Positions 1 to 57,954 of a DNA stretch of 57,954 nt are shown here, piece after piece. Source of the DNA: an uncultured Verrucomicrobiales bacterium (lineage in GTDB: Bacteria; Verrucomicrobiota; Verrucomicrobiia; Verrucomicrobiales; Akkermansiaceae); contig CALFVL010000038.1 of the NCBI GenBank assembly GCA_937928425.1, positions 1 through 57,954 on the forward strand, given 5' to 3'. A model generated the notes under the pieces. The model was not told the origin of the DNA. It ran no database searches and saw only the letters and a program-made list of their open reading frames with translations. The stretch's first letter is position 1. Each line of letters begins with the position of its first letter. A program made the position numbers and the translations under genes.

Positions 1-128
1 ATTCCAAAAGCCTGAGGGCTGGTAACCTCGTGGATGAGGTGAGTTCCGATGAAGAGCTGCGTCCGTCCGTCGCTCAATGTGCCCACGGTGTGAGCATCCC
101 AAACTTTTTGATAAAGAGTCTTTCCCAT
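1..128 (-). CDS. leuC: 3-isopropylmalate dehydratase large subunit, N-terminal fragment
   Basis: Only the first 42 codons lie in the window; the gene runs off the left edge. The translation begins [15 protein letters not shown] and continues through [17 protein letters not shown], which is the highly conserved start of LeuC. The enzyme isomerises 2-isopropylmalate to 3-isopropylmalate in leucine synthesis, together with LeuD, using a [4Fe-4S] cluster. The cluster cysteines and the rest of the aconitase-type fold would be outside the window. The ATG at 128 is the natural start; no Shine-Dalgarno sequence is visible upstream. Confidence 0.93.
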
Positions 129-204
129 GACATGAACCCGCACTTTCTGGCGAGGACGGGAAGATGTACGTAAATTTAAGCGAAGGCAAGTAAAGTGGGC
201 CTTG

Positions 205-1347
205 CTAACTGAGAACTGCGCCTCCGCCTGCTGCGATGAGGACGAGCGCCCAGACCGGAATGAGTTTTCTACGAAGGACTAAAAAGAAAATGGCGAAGGC
301 GAGAGCATCTCTCCAGCCCGCGATGCTGCCATCACTTGCCATGTGCATGAGGGCTAGGCCGAGGACGCCGACTACCCCAGCATTCGCCCCATTCACCGCT
401 TGCTGAGCCCAAGGTCTTCCCCGTAAATGGCCCCAAATTTTCATAGTGCCCCCGAGGAGAAGCATGCCGGGAAGGAAAATGGCGACTAGAGCAGCGGCTG
501 CTCCTAGCCAAGGATTTGGGAAAATTTCAGCATGCACACCCAGAAATGCGGCAAAGGTGAAGACCGGACCAGGAACTCCTTGTGTGGCGCCATAACCTGC
601 GAGGAACAGCTGCTTATCCATATACTGAGGAACCATGCTCTCTTGTAAAAGGGGAAGGACCACATGGCCGCCCCCGAAGACTAGAGAGCCAGCTCGGTAA
701 ATGCCGGCGAGAGGCCCGCTGTGGCTGATCGAGATGAGGAGAAGAATAAAAAAGAGAAGGAGAGACAGCCCAGCTGCGAGGCCACGGCCAGTGCGATTCT
801 TTTTTTCAATTCCTTCCCCTGGGGGGAGGGCGAAGACGCCAAAGAGGCCAGCACCCGTAATCACCATGACCGTGATCCATGGCGAAGGGAAAAACCACAG
901 GATGAGTAAGACCGCTAGGGCGATTCCGAGGCGTCGCAAGTCTGGCGCGAGAGAAGTGCGCATGCCTAGCCAAGCTCCAGTCACCACAGCGAGCGCCACT
1001 ACCTTTAAGCCGCGCACGGCCCCGCCCGTGATTTCTTCAGAGAGATTACCCATGCCTATGGCGACAAGGATGAGGACGATCGCAGATGGGAGTGTGAACC
1101 CGAGCCAAGCGGCCAGCCCGCCGCGTAAACCTGCGCGCTCATAGCCGATAGCCGCACCGAGCTGACTGCTGCCCGGACCGGGAATAAATTGGGTGAGAGA
1201 CATAAGTTCTGCAAAGCGTGACTCACTCAGCCACTCACGGCGGGCGACATACTCCTCGCGAAAATAGGCGACATGAGCGACTGGACCGCCGAAGGATGTT
1301 AGGCCGAGCCGCAGGGCGACGAGAAAGCACTCTAAAGCTGCACTCAT
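205..1347 (-). CDS. chrA: Chromate transporter, ChrA family
   Basis: Predicted polytopic inner-membrane protein of about 380 residues, the usual size of a two-domain (long-chain) CHR family member. The N-terminal half carries the family motif FGGP (about residues 19-22) and [13 protein letters not shown]. The second half repeats the pattern as [11 protein letters not shown] and [14 protein letters not shown], as expected for the internal duplication of ChrA. The family exports chromate or related oxyanions; the actual substrate here is unknown. A GTG at 1353 lies two codons upstream of the ATG at 1347; I chose the ATG. It runs opposite to the lipoprotein gene that follows and is separated from leuC by about 75 bases. 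Confidence 0.88.
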
Positions 1348-1440
1348 GATCACTCCAAAAGAGCAAAGGAGAGAAATCTGTCAATGATGGCCTCGATTTT
1401 TTGACTGGTGGAGCGCCCTTCTCTGATGGAGGTTTTCTTC

Positions 1441-1926
1441 ATGAGATGGTTTTTCTTAATCCCCTTTATCCTCACGAGTTGTGGCTCGGAGCCGATTTCA
1501 CAGCCCTTCTTGGCTAAACCTCTTAAAGCTAAAAATAAGAAGATCTTTGCGGGGAGACTGACCTTTTCTGGCCTTAGTGAAGAGGAGTTGTCCGCTTTTC
1601 GAGTCATTCCAGAAAAAGGAAAAGCACTGATACAGCCGGAAAACAGGCACTATCCGCAGGTGGATGGTTTTTGGTGGAAGGGTGCAGAGAAGGGAGAATG
1701 GTTTAAAATCCCCGGATCAAGTGCCGCGTGGATTGGTAAGGGGGAGGCTCCTTTCAAGTTCACCGAGCTGGTGGAGCAGAATGGCTTACAAGTTCACATT
1801 CGCAGTAATGTCCTCGTGAAATTCGTAGGAGCTGTGGGGAATGGGGTGAGAAAACCAGGCTGGGTGAAAGATGAGGGGGAGACGAAGAGTCCGGTGCCTT
1901 CGCCTTGGGCTGTTCTTGTGGAATAG
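1441..1926 (+). CDS. Small predicted lipoprotein of unknown function
   Basis: About 161 residues. The start at 1441 gives a short basic-hydrophobic signal (MRWFFLIPF) and a lipobox-like ILTSC with Cys14 as the lipidated residue, so it is probably an outer- or inner-membrane lipoprotein. An upstream in-frame ATG at 1408 would spoil the signal peptide. A GGAGG lies about nine bases before the chosen ATG, one of the few clear ribosome binding sites in this window. The mature part is rich in Lys, Gly and Trp and matches no family I recognise. It precedes the dNTPase gene by 23 bases and may be cotranscribed with it. Confidence 0.7.
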   Translation: MRWFFLIPFILTSCGSEPISQPFLAKPLKAKNKKIFAGRLTFSGLSEEELSAFRVIPEKGKALIQPENRHYPQVDGFWWKGAEKGEWFKIPGSSAAWIGKGEAPFKFTELVEQNGLQVHIRSNVLVKFVGAVGNGVRKPGWVKDEGETKSPVPSPWAVLVE

Positions 1927-1949
1927 CAGAAACTTGCTAAGCCTGAGCA

Positions 1950-3239
1950 GTGCAGAATCGCTTTTACCAGTTATTTGATATCGAGCGGGCTTCCGGTCGC
2001 TACACCGAGGGAGACTTCCGCTCACCCTTTCAGATTGATCGGGACCGGGTTTTACACACGCCCTCTTTTCGGCGTATGCAGAGTAAGACGCAGGTTTTTT
2101 GGAGTGGGGAGTACGACTTTTATCGGACTCGCTTAACTCATTCCCTAGAAGTGGCTCAGATTGGTAAATCGATTTGTCACTGGCTTAGACATTCGAGTGA
2201 CCTCCTGAGTGATGATTTTTTTATTGATGAGGACTTGGTGGAGGCCATTTGTTTATCGCACGATCTGGGGCATCCACCCTTCGGGCATGCGGGGGAGCGT
2301 TCCCTGAATTATTTCATGGCAGAGTATGGTGGCTTTGAGGGAAATGCGCAGACTCTGAGGCTGCTTACGGAGAGAATTTTTTCACAAACTCGTAAAGGGA
2401 TGGATCCTTCACGGGCCTTTTTAGACGGGGTGCTGAAGTATAAGTCGCTGTGGTCTGAACTGAGGACTGTGAATGGAGACCTGCCTAAGAATCACTTCCT
2501 CTATGATGTGCAGGAGGGATCATTAAACTGGGCATTAGGGGGGCATGACTTCCCTGCCGAGCTCGCTCCAGGCGAACTTAGAGATGCTTTTAAGTCCATC
2601 GAGTGTCAGATCATGGACTGGGCGGATGACACTGCCTATTCGCTGAATGACCTAGCAGATAGCGTTAAGGCGGGTTTTTTAACGGTGGAAAGAGTGGAAC
2701 GCTGGGCGGATAAAAAGGGCTTTGAAATTGGAGAAGGGAGCATCTTAGGGAGCCTCCTGAAAGCGATTCGGGGGCAGCGGATCGAACCCTTCGTCGGGAA
2801 GAAGATTGGCAGTTTTATCAAGGCCGCCCGCTTGGTGAGTCAGCGTAGTTTCCTCAGTGAAAGTAGTCACCGTTACTCCTTCGAGCTAGACATTGATAAA
2901 GAGACTCTGAGGGAGAGTGAACTGTTTAAGAGTCTGGCCTATGAGGTGGTCTTCCTCTCACCGCAGCTTAAACAGTTAGAACATAAGGGTAGCTATATGC
3001 TGCGCCGGCTATGGGAAGTTTTAGAGAAACGCTACGTCCATGGGGAGTCGATCGATGGGCAGGATTTCCGACTCCTTCCTGAGGCGGATGAGGCAGAGAT
3101 CGAGGCTGCTGGGAGTGCTGAAGAAAAGGCGCGTCTAGTCTGTGACTTCTTAGCTGGTATGACTGATGGTTATGCTGCACGGACCTTCCGCCGACTCTTT
3201 GAGCCTGGCTTCGGAAGTATCGGTGATCTAGTTGGTTGA
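1950..3239 (+). CDS. dgt: Deoxyguanosinetriphosphate triphosphohydrolase-like HD protein
   Basis: A 429-residue HD-domain dNTPase. The metal site is visible: H64 in RLTHSLEVAQ, H104-D105 in SHDLGHPPFGHAGE, and a later Asp in the segment MDWADDTAYSLNDL. N-terminal features RYTEGDFRSPFQIDRDR and SFRRMQSKTQVF are typical of Dgt. The family hydrolyses dNTPs to deoxynucleosides and tripolyphosphate, so it trims the dNTP pool in the cytoplasm. The start is GTG (1950). Its stop overlaps the start region of the pseudouridine synthase, so the two are probably cotranscribed. Substrate preference among dNTPs cannot be read from the sequence. Confidence 0.9.
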   Translation: MQNRFYQLFDIERASGRYTEGDFRSPFQIDRDRVLHTPSFRRMQSKTQVFWSGEYDFYRTRLTHSLEVAQIGKSICHWLRHSSDLLSDDFFIDEDLVEAICLSHDLGHPPFGHAGERSLNYFMAEYGGFEGNAQTLRLLTERIFSQTRKGMDPSRAFLDGVLKYKSLWSELRTVNGDLPKNHFLYDVQEGSLNWALGGHDFPAELAPGELRDAFKSIECQIMDWADDTAYSLNDLADSVKAGFLTVERVERWADKKGFEIGEGSILGSLLKAIRGQRIEPFVGKKIGSFIKAARLVSQRSFLSESSHRYSFELDIDKETLRESELFKSLAYEVVFLSPQLKQLEHKGSYMLRRLWEVLEKRYVHGESIDGQDFRLLPEADEAEIEAAGSAEEKARLVCDFLAGMTDGYAARTFRRLFEPGFGSIGDLVG

Positions 3240-3241
3240 TC

Positions 3242-3919
3242 ATGCGTTTAGACCGTTTGGTGGGTAAGTGGGCTGGGATGGGAAAGCGGCGGACGAAGGA
3301 GCTCTTCGATAGCGGGCAGGTGTCACTCAATAGGCGCAGAGTGAGTGAAAGGGGGCTCCGAGTTGGTAAATTCGACCGAGTGGAAGTGGCTGGTCAGGTG
3401 CTGCAAGCGAGGACTGCAAGATATGTTCTAATGCATAAGCCTCTAGGAGTGGTGAGTGCAACTGTAGATGAGGAGCACCCGACAGTGATTGATTTGATCG
3501 ATCAGGAATGGGCAGGGGAGCTCCATCTTGCAGGACGCCTAGATCGCTTTACCTCTGGTCTCCTTGTTCTGACTAATGATGGTGGTTACTCTGAGGCGCT
3601 CACTCGGCCAGAAGAAAAAGTGCCTAAGCGCTACCATGTGCGAGTCGATGGCGTCATAAGCGAGGAGGTGGTCCGGGACTTCGAGAAGGGAATTTACTTC
3701 GCCAAAGAGAAGGTGATGACTGAGCCGGCACAGCTAAATTTACTCAGTGATAAGGAGTGTCGCCTGACGATCTATGAGGGAAAGCACCATCAGATTAAGC
3801 GGATGTTTGCCCCTTATGGCCTGAAAGTTTTAAGCTTACACCGAGAAGCAATTGGCTCGCTGGTGCTAAGCGAGGATTTGGCAGTGGGTCAGTGGCGAGA
3901 GTTTCAGCCGGTGTTCTAA
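3242..3919 (+). CDS. rRNA pseudouridine synthase, RsuA/RluB/RluE family
   Basis: About 225 residues. An N-terminal S4 RNA-binding domain (residues 1-60, starting RLDRLVGKW) is followed by the RsuA-type catalytic domain. The catalytic Asp is D101 in LAGRLDRFTSGLLVLTND; the conserved KPLGV and KRYHV segments are present, as is EGKHHQIKRMF near the C terminus. The family converts specific uridines in 16S or 23S rRNA to pseudouridine. Length and the S4 domain fit RsuA (16S position 516) best, but RluB/RluE cannot be excluded. I prefer the ATG at 3242 over a TTG two codons upstream. The 3' end overlaps the convergent coiled-coil gene by four bases. Confidence 0.88.
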   Translation: MRLDRLVGKWAGMGKRRTKELFDSGQVSLNRRRVSERGLRVGKFDRVEVAGQVLQARTARYVLMHKPLGVVSATVDEEHPTVIDLIDQEWAGELHLAGRLDRFTSGLLVLTNDGGYSEALTRPEEKVPKRYHVRVDGVISEEVVRDFEKGIYFAKEKVMTEPAQLNLLSDKECRLTIYEGKHHQIKRMFAPYGLKVLSLHREAIGSLVLSEDLAVGQWREFQPVF

Positions 3920-4422
3920 GCCTCTTTCTCCTTCTCTTCCTCTTCTGGAATCGTGGAGGTGCTGCCAAGGGTGGGGAGGACTTTTCGCACGAGTTTTTTA
4001 AGCCCACTTTCGGATGCCTCATATTCGTTTTCGGCTTGGCGTTGGGCTTTTTCCCATGCTTGGGCGAAGCCTGGGGCCTGTTCACGCATGAGGCTAATTG
4101 CGTTTTCGATGATGCTGAGCTGGCGGAGTTCAGCACGGCCGGGCTTGTGTTGGAGGGTCGAGATATTGACGCGGAGGGTTTCGTTTTGCTCCCGCATTTC
4201 CTCGAGTTTTTTCTGGAGGCTCTCGTTCCCTTCGGCATTCACCTTGAGTTGGGTATTGAGATGTTGTTGGAGGTCATGGCTCTCTTCCTCTACTCGTTTC
4301 AGATTTTTCTTGAGATTACGTTTCGCGACGAAGGCCGACTTCCACGTGAAAAAGGCGATGAGAAGGCCTAGGAAAAGCCCGCCCGCAAATGGGGTGAGGA
4401 GAAGGTCTTTTAGATTGTCCAT
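3916..4422 (-). CDS. Membrane-anchored coiled-coil protein of unknown function
   Basis: A 168-residue protein with one N-terminal membrane segment (about residues 9-27, PFAGGLFLGLLIAFFTW) followed by a long heptad-rich helix (about 33-95: many Leu, Glu, Lys and Gln) and a charged, Glu-rich tail. The layout resembles small bacterial envelope scaffolds such as YhcB or LapA/LapB-type anchors, but I see no family signature. It is the last gene of a minus-strand run that holds bactofilins, nadA and an OmpH/Skp-like protein, so a role at the cell envelope is a reasonable inference. No clear ribosome binding site. Confidence 0.65.
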   Translation of the reverse strand: MDNLKDLLLTPFAGGLFLGLLIAFFTWKSAFVAKRNLKKNLKRVEEESHDLQQHLNTQLKVNAEGNESLQKKLEEMREQNETLRVNISTLQHKPGRAELRQLSIIENAISLMREQAPGFAQAWEKAQRQAENEYEASESGLKKLVRKVLPTLGSTSTIPEEEEKEKEA

Positions 4423-4453
4423 TGAGAGGGGGGGGAGTTCAGGGACTTAGATC

Positions 4454-5032
4454 TTATTCGCTGGGCTCAGCGGGAGGATTTTTTTTGGCAAGTTCCTCGA
4501 TGACTAGATCGGTGATGTCAGTGCTTTCACGGAGGTAAAGGACGACAGGCATCTTAGAATTTGAGTGCCCACTCGTTTCAATAATCCAGTCGAAGCCCTG
4601 TGCGCTGCCGATTTCTCTCGCGATTTTAAGAATGCTCTGACTTTCCTCATTGGTAGAGTCGATGAGTTCTTCGGTGATCGTTCCTGATTGTTCGGTGAGG
4701 AAGGACTGCCACTGACGATTGAGGTCGTTGTATGCGTTAGTCTGTTCTTCACCCTCTTTGATGAGACGCTTGTGCTCGTCTGATCCTTCTTTAGCCTCTT
4801 GCATTTTGGTCCGGAGGTCTTGGATCTTTTTTGCAATTTCATCTAGGGCCAACTTACGCGGATTTTTTAAGAGTTCTTCTCTTGCAGTGCTGAAGGCAGT
4901 GGCGTTGTCCTTAGCCCCTTGTGATTTTTTGATGATTTTTGTTAGATCTAAGGTTGCGATTTTAGGGGCCGCAATGAGGAGAGAAGGGCAGACGCTTAGG
5001 AGAGAGAGGATGATTGAGATATTCTTTTTCAC
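4454..5032 (-). CDS. OmpH/Skp-like periplasmic chaperone
   Basis: A 192-residue protein with a Sec signal peptide (MKKNISIILSLLSVCPSLLIA, cleavage predicted around residues 21-22). The mature start PKIATLDLTKI is the usual beta-strand opening of OmpH/Skp, followed by long charged helices and the C-terminal strand region GFDWIIETSGHSNSK. Skp trimers hold unfolded outer-membrane proteins in the periplasm; that role is inferred from the family. Start codon is GTG. It lies between nadA and the anchored coiled-coil gene in an apparent minus-strand operon. Its tail KNPPAEPSE is low complexity. Confidence 0.8.
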   Translation of the reverse strand: MKKNISIILSLLSVCPSLLIAAPKIATLDLTKIIKKSQGAKDNATAFSTAREELLKNPRKLALDEIAKKIQDLRTKMQEAKEGSDEHKRLIKEGEEQTNAYNDLNRQWQSFLTEQSGTITEELIDSTNEESQSILKIAREIGSAQGFDWIIETSGHSNSKMPVVLYLRESTDITDLVIEELAKKNPPAEPSE

Positions 5033-5079
5033 GAGAAATGGGGGTTGGGATTTTAAATGGATGGGCGTTGATTAAAGGT

Positions 5080-6021
5080 TTATTTTGATTGTTCGAGCAT
5101 ACGAGTGAGGGAAATTTCAGCTTGGGCGCGAATGTTTTCAGGAAGTTCAACTTGGGGGCTGAGGCGCTCAAGACAAGCATGCAATTTTTCGAGGGTGTTC
5201 ATTTTCATGTAGCGGCAGTCGGCACAGGCGCAATGATCTGTGGGGCCGGGGATGAGGTTTTTTTCTGGGACCTCTTTTTGGATCCGGTGGAGCATGCCAG
5301 ACTCGGTTACGACGATGATATTCTGGGCCGGAGTGTTGCGGCAATAGTGAACCATTTTCTCGGTCGAGCAGACTTCATCTGCAAGGAGGCGGACTGCCTT
5401 AGTGCACTCAGGGTGGGCCACTACGGCGGCGTCAGGGTAGTCGTCTTTGATTTTTTGGATCGAATCTTGGGTGAACTCGACATGGACGTAGCAGTTTCCT
5501 TTCCATAAGTCCATTTTCCGGCCTGTTTGTTCCATAACCCATTGCCCTAGATTCTCATCTGGAACAAAGAGGATGGGACGGTCTGCTGGAGCCTGATTCA
5601 CGATGTGAGGGGCATTTCCTGAGGTGCAGATGACATCGCAGAGTGCCTTCACCCCTGCGGAACAGTTAATGTAGGCGATGACGTAGTAGTTTTTATCTTC
5701 GTGCTGTTTCAGGTAGGCTGCGAGCTGGTCAGCGGGGCATGCTTGTTCAAGCGAGCATCCGGCGTCCTTATCAGGGAGAACTACGGTCTTGGTGGGATTA
5801 AGGATCTTGGCGGTTTCAGCCATGAAGTGGACTCCACAAAAGACGATGACATCAGCATCAGTTTCCTGAGCTTGGTAGGCGAGACCGAGTGAATCTCCTA
5901 CGTAATCGGCGAGATCTTGAATGGGGCCGATTTGGTAGTTATGAGCGAGGATGATGGCATTACGCTCTTTCTTGAGTCGGAGAATATCTGCTTTTAGATC
6001 CAGAACTGGCTCGGTTGACAT
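5080..6021 (-). CDS. nadA: Quinolinate synthase A
   Basis: A 313-residue NadA. It condenses iminoaspartate with dihydroxyacetone phosphate to quinolinate, the first committed aromatic step of de novo NAD synthesis. Visible family motifs are ILAHNYQIGPIQDLADYVGDS, FCGVHFMAETAKIL, the cysteine-containing YINCSAGVKALCD and HPECTKAV, and the C-terminal CACADCRYMKMNTLEKL, which together provide the three [4Fe-4S] ligands. No nadB or nadC is present nearby; instead it sits between the zinc-ribbon bactofilin (38 bases upstream) and the OmpH-like gene. Confidence 0.96.
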   Translation of the reverse strand: MSTEPVLDLKADILRLKKERNAIILAHNYQIGPIQDLADYVGDSLGLAYQAQETDADVIVFCGVHFMAETAKILNPTKTVVLPDKDAGCSLEQACPADQLAAYLKQHEDKNYYVIAYINCSAGVKALCDVICTSGNAPHIVNQAPADRPILFVPDENLGQWVMEQTGRKMDLWKGNCYVHVEFTQDSIQKIKDDYPDAAVVAHPECTKAVRLLADEVCSTEKMVHYCRNTPAQNIIVVTESGMLHRIQKEVPEKNLIPGPTDHCACADCRYMKMNTLEKLHACLERLSPQVELPENIRAQAEISLTRMLEQSK

Positions 6022-6059
6022 GCGGGGACTTTCAGAAATTGATAAGAGGAAGACCAGAA

Positions 6060-7217
6060 TTAAAAAGCACCCATCTGAATCTGGCCGCGATGTTTCGCGC
6101 CATCAGCGACTGTGAGGGAACCCACTTTAATGTTACCGGTGAGGGTGGCTTTTTTCTCGAGGGCGAGTCTACCACGACAGGCGAGATCGCCGCTAACGTT
6201 ACCATCTATCCGGCATTCGTTCATTTCGACGAGGTTTAGGAATTCGACCTGAGCCCGCTTCTCGACAAGGAGTCGGTCACAGGCGACATCTCCCACAATT
6301 TTTCCGTGACGTCTTAAGGTGAGGTCGCCAGAGCATTCGGCATTCCCAGTGAAGTCACCCTCGACGACAAGGTTATGGCACTGAATGGAGGCGCCAGAAA
6401 CGATCCCCTTACGATGGATATAGACGTTTCCTCGAGTCTGGATCTTACTGCTCCAAGCCTCCTTAATGTGCTGGTCTTTTAATGATATGAGGCGCCCACA
6501 TTTCCGGCACTGAGTGGAATTCGCCCGAGCATTAGCGAGGTGGGCATCACCGCATTCGAAGCAGGCAACGAGGCGCTCAGTGGCTGCTTTTTTCTTTGGT
6601 GAGCGCTGATCAGGTCCGTCCTCTTCACGGTCTTGGCGGTGGTATCTAGGAGTGAACTCTTCAGTGGCATCTTCGCCTTCTGGAGAGCCCAAGAGAGCTT
6701 GGATTTCGGGGAGGTCGTCCTCGCTCGTCTCCTTTTTATAAGGGGATTGCTGGGGTGCTTCTTGTGGAGGAGGGACGGGAGTAGGCTCTGCTTTTTTCGG
6801 AGGCTGAGGGGCAGGTTTAGGAGTTGCTTTTTTGAGTGGTGGGGAGGGTGGGCTAGGTTCGGGAGCTGGGATAGGAGGTTCCGGGGAGTTTGGTGACTCT
6901 GGTGATTCAGCTGAGCTAGGATTCGGCTGGGGAGGAGTTGCCGAGTTAGGTGCTCGCTCTGGGATAGGATGTTTTTCTTCGCGTGCCTTGTAGTCTATTT
7001 CAACCGGTGGCTGTGCAGGGCGATGGGCGAAGGGATCTGCAACGGACTCGGCACGTCCCTTGATCTCGCCATTTTTTTCAAAAGAGAGGTAAGCCTTACA
7101 AGATTTGCAATAGGAAGAGACTGCCAGCGGAGATTCCTGCTGGCTGTGATCACACAAGGGACAAGTGACCTCTCTAGGTCCTTTGTTCTTGTCTCTCTTA
7201 AAAAATCCGAAGGCCAA
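6060..7217 (-). CDS. Bactofilin-type protein with two N-terminal zinc ribbons
   Basis: A 385-residue protein with an unusual layout. A first zinc ribbon uses C19-x2-C22 and C37-x2-C40. A Pro/Glu/Ser-rich linker follows (about residues 67-160). A second ribbon uses C219-x2-C222 and C237-x2-C240. The C-terminal third (about 262-385) is a repetitive beta segment with bactofilin-style strands (SGASIQCHNLVVEGDFTG, HGKIVGDVACDRLLVEK, ATLTGNIKVGSLTV). Bactofilins polymerise into cytoskeletal filaments without nucleotide. The zinc ribbons suggest an adaptor that binds a protein or nucleic acid; that is inference. The start is TTG at 7217. It lies 32 bases downstream of a canonical bactofilin gene. 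Confidence 0.8.
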   Translation of the reverse strand: MAFGFFKRDKNKGPREVTCPLCDHSQQESPLAVSSYCKSCKAYLSFEKNGEIKGRAESVADPFAHRPAQPPVEIDYKAREEKHPIPERAPNSATPPQPNPSSAESPESPNSPEPPIPAPEPSPPSPPLKKATPKPAPQPPKKAEPTPVPPPQEAPQQSPYKKETSEDDLPEIQALLGSPEGEDATEEFTPRYHRQDREEDGPDQRSPKKKAATERLVACFECGDAHLANARANSTQCRKCGRLISLKDQHIKEAWSSKIQTRGNVYIHRKGIVSGASIQCHNLVVEGDFTGNAECSGDLTLRRHGKIVGDVACDRLLVEKRAQVEFLNLVEMNECRIDGNVSGDLACRGRLALEKKATLTGNIKVGSLTVADGAKHRGQIQMGAF

Positions 7218-7249
7218 GGTCGTTCGAGGGAATACGACTTTAGAGAGAC

Positions 7250-7798
7250 CTAGGAAGCAGAAGCACGGGCAGTGTCCTTTTGTGGGGAACTGCTAGCTTG
7301 CTGTTTGTTCGAATTTCCTTGGGGCTGAGAATTTCCCTTTTTCGGAGCAGAAGAGGGCGTGCCAACTTCGGACTTACCGACGAAGATCGCTCCAGGCTCG
7401 ATTGAGAGGGTGCCTGCCTTGACGTCACCGACCATTTCAGCGCTGCTTTTGATCTCGACACGATCACCACAGGTGATGTTCCCGTGAACTTTTCCGTAGA
7501 TCACTACGGATTTGGTTTTAATCTCGGCCTTGATGTGGGCGTTTTCGGCTACGGTGAGGGCACCATCTGAGCTGATTTCACCCTCGATCCGGCCATCGAC
7601 CAAGAGGTCGTTGGTGAAGCGGATAGATCCCTTGATGTGGACGTCATTACTGAGAATATTGCGCTGACCTCCGCTAGGAGCACTGCTGGCAGAAGGTGCT
7701 GCCTTGGCAGGAGCATCTTGAACGGTGGCAGGAGCTTGTGGTGCAGGGCGAGGTGCTGGGGCGTCTTCAGGAGACTTACTGATGATTTTTTCAAACAC
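7250..7798 (-). CDS. Bactofilin (polymer-forming cytoskeletal protein)
   Basis: A 182-residue bactofilin. The central domain (about residues 45-145) shows the right-handed beta-helix repeat: NDVHIKGSIRFTNDLLVDG, GEISSDGALTVAENAHIK, SVVIYGKVHGNITCGDRVEI and VGDVKAGTLSIEPGAIFVG. It is flanked by disordered Ala/Pro-rich and Ser/Lys-rich tails, as usual for the family. Bactofilins form filaments on the inner face of the membrane and recruit cell-wall or polarity factors. Start codon is GTG. It is sandwiched between the TPR membrane protein gene and the zinc-ribbon bactofilin gene, suggesting that the two bactofilins are made together and may copolymerise. Confidence 0.92.
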   Translation of the reverse strand: MFEKIISKSPEDAPAPRPAPQAPATVQDAPAKAAPSASSAPSGGQRNILSNDVHIKGSIRFTNDLLVDGRIEGEISSDGALTVAENAHIKAEIKTKSVVIYGKVHGNITCGDRVEIKSSAEMVGDVKAGTLSIEPGAIFVGKSEVGTPSSAPKKGNSQPQGNSNKQQASSSPQKDTARASAS

Positions 7799-7872
7799 GG
7801 CTTGTAATGGGTTGTAGAGAATTAATGGAATAGCTTTGCTAAGAAGGAAAGGCTGAATTCAAAGAGTTAGAT

Positions 7873-8787
7873 TTATTTGGCAGGGGCGGATTCCGGCGAT
7901 TCGCTTTTTTGGGGAGTATCGGATGAGGGTGTTTCTTCTGGAAGTTCCAGTTCGGGGAGCTCACCAAGTTCATTTTCAGGGACTTCTGCTTCATCGCTTC
8001 CCTCGGCTTTCTCATTCACTGAGGGTGCGCTCGGAGGGGCTTGAGGAGTAGGGGAAGGGATGGTGATGGGCCCGGTGGAAGTGGAGGGGGCAGGCTGAAC
8101 TGCGGAGGGGGTGGGGTCAGGACGTTTTTCAGTAGGGGGTGCGACTCCGATGAGCTTGAGGCGCTTACGAGCCATTCCCTTTACTTGGAAATGACTGTCC
8201 TCATACTCGTGGATGACGCGATCATAGAAGGCCTTTGCCTCGTCCTCATTTCCGGCGCTGCGGGCGAGGTCGCCGAGAGAGAGGATGGCGAGTGAACTGG
8301 CTGAGGAGGTTTTCATCTCGGCGGCTTGATTGAAGGCTTTTTTGGCTTCTTCAATTTCGCCCATTTGTTGGTGATACGATCCGAGGCTGGTGTAGGCGTT
8401 CCCGATGGCGGGGTGCTCTGGATAAGCGCCGATAAATTCTTCTAAGGTTTGAATCGCTTCTTGGCTCTGCTGATCACGCCAGAGGAGCTGGGATTTAAAA
8501 ATGAGGGCAGTGCCGCCAGCATTTTTACCCTTATGGTCCTTACTGACTGTGTTTAGTTCGGCAATCGTGCGGGCATCGGCGAGATCGTTGGCTGCATTCT
8601 GTGCGGAGAGCTTACGGAGTCCGTCAAAAATCACGAAGGCGACGAGGCCGAGAATGATGAGGATGGCGACAATGATGAGTTTCTTCTGGTTCGCATCGAG
8701 AAAGGCCTCGAAAGCGGAGGGTTCTTGAGAAATTTCACCGATTGGGCTGGGACCAGACTCGGGCTGTGGAGAAGATTTTTCAGACAT
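7873..8787 (-). CDS. TPR membrane protein (YfgM-like) with Pro/Glu-rich tail
   Basis: A 304-residue protein. A short cytoplasmic leader is followed by one membrane span (about residues 37-55, LIIVAILIILGLVAFVIF). Several tetratricopeptide-type helix pairs come next (about 75-210; AIGNAYTSLGSYHQQMGEIEEA and SLGDLARSAGNEDEAKAFYDR). The C-terminal 80 residues are Pro/Ser/Glu-rich and probably disordered. The anchor-plus-TPR layout matches YfgM-like proteins, which work near the Sec translocon, but the tail is extra. It is the first gene of the bactofilin-nadA-ompH operon and diverges from lpxB, with about 108 bases for both promoters. Confidence 0.75.
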   Translation of the reverse strand: MSEKSSPQPESGPSPIGEISQEPSAFEAFLDANQKKLIIVAILIILGLVAFVIFDGLRKLSAQNAANDLADARTIAELNTVSKDHKGKNAGGTALIFKSQLLWRDQQSQEAIQTLEEFIGAYPEHPAIGNAYTSLGSYHQQMGEIEEAKKAFNQAAEMKTSSASSLAILSLGDLARSAGNEDEAKAFYDRVIHEYEDSHFQVKGMARKRLKLIGVAPPTEKRPDPTPSAVQPAPSTSTGPITIPSPTPQAPPSAPSVNEKAEGSDEAEVPENELGELPELELPEETPSSDTPQKSESPESAPAK

Positions 8788-8895
8788 AGTGCGACTTGGT
8801 GTGATGAATTAACGCTTGAGGGAGGGAGAAGCAAGCCCTTGTGAAGTGATTTGTAGTTTGGCAAAAGTTTGATTTGACGTAGTCTCGCCGTGACG

Positions 8896-10026
8896 ATGAG
8901 CAGATCGGTTTATGTGGTGGCAGGCGAGGTGAGTGGGGATACCCATGGGGCGGAGCTGATGGCTGCGCTCCGTGCTGAGCTGGATGGGGTGAGTTTCCGT
9001 GGGCTCGGTGGACCTGAGATGGCAGCGCTCTCTGGTGGCGAGGTGGAGAACTGGGTGGATGAGGCGGCGGTGGTGGGGGTGTGGGAGGTTTTACGCCGTT
9101 ATGGCTGGTTTAAAGAGCGCTTCGACCGAGCTTTAGCTGACCTTTTAGAGTGGGAGCCTGAGGTTTTACTTCTGATCGATTACCCGGGGTTTAATCTCCG
9201 TTTGGCGAAGCAGGTGCGCGAGAAGAGCCCTAGGACGCGGATCGTCCACTATGTGGCACCACAAGTCTGGGCGTGGAACCAGCGGCGCATTCCCCAAATT
9301 GCGCAGACTCATGATCTGATGCTATGTTTATTTCCCTTCGAGGTGGAAATCTTTGAGAAGGCGGGCTTACGGAGTCGCTGTGCGGGGCATCCTTTAGTCG
9401 ATGAGTTGGAGGAGAAAAGGATCGAGACGAAACGTCTTCCTCACACTGTGGGGCTTTTTCCCGGAAGTCGGAAGAAGGAGGTGAGTCGCTTATTTCCAAT
9501 GATGCTGGAGTCGGCCCGGCGATTGATGGAGAGGGAGGAGGGAGTTCAATTCGTGGCGGCGGCGGCGAGTGATAAGGTGGCAGGGGTGATGGAGAGGCTG
9601 CTCGCGGAGAGTGGTCTTCCGGAAGGGCGCGTGAAGATCCGAGGCGGGAAAAGCCAAGTCTTAATGCAGGAGGTGACCTGCGGTGTGGTGGCCAGTGGGA
9701 CCGCGAGCTTGGAGGCTGCTTACTATGGGATGCCTTATTGCCTCGTGTATCAGGTAGCCTGGCCCACTTATCTGATGGCTCGGCAGCTGATCCGCTTGCC
9801 TTACATCGGCCTGATTAATATCTTGGCGGGGCGTGAGTTGGTGCCGGAGTTTATCCAAGCTGAGGCGAATGCCTATGAGATATCACTGTGGTTAGGACGG
9901 TATTTGAAAAGCCCTGAACTCCGAGCGGAGCTCTCGGGGGAACTTCTGGAGGCGGCCTCGCGCCTTGGTGAGACGGGGACCCATAAACGTGCTGCTCATG
10001 AGGTGGCTCTCTTACTTTTAAAATGA
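8896..10026 (+). CDS. lpxB: Lipid-A-disaccharide synthase
   Basis: A 376-residue LpxB. It joins UDP-2,3-diacylglucosamine and lipid X to form the lipid A disaccharide at the inner face of the inner membrane, so the organism makes lipid A. Motifs: VVAGEVSGDTHGAELM at the N terminus, VHYVAPQVWAWNQRR, GLFPGSRKKEV and VASGTASLEAAYYGMP. A GTG two codons upstream (8890) is an alternative start. The stop overlaps the next gene by four bases (ATGA). The other lpx genes are not in this window. Confidence 0.96.
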   Translation: MSRSVYVVAGEVSGDTHGAELMAALRAELDGVSFRGLGGPEMAALSGGEVENWVDEAAVVGVWEVLRRYGWFKERFDRALADLLEWEPEVLLLIDYPGFNLRLAKQVREKSPRTRIVHYVAPQVWAWNQRRIPQIAQTHDLMLCLFPFEVEIFEKAGLRSRCAGHPLVDELEEKRIETKRLPHTVGLFPGSRKKEVSRLFPMMLESARRLMEREEGVQFVAAAASDKVAGVMERLLAESGLPEGRVKIRGGKSQVLMQEVTCGVVASGTASLEAAYYGMPYCLVYQVAWPTYLMARQLIRLPYIGLINILAGRELVPEFIQAEANAYEISLWLGRYLKSPELRAELSGELLEAASRLGETGTHKRAAHEVALLLLK

Positions 10027-10868
10027 CGGCTCCACTAGAACTCAAGAGCACTCGGGTGAGTGGGATTAAGATTGCGATTGTGGTGGTGCCGGCCTTGCTC
10101 ATCGCCTCGATCTGTATCGCGCTCTATCTGGGGGCCAATGCGGAACAGGAAAAGAGTTCTCCGATCGTAGGGGAGATCACGCTTCCTGAGATGAGTGATT
10201 ACTTGAGGAAGTTACAGACGATGATCGCAGTGCGTGAGGTGGAGAGTAAGTCTGGGCAGCACGCGCTTCGCCAAGTGGCTGCGATGACGCAGGGGACTCT
10301 AGGACCGGAAAATCTCGCTTATGAGGTCTTTAAATCCCAGAGGGACTCGGCGGCGGGCCTTCTCTGGCCTACGATCTGGATTAAGGCTGGTGATGAGGAG
10401 TCTGAGAGGCCGGTGGTGCTGGCTGTTCCCCAAGCTGGAGAGGGGGCGGGGCTGGCATTTGCCTATGGATTCGCGGAGTATCTGAGCTCTCACGAAACTC
10501 CGATCGGGGTGAGGATTGTCATCTATCCTCCACTGCATGATGCTAATTTGCCAAAGTGGATCTGGGAGCGTTGTGGGGCAAAGGGAGAGGAGATGGCGGG
10601 TTTTTTAAAGCTGAGTGCCGGTGGGAGTGATCTCGCAGCGAGTGAGCTGAGGGTGATGGATGGGAAGCAGGATTTACTCCGTAAATTAAAAGAGAAGCGG
10701 GCTTGGCCAGACCAAGTGGCAGTCAGCGGGGAGCCATCTTCTTATTTTGAGTTTCGTTTGGCGGGGACGGGGGCGGGGGCTCAGCGAGGAGGGCGCGATG
10801 AACAGGCTCAGCATCTAATAAGAATGATGCCGGTGGTGAAGTCCCTGCTGGAGGGCTTGGCGGAGTGA
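10023..10868 (+). CDS. Single-span membrane protein of unknown function
   Basis: A 281-residue protein with an N-terminal membrane anchor (about residues 17-38, IAIVVVPALLIASICIALYLG) and a soluble domain that is probably periplasmic. The order of secondary-structure-like segments (an amphipathic helix, then RPVVLAVPQAGEGAGLAFAYGFAEYL, then VRIVIYPPL) loosely recalls the M28 aminopeptidase fold, but no His/Asp/Glu zinc ligands are evident, so any such relation would be to a dead enzyme. It overlaps lpxB by four bases and precedes the hem genes, suggesting translational coupling with lipid A synthesis. I do not recognise a family. Confidence 0.6.
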   Translation: MTAPLELKSTRVSGIKIAIVVVPALLIASICIALYLGANAEQEKSSPIVGEITLPEMSDYLRKLQTMIAVREVESKSGQHALRQVAAMTQGTLGPENLAYEVFKSQRDSAAGLLWPTIWIKAGDEESERPVVLAVPQAGEGAGLAFAYGFAEYLSSHETPIGVRIVIYPPLHDANLPKWIWERCGAKGEEMAGFLKLSAGGSDLAASELRVMDGKQDLLRKLKEKRAWPDQVAVSGEPSSYFEFRLAGTGAGAQRGGRDEQAQHLIRMMPVVKSLLEGLAE

Positions 10869-10956
10869 GGGACTGGACTTCATGGTGGGGAGAGCGGTTA
10901 AATGCCCTTTCTTTCAGGATCTGCACTTGAAAGGTTGGCGACTAGGGGGCAGTTAC

Positions 10957-11727
10957 ATGGGTATGGGAATCGGCTGGGTGGTCATCGCAACAGCTCTTGC
11001 AGTCGCAGGGGGTGTTTCTGGGGTCTTGGCGATGAGGTCAGAGCGGCCGGGACGAGCCGCGCCTTTATGGATGGCTTTAGCCTTTCTGGCACAGTTGATG
11101 GCGCTAAGCTGGAGGGGCGGTTTACGCGGTCAGTGCCCACTCGCAGATCTGGGGGAAATTTGCCTCTTTCTGGCTTGGTCTTTAACTCTTTTCTACCTCG
11201 TTACGGGGAGCACTTACCGGCTTTCTTTATTAGGGGTATTCACCGCTCCCTTGGTGGTGATTTTACAAGTCATCGCGCTACTGCCGGGCTCTTTTACAGG
11301 GGAAGTGCAGCGTGCGGAGGTGGTGGACCCTTGGCGTGAAACTCATGCGGCGCTCTCGGTATTATCATATGGCGCTCTCGCTTTGGCGGCGGTCGCCGGA
11401 GTGATGTTTTTTGTTTTAAATCGCCGCTTGAAGTCGCGGAAACTTGGAGGGGGCTTAGTGCAGGGGATGCCCTCCGTGCAGCGCTTGGTGGAGGCGATGG
11501 CGCGGATTGCGCTGGTGGGCTGGCTGGTCTTAACCGCTGGGATCGTGGCGGGGCTTTTGATGAGTTCAGATTCTTTTAGTGTGCATCTGCTGGTGGCCAC
11601 CATCACCTGGGTCCTTTATGCCGTTTTACTGGGTGTTCATTTTATCCGGGGCATGCCGGGACGTCATCTGGCGTTCGGTCTGACTTCACTTTTCATTCTC
11701 TCGCTCTTCGTCTTTGCGAAACTGTGA
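10957..11727 (+). CDS. hemX: HemX/CcsA-like cytochrome c assembly family membrane protein
   Basis: About 256 residues with roughly eight hydrophobic segments and the overall pattern of the CcsA/HemX family (LADLGEICLFLAWSLTLFYL; TAPLVVILQVIALLPG; ETHAALSVLSYGALALAAVAGVMF; HLLVATITWVLYAVLLGVHF). In many bacteria such a gene lies directly before hemA and affects glutamyl-tRNA reductase level or cytochrome c assembly. An open frame extends upstream to 10882, but MGMGIGWVVIATAL at 10957 begins cleanly with the first membrane span. Its stop overlaps hemA (TGATG), so the two are coupled. Confidence 0.8.
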   Translation: MGMGIGWVVIATALAVAGGVSGVLAMRSERPGRAAPLWMALAFLAQLMALSWRGGLRGQCPLADLGEICLFLAWSLTLFYLVTGSTYRLSLLGVFTAPLVVILQVIALLPGSFTGEVQRAEVVDPWRETHAALSVLSYGALALAAVAGVMFFVLNRRLKSRKLGGGLVQGMPSVQRLVEAMARIALVGWLVLTAGIVAGLLMSSDSFSVHLLVATITWVLYAVLLGVHFIRGMPGRHLAFGLTSLFILSLFVFAKL

Positions 11728-12740
11728 TGCAACTCGTCTGTCTTGGCCTGAATCATGAGACCGCTCCTGTCGAGGTGCGTGAATGTTTTGCGCTCAGTGA
11801 GGCGGGCTTAGACCGTGAGACTGAGCTACTTCTCGCAGCCACTGAGGTTTTAGAAGGAGTCGTGCTTTCTACCTGCAATCGCACTGAATACTATGCGGTG
11901 CTTCAGGGAGGAGGCGGGTCTGAGCGCTTAGAAAATTGGATTTGTGAGCAGCGAGATTACTCGGGATCACGGGAGGGGATTTTTTACCGCTATGAGAGTC
12001 GCGTCGCCGCTGAGCATCTTTGCCGTGTGGCGAGCGGGATGAACTCGATGGTTCTGGGCGAGACTGAAATCTTCGGTCAGGTAAAGAAGGCTTATAAGAG
12101 ATCGCTCGATGTCGGGGCCACTAAGGTGGTTCTTAATAAGCTTTTTCAAAAGGCCTTCGGTGTAGGGAAACGGGTGCGAACTCACACTGCGATTCAGGAA
12201 GGGGCGACCTCGGTGGCAGGTGCCTCCGTGGAGCTCGCCGAGAAGGTCTGCGGTAAGTTAAGGGGAAGCTCTGTGATGGTGATCGGGGCTGGGGAAATGA
12301 GCCGTAAGACAGCCCGTGCGCTGCAATCGCGTGGTGCTTCCTCGGTCATGGTGACGAATCGTTCCTTTGATAAAGCAGCAGACCTCGCTGAGGAAATCGG
12401 AGGGCGGGCAGTGCCTTTTCAGGGGTGGGAAGAGGAGCTGACCCACCTCGATGTGGTCATCGCTGCTACGGGTGCTCCGCACTTCGTCGTGAAGCCAGGC
12501 CATGTCGAGGCGGTGCGGCGAAAGCGGAAATTCCGCCCCTTAATTATGGTCGATATCGCGGTCCCTCGTGACATCGACCCTAAGGTCGGGGAGATTGATG
12601 AAGTCTACCTTTACGACATTGATACCTTGCAAGAGATGGCAGATCAGGCGAGGAAAAGGCGTGAGGAGCAGTTGAAATTTTGTGAGGATATTATCCGTGA
12701 AGAAATTGATAAAAGCAACCTCCCAGCGGTGAACGACTAG
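11727..12740 (+). CDS. hemA: Glutamyl-tRNA reductase
   Basis: A 337-residue GluTR, somewhat shorter than the usual 410-450, mainly because the C-terminal dimerisation region is cut short. It makes glutamate-1-semialdehyde from Glu-tRNA, the first step of the C5 route to tetrapyrroles. Motifs: GLNHETAPVEVRE, catalytic Cys50 in LSTCNRTEYY, SGMNSMVLGETEIFGQVK, the NADPH-binding VIGAGEMSRKTARAL, and VDIAVPRDIDP. The frame ends soon after the helix QEMADQARKRREEQLKF. A GTG codon directly before the ATG is an alternative start. Next gene, hemC, begins four bases after the stop. Confidence 0.95.
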   Translation: MQLVCLGLNHETAPVEVRECFALSEAGLDRETELLLAATEVLEGVVLSTCNRTEYYAVLQGGGGSERLENWICEQRDYSGSREGIFYRYESRVAAEHLCRVASGMNSMVLGETEIFGQVKKAYKRSLDVGATKVVLNKLFQKAFGVGKRVRTHTAIQEGATSVAGASVELAEKVCGKLRGSSVMVIGAGEMSRKTARALQSRGASSVMVTNRSFDKAADLAEEIGGRAVPFQGWEEELTHLDVVIAATGAPHFVVKPGHVEAVRRKRKFRPLIMVDIAVPRDIDPKVGEIDEVYLYDIDTLQEMADQARKRREEQLKFCEDIIREEIDKSNLPAVND

Positions 12741-12744
12741 ACGA

Positions 12745-13665
12745 ATGAAAACTTTAAAAATAGGAACACGCGGTAGCGCACTTGCTCTAAAGCAGGCTGA
12801 AATGACTGAGGCTGCGCTCGCTACTCATTTCCCTGACTTAGTAGTGGAGCGGGTGATCATCAAGACCACGGGGGACCGCCGGACGGATGTCGCATTGAAT
12901 GAGGTGGCTAAGGCCGAGGGGATTTGGGACAAGGGTGTTTTTATCAAGGAATTAGAAGTTGCCTTGGAGCAAAAGAAAATCGATGTGGCGGTGCATAGCC
13001 TTAAAGACCTCCCCACTGTTTTAGAAGAGCCCTTTCAGCTCCGCTCGGTGTTAGAGCGCGCGCCCGTGGCGGATGTGTGGGTGGGTAAAATTCCGTGGTC
13101 AGAAGTGCGTAAGGGATCACGCGTGGGCACCAGCTCAGTCCGCCGTGCCCGCATGTTACAATTTTTAAAAGCAGGGGTGAAAGTGGTAGACCTGCGAGGT
13201 AATGTCCCCACTCGTATGGAAAAGGCAGCGATGGATGCTGATTACGATGGCGTTATTTTAGCGGAGGCTGGGCTGGCCCGCTTAGGATACCAGACGGAGG
13301 GGATGTTTGAGATTAAGCGCCACCCTGTTTTTGTAGAGTGCCTTCCTGAGCGTCAGTTTCTCCCGGCAGCGGGACAGGGGGCAGTGGGCTTAGAAATTCG
13401 CCGTGGAGATGAGGAGGTGGGGGAGATCGTAGATACCTTAAATCACCTTGAGACGTGGAACCGAGTCGCGGCAGAGCGGGAATTTTTACGGCTCTTAGAT
13501 GCGGGCTGCTCGACCCCGATCGGAGTGTGGTCTAGTCTCAATGGGGAGCATCTAGAAATGGGGGCACGAGTCTTTCCCGAGACGGCGGGTTCGCCCCGCA
13601 AGGGTGGTGCCAGTGGAGTGGTTCCACTAGAAGTGGCGCGACAACTTTTTGAGAATTTAAAATGA
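12745..13665 (+). CDS. hemC: Porphobilinogen deaminase (hydroxymethylbilane synthase)
   Basis: A 306-residue HemC, normal length. It polymerises four porphobilinogens into hydroxymethylbilane. Recognisable motifs are the N-terminal IGTRGSALALKQAEM, KGVFIKELEVALEQKKIDVAVHSLKDLP, GTSSVRRARML, DLRGNVPTRM, and the cofactor-attachment Cys255 in LLDAGCSTPIGV. It sits between hemA and cobA/hemD, and its stop overlaps the next start by four bases (ATGA). The short gaps mark a single tetrapyrrole operon. Confidence 0.97.
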   Translation: MKTLKIGTRGSALALKQAEMTEAALATHFPDLVVERVIIKTTGDRRTDVALNEVAKAEGIWDKGVFIKELEVALEQKKIDVAVHSLKDLPTVLEEPFQLRSVLERAPVADVWVGKIPWSEVRKGSRVGTSSVRRARMLQFLKAGVKVVDLRGNVPTRMEKAAMDADYDGVILAEAGLARLGYQTEGMFEIKRHPVFVECLPERQFLPAAGQGAVGLEIRRGDEEVGEIVDTLNHLETWNRVAAEREFLRLLDAGCSTPIGVWSSLNGEHLEMGARVFPETAGSPRKGGASGVVPLEVARQLFENLK

Positions 13666-15170
13666 GTAAACAAGGAATTTGTTATCTAGTCGGCGCAGGT
13701 CCCGGCGATTTGGGACTCGTCACGCTGAAGGCTAAGGAGTGCATCGAGAAATGTGATGTCTTAGTCTATGATGCTCTTTCTAGCGCAGAGTTGATCGGCT
13801 GGACGAAGAAGGGGTGTGAGCTGATCTTTGCTGGGAAGCGGGCTGCTGACCACGCCATTCCACAAGAGCAAATCAATGCCCTCATTGTCGAGAAAACCTT
13901 ACAAGGGAAAGTGGTGACTCGCCTGAAAGGGGGGGATCCGATGATCTTCGGACGTGGTGGGGAAGAGGCTGCGGAATTGGCAGAAGCGGGGGTGCCCTTC
14001 GAGATCGTGCCCGGGATTTCTTCTACGATTGCAGGTCCTGCTTATGCCGGGATTCCCGTGACCCACCGTGACCACTGTTCTCAACTCACGATTTTTACGG
14101 GGCATGAAGACCCTACTAAGGATGATAGCTCCTTAGACTTTGAGCAGCTGGCTCAGACTCGGGGGACTAAGGTCTTCGTCATGGGAGTTTCACGACTTCG
14201 CGGGATTTGTGAGCGCTTCATCGCAGGAGGGGCGGCAGCTGGGACGCCCATTGCCCTGACTCGCTGGGCGACTACAGGAAAGCATCAAACGGTCCAAGGC
14301 ACACTCGCCACGATTGCGGACATCGTAGAAGAGAAGAAATTTAAATCTCCAGCAGTCGCGGTGATCGGAGAAGTGGTTAAAGAGCGGGAGAAGATCAATT
14401 GGTTCGAGTCCCGTCCTCTCTTTGGAAAGCGGATCGTGGTGACTCGGACCCGTGAGCAGGCTGGGGGGCTGAGTAAGCGCTTAGGGGAACTTGGAGCTGA
14501 TGTTATCGAGCTACCTACGATCCGTATCGAACACCCTCAGAATAAGCAGGAATTCGCTGAGTCTGTCGCCGAGTCTCATACTTACGATTGGCTCATCTTT
14601 ACCAGCCCGAATGGGGTGGAGCGATTTTTTGATGCCTTCTACGCCACTTACCAAGATGCGCGTAGTTTAGGCGGATGTCGCATCGCCGCGATCGGGCCTA
14701 GCACTGAGGCTAAGATTCGCGAGTATCGCTACGCGGTCGATTTACTCCCTCAGAAATTCGTGGCCGAGGGGCTAGTCGAGGCCTTTAAGAACGAGAGCGT
14801 GGAGCACCAGAAAATTCTCTGGATTAAGGCGGAGGAGACACGCGATGTCGTGCATGATGGCCTTACAGAGTTAGGCGCGATCGTGGATCACTGCCTCGCT
14901 TACCGGACTGTGCCTGAAACGAGTGACCCTACGGGGGCCGCTCAGCAACTCCGTGAGGAAGGGGCTGACCTCATCACCTTCACCAGTGCTTCCACTGTGG
15001 ATCATTTCTTTAAGATGGGGTTAGACTGGCCGGAGGGATGCGAGGCGGCGTGCATCGGTCCAGTCACTCATAAGGCTTTCCAAAGCCAGTGCGGGGCGGC
15101 CTCGATCGAGTCTCCTCAGCATGACATCGCAGGTCTGGTGGAGACCATTTTACAACACTTCACGAAGTAA
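13662..15170 (+). CDS. Uroporphyrinogen-III C-methyltransferase / uroporphyrinogen-III synthase fusion
   Basis: A 502-residue bifunctional protein. The N-terminal half (about 1-245) is an SUMT domain: YLVGAGPGDLGLVTLKA, VYDALSS, RLKGGDPMIFGRGGEE, PGISSTIAGPAYAGIPVTHR. It converts uroporphyrinogen III to precorrin-2, the branch point to sirohaem and cobalamin. The C-terminal half (about 255-500) is HemD, the cyclising uroporphyrinogen-III synthase: GKRIVVTRTREQAGGL, WLIFTSPNGVERFF, AAIGPSTEAKI, ITFTSASTVDHFF, CIGPVTHKAF. The CobA-HemD fusion is known from several phyla. It follows hemC by overlap. It puts haem and sirohaem supply under one transcript. Confidence 0.95.
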   Translation: MSKQGICYLVGAGPGDLGLVTLKAKECIEKCDVLVYDALSSAELIGWTKKGCELIFAGKRAADHAIPQEQINALIVEKTLQGKVVTRLKGGDPMIFGRGGEEAAELAEAGVPFEIVPGISSTIAGPAYAGIPVTHRDHCSQLTIFTGHEDPTKDDSSLDFEQLAQTRGTKVFVMGVSRLRGICERFIAGGAAAGTPIALTRWATTGKHQTVQGTLATIADIVEEKKFKSPAVAVIGEVVKEREKINWFESRPLFGKRIVVTRTREQAGGLSKRLGELGADVIELPTIRIEHPQNKQEFAESVAESHTYDWLIFTSPNGVERFFDAFYATYQDARSLGGCRIAAIGPSTEAKIREYRYAVDLLPQKFVAEGLVEAFKNESVEHQKILWIKAEETRDVVHDGLTELGAIVDHCLAYRTVPETSDPTGAAQQLREEGADLITFTSASTVDHFFKMGLDWPEGCEAACIGPVTHKAFQSQCGAASIESPQHDIAGLVETILQHFTK

Positions 15171-15180
15171 GAAAAAGGGG

Positions 15181-15597
15181 ATGAGCCGGAGAAAGGACAA
15201 AGCAGCCCGCTTAAAAAAAGAGCAGGAAAGGAATGCTGAACTTCCTAATCCCTTCGCAGCGGGAGCTTTAGATGCGCTGGGAGACTTGCCAGCGGGACCG
15301 GAAGAGGAGGACGGGACCGAGCAGAGCCCGCAAGCCGAGCGAAAAGAAAGAAAACGTGGGCGGGTGGATATCATCCGCGAGACGGCTCACCGTGGCGGAA
15401 AGGCCGTAACGATCGTGAAAAACTTTCCGGGAGTTGAGCTTTCTGAAAAAAAAGAACTCGCGAAGCTGATGCAGAAGACTTGCGGAGTGGGAGGCACGGT
15501 GAAAGATGGCTGCATCGAGATACAGGGAGACCAGCGTGAGGCCGTGAGAGAAATCCTCTGTGAGGCTGGATTTCAGCCAGTTTTTGCCGGAGGTTAA
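15181..15597 (+). CDS. SUI1/YciH-family translation initiation factor
   Basis: About 138 residues. A basic, disordered N-terminal part (residues 1-65) is followed by a SUI1/eIF1 domain (about 70-135: KAVTIVKNFPGVELS, LAKLMQKTCGVGGTVKDG, IEIQGDQREAVREIL). The domain binds the small ribosomal subunit in eukaryotes and archaea; the E. coli homologue YciH discriminates against faulty initiation complexes. The ATG at 15181 has an AAAAGGGG stretch directly upstream. It lies eleven bases after cobA/hemD and its 3' end overlaps the convergent exonuclease by four bases. Confidence 0.85.
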   Translation: MSRRKDKAARLKKEQERNAELPNPFAAGALDALGDLPAGPEEEDGTEQSPQAERKERKRGRVDIIRETAHRGGKAVTIVKNFPGVELSEKKELAKLMQKTCGVGGTVKDGCIEIQGDQREAVREILCEAGFQPVFAGG

Positions 15598-16253
15598 GGT
15601 GATGGGAATGAGGGATCTAAGAGGCCTTGTTCTTGGAGCCCCTCGAGGATTTTAAGCGCCGCGTAAGCATCATTGGCGGCATAGTGTAGCTGCTTCTCAC
15701 TGAGTTCAGGCAGGCCCCAGTTACTTGTCGTGATGGTCTTTGATTTCTTAAAGTAGAGTTTAAAGAGTACGGCCATAGCCCCCCGCACACCAATCTGACT
15801 AGGGTATCCGATTTTACGAAAAGCTTGGTCTAGATCAAGGACGTGCTTGAGGTCTACATTAAGGCGCCTGCGAATCTGGGTGTGGTCGTTTTTTAGTCCA
15901 AAGCCGACCTTTAAGATCTCGGTGGAAGCGATCAGCTCGGAGGCCGTTTTTTCGCAGCTTTCGTGCTGAAGCTGGAAGATATATGCTTTTTTTCTAAGAG
16001 AAAATTGCACGACGTGAGGACCGGTGCATTTTTGACCTTTTCGGAAGATGGGCTTGGCCTCGGTATCGAAGCCGGCGACTCCCGCAGCGCGAATTTCTGC
16101 GAGTGCAGACTGGCATTCGGCCTGATTCCTAGGGATAAGAATCTGTTCTAAAGAAAGGCCCGTGAAAGGAGGAAGGAGGGCTGTCTCAGTCTTACTGGGG
16201 GCACTGAGCCGCTGCTTCTTTGCCTTCTTAAGCTCGGGTGTAGGTTCTTTCAT
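15594..16253 (-). CDS. RNase D-like 3'-5' exonuclease domain protein
   Basis: A 219-residue single-domain DEDDy exonuclease. Candidate metal ligands: D63 and E65 in AGFDTEAKP, D123 in GFGLKNDHTQI, and Y191/D195 in LHYAANDAYAAL. It lacks the HRDC domains of true RNase D, so it resembles the compact WRN-exonuclease-like proteins found in plants and bacteria. Substrate (RNA or DNA) cannot be told. A basic N-terminal stretch (residues 9-20) might aid nucleic-acid binding. It is transcribed towards the SUI1 gene and follows the APH-like kinase gene with a 49-base gap. Confidence 0.85.
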   Translation of the reverse strand: MKEPTPELKKAKKQRLSAPSKTETALLPPFTGLSLEQILIPRNQAECQSALAEIRAAGVAGFDTEAKPIFRKGQKCTGPHVVQFSLRKKAYIFQLQHESCEKTASELIASTEILKVGFGLKNDHTQIRRRLNVDLKHVLDLDQAFRKIGYPSQIGVRGAMAVLFKLYFKKSKTITTSNWGLPELSEKQLHYAANDAYAALKILEGLQEQGLLDPSFPSP

Positions 16254-16302
16254 AGGGTGGATGAAGGGACACTCTGCTCAAAGTTTAGCGATCCTGCAAA
16301 CT

Positions 16303-17274
16303 TTAGAGTGTTTTCAGAACCTGAGCACAGATGCGCTCACTGTATGAATGGATCTTCCAGTGCCCCGGGCTCCACCCCTTTAAGAAGCGGTGGAAGTCGG
16401 CCCAGGCGATCGGGTAGAGGGCTCGCCATTCTCGTTCCACCTCCAGTGGATCGAGGTCACTTTTCCTCTTGTGGAGTGCTCGCTGAAGAGTCTCGAAGTA
16501 ATGGGTAAGCAGCTCGCTCTCCTGTGCTGCACATTCCTCCTCATCGAGACAGGAGCCGATAAAGTAGGCTAGGTCTTTCATGCCGCAGCCTCCACCTACG
16601 TATTGGAAATCAACTGCTGCGACTGCTTCCCCGGCTGGGGCGAAGCAGAAATTCGCCAGCTTAGCATCCCCGTGGATGAGGCTCTGGAAGTGAGCGGACG
16701 AGAGGCGTTGATCTAGGAGTGGAGCTGCTTCTTTTAGGGGGAGATCACTGAGTGCTTCTAGTTCTTCACGGCGGGTGTCGAGCTGCCAATAGCTCCCTTT
16801 CTCCCAGAGGTGATGGGGGCTGACTCCCATAAAAGTGGCGTGAAAATGGGCCAGCCAGTCTAGACATGCTCTGAGCTGAGATGGGGTCACGGAACTGAGG
16901 CGCAGGGGATAGCCTGCACCATCTAAATCTTCTAAAAGCAGGAGACTCCCGCCTTTAATCTGCTCATGGCAGAGGAATTTAGGAATGCGTGATTCCGCTC
17001 CACAATGAGCGCTCCAATACTGATACCACGAGGCTTCTACCTGATAAGATCTCACTTTACGCTCATGGCTTAGATCTGAGTTCCAGCCGCGTGGATGATT
17101 TCTCCTCTCTGGGATCTGAATGAGCTTAGCAATGATGCTGGGCGTCTCGGCGTCATTGAGATGAATGCGGAGGATCTCTCCGTATCCGCTCCAGAGTTCC
17201 TGAATCCTCTCGCTTCCTGTGATGGCGCTAGCCCCAGTCAGCGTGCAGATTAAGTCTTTGAGGTCTTTTTTCAA
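16303..17274 (-). CDS. APH/ecdysteroid-kinase-like phosphotransferase
   Basis: A 323-residue protein of the aminoglycoside/choline phosphotransferase fold. The catalytic loop is [10 protein letters not shown] (H201, D203, N208) and the metal-binding motif is [21 protein letters not shown] (D222), which matches the EcK/CHK-like branch well. A candidate nucleotide-binding Lys is K50 in [11 protein letters not shown]. The linker [15 protein letters not shown] is also typical. Natural substrates of this branch in bacteria are mostly unknown small molecules. The only start that keeps the whole fold is TTG at 17274. It diverges from the PRMT-like gene. Confidence 0.75.
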
Positions 17275-17397
17275 AGCCCCGACCTTAGTTTACGGGGTGG
17301 GAAGTGCGAGGAAATCTCGAAAGAGGGACGGATGAAATTTGGAATCATCTTGGTCTCCTCCTAGCAGCCTGTTAGCACAGCCTCCTCACTTGTTCTG

Positions 17398-18477
17398 ATG
17401 GCCTCCTCCCCGATTCAAAGACTCAGTGTCGCCTTCTTTCAGAAGCTCCGGCGACTAGGAATTTCCCTAAAGTGTAAGCTTGAAAATTCTCCTCGTCTCA
17501 GGGCCTGGATAGATCCCCCAGAAGAGCTCAGCACTCCGGCAGAAAAATACCGTAAATTTAATGAGGGATACTTTGCAGACTTACACACTCAGGAGCGGAT
17601 GCTGGCAGATCAGCCTAGGATGCAGTTCTATCACGAGGCGATTTCTCGACACGTGAAAAAGGGTGACCGGGTGATCGACCTCGGGACCGGAACTGGGATT
17701 TTAGCGGCCTTCGCCTCACGGCAGGGAGCGGAGCGGGTTTATGCGGTCGATCATTCCTCGATCATCGAGCATGCTAAGCAGCTGGCTGCTGAGAACGGGA
17801 TCGAGAATGTCGACTTTGAGGATGTGCACAGCTCTAAATTCTACCTCGATGAGCCGGTGGATGTCATCGTTCATGAGCAGATGGGTGACTACCTCTTCGA
17901 TGAGGCCATGATGACGAATGTCTGTGACTTACGGGAGCGCCTTCTTAAACCTGGGGGGCTGATTCTGCCGAGCCAATTCGAGCTATTTTGTGAGCCCATC
18001 ACCCTGCATGATGAACGGCGGGTGCCTTACATTTGGGAGTTAGAAGACGTTTACGGTTTTGACTTTTCTAGTATGGAGCGCAGCCGCCCGCAGGACGTGG
18101 ATTACTATCGCCTCGTGAGCTGTGACTTGGGCGTGGTGAAGCATTTCATGACGGAGCCCGCCCCAATCATGAAGGTGGACTTGCACCACATTTCAGAAGC
18201 GAGATTACCCTTAAAGGTGAAGTTCACCCGGAAGGTGACTCAGGCCGGGATTCTCGATGGATTAGTCGTCTATATGAAGGCGAAGGTGGATGATGATCTC
18301 GTCCTAAGTTCCAGTCCGCTGGATCCAGGCCGTGCTCCTCACTGGGGGTACCGGATTCTCCGCCTCGATCAGAGCTACGCCGAGGTGGGAGCTGAACTAG
18401 AAGTGACGCTTACGGTGGAGGATTGGAGTGATCCTGATACTTGGGAGTGGTACTGTGGCCAGTGGGGGAGCGAGTAG
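17398..18477 (+). CDS. Protein arginine methyltransferase-like (PRMT) protein
   Basis: A 359-residue SAM-dependent methyltransferase that looks like a eukaryotic-type PRMT. An N-terminal helix with HTQERMLADQPRMQFYHEAI corresponds to the PRMT helix that closes over SAM. Motif I is VIDLGTGTGILAAFA (about 92-105). The double-E loop reads HEQMGDYLFDEAM (E160 and E169). LKPGGLILPSQFEL matches the post-III region. A C-terminal beta-barrel-like half holds APHWGYRILRL (P314-H315-W316), close to the PRMT THW loop. PRMTs methylate arginine side chains; whether this one does so is inference. No neighbour suggests a substrate. Confidence 0.72.
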   Translation: MASSPIQRLSVAFFQKLRRLGISLKCKLENSPRLRAWIDPPEELSTPAEKYRKFNEGYFADLHTQERMLADQPRMQFYHEAISRHVKKGDRVIDLGTGTGILAAFASRQGAERVYAVDHSSIIEHAKQLAAENGIENVDFEDVHSSKFYLDEPVDVIVHEQMGDYLFDEAMMTNVCDLRERLLKPGGLILPSQFELFCEPITLHDERRVPYIWELEDVYGFDFSSMERSRPQDVDYYRLVSCDLGVVKHFMTEPAPIMKVDLHHISEARLPLKVKFTRKVTQAGILDGLVVYMKAKVDDDLVLSSSPLDPGRAPHWGYRILRLDQSYAEVGAELEVTLTVEDWSDPDTWEWYCGQWGSE

Positions 18478-18550
18478 CAGTGATGGAGGTGAGCTTATTT
18501 TCAAAATGACGAGCTGGCAAAAGTGAAAATCTTATGTTAATTAGGGAGAT

Positions 18551-19126
18551 ATGGATGATCACGAGAAGAAAATCCCGAAACCTACGATTAGGACCACTCC
18601 GCCGGTAAAACCTCCGACGAGCCCGCTTGATCGAGTCGAGCCGAAGGCGGAAAAACCGGAGAACGCCCAGAAAACAGAGAAGGTGGAAGACTCTGAACCA
18701 GAGCTGGATGCTGCGGAGTCTATGACCTCTGCGGACGGGGTGGAAAAAGATCTGGTGAAGCGACTGCTTGGACTCCTCATCGATGCCATCGCGGTGGGCT
18801 TTATTGGTTTTTTAGTGGATACCATTACCGGTTCAGGTTTTTTACAATACGCAGTCATGGGCTTAGTCATGCTGACTCGTGATAGTCTACCTTTCCTAGA
18901 TGGGCAGAGCCTCGGGAAAAAGGCGATGAAGTTAAGGGCAGTGCGAGAGGATGGCTCCTCCTTGAGCGGTGATTGGGCTACGGGGGCCACTCGTAATCTC
19001 CTCTTTGCGATTCCAGTGCTCGGAGTAATCGAGTGCTTTATTATGCTCTCCCGTAGTGGCAATGTGGGCGCAGGAAAGCGCTTAGGAGATGACTGGGCTA
19101 AGACGAAGGTGATTGCGGTAGATTAG
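18551..19126 (+). CDS. RDD family membrane protein
   Basis: A 191-residue protein with a disordered, charged N-terminal 75 residues (Pro/Glu/Lys-rich), then an RDD domain of about 110 residues: KRLLGLLIDAIAVGFIGFL contains the Arg and first Asp, DGQSLGKKAMKLRAV is the typical loop, and two or three membrane spans follow (TRNLLFAIPVLGVIECFIML). The family is mostly uncharacterised; some members act in ion exchange. The gene has a GGGAG ribosome binding site before the ATG and stands alone between the PRMT-like gene and prfC. Confidence 0.82.
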   Translation: MDDHEKKIPKPTIRTTPPVKPPTSPLDRVEPKAEKPENAQKTEKVEDSEPELDAAESMTSADGVEKDLVKRLLGLLIDAIAVGFIGFLVDTITGSGFLQYAVMGLVMLTRDSLPFLDGQSLGKKAMKLRAVREDGSSLSGDWATGATRNLLFAIPVLGVIECFIMLSRSGNVGAGKRLGDDWAKTKVIAVD

Positions 19127-19168
19127 CCTTTTCAGGGCGCATCTTTTACTGCCTTTCTGGGGAGAAGA

Positions 19169-20839
19169 TTGCCAAGGAGTCCATGGCAAGATACTCGTCT
19201 CCTTGCTTTGACCACTCCCATTTCATCTCCTAAGGTTCCCGCTGCGGCTGCTCGCGAAATAGCACGGCGGCGGACCTTCGCCATTATCTCGCACCCAGAT
19301 GCTGGTAAGACCACTTTAACTGAAAAACTCCTCCTATATGGAGGGGCGATCGGTTTGGCGGGGAGTGTCACTTCTAAGAAGGAACAGCAGGCCACCTCTA
19401 GTGACTGGATGTCCATGGAGAAGGAGCGGGGGATTTCGGTATCCTCCACGGTCCTACAATTCGAGTACCAAGATTACTGTGTTAATTTGTTAGACACTCC
19501 TGGGCACCATGATTTTTCGGAAGATACTTACCGAGTTCTCTCCGCCGTGGATGCCGCCGTGATGGTGATTGATGCTGGTAAGGGGATCGAGGCACAGACT
19601 TTAAAACTCTTTGAAGTGTGCCGCCGCCGTGGGGTGCCGATCTTCGTCTTCGTGAATAAGATGGACCGCCCTTCGCGCCCGCCTTTAGAGCTAATGGATG
19701 AGCTGGAGCGGGTCCTAAAATTAGCACCCGCTCCCGTGAATTGGCCACTGGGAGATGGGCCTCGTTTTCGCGGTGTTTACGACCGTAGTAAAGATGAGGT
19801 GAATCTCTTCGAGCGGACTTCTCACGGCGCCTTTAAAGCCCCCCTGGAAGTGGCGGGAATCGCTGATGATAAAGTGAAAGAGGCCCTGAGTGCCGAGCTT
19901 TATGAAACTGTGATCCAAGAGGTAGAGATGCTTGATGGTCTCACCGAGCCGCTGGACCTTCAGCGAGTCCTCGCTGGGGAACAGATGCCGATTTACTTCG
20001 GCAGCGCCATGAATAATTTCGGAGTACAGAATATGCTGGAGAGCTTCCTAGAAATGGCGCCTTCTCCAGCTGGAAGAGTCAGTCGAGATCATGTGGTCGA
20101 TCCTGAGGCCCTGAATTTTTCGGGATTCGTCTTTAAGATTCAGGCTAATATGAACCCGCGTCACCGTGACCGTGCGGTATTCATCCGCATCGTTTCCGGT
20201 GTGTTCGAGCGGGATATGCAAGTCGTGGACCAGCGTTCGGGTAAAAAGGTGAGACTTGCCAATGCTCAGAAGCTCTTTGGGCAGGATCGAGAAACGCTCG
20301 ATACCGCATACGCTGGGGATATCCTCGCCCTTGTCGGTAATTATAATTTCCTAATCGGGGACACTCTCACGAGTGATCCCAAGGTGGTGTATCAAGAAAT
20401 GCCCCGCTTCACTCCAGAGTGCTTCACCTACATCCTCAATAGCGATACCAAGAATATCAAACGCTACCGTGCAGGCATGGAGCAGCTCATGAAAGAAGGA
20501 GTGGCTCAGGCTTACCACGTCCATGGCAGTGCGCAGGCGGTCCCGCTCCTGGGGGCGGTGGGGCCACTTCAGTTTGAAGTTTTACAAGCCCGCCTGCTTA
20601 GCGAGTATCAAGTGGAGACCCGCCAAGAGCACCCGCGCTGGAATGTCGTTCAGTGGTTTCTGGAGAAAGAGCCAGTGAGTGGGCGGAGTGATCGTGAGCC
20701 GCCTGAACTTAAGCTCCCTTCCGGCTGTGCCCTCGCTCGGGACCAAGATGGGCAATGGGTCGTTCTCCTCTCATCGACTTACCTCGTGGGGAATTTACAG
20801 GAGCGTAATGAGCACTTAGAATTTCGCAGCCATTCCTAA
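19169..20839 (+). CDS. prfC: Peptide chain release factor 3
   Basis: A 556-residue RF3, the translational GTPase that recycles RF1/RF2 after termination. G1 is ISHPDAGKTTLTEKLLL, the switch region is SDWMSMEKERGISV, G3 is LLDTPGHHDFSEDTYR, and G4 is FVNKMDRP. The C-terminal half with EMPRFTPECFTYI and AVGPLQFEVLQARL is typical of RF3 rather than EF-G. The start is TTG at 19169 with GGGGAG four bases upstream; a second TTG at 19208 would give an N terminus closer to the E. coli protein but has no ribosome binding site. It precedes a small unknown gene by ten bases. Confidence 0.95.
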   Translation: MPRSPWQDTRLLALTTPISSPKVPAAAAREIARRRTFAIISHPDAGKTTLTEKLLLYGGAIGLAGSVTSKKEQQATSSDWMSMEKERGISVSSTVLQFEYQDYCVNLLDTPGHHDFSEDTYRVLSAVDAAVMVIDAGKGIEAQTLKLFEVCRRRGVPIFVFVNKMDRPSRPPLELMDELERVLKLAPAPVNWPLGDGPRFRGVYDRSKDEVNLFERTSHGAFKAPLEVAGIADDKVKEALSAELYETVIQEVEMLDGLTEPLDLQRVLAGEQMPIYFGSAMNNFGVQNMLESFLEMAPSPAGRVSRDHVVDPEALNFSGFVFKIQANMNPRHRDRAVFIRIVSGVFERDMQVVDQRSGKKVRLANAQKLFGQDRETLDTAYAGDILALVGNYNFLIGDTLTSDPKVVYQEMPRFTPECFTYILNSDTKNIKRYRAGMEQLMKEGVAQAYHVHGSAQAVPLLGAVGPLQFEVLQARLLSEYQVETRQEHPRWNVVQWFLEKEPVSGRSDREPPELKLPSGCALARDQDGQWVVLLSSTYLVGNLQERNEHLEFRSHS

Positions 20840-20849
20840 AATAAAGACC

Positions 20850-21146
20850 ATGACGAGCGAGCAGATTAAAGACTATGTCAATTCAGCGCTTCAAAAAAAC
20901 TTCCCCCATCATACCAGTGAAAGTGGGGAGATGATGACCAGTGCGGACGGAGATGGGCACTTCTTTGGTAAGGTCACTGCGGTAAGATACCGTGGACTTC
21001 CCACCGAGGATCTCTTCCTCGCGATTGGAAAGACTGAGAAAAAACTCCAGATTGTCCGCTTGGGAAAATCCGAATGTCTCCGCCCCAGTAAAGATGATCT
21101 TGATGGGGTGTTACTCAAAGAGCTCGGGATAAAAATAGAGAGCTAA
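20850..21146 (+). CDS. Small conserved-looking protein of unknown function
   Basis: A 98-residue protein starting ten bases after prfC, probably cotranscribed. It has a helical N terminus (SEQIKDYVNSALQKNF), then short strand-like stretches (HFFGKVTAVRYRG, DLFLAIGKTEKKLQIVRLG) and an acidic C terminus. No cysteine pairs, signal peptide or membrane span are seen. I do not recognise a family. The position after prfC, codon use like its neighbours and a plausible fold make it a real gene. Confidence 0.55.
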   Translation: MTSEQIKDYVNSALQKNFPHHTSESGEMMTSADGDGHFFGKVTAVRYRGLPTEDLFLAIGKTEKKLQIVRLGKSECLRPSKDDLDGVLLKELGIKIES

Positions 21147-21208
21147 GGAATAGGGAAATCTTAATCCAGCAGGCGGGTGTTTGCGTCGGGAGAAACTTCT
21201 TTGAGGGA

Positions 21209-22603
21209 TTAGTCTATTTTAGGAAGGGAGGCAGCCGCGATAGCCTGACCGTGGCGCTTGGTCTTCTCATCGGGCGTTTGAAAGGCTATGGTCTTAGAGA
21301 GTTCTGGGAATTCTAGACTGAGCACGCGGCGTGCTTCTTGCATAATGATTTCACCTCCTGCGCCTGAGCTCACCCGGCCGAGGAAGAGAAGATGTCTGAA
21401 TTGATAAAAATCGGCAAAGTGAGCAATCGTGTAGCCAAGGTAAGTGCCGATAGTTCGGTAGATCGCAGCAGCGCGTTCGTCGCCTTGCATCAATTTAGCT
21501 TGGACAATTTCTAGTTTCTCAGGGAGTCCAAGATCTTCGCTAAGCTCGATGCCGGAGAGTGGTAACAGGCGACTGACGGCTTGCTGTGAGAAGTACTGGA
21601 CTCCGCAACCGTCATCACCGCTCCATTCATCTTTCGCCACTCCTTCTCGGTAGTCGACGGGAACGAAGGCGAGTTCATTCATCCAGCCAGTGATGGCACC
21701 GCTGGGATGAATATAACCACCGGCGAGACTTGTCCCCATGGACAGGCCTAACACGGCGCTATCATGGATGGCCATCGCACCCGCCAGCGCGGTGACATCG
21801 CCATCATTGGCTATTTCAAAAGGAATATCATTCCACTTGTGTTTTAGATCATGAAAGAGAGGGCGGATGGATGTCTGAAAATCTTCGCGGCTCACCCCAC
21901 GGTAAAGTGAGCCCACGCGGGGCTCGTTAGAGATGTAGATGCCTGCGGCACTGCCGCCGATCGCATCGATCCTAGGAAGGTGCGCAGCGGCACGCATCAG
22001 GCTGTCTTCTATCCCTGCACGGTGATAAGCTGGATCACTCTTAAAGTAGGGATTCCATTTGACTTCTTCAGAGAAGACGACTTTTCCGTCAATCAGAGCA
22101 GCGCACTTACGGTCACTCCCGCCGAGGTCGAAGCCGATCCGATTTCCCTTAAGCTGAAACGAGTCTATCCGGCCGGTGGGAGCGGGGTGAGCTTCCTGAA
22201 TCTCTGCGTGCTCCGCATTCTGAATGGTGAAGTTTTCATTAAAGCAGCTAGCTCCCATAAACTCGTAGTCAAAGCCTCGTTTGCCATTTACCGAGTAGAT
22301 TTCTTGCAGGTGTTCTACGACATCTGCTGCATTGCTAATGCGCACGCGGGACCCACCCCACGCCCAGAGTAAAAATTTCACGATGCGTTCGCAGTATTTA
22401 TAAGTGGATGGGGCTGAGTCCTCCGACTCGGGTAGGAGGCCAGTCTCGTAGACCCATGTGCTTCCTTCTGGGCGGTCTACGGCGATGCGAATCTCACGCC
22501 GATCTGGAGCCTTGTTGACACTTGCTTGATAAGCCCGGTTCCATAATACGGCGGGGACGAACTCCGGATCAAGTTGTGGTTTACAGCGGGGAATGGTGGT
22601 CAT
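21209..22603 (-). CDS. Large ROK-family protein (sugar-kinase fold)
   Basis: A 464-residue protein, longer than typical ROK kinases (about 300). An N-terminal region of about 165 residues of no recognised family precedes the ROK core. The core shows the phosphate-1 motif IGFDLGGSDRKCAALIDG, a catalytic-type IANDGDVTALAGAMA, the GLSMGTSLAGGYI phosphate-2 loop and the C-terminal SSGAGGEIIMQEA. The ROK zinc-binding motif (GHxxxxxxxxxCxCG) is absent, replaced by a stretch around EWSGDDGCGVQYF. Substrate is unknown; hexose phosphorylation is possible. It lies downstream of glnA but is separated from it by that gene's terminator. Confidence 0.75.
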   Translation of the reverse strand: MTTIPRCKPQLDPEFVPAVLWNRAYQASVNKAPDRREIRIAVDRPEGSTWVYETGLLPESEDSAPSTYKYCERIVKFLLWAWGGSRVRISNAADVVEHLQEIYSVNGKRGFDYEFMGASCFNENFTIQNAEHAEIQEAHPAPTGRIDSFQLKGNRIGFDLGGSDRKCAALIDGKVVFSEEVKWNPYFKSDPAYHRAGIEDSLMRAAAHLPRIDAIGGSAAGIYISNEPRVGSLYRGVSREDFQTSIRPLFHDLKHKWNDIPFEIANDGDVTALAGAMAIHDSAVLGLSMGTSLAGGYIHPSGAITGWMNELAFVPVDYREGVAKDEWSGDDGCGVQYFSQQAVSRLLPLSGIELSEDLGLPEKLEIVQAKLMQGDERAAAIYRTIGTYLGYTIAHFADFYQFRHLLFLGRVSSGAGGEIIMQEARRVLSLEFPELSKTIAFQTPDEKTKRHGQAIAAASLPKID

Positions 22604-22682
22604 CTTTATTGAAAAGCTACTCCTGCGAGGGATTTGCTTTCATATTTGCTTTAAAATGGTGGGGGAATTGAGGAGGGGGATT

Positions 22683-22716
22683 AAAAAAAACGGCCGCTGG
22701 GGAACCCAGTGACCGT
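22683..22716 (-). terminator. Intrinsic terminator of the glutamine synthetase gene
   Basis: Read on the minus strand, an interrupted stem (outer pairing of 22690-22693 with 22713-22716, inner CTGGG/CCCAG pairing of 22697-22701 with 22705-22709) is followed at once by eight T residues (22683-22690). It sits 34 bases after the stop of the glutamine synthetase gene. It should separate that gene from the ROK gene downstream. Confidence 0.8.
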
Positions 22717-22749
22717 CTTGAGAATTTTGTTTGATGTTCTTTGAGAGAA

Positions 22750-23757
22750 CTAGCCAACTTCCTCGATCGTCTTAAGGATACGGGAAGCGATGGCGTATGG
22801 GTCTCCCTGTGAGTTCGGGCGGCGGTCCTCGAGGTAGCCTTTCCAGTCATTCTTGGCGAATGAGTGAGGGACTCGAACGGAGGCACCACGATCGGCGATG
22901 CCCCATGAGAATTTGTCGATAGACTGAGTTTCATGGAGTCCGGTGAGGCGCTGATCATTATCAGGACCGTAGACGGCGATGTGCTCCATGCAGTTTTTCT
23001 CGAACTGAGCCATGAGCTTATCGAAGTAGTCTTTACCACCTTCTTCGCGGAGTTTCTTGGTGGAGAAGTTGGCGTGCATACCAGAGCCATTCCAGTCCCC
23101 TTTGAGAGGCTTGCAGTGGTAGTTCACATCCACTCCATACTCTTCACAGAGACGCTCGAGAAGGAAACGGGCGACCCAGATCTGGTCTGCGGCGCGCTTG
23201 GATCCTTTTCCGAAAATTTGGAATTCCCACTGGCCCATGGCGACCTCGGCGTTGATTCCCTCGTGGTTGATGCCAGCGTAGAGACAGAGGTCAAGGTGCT
23301 CATCCACGATGGCACGGCCGATGTCTCCGACATTTTTATAGCCGACGCCACAGTAGTAGCCACCTTGTGGCTCTGGGTAGCCGCCTTTCGGGAAGCCAAG
23401 GATGCCACCGTCTTTCTCGAGGAAGTATTCCTGCTCGAATCCGAACCATGCGTCGGGATCGTCGAGGATGCCTGCACGGGCGTTAGAGGGGTGGGGATTA
23501 CCGTCTGGGAGCATGACCTCACACATGACGAGGATGCCATTTTCACGAGTGCCGTCAGGGTAGAGGGCGACTGGCTTAAGAATACAGTCGGAATCACCAC
23601 CATCAGCTTGCTGGGTGGAGGAGCCATCAAAGCCCCACTCAGGGAGCTGCTCGAGGGTGGGCGTGTCATCAAATTCCTTGATGCAGCATTTCGTGCGGAG
23701 ATTAGGAACGGGCGTGTAGCCGTCCAGCCAGATGTAATCGAGTCGGTATTTAGCCAT
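22750..23757 (-). CDS. Glutamine synthetase, type II (GSII)
   Basis: A 335-residue enzyme that makes glutamine from glutamate, ammonia and ATP. Its length and motifs fit the GSII class of eukaryotes and some bacteria, not the 470-residue GSI: EWGFDGSSTQQADGGDSD, WFGFEQEYFL, GYYCGVGYKNVGDIGRAIVD, AGINHEGINAEVAMGQWEFQ, the ATP-site WNGSGMHANFSTK and GIADRGASVRVP. The GSI adenylylation Tyr region is absent, as in all GSII, so control must be by other means. A sigma-54-type promoter lies upstream and an intrinsic terminator downstream; the gene is probably a single-gene transcription unit. Confidence 0.95.
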   Translation of the reverse strand: MAKYRLDYIWLDGYTPVPNLRTKCCIKEFDDTPTLEQLPEWGFDGSSTQQADGGDSDCILKPVALYPDGTRENGILVMCEVMLPDGNPHPSNARAGILDDPDAWFGFEQEYFLEKDGGILGFPKGGYPEPQGGYYCGVGYKNVGDIGRAIVDEHLDLCLYAGINHEGINAEVAMGQWEFQIFGKGSKRAADQIWVARFLLERLCEEYGVDVNYHCKPLKGDWNGSGMHANFSTKKLREEGGKDYFDKLMAQFEKNCMEHIAVYGPDNDQRLTGLHETQSIDKFSWGIADRGASVRVPHSFAKNDWKGYLEDRRPNSQGDPYAIASRILKTIEEVG

Positions 23758-23866
23758 TGGTCTGATTTGTTTGCGTAGAATTTATCTTCCCCGCATTTAG
23801 ATCGTTTGAAGGATCGCAGGGAGATTTGAAAAAAATCCCACTTTAAGCAAATCCTTATCTCCGAAA

Positions 23867-23884
23867 AAGCACATTCTGTGCCAA
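23867..23884 (-). promoter_or_regulatory. Sigma-54 (-24/-12) promoter for glutamine synthetase
   Basis: On the minus strand this reads TTGGCACAGAATGTGCTT. It matches the sigma-54 consensus TGGCAC-N5-TTGC with the invariant GG and GC exactly twelve bases apart and one mismatch in the -12 TTGC. The predicted transcript would start near 23858, giving a leader of about 100 bases before the glutamine synthetase ATG. The element lies between the stop of the kinase-PP2C gene and glnA. Sigma-54 control of glutamine synthetase is well known for GSI in Proteobacteria. An enhancer site was not identified. Confidence 0.72.
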
Positions 23885-23893
23885 GTGTATGAG

Positions 23894-25102
23894 TTAGATA
23901 CGGGCGATTTGAGCGAGGATGAGCGTGGTGTCATCTCGGTCATCGTTGTCGATAGCGCGCGCGCTCATGGCTTCTACGATCTGGTTTACAGGGAGATCCT
24001 CGGAGAGCATCTCGTGGATTGTTTTTTCCCAGAGTCCGTCCATGAGGCCATCTGAGCAGAGCATGAGGCGTTGACAATCTTTGAGCGGGAGGGAGCCAGT
24101 TTTCGGGAAAGGCTCGTGAGGGCTTCCGCCGAGGACATCACTAAGGACAGACTTACGGGGGTGGTTACGGTAGGCGTATTCGCTGAGTTCACCACGCTGC
24201 CATTGGTGCCAAGCTTGGTTGTCATCTTGGGTTAATTGGCGGACGCCCTCGTCGTCTATCAAGTAGAGCCGCGAATCACCGATGTGAGCCCAGAAGAGGC
24301 GTTCATGGCTGATCCAGGCCATGGTGAGGGTAGCCCCCATGCCCTGGGTGTTCCCGTTTTCGGCGGCGAGGTTCATGATGTCGTGATGGCACTTACGGAG
24401 AAGTTGATCGAGTGCGCATTGTGCTTCGTTCTCGCAGCAGAGCTGCTGGTAAAGTGCGGCGGCCTCTTTCCGGATACGGGCCATGAGCAGACGGGAGGCG
24501 AATTCGCCGGCGTTCTGTCCGCCCATGCCATCTGACACGGCGAGGACAAGGTGGGAGGGATCTAGCAGGATTTCCCCAGAGTCTGGCAAAGGATCAGTCG
24601 ATTCCGGGTTTACGGTGAGGGCGAGGAGGGCGTCATCATTTGCGAGATGGCCAGTGCCTTTTTCGCTTAAAGCAGACCAGGTGGCTCGCAGGATATTGGT
24701 CTTAGTTTCCCGGACCGCACAGGGCATGGGGAGGATTTCTGAGAGCTCGAAGTCTATTAGGCAGAACTTGCCCAGGGCCTGGGAGTAAGTGACATTACGA
24801 GGCTCTGGGTCATCGTGTTTTATTCCAAAGCGGTCCTCTAATTCTTGAAAAAGTGCAGTGGCCTTAGCGGGAGTGATCAGGGGGGCGGGAGCACCGCAGT
24901 TCGTGGTGACAAGAGTGAGTGACTCATGATCGTGACTGAGCAGGCGGGGGACATTGGTAGCACCACGATCTTCTAGTGCTTTAAGAACGGCGACTTCATT
25001 TGCGAAGCGCTTATCAGAGTGGGTGCCACGGAATTTCTTGTGAACGTGGCCCTTAAAATCGAGGCGCACGAGTGATCTGATGCCATCTTTGAGTTCCTTC
25101 AT
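23894..25102 (-). CDS. Kinase-like domain fused to PP2C-type protein phosphatase
   Basis: A 402-residue protein with two opposed activities on one chain. The N-terminal 160 residues look like a minimal Bud32/RIO/LPS-kinase-type fold: a candidate ATP-binding Lys at K22/K23 (GHVHKKFRG), Glu36, a catalytic loop KHDDPEPRN (H96, D98, N103) and the metal-binding DFE at 117-119. The C-terminal 230 residues are a PP2C/Stp1 phosphatase with LAVSDGMGGQNAGEFAS (D191), GMGATLTMAW, AHIGDSRLYLI, LCSDGLMDGLW and a final DRDDTTLIL. Metal ligands of PP2C appear complete. The kinase half lacks a glycine-rich loop, as RIO/LPS kinases may. It diverges from the RapA-like gene and lies upstream of glnA. Confidence 0.8.
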   Translation of the reverse strand: MKELKDGIRSLVRLDFKGHVHKKFRGTHSDKRFANEVAVLKALEDRGATNVPRLLSHDHESLTLVTTNCGAPAPLITPAKATALFQELEDRFGIKHDDPEPRNVTYSQALGKFCLIDFELSEILPMPCAVRETKTNILRATWSALSEKGTGHLANDDALLALTVNPESTDPLPDSGEILLDPSHLVLAVSDGMGGQNAGEFASRLLMARIRKEAAALYQQLCCENEAQCALDQLLRKCHHDIMNLAAENGNTQGMGATLTMAWISHERLFWAHIGDSRLYLIDDEGVRQLTQDDNQAWHQWQRGELSEYAYRNHPRKSVLSDVLGGSPHEPFPKTGSLPLKDCQRLMLCSDGLMDGLWEKTIHEMLSEDLPVNQIVEAMSARAIDNDDRDDTTLILAQIARI

Positions 25103-25211
25103 AATTCAATAGTGGCTGACGGTAGGCAGTGTCTCACAATCGCCAAGTTTAATTCCTCCCGAAGAATTCGCAGTTCCCTCAGGCCCTGATCGCCCTTATG
25201 CTAATGAGCGA

Positions 25212-27887
25212 ATGCAGGGTAATTATGAACCAGGGCAACGCTGGATTAGCACGAGTGAGCCAGAATTAGGCTTAGGTGTTTTATTAGAAGAGGGAGATGG
25301 GAAGGCCACGATTTTATTCACCGCAGCGGAAGAAAAACGAGTCTTCGCGCTCGCCTCTGCCCCGATTATGCGGGTGCGTTTTAGAGTGGGTGATGAGGTC
25401 CTGATTCATACTGGAGAGAGTATCACGATAGATCGAGTCACAGAGGAAAATCACCTCCTGACTTACCATGAAGGAGAGCGCTCGTTTGCCGAAGGAGAGC
25501 TCGATGACTCGATCAGTTTTTCTAAGCCGGATGATCGCCTGCTCGGGGGGCAGGTGGATGAGTTGCGGACTTTTAATCTCCGCATCGAGTCGCTTTTTCG
25601 CTCTTCTCAAATCCGTAAGTCTCCCGTGCGGGGTTTTCTGGGCGGGAGGATCGACTACATTCCGCATCAAATTGCGATTGTTAAAGAGGTGTGCTCGCGT
25701 CTCGCTCCACGTGTGCTCCTAGCTGATGAGGTGGGCCTAGGGAAGACCATCGAGGCCTGTCTTATCTTGCACCGTCTCCACCTTACGGGGCGGGCTGAGC
25801 GAGTCCTTATTCTCCTGCCAGAGCCACTCGTGCACCAGTGGTTTGTGGAGCTCTTACGCCGCTTTAATCTTCTTTTTGCCATTTTTGATGAGGAGCGCTG
25901 TCAGTCTATTTCTGCGGAAAATCCTTTTTTAGAAAACCAGCTCATTCTCTGTTCTCAGGATTTTCTTTTAGATCACCCCGAGCGCATTCCTCAGGTCATA
26001 GCAGCGGGATGGGATCTGCTCATCGTAGATGAAGCCCATCACTTAGAGTGGAGCCCAGAAGAGGCGAGTGAGGGCTATGATCTGGTGCAGGCCTTAGCCC
26101 TAGAAACCCCCTCAGTTCTCCTTCTGACTGCGACTCCCCAGCAGCTGGGGGCGGAAGGACACTTCGCGCGTTTGCAGTTGCTAGATCCCCATCGCTATAA
26201 TGACTTAGATCACTTCTTGGCGGAGTCTAGCTACTATGAGAAAGTGGCAGATGCAGTTGATGAGATTCAGGCAGGTGGGCTTCCTGATCCTGCTTTTTTC
26301 GAGGAACGTTCACCTCGGATTGCAGAGGCTTTATCAAAACTCCCTAGAGATAAGAAGGAAGTCGTACGAGACTTGCTAGATTCCTTTGGGACGGGGCGGG
26401 TGATGTTCCGGAACACGAGGAAACAGCTCAGTGGTTTCCCAGAGCGTAAAGCCCACCTGATCGAGTTAGAAGGGGATGATCCCTTCGAGGCGAAAGTGAC
26501 TTGGCTCCTTGAATTTTTTAAACAAAATCCATCTCAGAAGGTTCTCTTGATCTGTAAGACACTCGACTTAGTAGAAGATCTAGTGGGAGCTTTACTGGAC
26601 CGCGTTGATATGAAGATCGCGCAGTTTCATGAGGAGCTTACGCTTTTACAGCGCGACCGGAATGCGGCCTATTTCTCGGAAGATGAGGGGGCGCAGCTCT
26701 TAATCTGCTCTGAAATCGGGAGTGAGGGGCGTAATTTTCAATTCGCTCATCATTTAGTTCTCTTTGACCTTCCTGAAAATCCGGAATTACTTGAGCAGAG
26801 GATTGGGCGGCTCGATCGGATCGGGCAGACTGAGACGATTCATATCCATGTGCCCTACGTGAAGGGGGATGCTGGGGAGCGCTCTGCTCGCTGGTATCAA
26901 GAGGGGCTGAATGCCTTTGAGAAAAATTTGCAAGGTGCTCAGCTATTGGTAAAGCGACTCCAGCAGCTGGAGGCTCCTACGCTAGGCGAGTTTATTAGCG
27001 AGTCTAAGAAACTCCGAGACGAGACCGAGGCACAGATGGAGCGCGGCCCAGACCGCCTCTTGGCGCTTACTTCTCAGGGAGACGGTGAGATCGAGAAGAC
27101 CTTAGAGTTGATGGATGCTTGGGATGGCGACCGTGCTTTTGAGGACTGGATTTTACGGCTTTTCGATCACTTTGGTCTTTCGGTAGAAGAGTTGGGAATG
27201 CGAACTTATCTTCTTCAACCCGGGAATGTTATTACTGATGCCTTTCCTGATCTTCCCGAAGACGGCATGAGTGTCACCTTTGATCGAGAACGGGCCCTAA
27301 CACGAGAGGAGATAGGTCTGATGACGGCAGACCATCCGATGGTAAGAAACTCGATCGATCTTCTCCTTTCTGGGGAAGCCGGCAATAGTGCCTTCGGGGT
27401 GTGGGAAGCTCCGGGAACCAGCTCAGTCATACTTGAGGCTTACTATGTCGTGGAATGTGTGGCTCCAGCTTCCCTCCAGACGGATCACTATCTCCCTGCG
27501 GTGCCGATCCGAGTGGCAGTGGACTATCAGGCAAAGGACCTCACGGCAGATTTATCTCTGATAAAAGCAGTAATCAGACCGGGAAATCACCGGAAGCTAT
27601 TAGAGCAAGATAAGATCAGTGGTGAGATGATCCCAGCGATGCTGAAGGCGCTAGAAGTGTTAGCGAAGAAGCGCCGAGTAAGCACGCTCAAGAAAGCTCT
27701 GGGGACGATGGAGGAGTCGCTGGGAATCGAGAAGGCGCGGCTTCTAAACTTAGCACAAGTGAACCCGCTTATTGATGAGGGTGAGATCGCGGAGCTAGAC
27801 CGACATCACGGCGCTCTTAAAGATGCTCTCATGGGGGCGAGATTACGTTTAGACTCGCTCCGTTTGATCTATAAAATTCCTGGTTAA
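25212..27887 (+). CDS. rapA: RapA-like SNF2 helicase / RNA polymerase recycling factor
   Basis: An 891-residue protein close in layout to RapA (E. coli: 968). An N-terminal Tudor-like region (GQRWISTSEPELGLGVLLE and the following strands, residues 8-100) is where RapA contacts RNA polymerase. The SNF2 ATPase follows: DEVGLGKTIEACLILHRL with Walker A at 172-179, LLIVDEAHHLEW (DEAH at 273-276), LLLTATPQQLG, and motif VI EQRIGRLDRIGQTE. RapA frees stalled RNA polymerase after transcription. The C-terminal third resembles the RapA-specific region in length. The ATG at 25212 is preceded by no clear ribosome binding site. It shares a 109-base divergent promoter region with the kinase-PP2C gene. Confidence 0.88.
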   Translation: MQGNYEPGQRWISTSEPELGLGVLLEEGDGKATILFTAAEEKRVFALASAPIMRVRFRVGDEVLIHTGESITIDRVTEENHLLTYHEGERSFAEGELDDSISFSKPDDRLLGGQVDELRTFNLRIESLFRSSQIRKSPVRGFLGGRIDYIPHQIAIVKEVCSRLAPRVLLADEVGLGKTIEACLILHRLHLTGRAERVLILLPEPLVHQWFVELLRRFNLLFAIFDEERCQSISAENPFLENQLILCSQDFLLDHPERIPQVIAAGWDLLIVDEAHHLEWSPEEASEGYDLVQALALETPSVLLLTATPQQLGAEGHFARLQLLDPHRYNDLDHFLAESSYYEKVADAVDEIQAGGLPDPAFFEERSPRIAEALSKLPRDKKEVVRDLLDSFGTGRVMFRNTRKQLSGFPERKAHLIELEGDDPFEAKVTWLLEFFKQNPSQKVLLICKTLDLVEDLVGALLDRVDMKIAQFHEELTLLQRDRNAAYFSEDEGAQLLICSEIGSEGRNFQFAHHLVLFDLPENPELLEQRIGRLDRIGQTETIHIHVPYVKGDAGERSARWYQEGLNAFEKNLQGAQLLVKRLQQLEAPTLGEFISESKKLRDETEAQMERGPDRLLALTSQGDGEIEKTLELMDAWDGDRAFEDWILRLFDHFGLSVEELGMRTYLLQPGNVITDAFPDLPEDGMSVTFDRERALTREEIGLMTADHPMVRNSIDLLLSGEAGNSAFGVWEAPGTSSVILEAYYVVECVAPASLQTDHYLPAVPIRVAVDYQAKDLTADLSLIKAVIRPGNHRKLLEQDKISGEMIPAMLKALEVLAKKRRVSTLKKALGTMEESLGIEKARLLNLAQVNPLIDEGEIAELDRHHGALKDALMGARLRLDSLRLIYKIPG

Positions 27888-28789
27888 AAGTGGGCCCAGA
27901 CTGATTTAAGGTAAGGGGTATCGGTGAAGTCTGAGGGCATGGCGACTGCTTTTAGTTCAGCCCCTTTAAGCTGAGCCATAAACTCTGGTAGTGTGATCCC
28001 CCGGAAATTGGTGCAGGCGAGGATGCGTCCAGCAGGGGCGAGGCAGGAGGCAGCGAGATCGAAGAGGGCACTGTAATCTTTTTCCACTCGGAAGACTTTA
28101 CCCCGATCATCTCGTGAGAAGGTGGGAGGGTCTAAGATGATGTAGTCAAATTTACGTCCCTGCTTGGCGAAGCGGCGTAGCCAGTGGAAGGTGTCTCCCT
28201 TACAGAAGTAGTGGTCTTCTGGTGACATCTGATTGAGGCGGAAGTTCTCGCGTGCCCAGTCTAGGTAAACTTGGGAAAGGTCTAAGGTGGAAGTGATCGC
28301 TCCGGCAGCAGCCGCAGCGATGGAGAAGAAGCCCGTGTAGGCAAAGGTATTAAGGACGCTTTGGCCCGGTTTCACCATGGCCCGGAGAGCAGCACGATTG
28401 TCCCGCTGGTCGATGAAGATCCCTTGTGAGTAGCCAGATTGGAAAGAGAGGCGGCAGGTCAGGCCATTTTCTTTTCCCGTGAAAAATTGAGGCATCTCGG
28501 GGCCACTAAGGTGTTGGGGGGATTCTTTTTGATGTTGGTCGAGCCGTTTCCAGTAGAGCGGCTTACGGTAACTTGCGAGGATGCGACGAAGGTCAGGATT
28601 TAGCCCGCCTCCACTCGTGGAGATGAGCCAGCCAGCTCCGTAGCTTTCTAGGATGCTTCCGCGTAGTTCGTCGCCACCGCCATCGATCAGGCGAATGAGG
28701 TCGTTTTCTTTACCCTTACAACGATTTTGGCGTATTTCGCGCTTTTGGAGAGAACGGGTGATGATTTCTTGAAGGCGAGGGTTGGACAT
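27884..28789 (-). CDS. Class I SAM-dependent rRNA methyltransferase, RlmI/RlmK-like
   Basis: About 301 residues from the ATG at 28789 (an open frame continues 26 codons further upstream). A short N-terminal region is followed by the methyltransferase fold: SVLNTFAYTGFFSIAAAAAG (motif I), STLDLSQVYLDWARENF (motif II) and the active-site DPPTFSRDD (motif IV), with ACTNFRG as the later strand. DPPTFS is characteristic of the RlmK half of RlmKL and of RlmI. The product should modify 23S rRNA (m5C or m7G); which one cannot be settled here. The last four bases overlap the RapA-like gene's end, convergently, and its start overlaps the upstream region of the mutase gene. Confidence 0.82.
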   Translation of the reverse strand: MSNPRLQEIITRSLQKREIRQNRCKGKENDLIRLIDGGGDELRGSILESYGAGWLISTSGGGLNPDLRRILASYRKPLYWKRLDQHQKESPQHLSGPEMPQFFTGKENGLTCRLSFQSGYSQGIFIDQRDNRAALRAMVKPGQSVLNTFAYTGFFSIAAAAAGAITSTLDLSQVYLDWARENFRLNQMSPEDHYFCKGDTFHWLRRFAKQGRKFDYIILDPPTFSRDDRGKVFRVEKDYSALFDLAASCLAPAGRILACTNFRGITLPEFMAQLKGAELKAVAMPSDFTDTPYLKSVWAHF

Positions 28790-28820
28790 TGTGCGCTCTC
28801 GTTTTAACATCGCTCTCGAA

Positions 28821-30743
28821 ATGAGCGAATGGAAATCCCTTTTAGATGCGGCGGTGCAGAACGGCAAGATCTCGGCAGAAGCCTGTGGTCATATCGAACT
28901 CTATCTGGCAGGGACTGCCTCAGTCATCGGGGCGGCTGCGATTACTGAGCTCTTGAAAGCTGAGGAGTGGCAAGAAATCGACGATCGCTTTTTTAAGACG
29001 ATGGCCTTCGGGACTGGAGGACTGCGCGGCCGCACGGTGGGTAAGATTGTTACAGCCGCAGAGCAAGGAGCGGGCGGTCCACTGGGGCGGCCTGAGCATC
29101 CCTGTGTGGGGACGGCCTCGATGAATTTCTTTAATCTCAAGCGGGCTATGATTGGTCTCGTGACCTATGTGCGCCATAGTTTTACCGGTGAGGGGAAGCC
29201 CTCCATCGTGATTGGCCATGACACGCGTCATTTCTCGCGCGATTTTGCTGAGACTTGTGCTCAAGTTGCCACGGACTTGGGCTGTGATGCCTATCTTTTT
29301 GAGGGAGAGCGTGCGACTCCGCAGATCTCTTTCGCGGTGCGTCATCTACGCGCGACTTCTGGAGTCTGTCTCACGGCGAGTCATAATCCCTCGCATGATA
29401 ATGGTTTCAAAGCCTACATCGATGATGGTGGCCAGCTCGTAGAACCGCACGCTACGGGTGTGATTACGGAGGTGAACTCGCTGAAGAGTGAGGAGTATGA
29501 GCCGCTACCGGAGTCAGAGCAGGGTAAGCTTAGGATTCTGGGAGACGAGATGGATCGGATTTATATGGATAAGTTACGGACCACTTTACTGCGTCCGGAC
29601 TTACTAGAGGGACGGAAAGCTAAGGTGGTTTATACGAATCTGCACGGGACCGGTGGCATCATTATCGTGCCGATGTTACGTGAGTTAGGATTCGAGGTGA
29701 TTACGGTGCCTGAGCAAGATGGGGGAGATGGGCGCTTCCCCAGCGTGGAGTCGCCAAATCCCGAGAATGCCTCGGCTCTGGCGAAGGGCATCGAGCTCGC
29801 AGAGGAAGTCGGTGCGGATGCCGTGATCGCGACTGATCCGGACTGTGACCGCATGGGCGTGGCGGTGCGGAATGGAAGCGGGGAAATGGAACTCCTTACT
29901 GGTAATCAAATCGGGTCCTTACTGGGCTGGTACCGCATTAAAAGCATGTTCGAGTTGGGCTGGCTCACGGAGAGTAATCGGAGTCGTGCGGTCTTGGTGA
30001 AAACTTTGGTGACTACGGAGTTACAGCGGGCGATTGCCGAGAAATACGGCATCAGTGTGGTGGATACTTTAACTGGTTTTAAATTCATCGGGGAGAAGTT
30101 GAAAAAGTATGAAGAGGCTATTCCAGTGGAGAAGAAAGGGGACTACCGCGCTCTGACTGAGGAGGAGAGCCGGAAGCTGCGCTTGGAGTATTCTAAGTTC
30201 TTTGTCTTTGGAGGAGAGGAGAGTTACGGCTACTTGGGGTCTGACTTTGTGCGTGATAAGGATGGGAATGCGGCTGCGGTGATGTTTGCTGAGCTAGCGG
30301 CCTATGCCATGAGTGAAAATACCACGATTGCGGGGCTGCGTGATCAAGTGTGGGCCGAGTATGGTGTGTATTTAGAGCAGGGGAAATCGCTGGTGATGGA
30401 AGGGGGGGAAGGTGCGCGGAAGATTGCAGCCTTGGTGGAATCTTATAGTAAGAATCCTCCTGAAGAAATTGGAGGCTCTCCGGCCACTGCGGTTAAGGAT
30501 TACGCAAAAGGTGGTTTCTATGATCAAGAGGGGGATGAACTCCCTGAGGCTGCGATGTTATTCGTAGACCTAGCGGATGGGCGGCGTTTTGCCGTGCGGC
30601 CCTCAGGCACGGAACCTAAAATTAAGTATTATCTTTTCGGTAAAGGTGAGTCTGAGGAAGCGGTGGCCGCCTCGCTTACGGCCCTGTGGGAAAGCTTGGA
30701 AAAAGATGCTTACGAGCGGATGAACTCATGCGAGGATTCTTGA
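28821..30743 (+). CDS. Phosphohexomutase (phosphoglucomutase/phosphomannomutase family)
   Basis: About 640 residues, in the range of PgcA/PGM2-type alpha-D-phosphohexomutases. Domain 1 has the phosphoserine loop LTASHNPSHDNGFKAY. Domain 2 has the metal loop ATDPDCDRMGVAV. Domain 3 has the sugar loop FGGEESYGYLGSDFVRDKDG. Domain 4 has the phosphate loop RPSGTEPKIKYYL. It interconverts hexose 1- and 6-phosphates for glycogen or cell-surface polymer synthesis. The ATG at 28821 fits the family start (SEWKSLLDAAV). Its 3' end overlaps lnt by 16 bases, so the two are cotranscribed. Confidence 0.93.
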   Translation: MSEWKSLLDAAVQNGKISAEACGHIELYLAGTASVIGAAAITELLKAEEWQEIDDRFFKTMAFGTGGLRGRTVGKIVTAAEQGAGGPLGRPEHPCVGTASMNFFNLKRAMIGLVTYVRHSFTGEGKPSIVIGHDTRHFSRDFAETCAQVATDLGCDAYLFEGERATPQISFAVRHLRATSGVCLTASHNPSHDNGFKAYIDDGGQLVEPHATGVITEVNSLKSEEYEPLPESEQGKLRILGDEMDRIYMDKLRTTLLRPDLLEGRKAKVVYTNLHGTGGIIIVPMLRELGFEVITVPEQDGGDGRFPSVESPNPENASALAKGIELAEEVGADAVIATDPDCDRMGVAVRNGSGEMELLTGNQIGSLLGWYRIKSMFELGWLTESNRSRAVLVKTLVTTELQRAIAEKYGISVVDTLTGFKFIGEKLKKYEEAIPVEKKGDYRALTEEESRKLRLEYSKFFVFGGEESYGYLGSDFVRDKDGNAAAVMFAELAAYAMSENTTIAGLRDQVWAEYGVYLEQGKSLVMEGGEGARKIAALVESYSKNPPEEIGGSPATAVKDYAKGGFYDQEGDELPEAAMLFVDLADGRRFAVRPSGTEPKIKYYLFGKGESEEAVAASLTALWESLEKDAYERMNSCEDS

Positions 30744-32485
30744 GGATTTTAGCAGTGGTCCTCTGCGGGGCCGCTCTGGCGCTATCTTTCGCGCCCTTCG
30801 ATCATTCTTGGTTGGTCTGGGGATGGATGTGGGTGCTCCTGCCTATTCTCTGGACGACGAGCGTGAAGAAGCGGGCTTTCCGTGGCTTTGGCTTAGGGTG
30901 GCTGGGTGGCATCACTTTCTGGGTCATTAATCTTAAGTGGCTGGGGTCAGTCACTTGGCCGGGGGCGCTTGCCCTTTCCGCTTATCTCGCTCTTTACTTC
31001 GGTGTCTTCGGGGCTTTTTCGGCTACTGTGGGGAATCCTTGGCTGCGTAAATACACGGAGGCGGAAGGAATCCGTGGTCGCTTCCGAGAGATGTTTAGGA
31101 GTCTGGGCTATGCTACGATTTTAGCGGGATTCTGGTGTGGCTTAGAGTGGGTGAGGGGGATTTTATTTACTGGATTTGCTTGGAATGGCTTGGGGGTGAC
31201 CTTTGCTAAAAATCTAGTGATGGCTCAGAGTGCTGAGTACATCGGGGTGATCGGTTTGGCTTTTTTCCCAGTCTTTATGAGTGTGGTGGCGGTGCAAACG
31301 GCACGGCGATTTTATGAGCAATTTAAAGTCAGGGCGGTCAAGATGCTGCACTGGGACTTTGCCGTTGCGCTCTTAGTCATCATGGCTGGATTTACGCTAG
31401 GAACAGCGCGTCTCGTCTCAGTGACTAATGCTGCTAAGATCGAGGCTCAGGTGCTGCTGGTTCAGCAAAATATTCCTCAGAAAGCGGGAGTGGTGGACCC
31501 AGCTTGGGTGCCGCAAAGAATCGTCGATGGCTTTATCGAACTAACTGAAAAAGGCTTGGAAGAGGCGCAACGGAGAGCAGGGGAAGCCCTGCGGACGAGT
31601 CGTTCTGAAGAGGAGATCGTAGAGCTGAAAATGCCGGATTTACTGGTGTGGCCCGAGGCCTGCTTGCCTGATTTCTTAGAGTTACGAGACGATGGTAGCT
31701 CGCAGGGTGGACCTGCGATTGAGAGTATTTTTAACTATGTCCTGAGTTTAGGAGAGTTCACCTTCGTTACTGGGATTAATGAATTTAGCGGGGATGGTCC
31801 TATGGACCCGAAGACTAAGGTCTATAACTCCTTAGTGGCTCAGTCAGCGAGGCGAGAGAGAGAAACTTATCAAAAACACCACTTAGTCATTTTAGGAGAA
31901 TACATCCCTGATCTCCCTTTTCTGCGCGAACTTTATTATGATGCGGCGGGTGTTGAGTTTGGCAGCGGGTTGAGCTCTGGGGAGAGTTTTGAGCCTCTTT
32001 CTTTTATGGTGGATGAACAGGAGGTGGGATTGATCCCCTCAATTTGCTTTGAGGACACGGTGCAGCGAGTGACTCGGAGATTCATCCGCGAAGAGCCTCA
32101 AGTGTTAGTGAATCTCACGAATGATGGCTGGTTTGGTGAGAGTGAGGGGGCGGCACAGCATTTTCGTAATGCTCTATTTAGGACGATCGAGCTAAGGCGC
32201 CCCATGGTGCGTGCCGCTAATCGTGGGGTGACAGGAGTGGTCACTACGGCGGGCTCTCTGACTGATCCTTATACGGGGAAAAAACGCAGTTTACTGGATG
32301 AGAACGGGAGTCATTTTCACCGTGGCTATATACTTGCTCCAGTCTACATCCCAGCGAAGGGGGAGGTGACTCTCTATGCAGTCCTAGGCGATTGGTTCGC
32401 TGTGACAGGTCTCGTGCTGAGCCTTATTTATGCCGCTTTTTCTCTCATTCAGAAGAGCAGGACGGGGGTGGGATTGAAATCATAA
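30728..32485 (+). CDS. lnt: Apolipoprotein N-acyltransferase
   Basis: About 585 residues. Six or so membrane spans fill the N-terminal half (FLRILAVVLCGAALALSFAPF to LLVIMAGFTLG). A periplasmic nitrilase domain follows, and a C-terminal span (VTGLVLSLIYAAFSLI) closes it. The Glu-Lys-Cys catalytic triad is visible: Glu in LLVWPEACLP, Lys in YQKHHLVILGEYIPD and Cys in LIPSICFEDTV. Lnt adds the third acyl chain to lipoproteins so that Lol can export them, in keeping with the two lipoprotein genes in this window. Upstream in-frame codons to 30686 are less likely because they lengthen the short N terminus. Confidence 0.95.
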   Translation: MRGFLRILAVVLCGAALALSFAPFDHSWLVWGWMWVLLPILWTTSVKKRAFRGFGLGWLGGITFWVINLKWLGSVTWPGALALSAYLALYFGVFGAFSATVGNPWLRKYTEAEGIRGRFREMFRSLGYATILAGFWCGLEWVRGILFTGFAWNGLGVTFAKNLVMAQSAEYIGVIGLAFFPVFMSVVAVQTARRFYEQFKVRAVKMLHWDFAVALLVIMAGFTLGTARLVSVTNAAKIEAQVLLVQQNIPQKAGVVDPAWVPQRIVDGFIELTEKGLEEAQRRAGEALRTSRSEEEIVELKMPDLLVWPEACLPDFLELRDDGSSQGGPAIESIFNYVLSLGEFTFVTGINEFSGDGPMDPKTKVYNSLVAQSARRERETYQKHHLVILGEYIPDLPFLRELYYDAAGVEFGSGLSSGESFEPLSFMVDEQEVGLIPSICFEDTVQRVTRRFIREEPQVLVNLTNDGWFGESEGAAQHFRNALFRTIELRRPMVRAANRGVTGVVTTAGSLTDPYTGKKRSLLDENGSHFHRGYILAPVYIPAKGEVTLYAVLGDWFAVTGLVLSLIYAAFSLIQKSRTGVGLKS

Positions 32486-32536
32486 AGCCCTCAGCTGCGT
32501 CTTGCTTAGCAGGCATAAGCTTTCTATCCTCCTGCC

Positions 32537-33571
32537 GTGCAGAGTGATGTCCGTGCCGTCCTTCAATACGTGCCGTCTTTCCAAGGGAAGACCTTCGTCT
32601 TGGTTCTAAATGCTGCCCGCATGACTCAGCTTGCCTTAGCTGAAGCACTCCTAGATCTCATCGCGCTTCAGCAGGTGGGCGTGAAGCTCGTTCTCATTTC
32701 TACCGGAAATGGAGAGGTTGAAATTAGTCATCTTCTCACTGATGGAGAGTTAAAGTGGCAGGCCACGCAGTGTGATGTGACGGAGGTGGCTGCGATTCTA
32801 GATCGAGGGCAGCTGGCCCTGATTGAGAGCCCAGGCCTCCCGTTTTTAGGTGATGAAATCGTTTCTTTTGCGGGAGAATTACGAGCTTTTAAATTAATTA
32901 CGCTTATTCCAAAACCCTCTGAAGGCGGAAGTGCGATTTCACGGGAAGAAGCCCAGAACTGGTGTGGTGCCGAGGCTGAACTTTTTCACCGTGCCGCAGA
33001 AGTCTGTGCAAGCGGTATTCCGCGAGTGCACTTGCTCGATGAATCCCATCAGGGAGTCTTGATGGCGGAGCTGTTCTCGAATGAGGGGGTGGGCGTGATG
33101 GTATATGCCGATGATTATCTTTCGGTCCGCCCGATCGGAGCAGATGATATATCTGAGCTTCTTGCGATGGTGGGCCGCTCCATGCGAGATGCCCACTTGG
33201 TCCCTCGTTCTTATGAAGAAATAGAAAACTCGTTGGAAGACTTCCAAGTGCTCACCGTGGATGGAAATGTGGTAGGCTGTGTGGCACTCCACCCCTGTAA
33301 GGAGCCTCGCTGTGCTGAGGTGGCTTGTCTTTATGTGAAGCAGAATCATGGCGGACTAGGCTATGGAAACCTCTTAGTAGAGGCGGCAGAAAAACGCGCA
33401 AGTGAGCTAGGGATTCCTTGGGTTTTCGCGCTCAGTACCCGAGCGGTGGAGTATTTTACCAGCAGCCTAGGTTATCATGCTTGCGCTCTTGAGATGATTC
33501 CAGCGGCCCGTCAGGAACGCTTGCGAGCGAGTGGTCGGGCCTCGCTAGTGGTTCGCAAGGTCTTAGAATGA
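32537..33571 (+). CDS. argA: N-acetylglutamate synthase-like protein with shortened kinase-like domain
   Basis: 344 residues against about 440 for ArgA. The N terminus (VPSFQGKTFVLVLNAARM) aligns by eye with the start of the ArgA amino-acid-kinase domain, but the GG of the phosphate-binding loop is replaced and roughly 100 residues of that domain are missing. The join segment GIPRVHLLDESHQGVLMAELFSNEGVGVMV is typical of ArgA just before its acetyltransferase domain. The GNAT domain (about 200-340) has LYVKQNHGGLGYGNLLVEAAE as the acetyl-CoA loop and STRAVEYFTSSLGYH. It should acetylate glutamate, the first step of arginine synthesis. Start is GTG. Confidence 0.82.
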   Translation: MQSDVRAVLQYVPSFQGKTFVLVLNAARMTQLALAEALLDLIALQQVGVKLVLISTGNGEVEISHLLTDGELKWQATQCDVTEVAAILDRGQLALIESPGLPFLGDEIVSFAGELRAFKLITLIPKPSEGGSAISREEAQNWCGAEAELFHRAAEVCASGIPRVHLLDESHQGVLMAELFSNEGVGVMVYADDYLSVRPIGADDISELLAMVGRSMRDAHLVPRSYEEIENSLEDFQVLTVDGNVVGCVALHPCKEPRCAEVACLYVKQNHGGLGYGNLLVEAAEKRASELGIPWVFALSTRAVEYFTSSLGYHACALEMIPAARQERLRASGRASLVVRKVLE

Positions 33572-33658
33572 GGCTTAGAGGGGCATGATTTTTAAAGGGC
33601 GGAATTTTTAGGGTGTTCGCCAAAGCCTTCTCTAGCTAGTCTCCGTACCTAAGAAGTC

Positions 33659-34831
33659 ATGACACCGCTTTTACGCAAAATTCTGGGAATGAACTGGGTC
33701 CTCGTCCTGACGATGTATGGGCTCCTCGTTTTTGGAATTTTTGCCATCGAGAGTGCAGCCCGCCATTTGCCCGGTCAAAATGGCCTTTCAGGAGGTGAGT
33801 TCTTCGCGGCTCGTCATAAAGTATGGATGGCGATGGGGACCGTGGTTTATTTTATCACTGCCTTAGTGGACTACCGCTGGGTGCGTTGGTTAGGTCTTCC
33901 GCTTTACCTCGTAGGTCTGGCACTCACGGTGAAGGCGATGGGACTAGATGATGAGGTCCACCGAATTAGCATAGGGCCTATTAGTTTTCAGCCAGCTCAG
34001 GTGGCGATTGCAGCGGGGATTATTGCGATCGCGAACTTGGCGCAAGATTTGCCAAAGCTACACCGCTTTTTTGCAGAGCCTTCCTTCCGAGTGATCTTAA
34101 TCGCGACGCTAACGGGCATTCCCTTCCTCATGGTCGTAAAGCTGGGAGATATGGGGTCCGCTCTCGTTTGGTTACCAGTGGCGATTGTGGCGATTTTGGT
34201 GAGTGGAATACCCTGGCGCTACTTAACCTTTCTTACGGCAATGGCGATTGGTCTGGCTCCGATCGCCTATTACGTCGTCTTGCCCTCAGTCTCAGAGCGG
34301 GGGACGAAGCGGATCGAGATGTATCTGGAGTCGGTCGATACCGGAGTGGTGGAAAAGAATGATGATAACTATGCTCCTTACTGGGTCTCAACAGCAGTAG
34401 GGAAGGCAGGATGGAAAGGGCTAGGCTGGGGGGCTACTGCCGAGCGGGGGTCTCTTCATGATAAGAAGTATATTCCGTGGAAAACGGCTCACAATGACTA
34501 CATTTTTGCGGTAATTGCCGAAGAGCAAGGATTTCGCGGTGCTTTGCTATTGGTAACTGGTTTTGCGCTTTTACTTATTCAGTGTCTTTTCATCGCCTTT
34601 TATAGTCGGGATTTGGCGGGGCGAATTATTGTGGGGGGAGTGGTGGGACTCTTTTTTGCCCACATGTTCGAAAACATCGGAATGTGTGTCCTTTTAACCC
34701 CGATCACAGGGATTCCGCTCCCATTGGTTAGTTACTCTGGAACCTTCGTCGTGATCTGCATGTTCCTGCTGGGCTTAGTCCAGAGCGTCTGGCTTCACCG
34801 TAGCCGCTATATCGAAGTCGAGATGAAGTGA
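33659..34831 (+). CDS. rodA: Rod shape-determining peptidoglycan polymerase RodA (SEDS)
   Basis: A 390-residue SEDS protein with about ten membrane segments. It polymerises glycan strands from lipid II together with a class B PBP. Recognisable parts: MYGLLVFGIFAIESAA, the large periplasmic loop with VSTAVGKAGWKGLGWG, the region PWKTAHNDYIFAVIAEEQGFRGA (catalytic-loop neighbourhood with Asp, followed by EEQGF), and the terminal LTPITGIPLPLVSYSGT that marks the SEDS family. HNDYIFAVIAEE corresponds to RodA's HTDFIFAVIGEE. MreB/MreC/PBP2 genes are not adjacent. The gene stands alone. Confidence 0.93.
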   Translation: MTPLLRKILGMNWVLVLTMYGLLVFGIFAIESAARHLPGQNGLSGGEFFAARHKVWMAMGTVVYFITALVDYRWVRWLGLPLYLVGLALTVKAMGLDDEVHRISIGPISFQPAQVAIAAGIIAIANLAQDLPKLHRFFAEPSFRVILIATLTGIPFLMVVKLGDMGSALVWLPVAIVAILVSGIPWRYLTFLTAMAIGLAPIAYYVVLPSVSERGTKRIEMYLESVDTGVVEKNDDNYAPYWVSTAVGKAGWKGLGWGATAERGSLHDKKYIPWKTAHNDYIFAVIAEEQGFRGALLLVTGFALLLIQCLFIAFYSRDLAGRIIVGGVVGLFFAHMFENIGMCVLLTPITGIPLPLVSYSGTFVVICMFLLGLVQSVWLHRSRYIEVEMK

Positions 34832-34977
34832 GTCTCAACTGCAGCGCGGGTTTTGGCCCGACTCAGGTGCTAGCTCTTGTCTGTCTTGTTGTGCGTTGTT
34901 GAGGAGGGACGAAGACTAAGCACCGATCCTGCTCTTACACGAAATTCTCCAGAGCTGTCAGAGCCCATCACAGAATC

Positions 34978-35301
34978 TCAAACCACCTTAAAAAAGCCTT
35001 GTTCTTGGCGCTGCTGGTTCGATGAAAATTCGAGCTCGAAGAGGATGTTTTCTGGGGTGAACTGTTCGAGGTCAGTGGAAACGATGTCGTGGAACTCGAA
35101 TTCTACGATGTGGCGCTTAGTCAGTTTTAAAAAGCCCTGTGTATCGGTCCCATCGCTCATCTCCCAGACTTCAACTTCAAGGAAGATTGAATCTTCTTCC
35201 ACTCGAAAGCTCAGGACGGGTGAATCATGGAAACTGGGCCAATACCCGAACGCATGGATCACTGCTTGATGATTCTGAAGGTAGCTTGGGATAGACGGCA
35301 C
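34978..35301 (-). CDS. Small protein, possibly Imm50-like
   Basis: A 107-residue protein with strand-rich, acidic sequence. The segment FGYWPSFHDSPVLSFRVEED resembles the conserved W-P-S-F-H-D opening of the immunity protein 50 (Imm50) family and related small DUFs. No toxin gene, signal peptide or membrane span is present nearby, so even if the fold is right the role may be different from toxin immunity. It lies downstream of the sigma factor gene on the same strand (about 58 bases away) and converges with rodA across 146 bases. Confidence 0.5.
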   Translation of the reverse strand: MPSIPSYLQNHQAVIHAFGYWPSFHDSPVLSFRVEEDSIFLEVEVWEMSDGTDTQGFLKLTKRHIVEFEFHDIVSTDLEQFTPENILFELEFSSNQQRQEQGFFKVV

Positions 35302-35359
35302 TATCTCTTCTGACGAGCAGCTGCGAAAAATCTTCGCCCCTTAGACACTTCAGAGGGAG

Positions 35360-36208
35360 TTATGCCTCATTCGAGAGTTTAGGAATGGGGTTCTCTTTTT
35401 TACCAAGTGCCTTTCTCATTTTCTCGAGAGCGATGTTCTGAACCTGTCTGATCCGCTCACGAGTGACTCCGAAGTCGTGGCTAATTTCCTCTAGGGTGAG
35501 AGGTTTTTTACCATTGAGCCCGAATCTGGCACCGATGATCTTAGTCTCCCTCTTATCGAGGAGACTCATGAGGCCTCCGAGTTCTCCGTGCATTTCTTTC
35601 GCAGTGAGAGCGTCAAAGGGGTCGACAGCTTTGCTGTCTCCCAGAGTTTCAGAGAATGTGGCTGACCCTTCATCACCGACTGGAGCGTCGAGGGAGGTAG
35701 GTCGTTGGGCGGCTTGCTTGAGCATCGCCAATTTTTTGCGGGGGATGCCGAGGATTTCAGTAAGCTCGTCATCTGTGGGCTCTCGTCCTAATTCCTCTGT
35801 AACCGAGAGGGTGATTTTACGAAGCCGGGAAATTTTATCCACCATGTGGATGGGAAGTCGGACGGTCTTACTCTGATTAGAAAGAGCGCGCTTGATCGAC
35901 TGCTTAATCCACCATGCAGCGTAGGTAGACAGTTTACCTCCTTTCTCAGGGTCGTATTTCTCAACAGCCTTCATCAGTCCGATGTTTCCTTCTGAGATTA
36001 AGTCGGCGAGCGCGAGGCCGTAGTTGGTGTAATCTTTGGCAATTTTAACGACAAGTCGGAGATTAGCGCGGATCATGTGCTCACGTGCAGCCTCATCTCC
36101 GGCCATGATTCTCTCGGCAAGTTCGTGCTCCTCCTTGATGGTGAGAAGTTCAGTCTTGGAGATCTCGTCCATGTAGACTCGCAAGATACTTTCCGATTCA
36201 TTATTCAT
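35360..36208 (-). CDS. Sigma-70 family RNA polymerase sigma factor, group 2 (RpoD/RpoS-like)
   Basis: A 282-residue sigma factor. Region 1.2 is ESILRVYMDEISKTELL; regions 2.1-2.4 run from IRANLRLVVKIAKDY through GLALADLISEGNIGLMKAVEKYDPEKG to STYAAWWIKQSIKRAL; region 3 follows; and region 4.2 is LTLEEISHDFGVTRERIRQV. Region 1.1 and the nonconserved insert of housekeeping RpoD are absent, so this is either a compact primary factor or a group 2 factor. The promoter-recognition residues look like RpoD. On the minus strand a 12-base palindrome (36240-36251) lies 32 bases before the start and may be an operator. Confidence 0.92.
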   Translation of the reverse strand: MNNESESILRVYMDEISKTELLTIKEEHELAERIMAGDEAAREHMIRANLRLVVKIAKDYTNYGLALADLISEGNIGLMKAVEKYDPEKGGKLSTYAAWWIKQSIKRALSNQSKTVRLPIHMVDKISRLRKITLSVTEELGREPTDDELTEILGIPRKKLAMLKQAAQRPTSLDAPVGDEGSATFSETLGDSKAVDPFDALTAKEMHGELGGLMSLLDKRETKIIGARFGLNGKKPLTLEEISHDFGVTRERIRQVQNIALEKMRKALGKKENPIPKLSNEA

Positions 36209-36298
36209 TACTCACTGTATACTGCCATAAGTCAGAATTATTTCTAGAAATTTAAATAAAAGTTGAAAATGAGCGTTATTCATGAGTGAGCACGAAAA

Positions 36299-36319
36299 CC
36301 GCCGAGAAATACTCGGCGG
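36299..36319 (-). terminator. Intrinsic terminator after the bS22/mS38-like gene
   Basis: A perfect 8-bp stem (CCGCCGAG at 36299-36306 paired with CTCGGCGG at 36312-36319) with a 5-base loop. On the minus strand it is followed directly by TTTT. It lies about 65 bases downstream of the small basic-protein gene and upstream of the sigma factor gene, so it should insulate the latter. Confidence 0.75.
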
Positions 36320-36383
36320 TGGAATTAGGCAGAGGGATGCGGTCTACCTAGCCGGAGATCACGAGGATCGCTGAAAAGCCAAC

Positions 36384-36488
36384 CTAGGACTTATAGCGGA
36401 GACGCTTCTTGTGGCGATTAGCCTTCATGCGTTTACGGCGCTTATGCTTGCTGATCTTGGTCTTACGACGCTTTTTGAGGTTACCCAT
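36384..36488 (-). CDS. 34-residue basic protein, bS22/mS38 (AURKAIP1/COX24 domain)-like
   Basis: A tiny, extremely basic protein (34 residues, about 20 of them Lys or Arg plus two His). It opens MGNLKKRRKTKISKHKRRKR and continues with MKANRHKKRLR. The pattern KKRRKxKxSKHKRRKRxKxNR is that of the AURKAIP1/COX24 domain, found in mitochondrial ribosomal protein mS38 and in the 33-residue ribosomal protein bS22 described in mycobacteria. A small-subunit ribosomal role near the decoding site is therefore likely but inferred. No ribosome binding site is visible; an intrinsic terminator follows. Confidence 0.8.
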   Translation of the reverse strand: MGNLKKRRKTKISKHKRRKRMKANRHKKRLRYKS

Positions 36489-36558
36489 AATGTTTGTTAG
36501 TTGGCTTAATGTTCTGCGGATTTTTAAGACCGCAATTCCGTGAAAGTGTTCCTTTTAT

Positions 36559-37434
36559 CTAGGAGACGATTTTATTGAGAGGATACTCGATGATGCCTTC
36601 AGCTCCTAAGTCTTTAAGGTCGGGGATGAGATTACGCGCTACTTTTTCGCAGATGACAGTTTCTAATGCAAGCCAGCCCTCCTCGGTCAGTTTGGCAATC
36701 GTAGGGCGGCGGAGAGAAGGAAGACGTTCTAAGATGGCATCAAGAGATGCTTCTGGGAGGTTAAGCTTTAAGCCTACTTTATCGCGGGCTTCTAGAGCAC
36801 CTTTAAGCATCATAACCATCCGCTCCATCTTTCCGCGTTTCCACTCATCAGCAAAGGCTTCCTTACTTGAATAGAAGTGGGGGAATGAGGAGAGAAGTTC
36901 ATCAACGATACGGAGCTTATTAGCCCGCAATGAAGAGCCAGTTTCAGTGACGTCGACGATGGCATCTACGAGGTCTGGGACTTTCACCTCAGTCGCTCCC
37001 CATGAAAATTCTACGCTCGCGTTGACTCCTTTCTCTGCAAGATAGCGCTTGGTGATCTCGATGCCCTCGGTCGCGATGTGCTTTCCCTCGAGGTCCTGCA
37101 CTGTTTTTATAGGAGATGATTCTGGGACGACGAGGACCCAGCGAGTCGGGCGGGTCGAGGCTCGGGAGTAGGGAAGTTCTGCAAGATCAACTAGATCGAC
37201 ATCATGCCCGTATGCCCAGTCCAGTCCTGTGATACCACAGTCAATGAAACCTTGATCAATGTATCGCGCGATTTCTTGCGCTCGGATCATATAAATATCT
37301 AAGCCATCATCGTCTGAAGATGGGCGGAGACCCCGATCAGAGGTGTAAATGTTATAGCCAGCCTTCTCAAGTAAGCGGAGGGTTGGTTCTTGGAGGCTCC
37401 CTTTAGGTAGAGCAATTTTAAGTGAGTTTGTCAC
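36559..37434 (-). CDS. hisG: ATP phosphoribosyltransferase, long form
   Basis: About 291 residues, the long HisG type with the C-terminal regulatory domain, so it does not need HisZ. It joins PRPP and ATP in the first step of histidine synthesis. Motifs: LKIALPKGSLQEPTLRLLEKAG, IDCGITGLDWAYGHD, and the PRPP-binding VDAIVDVTETGSSLRAN. The ACT-like C-terminal region ends ...LGAEGIIEYPLNKIV. The GTG at 37434 gives the usual N terminus; the open frame extends to a GTG at 37491, adding 19 residues with no family match. No other his genes are present. No clear ribosome binding site at either start. Confidence 0.94.
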   Translation of the reverse strand: MTNSLKIALPKGSLQEPTLRLLEKAGYNIYTSDRGLRPSSDDDGLDIYMIRAQEIARYIDQGFIDCGITGLDWAYGHDVDLVDLAELPYSRASTRPTRWVLVVPESSPIKTVQDLEGKHIATEGIEITKRYLAEKGVNASVEFSWGATEVKVPDLVDAIVDVTETGSSLRANKLRIVDELLSSFPHFYSSKEAFADEWKRGKMERMVMMLKGALEARDKVGLKLNLPEASLDAILERLPSLRRPTIAKLTEEGWLALETVICEKVARNLIPDLKDLGAEGIIEYPLNKIVS

Positions 37435-37511
37435 GCGAGGCGGCGGTTTTAACGATGAAATGTAAGGAAGCAAGCCATTTGAGCGATTCACCCCTAGTAA
37501 GCAAGTGATTA

Positions 37512-38777
37512 CTACAAGGTGCTTGCTCCAAAATAGGGTTGGAGAACTTCAGGAATGGCAATGTTGCCTTCCTCGTCTTGGCATTGTTCTAGGAGGGCGA
37601 CTAAGAGGCGGGGAAGAGCTGTTCCAGAGCCATTGAGCGTATGGCAGAAGGTATTATTTCCGTCCTTATCCTTATAGCGGAGTTTCATCCGGCGTGCTTG
37701 GTAGTCACCGAAGCTGGAGCAGCTAGAGACTTCAAGATACTTCCCTTGCCCAGGAGCCCAGACCTCGATGTCGTAGGTTTTTTGGGAGCCAAAGCCTAGG
37801 TCTCCGGTGCAGAGTTCGATGATTTGGTAGTGGAGGCCTAGTTGTTGCAGAGCGGAGGCGGCGTGCCCTGTCAGCTCTTCCAGAGCTCTCATGGAGCTTT
37901 CTGGTTTTACCATTTGGACGAGTTCTACCTTGTCGAATTGGTGCATGCGGATGATTCCTCGATTATCCCGGCCCGCGCTGCCAGCTTCTCTACGGAAGCA
38001 GGGGGTTTGCCCTGTGACCTTGATCGGGAGGTCCTCTTCACTGAGGAGGGTATCGCGGTAGAGGTTCGTGATGGGGACTTCACCAGTGGGAATTAGGAAC
38101 ATTTCGTTCCCCTCGACACCGTACATATCGTCCTCGAATTTAGGAAGTTGGCCCGTGCCAATCATGCAGTCACGATTGACAATATGTGGAACATTCACCT
38201 CTTCATAACCATTACTAGTCGTTTGTAGATCTAGGAGAAACTGAATAAGGGCCCGCTGTAAACGAGCGCCCTTTCCTCGATAGACGGCAAAGCCTGAGCC
38301 GGAGAGACGGGCTCCATCGTCAAAGGAGATGATGCCTTTCGCCTCGGCCAAGTCTAGGTGATCGCGTGCATTAGTGAGGCTTGGTTTTTCGCCCCAGCTT
38401 CGGATGATAGGGTTAGCTCCTTCATCTTCTCCGAGTGGACAGTCTTCATGGGGAAGATTAGGGATATTAAGGAGGAGTTCTTCTTGCCGGTGAGCTGCTT
38501 TGTTCCCCTCGTCATCAAGTAATTTAATTTGTTCCCCGATTTTTTTGACTTCAGCTTCGATGGCAGATGAGTCCTCGCCATTAGCACGGAGTTTACCGAT
38601 CTCCTTAGAAGTGGATTTACGCTGAGATTGAAGAGCCTGTTTCGCGGTTTCATTTTTACGGCGAGTTTCGTCGCAGGCGAGGACTTCCTCAATGAGCTTG
38701 GCCGAACCATCATGACGGTTGGCAAGGCGTGTTTTTACGAGGTCAGGGTTTTCGCGGATGACTTTGATGTCGAGCAT
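37512..38777 (-). CDS. serS: Seryl-tRNA synthetase
   Basis: A 421-residue class II synthetase. The N-terminal tRNA-binding coiled coil spans about residues 28-100 (ETAKQALQSQRKSTSKEIGKL...). Motif 2 is TPCFRREAGSAGRDNRGIIR followed by HQFDKVELV, and motif 3 is HTLNGSGTALPRLLVALLE. The Ser-specific TGELPKF-like segment appears as IGTGQLPKFEDDMY. Length and order are standard. A 7-bp hairpin lies 13 bases upstream of the ATG. The tRNA-Arg gene is 105 bases upstream on the same strand. Confidence 0.97.
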   Translation of the reverse strand: MLDIKVIRENPDLVKTRLANRHDGSAKLIEEVLACDETRRKNETAKQALQSQRKSTSKEIGKLRANGEDSSAIEAEVKKIGEQIKLLDDEGNKAAHRQEELLLNIPNLPHEDCPLGEDEGANPIIRSWGEKPSLTNARDHLDLAEAKGIISFDDGARLSGSGFAVYRGKGARLQRALIQFLLDLQTTSNGYEEVNVPHIVNRDCMIGTGQLPKFEDDMYGVEGNEMFLIPTGEVPITNLYRDTLLSEEDLPIKVTGQTPCFRREAGSAGRDNRGIIRMHQFDKVELVQMVKPESSMRALEELTGHAASALQQLGLHYQIIELCTGDLGFGSQKTYDIEVWAPGQGKYLEVSSCSSFGDYQARRMKLRYKDKDGNNTFCHTLNGSGTALPRLLVALLEQCQDEEGNIAIPEVLQPYFGASTL

Positions 38778-38789
38778 GGTGAAAAGATC

Positions 38790-38813
38790 GCGGAGTGGTT
38801 AGAGAGACTCCGC
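38790..38813 (-). repeat. Inverted repeat in the serS leader
   Basis: A perfect 7-bp stem (GCGGAGT with ACTCCGC) with a 10-base loop, 13 bases upstream of the serS ATG on the minus strand. No T run follows, so it is not a terminator. It could modulate ribosome access or be chance. Confidence 0.35.
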
Positions 38814-38882
38814 CCCGCGCTTACCCGATTTTTTCCGGTCTGGCAAAGCTTGTTTGAGGAATGAAGACACTCTGACTCTGAG

Positions 38883-38957
38883 TGGCAGGCCCGCAGGGAG
38901 TCGAACCCCGATCGGTGGTACCGGAAACCACTGTTCTATCCATTGAACTACAGGCCC
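38883..38957 (-). tRNA. tRNA-Arg, anticodon CCG
   Basis: A complete cloverleaf on the minus strand. The acceptor is GGGCCTG paired with CGGGCCT (G1-U72 wobble); D stem GTTC/GAAC; anticodon stem GTGGT/ACCAC around loop TTCCGGT, giving CCG, which reads CGG arginine codons; T stem CGGGG/CCCTG with TTCGACT loop. The discriminator is G and the CCA end is encoded (38883-38885). Length with CCA is 75 bases. Confidence 0.95.
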
Positions 38958-38970
38958 CTCAAGAGGCAGA

Positions 38971-38998
38971 AGCTTAGAGAGAGCTGTGGGGAAGTCAA
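38971..38998 (-). promoter_or_regulatory. Sigma-70-type promoter for tRNA-Arg
   Basis: On the minus strand, TTGACT (38993-38998) and TAAGCT (38971-38976) are 16 bases apart, ending 13 bases before the tRNA 5' end. The -35 box fits the consensus in five of six positions; the -10 is weaker. The predicted start leaves a leader of only a few bases. Confidence 0.5.
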
Positions 38999-39150
38999 AG
39001 CGCAAATTCTGTCTTAGTTTACTGAACCAGTCAGCTAGGGATAGATCCGAGCTACGAGTGTTTTCCTTTTTCTTAGATTTATCGCCCTGCGTTGAGTCGT
39101 TCTGCAAAATTCTTGACTCTGAGGTCATCTCGTCTGACATCCTTTTTACC

Positions 39151-40740
39151 ATGTTGACGATCAAAAAAATGACCAAAGCTCTTGGAGGGCGAGTGCTTTT
39201 TGAGAATTCCGAACTGACGATCAACTGGGGCGAGCGAGTGGCTCTAGTCGGGCCGAATGGTGCCGGTAAATCGACCCTATTTAAGATCATTCTAGGAGAA
39301 GAGGAATCAGACAGTGGGACGGTGGAGCGAGATGAATACGGCTTAGTCGGCTACCTTGCTCAGGAGGCAGGAGATCCCGGAGAGGCTAGTATTTTAGAAA
39401 TCGCGATGGGGATTAGTGAGGAGTTGATTAAGGTGATGGAGACGCTGCGAACTGCGGCTAAGGACTCAGAAGAATATGGGGTAGCTCAAGACCGTTTTGA
39501 AGAACTCAATGGTTATCAACTAGAACCTAAGGCGAAGAAGATCCTTGCCGGCTTAGGTTATGGACAGGAGGACTTTTCGCGGCCAGCGAATATGTTTTCA
39601 GGTGGGTGGATCATGCGGGCGCATTTGGCTCGCCTTTTGGTAGAGGAGCCTGATCTCTTAATGCTCGATGAGCCGACGAACCACTTAGACCTGAACTCTC
39701 TGATGTGGTTCCAGCGTTATCTTAACCAGTATCCTGGTGCTTTGCTGATAATTTCTCACGATCGCTCCTTTATGGATGGCGTGGTGGAGAAGGTTTACGA
39801 AATTGATGAGCAAAAATTCATTTCTTATGAGGGGAACTACACCAAGTATCTCAAGCTGAAAGATGAACGCTATGATCAGCACATGAAGGCGTTCCAGAAC
39901 CAGAAAAAGGAAATCGCAAGGATTCAGGAGTTTATTGATAAGTTCCGCTCGGTCGGCTCTAAGGCTTCTCAGGTGCAGAGCCGGATTAAGATGATCGAGA
40001 AGATGGACCGCCTCCCTAAGCCACGTAAGCCGCGTAAGCTCTTCCACTTCCATTTCCCACAACCTCCGCGTTCTACCCAGCGCGTGATCTCGCTAGAAAA
40101 TGTGGATAAAGCCTATGGGGATAATGTTCTCTATCAGAATCTTGATGTGCATATTGAGCGTGGTGATCGGGTGGTCTTGGTCGGCCCGAATGGAGCTGGT
40201 AAATCGACTTTGATGAAAATGCTTGCCGGAATCGAGAAGGGCGATGCTGGGAAACGTAATGTAGGAACGACGACGAAGATAGGCTACTTTTCGCAACACC
40301 GTGCGGTGACTCTAAATGAGAATAATTCCGTGTTGGAGGAAGTGGTAGAAGCAGGCGGAGGGATGCGGGAGAATGAGGCACGCTCGATCTTAGGCTCTTT
40401 TCTTTTCAAAAAAGATGATGTCGCGAAACGGGTGAAAGTTCTCTCAGGAGGTGAAAAGTCTCGACTCTCGCTAGTGAAATTTCTCGTGGATCCTCCGAAC
40501 CTTCTCTTGATGGATGAGCCGACGACCCACTTGGATTTAACCTCGATTGAGGCCCTGGTATCGGCACTAAAACAGTTCGAGGGGACTCTTGTTTTCATCT
40601 CCCACGATGTTCATTTTATTCGCTCACTTGCAGAGCACACGTGGCATATCGCGAATGGAGAAGTGAAGAAGTACTCGGGAGGTTATGATTATTATTTACA
40701 AAAGTCGGGGGCTTTTGGTGAGGATTTCTTCGATGTGTAA
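39151..40740 (+). CDS. ABC-F family ATP-binding protein
   Basis: About 529 residues with two ABC cassettes and no membrane part. Each has a Walker A (GPNGAGKSTLFKI and GPNGAGKSTLMKM), a signature (FSGGWIMRAHLARLL and LSGGEKSRLSLVKFL) and a Walker B (LLMLDEPTNHLDL and LLLMDEPTTHLDL). The linker between them (about 245-315, charged helices ending in KPRKPRKLFHFHFPQPPR) is the P-site tRNA interaction motif region of ABC-F proteins. These act on the ribosome to resolve stalls, like EttA, YbiT or Uup; this one looks most like the YbiT/YdiF group. The frame is open upstream to 38986, but the ATG at 39151 starts at the first strand of the fold. Confidence 0.92.
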   Translation: MLTIKKMTKALGGRVLFENSELTINWGERVALVGPNGAGKSTLFKIILGEEESDSGTVERDEYGLVGYLAQEAGDPGEASILEIAMGISEELIKVMETLRTAAKDSEEYGVAQDRFEELNGYQLEPKAKKILAGLGYGQEDFSRPANMFSGGWIMRAHLARLLVEEPDLLMLDEPTNHLDLNSLMWFQRYLNQYPGALLIISHDRSFMDGVVEKVYEIDEQKFISYEGNYTKYLKLKDERYDQHMKAFQNQKKEIARIQEFIDKFRSVGSKASQVQSRIKMIEKMDRLPKPRKPRKLFHFHFPQPPRSTQRVISLENVDKAYGDNVLYQNLDVHIERGDRVVLVGPNGAGKSTLMKMLAGIEKGDAGKRNVGTTTKIGYFSQHRAVTLNENNSVLEEVVEAGGGMRENEARSILGSFLFKKDDVAKRVKVLSGGEKSRLSLVKFLVDPPNLLLMDEPTTHLDLTSIEALVSALKQFEGTLVFISHDVHFIRSLAEHTWHIANGEVKKYSGGYDYYLQKSGAFGEDFFDV

Positions 40741-40783
40741 ATCAGGCTTGGTCCTGTTATAAAGACGGGGATAGTCTAGTAGA

Positions 40784-41815
40784 GTGCCACGGAAAATTAT
40801 CCACATCGATATGGACTGCTTTTATGCGGCGATCGAGGTGCGCGATGACCCCTCGTTATCGGGGAAGCCGGTGGGAGTCGGCGGGAGCTCGGGACGGGGG
40901 GTTCTTACTACAGCAAATTATGAGGCTCGAAAGTATGGTTGTCACTCAGCGATGCCCGTATTTAAAGCGCGCCAGCTTTGTCCTGATATTGTTCTGACTC
41001 CAGTGCGTTTTGAGGTCTACCGAGAGGTTTCGGCGGAAGTTCGTGGGATTTTTGCGCGGTATACTGATCTGGTTCAGCCTCTTTCACTGGATGAGGCTTA
41101 CTTGGATATGAGTCACCGTAAGGAATCTGGGGCGGCCTTGGCTCAGGAAATCCGCTCGACTATTTTTAGGGAAACTGGGCTAACTGCCTCTGCGGGGATC
41201 GCCCCGAATAAGATGATTGCTAAGGTGGCGAGTGATTGGAATAAGCCGAATGGTCAGTTGGAGGTGAGACCTGAAGAGGTGGATGGTTTTATGAAGGGCT
41301 TACGGGTGGGAAAATTGCAGGGGGTGGGGAAGCGTGGGCAAGAGACCTTGGCGAAGATGGGAGTGGAGACCTGTGGTGATTTACAGCAGTTTTCTAAGAT
41401 CGAATTGGTGAAAACCTTGAATCGTTGGGGCTTAGAACTTTACGAGAGATGCCGGGGACGTGATGAGCGCGCGGTCTCAGTGGATGGCGTGAGGAAGTCG
41501 CTGTCAAAGGAACTGACTTTTCAAGAAAATATAGATGACTTTGATTGGTTATTGACGGTGCTGAGATCTCTGCGTGAGGAGGTGGCAGAGGCGGTGGAGG
41601 CTTATGATGATCAGGAGGTGAAGTCCCGCGTGGTGAAGCTGAAGTTTGAGGATTTTACGCAGACTACGGCGGAGAAGGCGGGGGGAGTCGTAGGTGATGA
41701 GGTTTATGAGGAGTTGTTACGCTTGGCTTGGAGCCGAGGCGAGGGAAAGGCTGTTCGGCTATTGGGGGCGGGGGTGAAATTCGCGGGGGAGGAAGATCAG
41801 ATGGATTTGCTTTAG
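40784..41815 (+). CDS. dinB: DNA polymerase IV (Y family)
   Basis: A 343-residue translesion polymerase. The palm has IIHIDMDCFYAAIEVRDDP (catalytic Asp), the fingers TTANYEARKYGCHSAMP, and the second catalytic site SLDEAYLDMSH. GIAPNKMIAKVASDWNKPNG, a helix-hairpin-helix segment GKLQGVGKRGQETL and the little-finger domain follow. The C terminus ends QMDLL, which fits the beta-clamp-binding consensus QxxLx. Start is GTG at 40784. It is separated from the ABC-F gene by 43 bases and converges with clpX. Confidence 0.95.
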   Translation: MPRKIIHIDMDCFYAAIEVRDDPSLSGKPVGVGGSSGRGVLTTANYEARKYGCHSAMPVFKARQLCPDIVLTPVRFEVYREVSAEVRGIFARYTDLVQPLSLDEAYLDMSHRKESGAALAQEIRSTIFRETGLTASAGIAPNKMIAKVASDWNKPNGQLEVRPEEVDGFMKGLRVGKLQGVGKRGQETLAKMGVETCGDLQQFSKIELVKTLNRWGLELYERCRGRDERAVSVDGVRKSLSKELTFQENIDDFDWLLTVLRSLREEVAEAVEAYDDQEVKSRVVKLKFEDFTQTTAEKAGGVVGDEVYEELLRLAWSRGEGKAVRLLGAGVKFAGEEDQMDLL

Positions 41816-41954
41816 GCGCGACTTTAGGTGAATGCGGTGGAGGTGGTATGGTGTGAGTGTCAGAGAAGAGAACGGTGGTGAGAAGCGATGTGCTTCTGCT
41901 AGTGCTGAACATGCGGAATATGTATCGCCTGAAATCTGGAGATGCTGGGACCCC

Positions 41955-42012
41955 GAGGCTGAGATGTGGGATCAGAGGCTTAAGATGTGGGTTCAGAGGC
42001 TGAGAGCCTCTG
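41955..42012. repeat. Short imperfect direct repeats with an 8-bp hairpin between dinB and clpX
   Basis: Two copies of a 20-21 base unit (GAGGCT-GAGATGTGGGATCA and GAGGCT-TAAGATGTGGGTTCA, from 41955) are followed by a third GAGGCT that begins the perfect hairpin CAGAGGCT-GAG-AGCCTCTG (41994-42012). It lies in the 209-base gap between convergent dinB and clpX. It may act as a bidirectional terminator, but no strong T run follows on either strand (only TTTT after CTACGGG on the plus strand). Confidence 0.5.
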
Positions 42013-42024
42013 CTACGGGTTTTC

Positions 42025-43296
42025 CTATGCGGCGTTAGAGCGGCGTTTTTTTATGCTGGGAGCTTTATCTCCTTTCACGCTGGCTGCATTTACGGTGACT
42101 GACTCCACGTCTTTTCGAGAGGGAACCTCGAACATGATATCGAGCATGAGACGCTCGAAAATCGAGCGCAGTGCACGGGCTCCGGTGCCACGTTCGATAG
42201 CTTGTTTTGCAAGTTCGCTTAAGCCGTCTTTGGTGACTTTAAGTTGAACGTTATTCATGGAGAGTTGCTTTTGGTACTGCTTTAGGAGGGCGTTTTTTGG
42301 CTCGGTGAGGATTTGCACAAGTTCGCCCTCGGTCAGTTTACGAAGGGAGGTGAGGACGGGCAGGCGACCGATGAATTCTGGAATAAGGCCGAAGTGAAGG
42401 AGGTCTTCAGCGCGTACTTGCTTCAGGAGGGCAATTTCTTCTGCCTCTTCGCTGTCTTCGCTTTCTATAGCGTTGAAGCCGAGGGTGCGTTTTCCGAGCC
42501 GGCGGCGAATAATGTCTTCCATTCCTACGAAGGCGCCTCCACAGATGAAGAGAATTTTCTCGGTATTCACCTGAATGTATTCTTGTTGAGGGTGTTTACG
42601 GCCTCCTTGCGGGGGGACGTTGCAGATGGAACCCTCGAGGATTTTAAGAAGGGCCTGTTGGACTCCTTCTCCTGAAACGTCTCGGGTGATGGAGACGTTC
42701 TCGGTCTTACGTCCAATTTTATCGATCTCATCAACATAGATGATCCCACGCTCGGCTCGCTCGACGTCAAAGTCTGCCGATTGGAGGAGGCGGAGGATGA
42801 TGTTTTCGACATCCTCGCCCACATAACCAGCCTCGGTGAGGGTGGTGGCGTCGACAATGCAAAATGGGACGTCTAGGAGGCGGGCTAGGGTCTTGGCTAG
42901 GAGTGTTTTCCCAGAGCCGGTGGGACCGAGGAGGAGGACGTTTGATTTCTCAATTTCCACCTCGGAGAAGCGTTCGTCTGCGACTTCATTTTGGCGGAGA
43001 CGTTGATAGTGGTTGTAGACTGCGACTGAGAGGACTTTTTTAGCGTCTTCTTGGCCGATGACGAAGTCGTTGAGATGTTGGAGAAGTTCTGCAGGGGTGG
43101 GAACGTCTTCCTCGAGCAGGCTGCTGTCTTCAGTCTTCTGTTCGATATTTCCAGCGAGTTCTTTTCGCAGGATGGTGGAGCAGACATCGATGCATTCGTT
43201 ACAAATGTAGACGCCAGGACCGGCGATGAGTTTTTTGACCTCTGAGTGACTTTTGCCACAGAAGGAACACATGGTGAGGTTGTTTGCGCGGGCCAT
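42025..43296 (-). CDS. clpX: ATP-dependent Clp protease ATP-binding subunit ClpX
   Basis: A 423-residue unfoldase that feeds tagged proteins to ClpP. The N-terminal zinc-binding domain uses C10 and C13 (MCSFCGKSH) and C32 and C35 ([10 protein letters not shown]). The AAA+ core has Walker [19 protein letters not shown], the pore loop [10 protein letters not shown], Walker [15 protein letters not shown], the ClpP-binding loop near [10 protein letters not shown] (LGF type) and sensor 2 in [12 protein letters not shown]. clpP and tig are not adjacent. The start ATG has only a weak AAAGAA upstream. It converges with dinB. Confidence 0.97.
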
Positions 43297-43363
43297 TTCT
43301 TTTTAGTCGTCTCGGGGTTCTGGAGGATCCTAGCACCACGGAAGCAGGCTGTCTTGTGATTAT

Positions 43364-44188
43364 TTAAAAGATCGCGAGATGAGTCCAGAGGCTTGGGTCG
43401 ATTTCCCTTAGGATTTCTTGTTCTAGAGCAGAAGCATCTGCTTCATCACGTAAGATGGCGAAGATGGTAGAGCCTGAGCCGGACATGAGTGCGGCCTCAG
43501 TGGCAGGATGTTGGAGAAGGGTGTTTTTGAGCTCAGCAAGGATACGGTGTTTCTCGAAAACAGGGCGCTCAAGGTCGTTGAAGAGGGTGATGTCCCCGAT
43601 TTCTTGGGGGTGGTAGGAAATTCCATAAAGCTCTTTAGAATGTTGCCACTTGGAGTAGGCCCATGGAGTCGGGATGTCGAAGTGGGGCTTTAAGAGGAGA
43701 ATGCGTTTTTTCCAGTTAAGGGGGCTGGGCTGGATGAGTTCTCCGCGTCCACGACACCAGCAGGGTGATTGATGAAGAAATAAGGGGATGTCTGAGCCCA
43801 GTTGACTGGCCCAGTCGGCGAGGGTGGAGATGGGAATGGTGGTTTCTTTTAGCTCATTTAAGGCGAGGAGGGTGTGAGCGGCATCAGCGCTGCCACCTCC
43901 GAGGCCAGCCCCGTGAGGGATGTTTTTAGTGAGAGTGATCTTGAAGGGGCAGGAGTGGCCGGTTTTTAGTTCGAAGAGGCGGAGGGCGCGGGAGACGAGA
44001 TTGCTCTCATCCGTGGGGACTCCGGGAGTCTCACAGTGGAGTGAAAACTCGCTAGCAGTTTCAAAGTGAAGTTGGTCGGCTAAGCTGGGAATAGGAAGGA
44101 CGAGAGTCTCTAGCTCATGAAACCCGTCCTCACGCTTGTGAGTGATCTTGAGTGAGAGATTAATTTTGGCAGGTGCGTGGGTGATCAT
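43364..44188 (-). CDS. ispE: 4-diphosphocytidyl-2-C-methyl-D-erythritol kinase
   Basis: A 274-residue GHMP kinase of the MEP isoprenoid pathway. It begins APAKINLSLKITHKREDGFHELETL, as IspE does, with the ATP loop NIPHGAGLGGGSADAAHTLL and the C-terminal MSGSGSTIFAIL. The catalytic Asp lies in SQLGSDIPLFL. It phosphorylates the 2-hydroxyl of CDP-ME. The start overlaps the stop of the upstream YfiH-type gene (ATGA), so the two are coupled. Confidence 0.95.
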   Translation of the reverse strand: MITHAPAKINLSLKITHKREDGFHELETLVLPIPSLADQLHFETASEFSLHCETPGVPTDESNLVSRALRLFELKTGHSCPFKITLTKNIPHGAGLGGGSADAAHTLLALNELKETTIPISTLADWASQLGSDIPLFLHQSPCWCRGRGELIQPSPLNWKKRILLLKPHFDIPTPWAYSKWQHSKELYGISYHPQEIGDITLFNDLERPVFEKHRILAELKNTLLQHPATEAALMSGSGSTIFAILRDEADASALEQEILREIDPSLWTHLAIF

Positions 44189-44877
44189 GATGAATGAAGG
44201 CCAAGGAGGGCGAGGTGGCGTCCGGTGTTCCCTTTTTCAATTCGGTAGGAGTAAAAGCGAGTGAGGTCTGAGGCTGTGCAGAGGCCACAATCATGGTAGT
44301 GTTCTGGGAGGATTCCAGCACTGAGGGCCTGTGAGCGGATGGTCTGGGCAAAGTCGACCTCGTAATAAGGTGGGCGGATGCAGGGGGCGAGGACAGCGGT
44401 CAGGTCGGAAGGCTTGGTGCCGAAGTGGGTGGTCATCGCGGTGATCGTTTTCGCGGTGATATTTTTTTCGCTGCCCTTTTTTCCAGAATGGAGGAGGCCG
44501 AGGGCTTTTCTCCGGCGGTCTAGGAGGTAAAGGGCGCCACAGTCTGCGACGTGGATACCGAGTAGGAGATTTTTTTCGGTGGTGATGAGAGCGTCCGCGC
44601 CGATTGAATTACGCGGTGAGTGGGAGGTGATGAGTGATATGCTGTCAGCATGGACCTGCTCGGCATGATAGGTGTGAGAGAATCCCAGATCTTGGGATGC
44701 TTTTAGGTGTGCGGGCTGGAGCGAGGTGAGTGCTACGTTTTTATCAGTGGAGGTGGGGGTGCCGGGGATTCGCTCAATGAAGGCTGCTCGGACTTCTGAT
44801 GAGATGCGTAAGGGGGCTAAAAAAAGAGATGCTTCCTGCACGCGCGGAGCGTAGAGGAAGCATCTGCTTTTGGCCAA
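44185..44877 (-). CDS. YfiH/LACC1-family polyphenol oxidase/purine nucleoside phosphorylase-like
   Basis: A 230-residue member of the multi-copper-oxidase-like/LACC1 family, now known as zinc-dependent purine nucleoside-metabolising enzymes. The metal ligands can be picked out: His in TYHAEQVHADSI, Cys in GIHVADCGALYLLD and His in GLLHSGKKGSEKNI. The last motif differs from the usual HAGWRGT, with GKKGSEKN in place of GWRGT. The N terminus (CFLYAPRVQEASLFLAPL) is also unusual. Start is TTG with AAGGA before it. It precedes ispE and lies just upstream of, on the same strand as, the ispE gene. Confidence 0.8.
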   Translation of the reverse strand: MAKSRCFLYAPRVQEASLFLAPLRISSEVRAAFIERIPGTPTSTDKNVALTSLQPAHLKASQDLGFSHTYHAEQVHADSISLITSHSPRNSIGADALITTEKNLLLGIHVADCGALYLLDRRRKALGLLHSGKKGSEKNITAKTITAMTTHFGTKPSDLTAVLAPCIRPPYYEVDFAQTIRSQALSAGILPEHYHDCGLCTASDLTRFYSYRIEKGNTGRHLALLGLHSS

Positions 44878-44919
44878 GTTTCCTTGACTAAGAATTTTCA
44901 GAAGGGGGGAGAAAATGTT

Positions 44920-45381
44920 TTATGCGTCGAGTTTTTTGCCTTCGATGGCATCGCTAGCAACAGCGAGGGTGGAGGCATCTTCATCATCCATATCTTCCAT
45001 GAGGTCTGAGAGACCAGAGGAGATGTGGCCACGCATCTTTTCGACGATTTCTTTCCCTTCTCCGGTGATGCGAACCATGATCTTACGGCGATCTTCCGCA
45101 GCGTGAACACGCTCGACGAAGCCAAGTTTTTCAAGGCGATCTACGAGGCCGGTGGCGGCGGCTGTGGAGTGGCCCATTTTCTTAGCAATGGCGGACATGG
45201 TGAGGTAGTCCTCACTAGAAAGGTAGGTCAGTAGGAAGAACTGCGGGAAGGAAAGATTACCGCGATTTAACTCGGTAGAAAGGTTAAGGATGCAGGATCT
45301 TTGTGTCATCAGGACGAAATCGGCGAGCCGATCGGCGTTCACTTTAGAGCCTCCAGAAGAGTTCACTGTGCTTGGTTTCAT
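44920..45381 (-). CDS. MarR-family transcriptional regulator
   Basis: A 153-residue MarR protein. The winged-helix domain runs about 43-115: FPQFFLLTYLSSEDYLTMSAIAKKMGHSTAAATGLVDRLEKLGFVERVHAAEDRRKIMVRITGEG contains the recognition helix (STAAATGLVDRLEKLG) and the wing (EDRRKIMVRIT). Flanking helices form the dimer interface. It probably represses itself or neighbouring genes in response to a ligand. It lies after the ispE/YfiH pair and 217 bases from the next gene upstream, leaving room for its operator. Confidence 0.9.
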   Translation of the reverse strand: MKPSTVNSSGGSKVNADRLADFVLMTQRSCILNLSTELNRGNLSFPQFFLLTYLSSEDYLTMSAIAKKMGHSTAAATGLVDRLEKLGFVERVHAAEDRRKIMVRITGEGKEIVEKMRGHISSGLSDLMEDMDDEDASTLAVASDAIEGKKLDA

Positions 45382-45498
45382 GTTTTATTGAGATTTGGTT
45401 ATTTTAGGTATTTAGGGTATCCCAGCAACTTCTCAGGGGGTATTACCAATAAAAGTGAACTAACTTCAAGCCAAAATCGCTAATTTTTTTAAATAAAC

Positions 45499-45533
45499 GC
45501 TAATGGCCTCACATTCAGTGAGGGAGTATTAGC
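45499..45533. repeat. Interrupted inverted repeat between the MarR gene and a lipoprotein gene
   Basis: Outer arms GCTAAT (45499-45504) and ATTAGC (45528-45533), inner arms CCTCAC (45507-45512) and GTGAGG (45518-45523), with a 5-base loop and a 2/4-base internal loop. It could be a weak terminator for the lipoprotein operon on the minus strand (GTTTATTT follows) or an operator. It lies in a 217-base gap with nothing else recognisable. Confidence 0.4.
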
Positions 45534-45598
45534 ATGAAATCTCGATAATTCGGGTGACTTTAAAGTCTATTTTGAGGACTGATGGGATTTTGCTCAGT

Positions 45599-46033
45599 TT
45601 AAGGAGTGGTTTCATTATTTGGGGAGGATGGGGTGTTGGTTTCTGCTGGCTCGCTGACTTCTGAAGGTATGCTTGGTTCGTCTTTGGTGATATTTTCTGG
45701 ATAGGCGATGACTGCGTCTCCTTTTGTTACTTCTCCGCTGAGTAGGTCAGCGGCGTAGAAGTCGCGAACGCGCTCTCCCGAGGGTTTAAGGGAGGCGCTG
45801 CGTCCAGCAGGACCTTGAGATTGGTAAATCAGGCCCTCAGGGAGGAGGCCCGGACCGAATTTCTGAATCAGGACGAAGTCGCGTGCACGAGAGACTGAGG
45901 CGATTCGCCCGATGATTTGTTTTTGAGTTTTACGGGGTTTGTTCTCTTCTTTGGCTTTGGTTTCATTTTTTTTAGAGGAGCTGCAGGAGGCGAGCAGAAG
46001 GAGCGGGAGTGAAAAAAGGAGAGGGAGTTTCAT
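45599..46033 (-). CDS. Small predicted lipoprotein of unknown function
   Basis: A 144-residue protein with a lipoprotein signal: MKLPLLFSLPLLLLASC, where LLAS-C fits the lipobox with Cys17. The mature protein has a Lys/Glu-rich linker, a compact strand-rich segment (QIIGRIASVSRARDFVLIQKF ... VTKGDAVIAYPEN) and a disordered Pro/Ser/Thr-rich tail. I recognise no family. It is the last gene of the murI-methyltransferase-tilS run, starting only seven bases after tilS ends. Confidence 0.65.
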   Translation of the reverse strand: MKLPLLFSLPLLLLASCSSSKKNETKAKEENKPRKTQKQIIGRIASVSRARDFVLIQKFGPGLLPEGLIYQSQGPAGRSASLKPSGERVRDFYAADLLSGEVTKGDAVIAYPENITKDEPSIPSEVSEPAETNTPSSPNNETTP

Positions 46034-46039
46034 GAGTTT

Positions 46040-46957
46040 TTAGGACGAGATGAAGAGACGGGCCTCTTTACGGCGGAGGCGTTTACCGCCGGGAAGATTG
46101 ATAGAGGGCGGGCCTTGTGCTGTGAGGAGGGTAAGGGCGCGGCTGATGAGCTTGGAGGAGAGCTCGGGGATGGCGTGATCACTGAGGTAGCGGTGAAGGG
46201 CTTTTTTCTGAATGGAAAGAGGTAGATTACGAAAGCTTGGGAGGTGAATTCGGCCCTGAGGGTCAAGGATCTCGAGGGAGTCGAGATGATGTTGGGCTAT
46301 TTCTTCGAGTTCCGTATTTAAGCGAAGCGAGCGTAGCAGGCTGGGGGTGGGATCATGCTTTAGGATGTCGTTTAGGAGGGGGAGGAGCTCGTGGCGGATG
46401 CGGTTACGAGTGGCGAAGGGGGAGATGTTTGAAGAGTCTTCTCGGTAGGGGAATTTGCCTTTTTTTATGAAGGCATCGATCTGAGAGCGACGGATCCTTA
46501 AGAATGGGCGAAGGATGGATAGCTGGCCAATTTGATTTTGCTCAGCCATTGCTTTAAGCCCTGAGGATCCACGGAGGAGATTGAAGAGGGCGGTTTCTGC
46601 CTGATCATCAGCGTGGTGGGCGAGAAGGAGGTCGGAGGTCCCAGTGATGGTGGCGCATTCTTCGAAAAATTGGTGGCGAGCGTGACGTGCGGCAGTCTCG
46701 AGAGAGACTTTTTCCTGAGATGCTAAGCGGGTGACATCGACTGACTTTGTAATGAGCGATGGGCCTAAGAGTTTTTTAAGGAAGGCTTCATCAGCTTGTG
46801 ATTCTGGACCTCGAAGTTGATGGTTGAGGTGGCAGGGAATCATTTTTTTAAATCCGTGGGAGCGGAGCCAGTGGTAGAGGGCGATGGAGTCTCGGCCTCC
46901 TGAAATTCCGAGGAGATAGGCTTGGGCGGGATGGAGCCAAGGGGGGAGGGGGAGCAT
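46040..46957 (-). CDS. tilS: tRNA(Ile)-lysidine synthase
   Basis: A 305-residue TilS, shorter than the 430-residue E. coli protein because the C-terminal domain is absent, as in Aquifex-type enzymes. The PP-loop is GISGGRDSIALYHWL (S19-G-G-R-D-S24). PCHLNHQLRG, LLAHHADDQAETALFNLLRG and PFREDSSN-like PYREDSSNISPFATRNRIRHELLPLL mark TilS clearly. It converts C34 of tRNA-Ile(CAU) to lysidine so that it reads AUA. It is three bases from the next gene upstream, an anchored methyltransferase. Confidence 0.93.
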   Translation of the reverse strand: MLPLPPWLHPAQAYLLGISGGRDSIALYHWLRSHGFKKMIPCHLNHQLRGPESQADEAFLKKLLGPSLITKSVDVTRLASQEKVSLETAARHARHQFFEECATITGTSDLLLAHHADDQAETALFNLLRGSSGLKAMAEQNQIGQLSILRPFLRIRRSQIDAFIKKGKFPYREDSSNISPFATRNRIRHELLPLLNDILKHDPTPSLLRSLRLNTELEEIAQHHLDSLEILDPQGRIHLPSFRNLPLSIQKKALHRYLSDHAIPELSSKLISRALTLLTAQGPPSINLPGGKRLRRKEARLFISS

Positions 46958-46960
46958 GAC

Positions 46961-47749
46961 TTAGGAGGGTTTACGAAAAATCATGAAGTGTTGCCAGGGG
47001 AGGTCATGGAGCGTTTCGACCCATTCTAGGCCGATGAATTGCATTTCTTTTTTTGCCTGTGCTTCGGTCATTTTATGAAGAGGCTTGATAGGGACGGTAG
47101 GGTCTTCTGCGCGGTATTCGAGGAGGAAGAGGCGGCCGCCGGGCCGGAGGGCGTTGACGAGAGATTTCATCATCTCATAGGGGTGAGAGAACTCATGGTA
47201 GGCATCTACGATGAGGGCTGCATCAATGGTGGCAGGGGGGAGATTAAGGCCGTCGATTTTACCGAGATGAGTGCGAATGTTTTGAGTGTGTGATTGTGAA
47301 ATTTTTTCATCTAAGAATGCGAGCATTTCTTCTTGGATGTCGATCGCGATAATTTGTGATTTGGGAAATTTTTTAGCAAGGCGGAGGCTGTAGTAGCCGG
47401 AGCCAGCTCCAATATCAGCAAGGATTTCATCTGGGCGGAGTTTGATAAGATGGATCACTTTGTCAGGGGCTTCCTCACTTTCACGTTCTGGGCGCTCTAG
47501 CCAGTTTATGGCGGGATGGCCCATGACAAAGGAGATCTCACGGCCTTGGTAAAATTTACCGATACCATCGCGTGATTTAGGACCATCAGTGTAGAGTGGA
47601 GCAGGGAGAGGTTCTGCTGGTTCTTCTCTGGGTGGGGCGGGTTCCGCGAGTGGGGTTTCTTCGATAGGGGGATGGTTTCGCTGAGTGACTAGGTAGATGA
47701 TGACCACGAATAGAGCGACGATAGAAAGAAGGGGGCTGGCTTTTTTCAT
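46961..47749 (-). CDS. Membrane-anchored class I SAM-dependent methyltransferase
   Basis: A 262-residue protein. Residues 5-22 (SPLLSIVALFVVIIYLV) form one membrane span or uncleaved signal anchor, followed by a Pro/Glu-rich linker (about 25-60). A methyltransferase domain follows: LADIGAGSGYYSLRLAKKF (motif I), IIAIDIQEEMLAFL (motif II), AALIVDAYHEFSHPYEMM (motif IV region) and LRPGGRLFLLEY (post-IV). It is odd to find a SAM enzyme behind what looks like an export anchor, so the topology may be N-out. Substrate unknown. It overlaps murI by four bases and is followed by tilS. Confidence 0.75.
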   Translation of the reverse strand: MKKASPLLSIVALFVVIIYLVTQRNHPPIEETPLAEPAPPREEPAEPLPAPLYTDGPKSRDGIGKFYQGREISFVMGHPAINWLERPERESEEAPDKVIHLIKLRPDEILADIGAGSGYYSLRLAKKFPKSQIIAIDIQEEMLAFLDEKISQSHTQNIRTHLGKIDGLNLPPATIDAALIVDAYHEFSHPYEMMKSLVNALRPGGRLFLLEYRAEDPTVPIKPLHKMTEAQAKKEMQFIGLEWVETLHDLPWQHFMIFRKPS

Positions 47750-48513
47750 GGGAGAGAAAGGGGGCTGAAGGTGGCTTGAAGTTCTGGGGTGAGCTGTGAG
47801 GTGAGTTTTGAAAACTGCTGAACGTCTCCAGTGGTGAGGATGTGGGTTTCTGGGCTTTTATCGGAAGTGAGCCGGTGATCAGCGATGTGGCGAGCGATGG
47901 CTGCCCCGGTATCAATGAAGTGGATGTGGGGTGGTGTGATTTTTTCTAAGGCAGGACGGAGAAATGGGTAATGACTACAGCCCAAGATGAGGGTGTCTGC
48001 TCCGGATTTAAGCATGGCTGAAGTGTATTCGTGAATGGCATGGGTAACCTGGGGGCCAGAGAGAGTTCCCTGCTCGACGAGGTGAACAAATTTAGGGCAG
48101 GGCTGAGTGATCACTCGGATATCAAGGGCGTGAGTGGCCACGAGGCGGTGGAATTTATCCCCGCTTAAGGAGGCCTCGGTGGCGAGAACGCCGATGACGC
48201 CAGACTGAGTCACCTGAACGGCGGGTTTTATACCCGGTTCCATGCCGATGAAGGGAACGGGGTAGTGGGCACGAAGGGCCTCGATCGCAACGATGGTGGC
48301 GGAATTACAGGCGAGGACGATGAGCTCCGCACCTTGGGTAATGAGATATTCACAGAGGGCGAAGGTGCGCTTAATGATCTGGGGGTGACTTTTATTACCA
48401 TATGGGCACCATGCGGTATCGCCAAGATAGGTGATGCTTTGCTGGGGCAGAAGGGAGCGCACTTCTCGGAGAACCGAGAGACCACCGACGCCAGAATCAA
48501 GGATGCCTATCAC
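47746..48513 (-). CDS. murI: Glutamate racemase
   Basis: About 255 residues from the GTG at 48513. It interconverts L- and D-glutamate for peptidoglycan. Motifs: IGILDSGVGGLSVLREV, YLGDTAWCPYG, IVLACNSATIVAIEALR (first catalytic Cys), GVLATEASL, and ILGCSHYPFLRPAL (second catalytic Cys). The frame is open upstream to a TTG at 48555, but that codon lies inside the stem of the rplI terminator, so the GTG start is more plausible; it also gives an N terminus like MKIGVFDSG of other racemases. It overlaps the downstream methyltransferase gene. Confidence 0.94.
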   Translation of the reverse strand: MIGILDSGVGGLSVLREVRSLLPQQSITYLGDTAWCPYGNKSHPQIIKRTFALCEYLITQGAELIVLACNSATIVAIEALRAHYPVPFIGMEPGIKPAVQVTQSGVIGVLATEASLSGDKFHRLVATHALDIRVITQPCPKFVHLVEQGTLSGPQVTHAIHEYTSAMLKSGADTLILGCSHYPFLRPALEKITPPHIHFIDTGAAIARHIADHRLTSDKSPETHILTTGDVQQFSKLTSQLTPELQATFSPLSLP

Positions 48514-48553
48514 AGGGAGGACTTTGACGATGAAATACGATCGTGGAAACGAC

Positions 48554-48588
48554 AAAAAAGCTCGGCCCTTTGAGAGCCGAGCTTTTTT
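48554..48588 (-). terminator. Intrinsic terminator after rplI
   Basis: A perfect 13-bp inverted repeat: AAAAAAGCTCGGC (48554-48566) with GCCGAGCTTTTTT (48576-48588) and a 9-base loop. Because the arms include A and T runs, it works as a terminator on either strand; on the minus strand it ends the rplI transcript about 25 bases after the stop codon. It leaves murI 40 bases later to be read from its own promoter or by read-through. Confidence 0.9.
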
Positions 48589-48611
48589 GAGAGAGTATGG
48601 TGCTCGCTGAT

Positions 48612-49082
48612 TTACTCGGCGCTAGCTTCATCACTGGAGCTTACGGTGACGGTGAGAGTCGTGGAAACTTCCGCGTGGAGCTTAATCTCAACATCAGTCT
48701 TGCCCGTGGACTTAATTGGCTTGTCGAGCTGGATGGCGGTGCGGTCAATTTCAATGCCTTTGTCTTGAAGGGTCTTGTGGAGATCGATCGAGGTGACTGA
48801 GCCGAAGGCCTTGCCATTTTTCCCGACGTCTAAGGTGAATTTAGGCTTCAAGCGGGCGATTTTTCCAGCGAGGTCCTGTGCAATTGTTAGCTCAGCAGCT
48901 TCACGCTTGGCTCGACTGGCTTGCAGGTTCTCAATCTGGCGCAGGTTTCCTTTAGTTGCCTCGTAGGCCTTTCCCGAAGGAATCAGGAAGTTGCGGGCAA
49001 AGCCAGCTTTCACTTTTACAACATCAGCTTCAGCGCCGAGGGAGTTGATTTTTTCGCGGAGAATTACTTCTGTGAGTGCCAT
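48612..49082 (-). CDS. rplI: 50S ribosomal protein L9
   Basis: A 156-residue bL9. The N-terminal rRNA-binding domain has VILREKINSLGAEADVVKVKAGFARNFLIPSGKA, followed by the long connecting helix (LRQIENLQASRAKREAAELTIAQ) and the C-terminal domain with KNGKAFGSVTSIDLHKTLQDKGIEIDR. The usual partners rpsF, ssb and rpsR are not in front of it. On the minus strand, TTGACT and TATTCC 17 bases apart, about 55 bases upstream of the ATG, could be its promoter. No Shine-Dalgarno sequence. Confidence 0.97.
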   Translation of the reverse strand: MALTEVILREKINSLGAEADVVKVKAGFARNFLIPSGKAYEATKGNLRQIENLQASRAKREAAELTIAQDLAGKIARLKPKFTLDVGKNGKAFGSVTSIDLHKTLQDKGIEIDRTAIQLDKPIKSTGKTDVEIKLHAEVSTTLTVTVSSSDEASAE

Positions 49083-49230
49083 GATTTAATAAAGGAAAAG
49101 GTTCTGTGGAGGGCGGGGGAATAGGGATAGCGGTGCGCTGAGTCAAGAAATTATCAACATGGAAGAGAGTCTTTTAGGAATGTTCCTTCTTTGTAATGAG
49201 AATCCTAGGTGGGAGTTGTGCTTCACATAG

Positions 49231-49256
49231 GGCGCCTTTTTCTAACAAAAGGCGCC
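49231..49256. repeat. Perfect 10-bp inverted repeat, orphan hairpin
   Basis: GGCGCCTTTT (49231-49240), 6-base loop TCTAAC, then AAAAGGCGCC (49247-49256). No T run follows on the plus strand (ATTTAAAG) and none on the minus strand, so it does not look like a normal terminator. No flanking gene ends within 140 bases. Confidence 0.7.
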
Positions 49257-49451
49257 ATTTAAAGTAAGTGGACATTCCCGCGTTTCAAATGCAGCATGAC
49301 ATGATTTGCTTTTAAGTGTGGTTGGTTTGTTTTAGGGAAGGATTCATAAAGAAGTCCTTTTTTATCATAGCCGTGGTGGGTGCGATTTTTGAGGAAACGG
49401 GCGCCACTTGATATTGAGTCACAGGGTCTGCAATTTTCTGAAAATCTCCGC

Positions 49452-49479
49452 TTGCTATCGGGAGTTATTTTTCTAGGCT
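49452..49479 (+). promoter_or_regulatory. Sigma-70-type promoter for tRNA-His
   Basis: TTGCTA (49452-49457) and TAGGCT (49474-49479) are 16 bases apart, 16 bases before the tRNA. Spacing and boxes resemble those of the tRNA-Arg promoter in this window. Confidence 0.4.
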
Positions 49480-49495
49480 GCCGCCCATCCGAGAT

Positions 49496-49572
49496 GGTGG
49501 TCGTAGCTCAGTTGGTAGAGCTCCAGATTGTGATTCTGGCTGTCGCGGGTTCGAGTCCCGTCGATCACCCCA
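49496..49572 (+). tRNA. tRNA-His, anticodon GTG
   Basis: Cloverleaf with acceptor GTGGTCG/CGATCAC, D arm GCTC/GAGC, anticodon stem CCAGA/TCTGG with loop TTGTGAT (anticodon GTG), and T stem CGGGT..TTCGAGT..CCCG. The extra G at 49496 opposite discriminator C (49569) is the G-1:C73 identity pair specific to tRNA-His. CCA is encoded (49570-49572). A terminator follows. Confidence 0.96.
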
Positions 49573-49585
49573 TCCTCTTTTTCTT

Positions 49586-49619
49586 AAAAGCCGCCCTCGT
49601 CACCGAGTGCGGCTTTTTT
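49586..49619 (+). terminator. Intrinsic terminator after tRNA-His
   Basis: AAAAGCCGC (49586-49594) pairs with GCGGCTTTT (49609-49617) and the run continues as TTTTTT. It lies 14 bases after the tRNA 3' end. Confidence 0.85.
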
Positions 49620-49671
49620 GTGTCGTCGCACGCTTGAATTCCCAGCTTCGAGCGGTTTGACTCTCGCTCAC

Positions 49672-50853
49672 ATGAGTGATGCAGCACACCCCGCCTTAGC
49701 CCAGCTGACTGGAGGCACTTCTAAGGTTCTTTCAGAACAAGAGCTGGATAAAAAATTGAAGGAAGGGCGTCCTCTCCGGATTAAGTTTGGTGTAGACCCT
49801 ACCGCGCCGGATATTCACCTAGGCCACACTGTGCCGTTAGAAAAATTACGTCAATTTCAAGAGCTAGGTCATCAAGCGATTCTCCTCATTGGCGATTTTA
49901 CTGCAACTGTAGGAGATCCCACAGGTCGTAGCAGTGCTCGCCCTCCGCTCACTCGCGAGGAGGTTTTAGCAAATGCAGAAACTTATACAGATCAGGCTTT
50001 TAAGGTTCTAGATCGTGAAAAGACGGAAATTATTTTTAACGGTGATTGGTTCCGTAAAATGACTTACGAGCAGGTCCTTAAACTTAATGCCCGTGTCACT
50101 CTACAGCAAATGCTTCAGCGGGAGGACTTTAAGGAACGAGTCGCTAAGGGGACAGAAGTGCGCCTCCACGAGTTACAATATCCCATCATGCAGGGCTGGG
50201 ACTCTGTGGAGCTGAAGTCTGATGTGGAAATAGGCGGCACGGACCAGCTTTTTAATATGTTGGTAGGACGAGACCTCCAAAAAGAAGAAGGCCAAGCCCA
50301 GCAGGCAATTATCTGCATGCCTCTTTTAGAAGGTCTAGATGGGACGAAAAAAATGTCAAAAAGCGCCCATAATTACGTTGGTGTGAATGAGGTCCCCAGC
50401 GAGATGTTTGGGAAGCTCATGAGCGTGAGTGATGAGCTCATGGACCGTTACTACCTTCTCCTCTTAGGCGATCAGCGGGATGCTGCCCAGCACCCCATGG
50501 ATGCCAAGAAAGACCTCGCTCGCCGGATCGTGGCACGTTACCATAGTGAGGAAGAGGCCTTGGCAGCGCGAGTCGATTGGGAAGCTCGTTTCTCAAAACG
50601 AGACCTCCAGGCAGTGGACCTCCCTGAACAAGCAGTGAGTGACTTAAAAGGGCATGTCCTTCAGGTCGTGAGCCAAGTCTTTAAAGAGAGCTTCGGGCTG
50701 GAAAAATCGAATGGGGAACTTCGTAAACAGTTTATCACCACTGGTGCCGTGCAGCTCGATGGTGAAAAGCTCAGCGACCCGATGGCTCCCTTCCCCGGTA
50801 AAGCTGGGCAAGTCCTCCGCCTCAGTAAGAAGCAGAGCGTCCGCCTTACTTAA
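49672..50853 (+). CDS. tyrS: Tyrosyl-tRNA synthetase
   Basis: About 393 residues, class I. The HIGH-like motif is DIHLGHTVPLEKLRQFQ, KMSKS is present as TKKMSKSAHNYV, and the tyrosine-site segment LQYPIMQGWDSVEL fits the TyrS2 (TyrZ-like) group. An S4 domain closes the protein (SNGELRKQFITTGAVQLDGEK). The ATG at 49672 starts the fold; upstream in-frame codons run into the tRNA terminator region. It is the first gene of the tyrS-rseP-PIN/TRAM-xseA run, though a 104-base gap to rseP may hold another promoter. Confidence 0.95.
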   Translation: MSDAAHPALAQLTGGTSKVLSEQELDKKLKEGRPLRIKFGVDPTAPDIHLGHTVPLEKLRQFQELGHQAILLIGDFTATVGDPTGRSSARPPLTREEVLANAETYTDQAFKVLDREKTEIIFNGDWFRKMTYEQVLKLNARVTLQQMLQREDFKERVAKGTEVRLHELQYPIMQGWDSVELKSDVEIGGTDQLFNMLVGRDLQKEEGQAQQAIICMPLLEGLDGTKKMSKSAHNYVGVNEVPSEMFGKLMSVSDELMDRYYLLLLGDQRDAAQHPMDAKKDLARRIVARYHSEEEALAARVDWEARFSKRDLQAVDLPEQAVSDLKGHVLQVVSQVFKESFGLEKSNGELRKQFITTGAVQLDGEKLSDPMAPFPGKAGQVLRLSKKQSVRLT

Positions 50854-50957
50854 TCTATGAAAGCAAAGAAAGGACCGCTCCCTAAAACGTCCTTCTCAGC
50901 TGGAAATCACTCTGGTCCTATCGGCTGTGCTGGGCTAGTTTCCTCCCAGACACTCTT

Positions 50958-52403
50958 ATGACTGATATTTTTTATACCGTCCTCCTGATTTTCGTAGTCG
51001 TCATGCTCTTTAATGTCATGATCTTCGTTCATGAGTTAGGTCATTTCTTAGCTGCCCGCTGGCGGGGCTTACAGGTGGACCGTTTTCAGATTTGGTTCGG
51101 TAAGCCCATTTGGAAAAAAGAAATTAATGGCGTTCAGTATGGCCTCGGCTGGATTCCTGCCGGAGGCTTCGTAGCCCTCCCACAGATGGCGGCCATGGAG
51201 TCAATCGAGGGGAGTAATCTTGATGGCCAGCCTCTCCCTCCAGTCTCTCCTTTTGATAAAATTATTGTCGCTTTTGCGGGGCCGCTTTTCAGCCTTCTTC
51301 TCGCTATCGTGGCTGCCACCGCAGTCTGGGGAGCAGGGAAACCTCAGGACGCGATTAAGTCTAACCTAGTCGGTGGAGTGCAAGAAGGGAGCCCCGCTGA
51401 TGGCATTCTCCTCCCGGGGGATAAAATCCTTAAGATTGATGGCGAGCCCGTTCAGTGGTTCCACGGGCGCATCTTCGATGACATCATGACTCGTATCATG
51501 CTCACTGAGGGGACTGAGATAGACTTTGAAATCGAGCGCGAGGGGAAGGTCCAGATCGTCACCACTCAGTTTAATATTGCCGAGACCCCATGGTATAAAC
51601 GCCGGGCCTTACCCCGCGTAGGAATTCATCCCGGTAGTCCTGTCATCATAGAACAGGCTCTGGATGCTGGGAGTGAAAACTTACCAGAGTCTCTGAAAGT
51701 CATCGGCATTAGTCCCGCCACTCGAGCTGGTCTGAAAGCAGGTGATGAGATTATGAGAGTGAATGGTGAATTGGTTTACAGCCCTGACCACGCCAGCCAG
51801 CTTATTAGAGCTCAGGGGGAGAAAGAAGTGAGTCTGCTCGTGAAGCGCGCTGAGCAGGAACTTGAAATCAAAGTAAACCCGCAACTTCCTCTCGGAGATC
51901 ATGCGGAGAGTCCCATGCTCGGAGTTTACTGGGATAATGATGCCATGATCACGACTGAGATCCTCCACCCGAACCCTTGGGAACAAGTTAGGGACAGTCT
52001 GCGCACCATGTGGATGACTATTAAAACCATCTCCTCACCCTCATCAAATGTCGGGGTAGATCAGCTCGCCGGTCCTATCGGCATTGCCAAGACTAAGTTC
52101 CTCCTCCTTCAGGAGCCAGATGGTTGGCTACGTGTCCTCGCTTTCTTTGTCCTCTTTAACGTCAACCTAGCGGTCCTAAATATGATGCCCCTTCCGGTGT
52201 TAGATGGTGGGCACATCGTCATGGCCATCATGGAGTGGTTTCGTGGTAAGCCGCTTCCTCAGCGCCTCTTGGAATTTGTGCAAACGGCCTTCGCCTTACT
52301 CCTCATGGGCTTCATGCTCTACATCACCACCAAGGATATCGGCGACGAGGTGAACCCGAAAGAAAAGCAAAGAGCGAAGACCCTAGAGTGGCCCGCGCCT
52401 TAA
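50958..52403 (+). CDS. rseP: Site-2 membrane metalloprotease RseP (M50)
   Basis: A 481-residue intramembrane protease. The zinc site HELGH is at residues 25-29 in the first membrane span (FVHELGHFLAARWRG); the third ligand lies in NMMPLPVLDGGHIV near residue 420. Two PDZ domains lie between: one around GGVQEGSPADGILLPGDKIL, another around ISPATRAGLKAGDEIM. RseP cleaves anti-sigma factors and remnant signal peptides. No lpx, bamA or dxr gene is adjacent, unlike the usual arrangement. It precedes a PIN/TRAM protein by 15 bases. Confidence 0.93.
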   Translation: MTDIFYTVLLIFVVVMLFNVMIFVHELGHFLAARWRGLQVDRFQIWFGKPIWKKEINGVQYGLGWIPAGGFVALPQMAAMESIEGSNLDGQPLPPVSPFDKIIVAFAGPLFSLLLAIVAATAVWGAGKPQDAIKSNLVGGVQEGSPADGILLPGDKILKIDGEPVQWFHGRIFDDIMTRIMLTEGTEIDFEIEREGKVQIVTTQFNIAETPWYKRRALPRVGIHPGSPVIIEQALDAGSENLPESLKVIGISPATRAGLKAGDEIMRVNGELVYSPDHASQLIRAQGEKEVSLLVKRAEQELEIKVNPQLPLGDHAESPMLGVYWDNDAMITTEILHPNPWEQVRDSLRTMWMTIKTISSPSSNVGVDQLAGPIGIAKTKFLLLQEPDGWLRVLAFFVLFNVNLAVLNMMPLPVLDGGHIVMAIMEWFRGKPLPQRLLEFVQTAFALLLMGFMLYITTKDIGDEVNPKEKQRAKTLEWPAP

Positions 52404-52418
52404 ACTTGCTAGAAAATA

Positions 52419-53474
52419 ATGAAGAGTTCTAATCCCTCCGTTAACGTCGCTCGTTTAATCTATTTAGTTCTCTGTGAGCTTGCGGGATTTGCGATTGCGC
52501 TTAGCACCGAGAGCATCCCGATCTGGGCTGGTCTGGCGGGCGGATTAGGGGTGGCCATCTTTTTCATCATCGTAGAGAGCTTAACCAGAGAGTTCACCCT
52601 ACGAGGTTTTTCTACCGCCACCTTCGGAGTCGCAGTGGGCCTCCTGTGCGCTTTCCTCTTAAATCGTGCTCAAGTTCCTGAGCTCATCAAGCTGGCTGCT
52701 ACTCCTCTGCAAGATCCCGGTTTAGGCGAGGCTCTTTCGCTCGCCTTCACGGTCACCTCCTACGCTAGTCTCGCATTTTTAGGTTCGGTATTAGCCCTGC
52801 GGAGTAATCAAGAAGACTTCTCATTCATCATTCCCTACGTTCGTTTTCGACAAGATGCGGCCTCTGGTCAGCTGCTCATTCTTGATGCTGAAGTCATCAT
52901 TGATGGTCGGCTTCCTGCCTTGATGGCGGCCGGATTTCTAACCGGTCGGCTCCTCGTCCCTCAGTTCGTCCTTGATGAACTTCAGGTGATGTCGAACTCA
53001 CCAGCTCCTGGAAAACGCCAGCGAGGTCAGCGTGGACTTGAAATTTTAGGTGATTTGCAGAAAAACCCCGCCATTCCCATCTCGCTGCACGACTCTCGGG
53101 GGATGGCGGAGGATGAGTCTTTCCAAGGACGCCTCGTTCAGACTGCTAAGCTCCTCTCAGGCCGGCTCCTTACTACGGATGAGAACTTGACCAAAGTGGC
53201 CCACCTTCAGGGAACTGATGTCATAAATCTGAATGATCTTTCAGATGCCCTGAAGCCCTCTGTCGTAGTAGGGGAATCGCTCCGCCTCGCCCTCGTCCGT
53301 GCTGGTAAGGATGATCACCAAGCGGTGGGATACATGCCAGATGGCACCATGATCGTAGTGAATCACGCCATCAATAAGATCGGAAGCTCACAGGATGTCA
53401 CCGTGATCAGCTCCATCCAGACCAGCGCCGGAGAAATGGTCTTCGCGGAACTTAATAGTAGAGAGGAGGCGTAG
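52419..53474 (+). CDS. Membrane-anchored PIN/TRAM domain protein (YacL-like)
   Basis: A 351-residue protein with four membrane spans in the first 130 residues, a PIN nuclease domain (about 150-265) and a C-terminal TRAM domain (about 285-345). PIN acidic residues appear in LLILDAEVIIDGRL (Asp), FVLDELQVM (Asp/Glu) and RLLTTDENLTKVA (Asp). GKRQRGQRGLEIL is the conserved YacL-type segment. The family occurs in Gram-positives and many others and is probably an RNase; its substrate is unknown. It lies between rseP and xseA with very short gaps. Confidence 0.88.
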   Translation: MKSSNPSVNVARLIYLVLCELAGFAIALSTESIPIWAGLAGGLGVAIFFIIVESLTREFTLRGFSTATFGVAVGLLCAFLLNRAQVPELIKLAATPLQDPGLGEALSLAFTVTSYASLAFLGSVLALRSNQEDFSFIIPYVRFRQDAASGQLLILDAEVIIDGRLPALMAAGFLTGRLLVPQFVLDELQVMSNSPAPGKRQRGQRGLEILGDLQKNPAIPISLHDSRGMAEDESFQGRLVQTAKLLSGRLLTTDENLTKVAHLQGTDVINLNDLSDALKPSVVVGESLRLALVRAGKDDHQAVGYMPDGTMIVVNHAINKIGSSQDVTVISSIQTSAGEMVFAELNSREEA

Positions 53475-53477
53475 TTT

Positions 53478-54815
53478 ATGGGTGAAATTCAGGCTATCTC
53501 AGTCACTCGACTTGCACGGCGAATACGTAATCTCTTAGAGATCGAGATCGGTGACATCTGGGTAGAAGGGGAAGTGAGTAATTTACGTAAGCAGGCGAGC
53601 GGGCACTGGTATTTCTCGCTCAAGGATGAGTCAGCACAGATTTCTTGCGCCATGTTCTCTGCTCGGCGGCGCAGTGGGAATGAAGTCATCCAAGACGGAG
53701 CGAAAGTGCAGCTCCTCGGTGAGACGAGTTTTTATGAAGCTCGGGGCAGTACCCAGCTCATCGTTAAGAAGGCCCAGCGAGTCGGGAAGGGGGATTTGCA
53801 GGCCCGCTTTGAAGCCCTGAAAAAATCACTAAATGAAGAGGGCCTCTTCGCCCAAGAGTGTAAGAAACCCTTGCCTAGTTTCCCGCGTGTCATAGCCCTT
53901 ATCACCTCACCCACAGGTGCAGTCCTTCAAGATATGCTGAATGTCTTGAGCCGGCGTGCTCCTTGGCTGCAGCTCGTCTTGTATCCCGTAGCAGTGCAGG
54001 GGAAGGGAGCTGAGCGAGGGATCGCCCAGGCCATCCGGCAGGCCGGAGAGGGTGAAGATGAACTCCCGCGAGCTGAGCTGATCATCATCGCTCGAGGTGG
54101 TGGCTCCATGGAAGACTTATGGAACTTTAATGAAGAAGTGGTAGCCCGTGCTATCGCTGCTTGTCCCATTCCCGTGGTGAGTGCGGTGGGCCATGAAATC
54201 GACTTCACCATCGCTGACTTTGTGGCAGACCTGCGGGCCCCTACTCCCAGTGCCGCTGCAGAGCTTGTCGTTCCAGACCGGGCAGAACTCTTGGCGAGGC
54301 TAAGTCAGCTAGGAGAGCGTTTGAAGCGGGTGGTGTGCGGCCGGATCGACCGTCTTTCTGATCAGCTCGACTACTATGAGCGGGGGATTTTCAGTCAGTC
54401 GGCGGAGCAAAAACTCCAAGCCCCCATCCTACGAGTGGAGAATCTGAGAAGGGATTTAACGCGAGCTACGAGAGAAGCCATGAATGAGCGAGAGCACTTC
54501 TTAGCAGAAAGTCAGCTGAAACTTGCCCGTTACCATCCCCATCAGATTTTTAAACGCCGCCAAGAACGAGTGACTCGACTGACTAAGGACCTCTGCCACT
54601 TAGCCCGCCAAGATCTGGAGCAGAGACAAAGTCGGCTCGATGGCCTCGGTTCTTTACTCCAGGCCCTCGGGCCGGGAAGTGTCCTAGAACGTGGCTTCTC
54701 TATCACCTTCGGGCCAGATGGCGAGATCATCAAATCCGCGAGTGAACTCTCTCCTGGAGATGACCTTACAGTTCAGCTTAGCGAGGGTAAGCTTAAGGCG
54801 CGGGTGAGGGACTAG
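53478..54815 (+). CDS. xseA: Exodeoxyribonuclease VII large subunit
   Basis: A 445-residue XseA. An N-terminal OB-fold (VTRLARRIRNLLEIEIGDIWVEGEVSN, GHWYFSLKDESAQISCAMF) is followed by the catalytic domain with VIALITSPTGAVLQDMLNVLSRR, IIARGGGSMEDLWNFNEE and SAVGHEIDFTIADFVADLRAPTPSAAAELV, and a long coiled coil (about 280-390). Exo VII cuts single-stranded DNA from both ends. xseB is not next to it, though the short gene could lie elsewhere. It converges with the DUF3127 gene. Confidence 0.96.
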   Translation: MGEIQAISVTRLARRIRNLLEIEIGDIWVEGEVSNLRKQASGHWYFSLKDESAQISCAMFSARRRSGNEVIQDGAKVQLLGETSFYEARGSTQLIVKKAQRVGKGDLQARFEALKKSLNEEGLFAQECKKPLPSFPRVIALITSPTGAVLQDMLNVLSRRAPWLQLVLYPVAVQGKGAERGIAQAIRQAGEGEDELPRAELIIIARGGGSMEDLWNFNEEVVARAIAACPIPVVSAVGHEIDFTIADFVADLRAPTPSAAAELVVPDRAELLARLSQLGERLKRVVCGRIDRLSDQLDYYERGIFSQSAEQKLQAPILRVENLRRDLTRATREAMNEREHFLAESQLKLARYHPHQIFKRRQERVTRLTKDLCHLARQDLEQRQSRLDGLGSLLQALGPGSVLERGFSITFGPDGEIIKSASELSPGDDLTVQLSEGKLKARVRD

Positions 54816-54842
54816 GGGAGAAGATCCACTCGTGTAGCATTT

Positions 54843-55235
54843 TTAAAAGGGAATATCGTCTTCGCTAATTTCGGTCTCATTATCGAAGCTACTATCGAAG
54901 GAACTCGGTGGAGGGTCAGAAGGAGCAGAACCTTGACTACTCCCACCAGCACCAGCACCCCCGCCGGAGGACTCGATCTTCCAAGCATTTAAATTCACAT
55001 AATAGCGTCCCTTATACTCGTTCCCACGAATGTCGAAGGTGACCTTAAGTTCGTCGCCGACGCTTAGGGTGTTTAATTGGTCGATCCTATCGCGGACGGT
55101 CTCGAACTTTATCATCTGAGGATATTTCCCATCAGGGACTTCGATTACGAATTCGCGTTTCGTGAATCCGCTAGCGAAGGTTTGCAGATCTTCTAGGACT
55201 TTTAGCGTGCCGTTGATTTCAAATGAATTGGCCAT
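54843..55235 (-). CDS. DUF3127 protein with SSB-like acidic C-terminal tail
   Basis: A 130-residue protein. The N-terminal 85 residues (FEINGTLKVLEDLQTFASGFTKREFVIEV, then DELKVTFDIRGNEYKGRYYVNLNAWKIE) match DUF3127, predicted to be an OB-fold. A Gly/Ser/Pro-rich linker (90-118) leads to the last six residues EDDIPF, which is essentially the tip of bacterial SSB (DDDIPF) that docks with many repair and replication proteins. It is likely a single-stranded DNA-binding protein of the SSB type; this is inference. It neighbours xseA, folA and thyA. No Shine-Dalgarno sequence. Confidence 0.8.
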   Translation of the reverse strand: MANSFEINGTLKVLEDLQTFASGFTKREFVIEVPDGKYPQMIKFETVRDRIDQLNTLSVGDELKVTFDIRGNEYKGRYYVNLNAWKIESSGGGAGAGGSSQGSAPSDPPPSSFDSSFDNETEISEDDIPF

Positions 55236-55255
55236 GAATTAGAGGGTTGATTTGG

Positions 55256-55717
55256 TTATTTAAAGTGACGTTTGATGACGAAGTCCTCTTGCTCCCAGAT
55301 CAGTTCGGACTTTGGGAAAAGCTCCTCGTATTCGGGAAAGTGGGTGTCCCCTTCGTAGGGCTTCCTCACATGGGTGATGATGAGGTCTTGTAAAAGTGGA
55401 AGAAAGAATCGGTAAACCTGCTCACCTCCTATGATGAAGACTTGCTGATCAATGAGTTCGAACTCGCGCAGTTCTTGCGGCTTATGCAGACTCTCGACTC
55501 CATCGCGGTGCCACGCTGGATCATGCGTGAGGACGATGTTTTGACGATGCGGTAGAGGCTTCCCGATCGAGTCAAAGGTCTTGCGCCCCATGACGACTGG
55601 ATGGCCTGAGGTGTGTTTTTTGAAAAATTTTAAATCGTCAGGAATGTTCCAAGGAAGTCCCCCTTCTTTCCCAATGACCCGCTCAGGGCTCATCGCAACA
55701 ATGGCAGTTAATTTCAT
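55256..55717 (-). CDS. folA: Dihydrofolate reductase
   Basis: A 153-residue DHFR. Motifs: [34 protein letters not shown] (substrate and Met20-like loop), [24 protein letters not shown] (cofactor site) and [15 protein letters not shown]. It regenerates tetrahydrofolate, which thymidylate synthase consumes. The start overlaps thyA's stop by four bases, the classical thyA-folA pair. Confidence 0.96.
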
Positions 55718-56523
55718 ATCGCAACCTCTCCTTTAATATGAGGGTGGGCTTGGTAATCGGCTAGTTTAAAATCACTGATGGTGAAATCATCTAGGGCCGT
55801 CACTTCTGAGTTCAGCTCCATTTGAGGAAGTGGGAAGGGTTCACGGGTGAGTTGAAGGCGGGCTTGCTCGAGGTGATTCGAGTAAAGGTGGAGATCGCCA
55901 AAGGTGTGGATGAACTCGCGAGCTTCATATCCACAAACATGCGCTACCATCATCGTGAGCAGGGCATAGGAGGCGATGTTAAAGGGAACGCCTAAGAAGA
56001 GATCAGCACTGCGCTGGTAAAGTTGGCAGCTCAGGCCCGGGCGTGCTGATTCTGGCTCATGCACGTAGAATTGAAAAAGGAGGTGGCAGGGAGGCAGGGC
56101 CATTTCTGCGACCTGCCCGACATTCCAAGCAGAGACAAGGTGGCGGCGGGAAGTTGGGTTATTTTTAAGCCCATCCACGAGTTCGCTGATTTGATCAATT
56201 GTAGAACCATCATCCTTAGGCCAAGAACGCCACTGCTGCCCGTAGACTGGTCCCAGATCGCCATTTTCATCCGCCCATTCATCCCAGATGCGGACTTTGT
56301 TCTCCTTTAAGTAAGCGATGTTGGTCTCCCCTTTGAGGAACCAGAGCAGCTCGTGGATGATCGAGCGTAGGTGGAGTTTCTTCGTAGTGATGCAGGGGAA
56401 GCCCTCGCGGAGGTCGTAGCGGACTTGGCGGCCGAAGACGCTGCGCGTGCCGGTGCCCGTACGGTCCCCTCGCTCTTCGCCATGCTCTAGGACGTCGCTG
56501 AGGAGATCGAGGTAAGTTTGCAT
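55714..56523 (-). CDS. thyA: Thymidylate synthase
   Basis: A 269-residue ThyA, close to the 264 of E. coli. It methylates dUMP to dTMP with methylene-tetrahydrofolate. The catalytic Cys is in [12 protein letters not shown]; the phosphate-binding [39 protein letters not shown] and the [15 protein letters not shown] segment are all standard. Together with folA it gives thymidine synthesis, and with the Dgt-like protein in this window dNTP control. No Shine-Dalgarno sequence precedes the ATG. Confidence 0.97.
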
Positions 56524-56565
56524 AAAGGGAAGGTCGGATGTTTCGGGGTATGATTGATGCTCTCC

Positions 56566-57087
56566 TTAGAGTTCTTCCTCTTCCTCGCCCTCATACTCAG
56601 GAACAGGTGGGAGCAGATCTTCTCGTTCTAGGAGAAGGGGAATGGAAATATCCTCGAGGAGGTCATCCGCCGTGCGGTTAATCACTCCGGCGAGAGGGAC
56701 GATGCGGTCGAGCTCTGCAATAGCACAGTGGACCATAGAGGAGATGATGTCCGCATCGTAGACCTCCTTTTCAAAAACATTCGTGATGCGGAAAACGATG
56801 AGTGAACGGTCTAGATCATACTCGAAGTTCCCGAGAGTGAGTTGTTTATTAGCCCGCATGATGAGCTCTAGGGCATATCGCTCACGCTCTTCGCCGAAGG
56901 CCATGGGTGACTCGGCGACGATAGAAAGGGCATTCAGATTAGTAAAAGCCTGAGCATGGAGGTGAATGTGGGTGTGATGCGCCTCGAAGGCAGTGGTGAT
57001 GACATCACGACCCTCGACCTGATCACAATGCCACCCTTGCTTGCCGAAGGCATCGATCACGGAGTGAAGCTGGCGGGAGCTAGGCAT
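56566..57087 (-). CDS. YbjN-domain protein
   Basis: A 173-residue protein with the alpha/beta layout of YbjN (T3SS-chaperone-like fold): a first helix (LHSVIDAFGKQGW), strands (THIHLHAQAFTNLNALSIVAES), ALELIMRANKQLTLGNFEYD typical of the family, and a helix SSMVHCAIAELDRIVPL. The end is strongly acidic (EYEGEEEEEL). YbjN-type proteins are poorly understood and include regulators and chaperones. It lies between xthA and thyA on the same strand. Confidence 0.72.
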   Translation of the reverse strand: MPSSRQLHSVIDAFGKQGWHCDQVEGRDVITTAFEAHHTHIHLHAQAFTNLNALSIVAESPMAFGEERERYALELIMRANKQLTLGNFEYDLDRSLIVFRITNVFEKEVYDADIISSMVHCAIAELDRIVPLAGVINRTADDLLEDISIPLLLEREDLLPPVPEYEGEEEEEL

Positions 57088-57137
57088 GTGCGAGAGAGGA
57101 TGAAAGGGAGGCTTTTGAAAGGGAAGATTTATTTATA

Positions 57138-57908
57138 TCAAGTGATTTCCAGCGTCACTGGACAATGGTCTGAGCCGAGGACGTCATCATTAATACTGGC
57201 GGAGGTGAGCCGAGGAGTGAGAGATTCTGAGGTGATCCAGTAGTCGATCCGCCACCCGACATTATTCCCGCGTGCTCCCGCACGGTAAGACCACCAAGTG
57301 TAGGTGTCAGTCTGATCGGGGTGGAAATGGCGGAAGGTATCGACGAATCCGGCGTCCAATAACTGACCAAAGCCCGCGCGCTCCTCGGGTGAGAATCCCG
57401 CACTTTTATGATTCGTCTTAGGGCGGGCTAGATCGATCTCTTGGTGCGCCACATTAAGGTCTCCTGAGGCCATGACCGGTTTTCCCTCAGCTTCTAATTT
57501 TTTCAGATACTCGCGGAAGGCAATGTCCCACTCCATGCGGTAGGGCAGGCGTAAGAGGGCATTCTTAGAATTCGGAGTGTAAACGGTGACGAGGAAAAAG
57601 TCCGGATACTCGAGGGTGATGACGCGCCCTTCACGATCCCCCTCGGCACTTTTCTCAGAGCCGATTCCTAGGCGTACGTTCAGGGGCTCAGTCTTAGTGA
57701 AAATCGCAGTGCCGGAGTAGCCTGCCTTTTCCGCAGAGTTCCAGTAAGTCTTATAGCCGCTGAGTTCTAGAGGTAAATCGACTTGCTCGGGCCGGGCCTT
57801 CGTCTCCTGGAGGCAGAGAATGTCTGGGTCATGCTCTAGGACAAAGTCGGTGAAATTCTTTTTTAAGACCGCACGGATGCCATTCACGTTCCAAGAGATG
57901 AGTTTCAT
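57138..57908 (-). CDS. xthA: Exodeoxyribonuclease III (AP endonuclease)
   Basis: A 256-residue member of the exo III/APE1 family. It nicks DNA 5' to abasic sites and removes blocking 3' groups. Motifs: LISWNVNGIRAVLKKNF, DILCLQETKARPEQV (metal Glu), VYTPNSKNALLRLPYR, VMASGDLNVAHQEIDLARPK (Asp/Asn) and LGSDHCPVTLEI (final catalytic Asp/His). The residue pattern fits ExoA/XthA type. It is the upstream end of the minus-strand run to the right; about 46 bases remain to the window edge. Confidence 0.95.
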   Translation of the reverse strand: MKLISWNVNGIRAVLKKNFTDFVLEHDPDILCLQETKARPEQVDLPLELSGYKTYWNSAEKAGYSGTAIFTKTEPLNVRLGIGSEKSAEGDREGRVITLEYPDFFLVTVYTPNSKNALLRLPYRMEWDIAFREYLKKLEAEGKPVMASGDLNVAHQEIDLARPKTNHKSAGFSPEERAGFGQLLDAGFVDTFRHFHPDQTDTYTWWSYRAGARGNNVGWRIDYWITSESLTPRLTSASINDDVLGSDHCPVTLEIT

Positions 57909-57954
57909 GCGGGGAAATTGATCCGTGATGGGAAGATGATCAAGTGCCGATGGG

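Follow-up and report, generated by a model that had tools for sequence, protein, structure and literature searches.

A kinase-like mini-domain and a PP2C phosphatase that accompany type II glutamine synthetase in Verrucomicrobiia form a putative enzyme switch

The 57,954-nucleotide stretch of DNA analysed here (the window), which comes from an uncultured Verrucomicrobiales bacterium, encodes a protein that joins a kinase-like region to a PP2C phosphatase. An earlier note had read the pair as an on/off switch lying between a RapA homologue and a sigma-54-controlled glutamine synthetase, which raises the question of whether the two halves belong together and what they would act on. We consider a bifunctional kinase/phosphatase switch dedicated to the neighbouring type II glutamine synthetase (GSII) to be the probable answer, with its activity and substrate deduced from the observations below.

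The open reading frame of the fusion was confirmed; it reads from 25102 to 23894 on the minus strand, which the earlier note had not given, and encodes a single chain of 402 aa with the following features.

23894 to 25102, minus strand: fusion of mini-kinase and PP2C phosphatase, 402 aa (open reading frame; 21 full-length homologues; AF2 model)
24725 to 25102, minus strand: kinase-like domain, residues 1–126 (AF2 model; PDB fold matches; standalone across Verrucomicrobiia)
25037 to 25039, minus strand: K22, presumed beta-3 ATP lysine (conserved in 94/94 relatives)
24995 to 24997, minus strand: E36, presumed alpha-C glutamate (94/94; inside model helix 29–45)
24794 to 24817, minus strand: catalytic loop H96–N103, HDDPEPRN (H96 and N103 94/94, D98 93/94; aligned to Cdc7 HRDVKPSN)
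24746 to 24754, minus strand: presumed metal-binding DFE motif, residues 117–119 (D117 and E119 94/94, F118 93/94)
23897 to 24694, minus strand: PP2C phosphatase domain, residues 137–402 (PF13672; fold matches; acidic residues)

Both halves were retained in 21 full-length homologues with identities from 86% down to about 50%, so the fusion is not a product of chance. AF2 modelled the whole protein with a mean pLDDT of 88.7, from shallow alignments of 22–23 sequences.

Residues 137–402 make up a complete PP2C of the ordinary kind, as had been supposed from the sequence. It scored 60.8 bits against Pfam PP2C_2 (PF13672; cut-off 24) over residues 181–360, matched solved bacterial PP2Cs by phmmer at E 4e-23, and carried the acidic residues D157, D191, D276, D351, and D390, which were kept in 84 of 84 relatives. 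PP2C structures matched the fold with Z about 28 (rmsd 4.0–4.7 Å over 240–247 residues), other PP2C entries of the same group superposed at 2.2–2.3 Å over about 220 residues, and tPphA was among the best matches. In full fold and metal residues this half resembles the bacterial Stp1, PstP, and PphA phosphatases; it differs from Stp1 in scoring below the cut-off of the Stp1/IreP equivalog NF033484 (155.6 vs 230 bits) and in its link to GSII.

The N-terminal part was modelled separately, because every fold match to the full-length model was a PP2C. Residues 1–136 alone gave a pLDDT of 88.4, again from a shallow alignment (22–23 sequences), and the domain is predicted to have a kinase-like fold: the 50 best PDB matches (Foldseek, E down to 2e-7; VIA) were kinases or kinase-homology domains, with one VIA exception, MSMEG_1954, whose entry title names no function. 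The best match was the ATP-bound RNA kinase Ark1 (Z 12.0, rmsd 2.9 Å, 113 residues, 26% identity; chain residues 3–125 aligned to model residues 7–127), followed by DAPK1, Rio2 (Z 10.9), Bud32, and PRPK with Z values of 10.6–11.0.

The label "Bud32/RIO/LPS-kinase-like" that had been given to this region holds as a description of fold and is not supported as one of family. The domain shares with the atypical kinases Bud32/PRPK and RIO (Z 9–11) a kinase core without the large ePK C-lobe, but it is shorter, scored 16.1 bits against arch_bud32 (cut-off 125), and no KEOPS partner was seen. Kdo and Bud32 models matched the N-terminal half weakly, and the Pfam scan of 28 members gave no RIO family hits. 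Membership in the Bud32, RIO, or LPS kinase families found no support, given scores far below the curated cut-offs and standalone proteins too short after the DFE motif for the usual C-lobe. The Pfam and NCBIfam scans contained no model specific to the mini-kinase family. APH (PF01636) was the sole Pfam family matched by most members (26/28 at E<0.01); it scored 22.2 bits in the full protein and 24.3–25.6 bits as a domain (cut-off 23.2), with the best stretch covering the N-lobe only.

K22, E36, H96, N103, and D117 were invariant in 94 distinct relatives from across the class, and D98 was kept in 93. A profile of 28 class-wide relatives aligned with Cdc7 (E 0.004) such that HxD..N and DFE fell on HRD..N and DFG. 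By this alignment the two motifs that the earlier note had recognised, at residues 96–103 and 117–119, place H96, D98, N103, and D117 in a putative ATP site, and the kinase reading withstands the refuting conditions that the note had set. The essentially invariant K, E, HxD, N, and D set has the pattern of a working kinase, which suggests catalytic activity.

The mini-kinase would be unusually small for a kinase with a complete set of catalytic residues, which would bear on how small a working kinase can be. Standalone members are about 125–150 aa long and end about 6–35 residues past DFE (for example in TILPHF, TILDQCS, or QVLPDLR), and thus lack the activation segment and the C-lobe helices that kinases usually have. 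The domain model has merely two strands before helix alpha-C and one low-confidence helix after DFE; by the standalone lengths and this model, the mini-kinase family lacks the full Hanks C-lobe (activation segment and helices F–I).

The kinase half is a class-wide protein of Verrucomicrobiia that is usually separate from the PP2C. It was detected in 139 of 286 genomes of the class (E<=0.001), nearly always in single copy. A phylum-wide draw of 289 genomes gave just two borderline hits outside the class (E 0.007–0.008), which the class-wide profile did not confirm, and on plasmids the kinase half was unmatched, the full-protein matches listed there falling in the phosphatase half. In 39 of 40 loci sampled across the class, the kinase gene either lay directly upstream of a PP2C gene or formed one gene with it. 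The arrangement of a kinase and a PP2C on one chain is conserved, although the fusion is the minority state and separate adjoining genes are usual.

Gene neighbourhoods identified the constant companion of the pair. The RapA assignment was borne out (NF003426, 972 bits; cut-off 576), but RapA was not conserved as a neighbour, even inside Akkermansiaceae, and was ruled out as a functional partner. Apart from PP2C and GSII, the neighbouring genes varied by locus; the constant companion was GSII, which had been mentioned merely as a neighbour. Two features of the window belong to it.

22750 to 23757, minus strand: type II glutamine synthetase (GSII, GlnII-like), presumed substrate (NF041605; solved GSII structures; co-occurrence)
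23869 to 23883, minus strand: sigma-54 -24/-12 promoter element of the GSII gene, TGGCACAGAATGTGC (one mismatch)

The GSII gene lies downstream of the fusion and matched NF041605 at E 3e-111 and solved GSII structures at E of about 1e-95; its 372 bits lie under the NF041605 equivalog cut-off of 500, so we call it GSII by similarity. It is the single glutamine synthetase detected in the window genome. The sigma-54 control that had been proposed for it was supported by an RpoN gene in the window genome and by an equivalent site that, in 54 of the 55 loci examined, lay 80–140 bp ahead of GSII. Loose sigma-54 matches across the window were at chance level; strong sites (at least 9 of 11 positions) preceded GSII in 38 loci, vs 0.4 expected. 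Downstream of GSII, a 464-aa protein (21209–22603, minus strand) resembles ROK-type sugar kinases by eye and had no NCBIfam match.

With GSII called at E<1e-50, both GSII and the kinase were present in 138 of the 286 genomes and neither in 144; one had the kinase alone (G253) and three had GSII alone (G256, G338, and G172). The Fisher P for this co-occurrence, 1e-77, ignores shared ancestry and overstates the association because the genomes are related. At least 10 families (f1, f6, f7, f12, f13, f16, f24, f30, f32, and f40) had some members with both genes and others with neither; since the pair switches together within them, the link is not one inherited accident. Where both genes were on the same contig, they lay within 3 kb of each other in 111 of 115 genomes: GSII was upstream and divergent in 101 and downstream on the same strand in 10, all Akkermansiaceae. 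In the genera g7 and g10 the kinase was relocated, yet PP2C was still divergent to GSII in nine of 10 examined loci. Assembly gaps may account for some of the discordant genomes. Two Roseibacillus MAGs (L019 and L021) carried two tandem GSII genes after the kinase-PP2C fusion.

The distribution of GlnE was nearly complementary to that of the module. Control of glutamine synthetase by GlnE is a textbook case of covalent enzyme regulation and applies to GSI; GlnE transfers AMP onto GSI, has a nucleotidyltransferase fold, and is not homologous to the kinase-PP2C pair. The likeness is that GlnE, too, unites two opposing activities in a single chain and is linked to a glutamine synthetase. GlnE (PF03710, E<=1e-20) was found in 99 of the 286 genomes, just 12 of them with the kinase; 127 of the 139 kinase genomes had no GlnE, and none was found in the window genome. 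In a panel of 31 genomes, the kinase-minus G157, G184, G230, and G266 held GSI and GlnE, G172 had GSI and no clear GlnE, and G249 had GSI, GSII, kinase, and GlnE together. Akkermansia genomes had a long GSIII-like enzyme and neither PII nor kinase.

Because both genes travel with GSII across Verrucomicrobiia, the kinase and PP2C probably form an on/off switch for it. The kinase fold, invariant catalytic residues, complete PP2C, three-gene module, lockstep with GSII, and near exclusion of GlnE form the computed basis; enzymatic activity, a direct action on GSII, the direction of control, and the signal that sets the balance are what we infer. The mini-kinase of about 126 residues would transfer phosphate from ATP to GSII itself or to a partner that GSII binds, and the C-terminal PP2C would strip the phosphate from GSII or its partner, a cycle that could shift glutamine production up or down quickly. 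The sigma-54 promoter would set the amount of GSII and the switch its activity. The two activities would sit on separate proteins of adjacent genes in most of the class and on one chain in the window, and the module would fill for GSII the part that the two-headed GlnE plays for GSI. More tentatively, and with slightly less than even confidence, GSII in Verrucomicrobiia may be under reversible phosphorylation by its own C-lobe-less kinase and PP2C, repeatedly fused, as a replacement for adenylylation of GSI by GlnE.

That the protein is a switch dedicated to GSII is the reading that we favour, with moderate confidence, and the following observations count against it. This kinase has none of the C-lobe helices in which a protein substrate is normally held. 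The conserved Ser/Thr residues of verrucomicrobial GSII are mostly common to kinase-minus GSII as well: S225 (NGSGMH) is among those shared, although five solved GSII relatives have Ala there, and S186 (KGSKR), conserved in 70 of 73 sequences, is Ala in kinase-minus G256 and Ser in kinase-minus G338, which makes it a weak candidate for a phosphosite special to kinase-plus genomes. Lastly, G338 and G256 carry intact GSII without the kinase, and G253 has the kinase and no detected glutamine synthetase. On the supporting side, control of plant GSII by phosphorylation has been reported, with activation proposed to involve 14-3-3 binding through pentamer-decamer assembly (PMC8668187). Purely by this analogy, the switch could possibly act through GSII assembly.

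Pseudokinases usually lose catalytic residues, whereas here the catalytic and ATP-binding residues are invariant, including N103 (94/94) and the catalytic-base position D98 (93/94). This speaks against an N-terminal domain that merely senses ATP/ADP and gates the PP2C, which would then dephosphorylate GSII modified by another kinase. We regard such a sensor as unlikely, although the domain is only half as large as usual and standalone forms end so soon past DFE that little is left to hold a protein substrate. A role in sensing ATP was also suggested for ArkI, the closest match in structure, whose Km for ATP is 1.2 mM (PMC9095486).

An active kinase/phosphatase pair aimed at another nitrogen regulator such as PII, with GSII merely co-regulated, is a little less likely still. 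Among related PP2Cs, PphA of cyanobacteria dephosphorylates PII (as cited in PMC1262709), tPphA was among the best structural matches, and in G253 (L210) a PII gene (270–614) adjoins the kinase-PP2C pair (619–1871) in convergent orientation. Against this, PII occurred in both kinase-plus and kinase-minus genomes, Akkermansia excepted, so the kinase, which follows GSII almost perfectly, tracks GSII rather than PII, and the case for PII as the specific target was weakened. In kinase-minus G256, a PII gene lay near a divergent GSII (61% identity; L206, 4184–7061), hinting at another mode of regulation.

That the domain phosphorylates RNA or tRNA, as archaeal ArkI does, and that the PP2C is an unrelated neighbour is very improbable. 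The small RNA kinases ArkI and AQ578 (COG2112) share with the mini-kinase the closest solved fold, a short N-lobe, and the DFE motif. TkArkI, whose substrate is tRNA, has HGQ in its catalytic loop and, at its C terminus, two more helices and the RNA-binding motif YKR (PMC9095486); the mini-kinase has HxD in 93 of 94 sequences, and its family lacks these helices, most standalone proteins being too short past DFE for the YKR helix. The link to a protein phosphatase and GSII would also be left unexplained. Equally hard to credit is a kinase that acts on a small molecule, as APH and Kdo kinases do, which the APH matches of most members would favour, since the large substrate-binding C-lobe of APH is missing here and the fusion to a protein phosphatase would go unexplained.

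As a GSII switch, the module resembles AceK, the isocitrate dehydrogenase kinase/phosphatase, in being bifunctional and controlling one metabolic enzyme; its target differs, and AceK has, to our knowledge, no PP2C domain. Fusions of PP2C and Ser/Thr kinase were reported in 2005 in Pseudomonas and Deinococcus and likewise place both on one chain, but there the PP2C comes first, the kinase is of Hanks type, and no glutamine synthetase link is described in the available part of the report (PMC1262709). Two things appear to be new, the family of mini-kinases and the three-way link that it forms with PP2C and GSII: our literature search, of incomplete coverage, found no description of such a system and no account of quick GSII adjustment in GSII-reliant bacteria, for which the module is a concrete candidate.

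Fusion of the kinase to PP2C was found in at least three lineages, namely Akkermansiaceae, genus g61 of family f13, and genus g73 of family f27. In the concatenated tree, those of f13 and f27 were nested among unfused pairs, so fusion arose more than once. In several Akkermansiaceae genomes (G036, loci L130 and L186; G098; G111; G122; and G144), the match continues from kinase into PP2C across just one stop codon, either TGA or TAA, which suggests recent fission or, possibly, readthrough. A fused kinase-PP2C with 36% identity was also located near GSII on a 52-kb contig catalogued as viral (L147; IMG/VR UViG_3300017658_000249), which may be a miscalled bacterial contig or a provirus.
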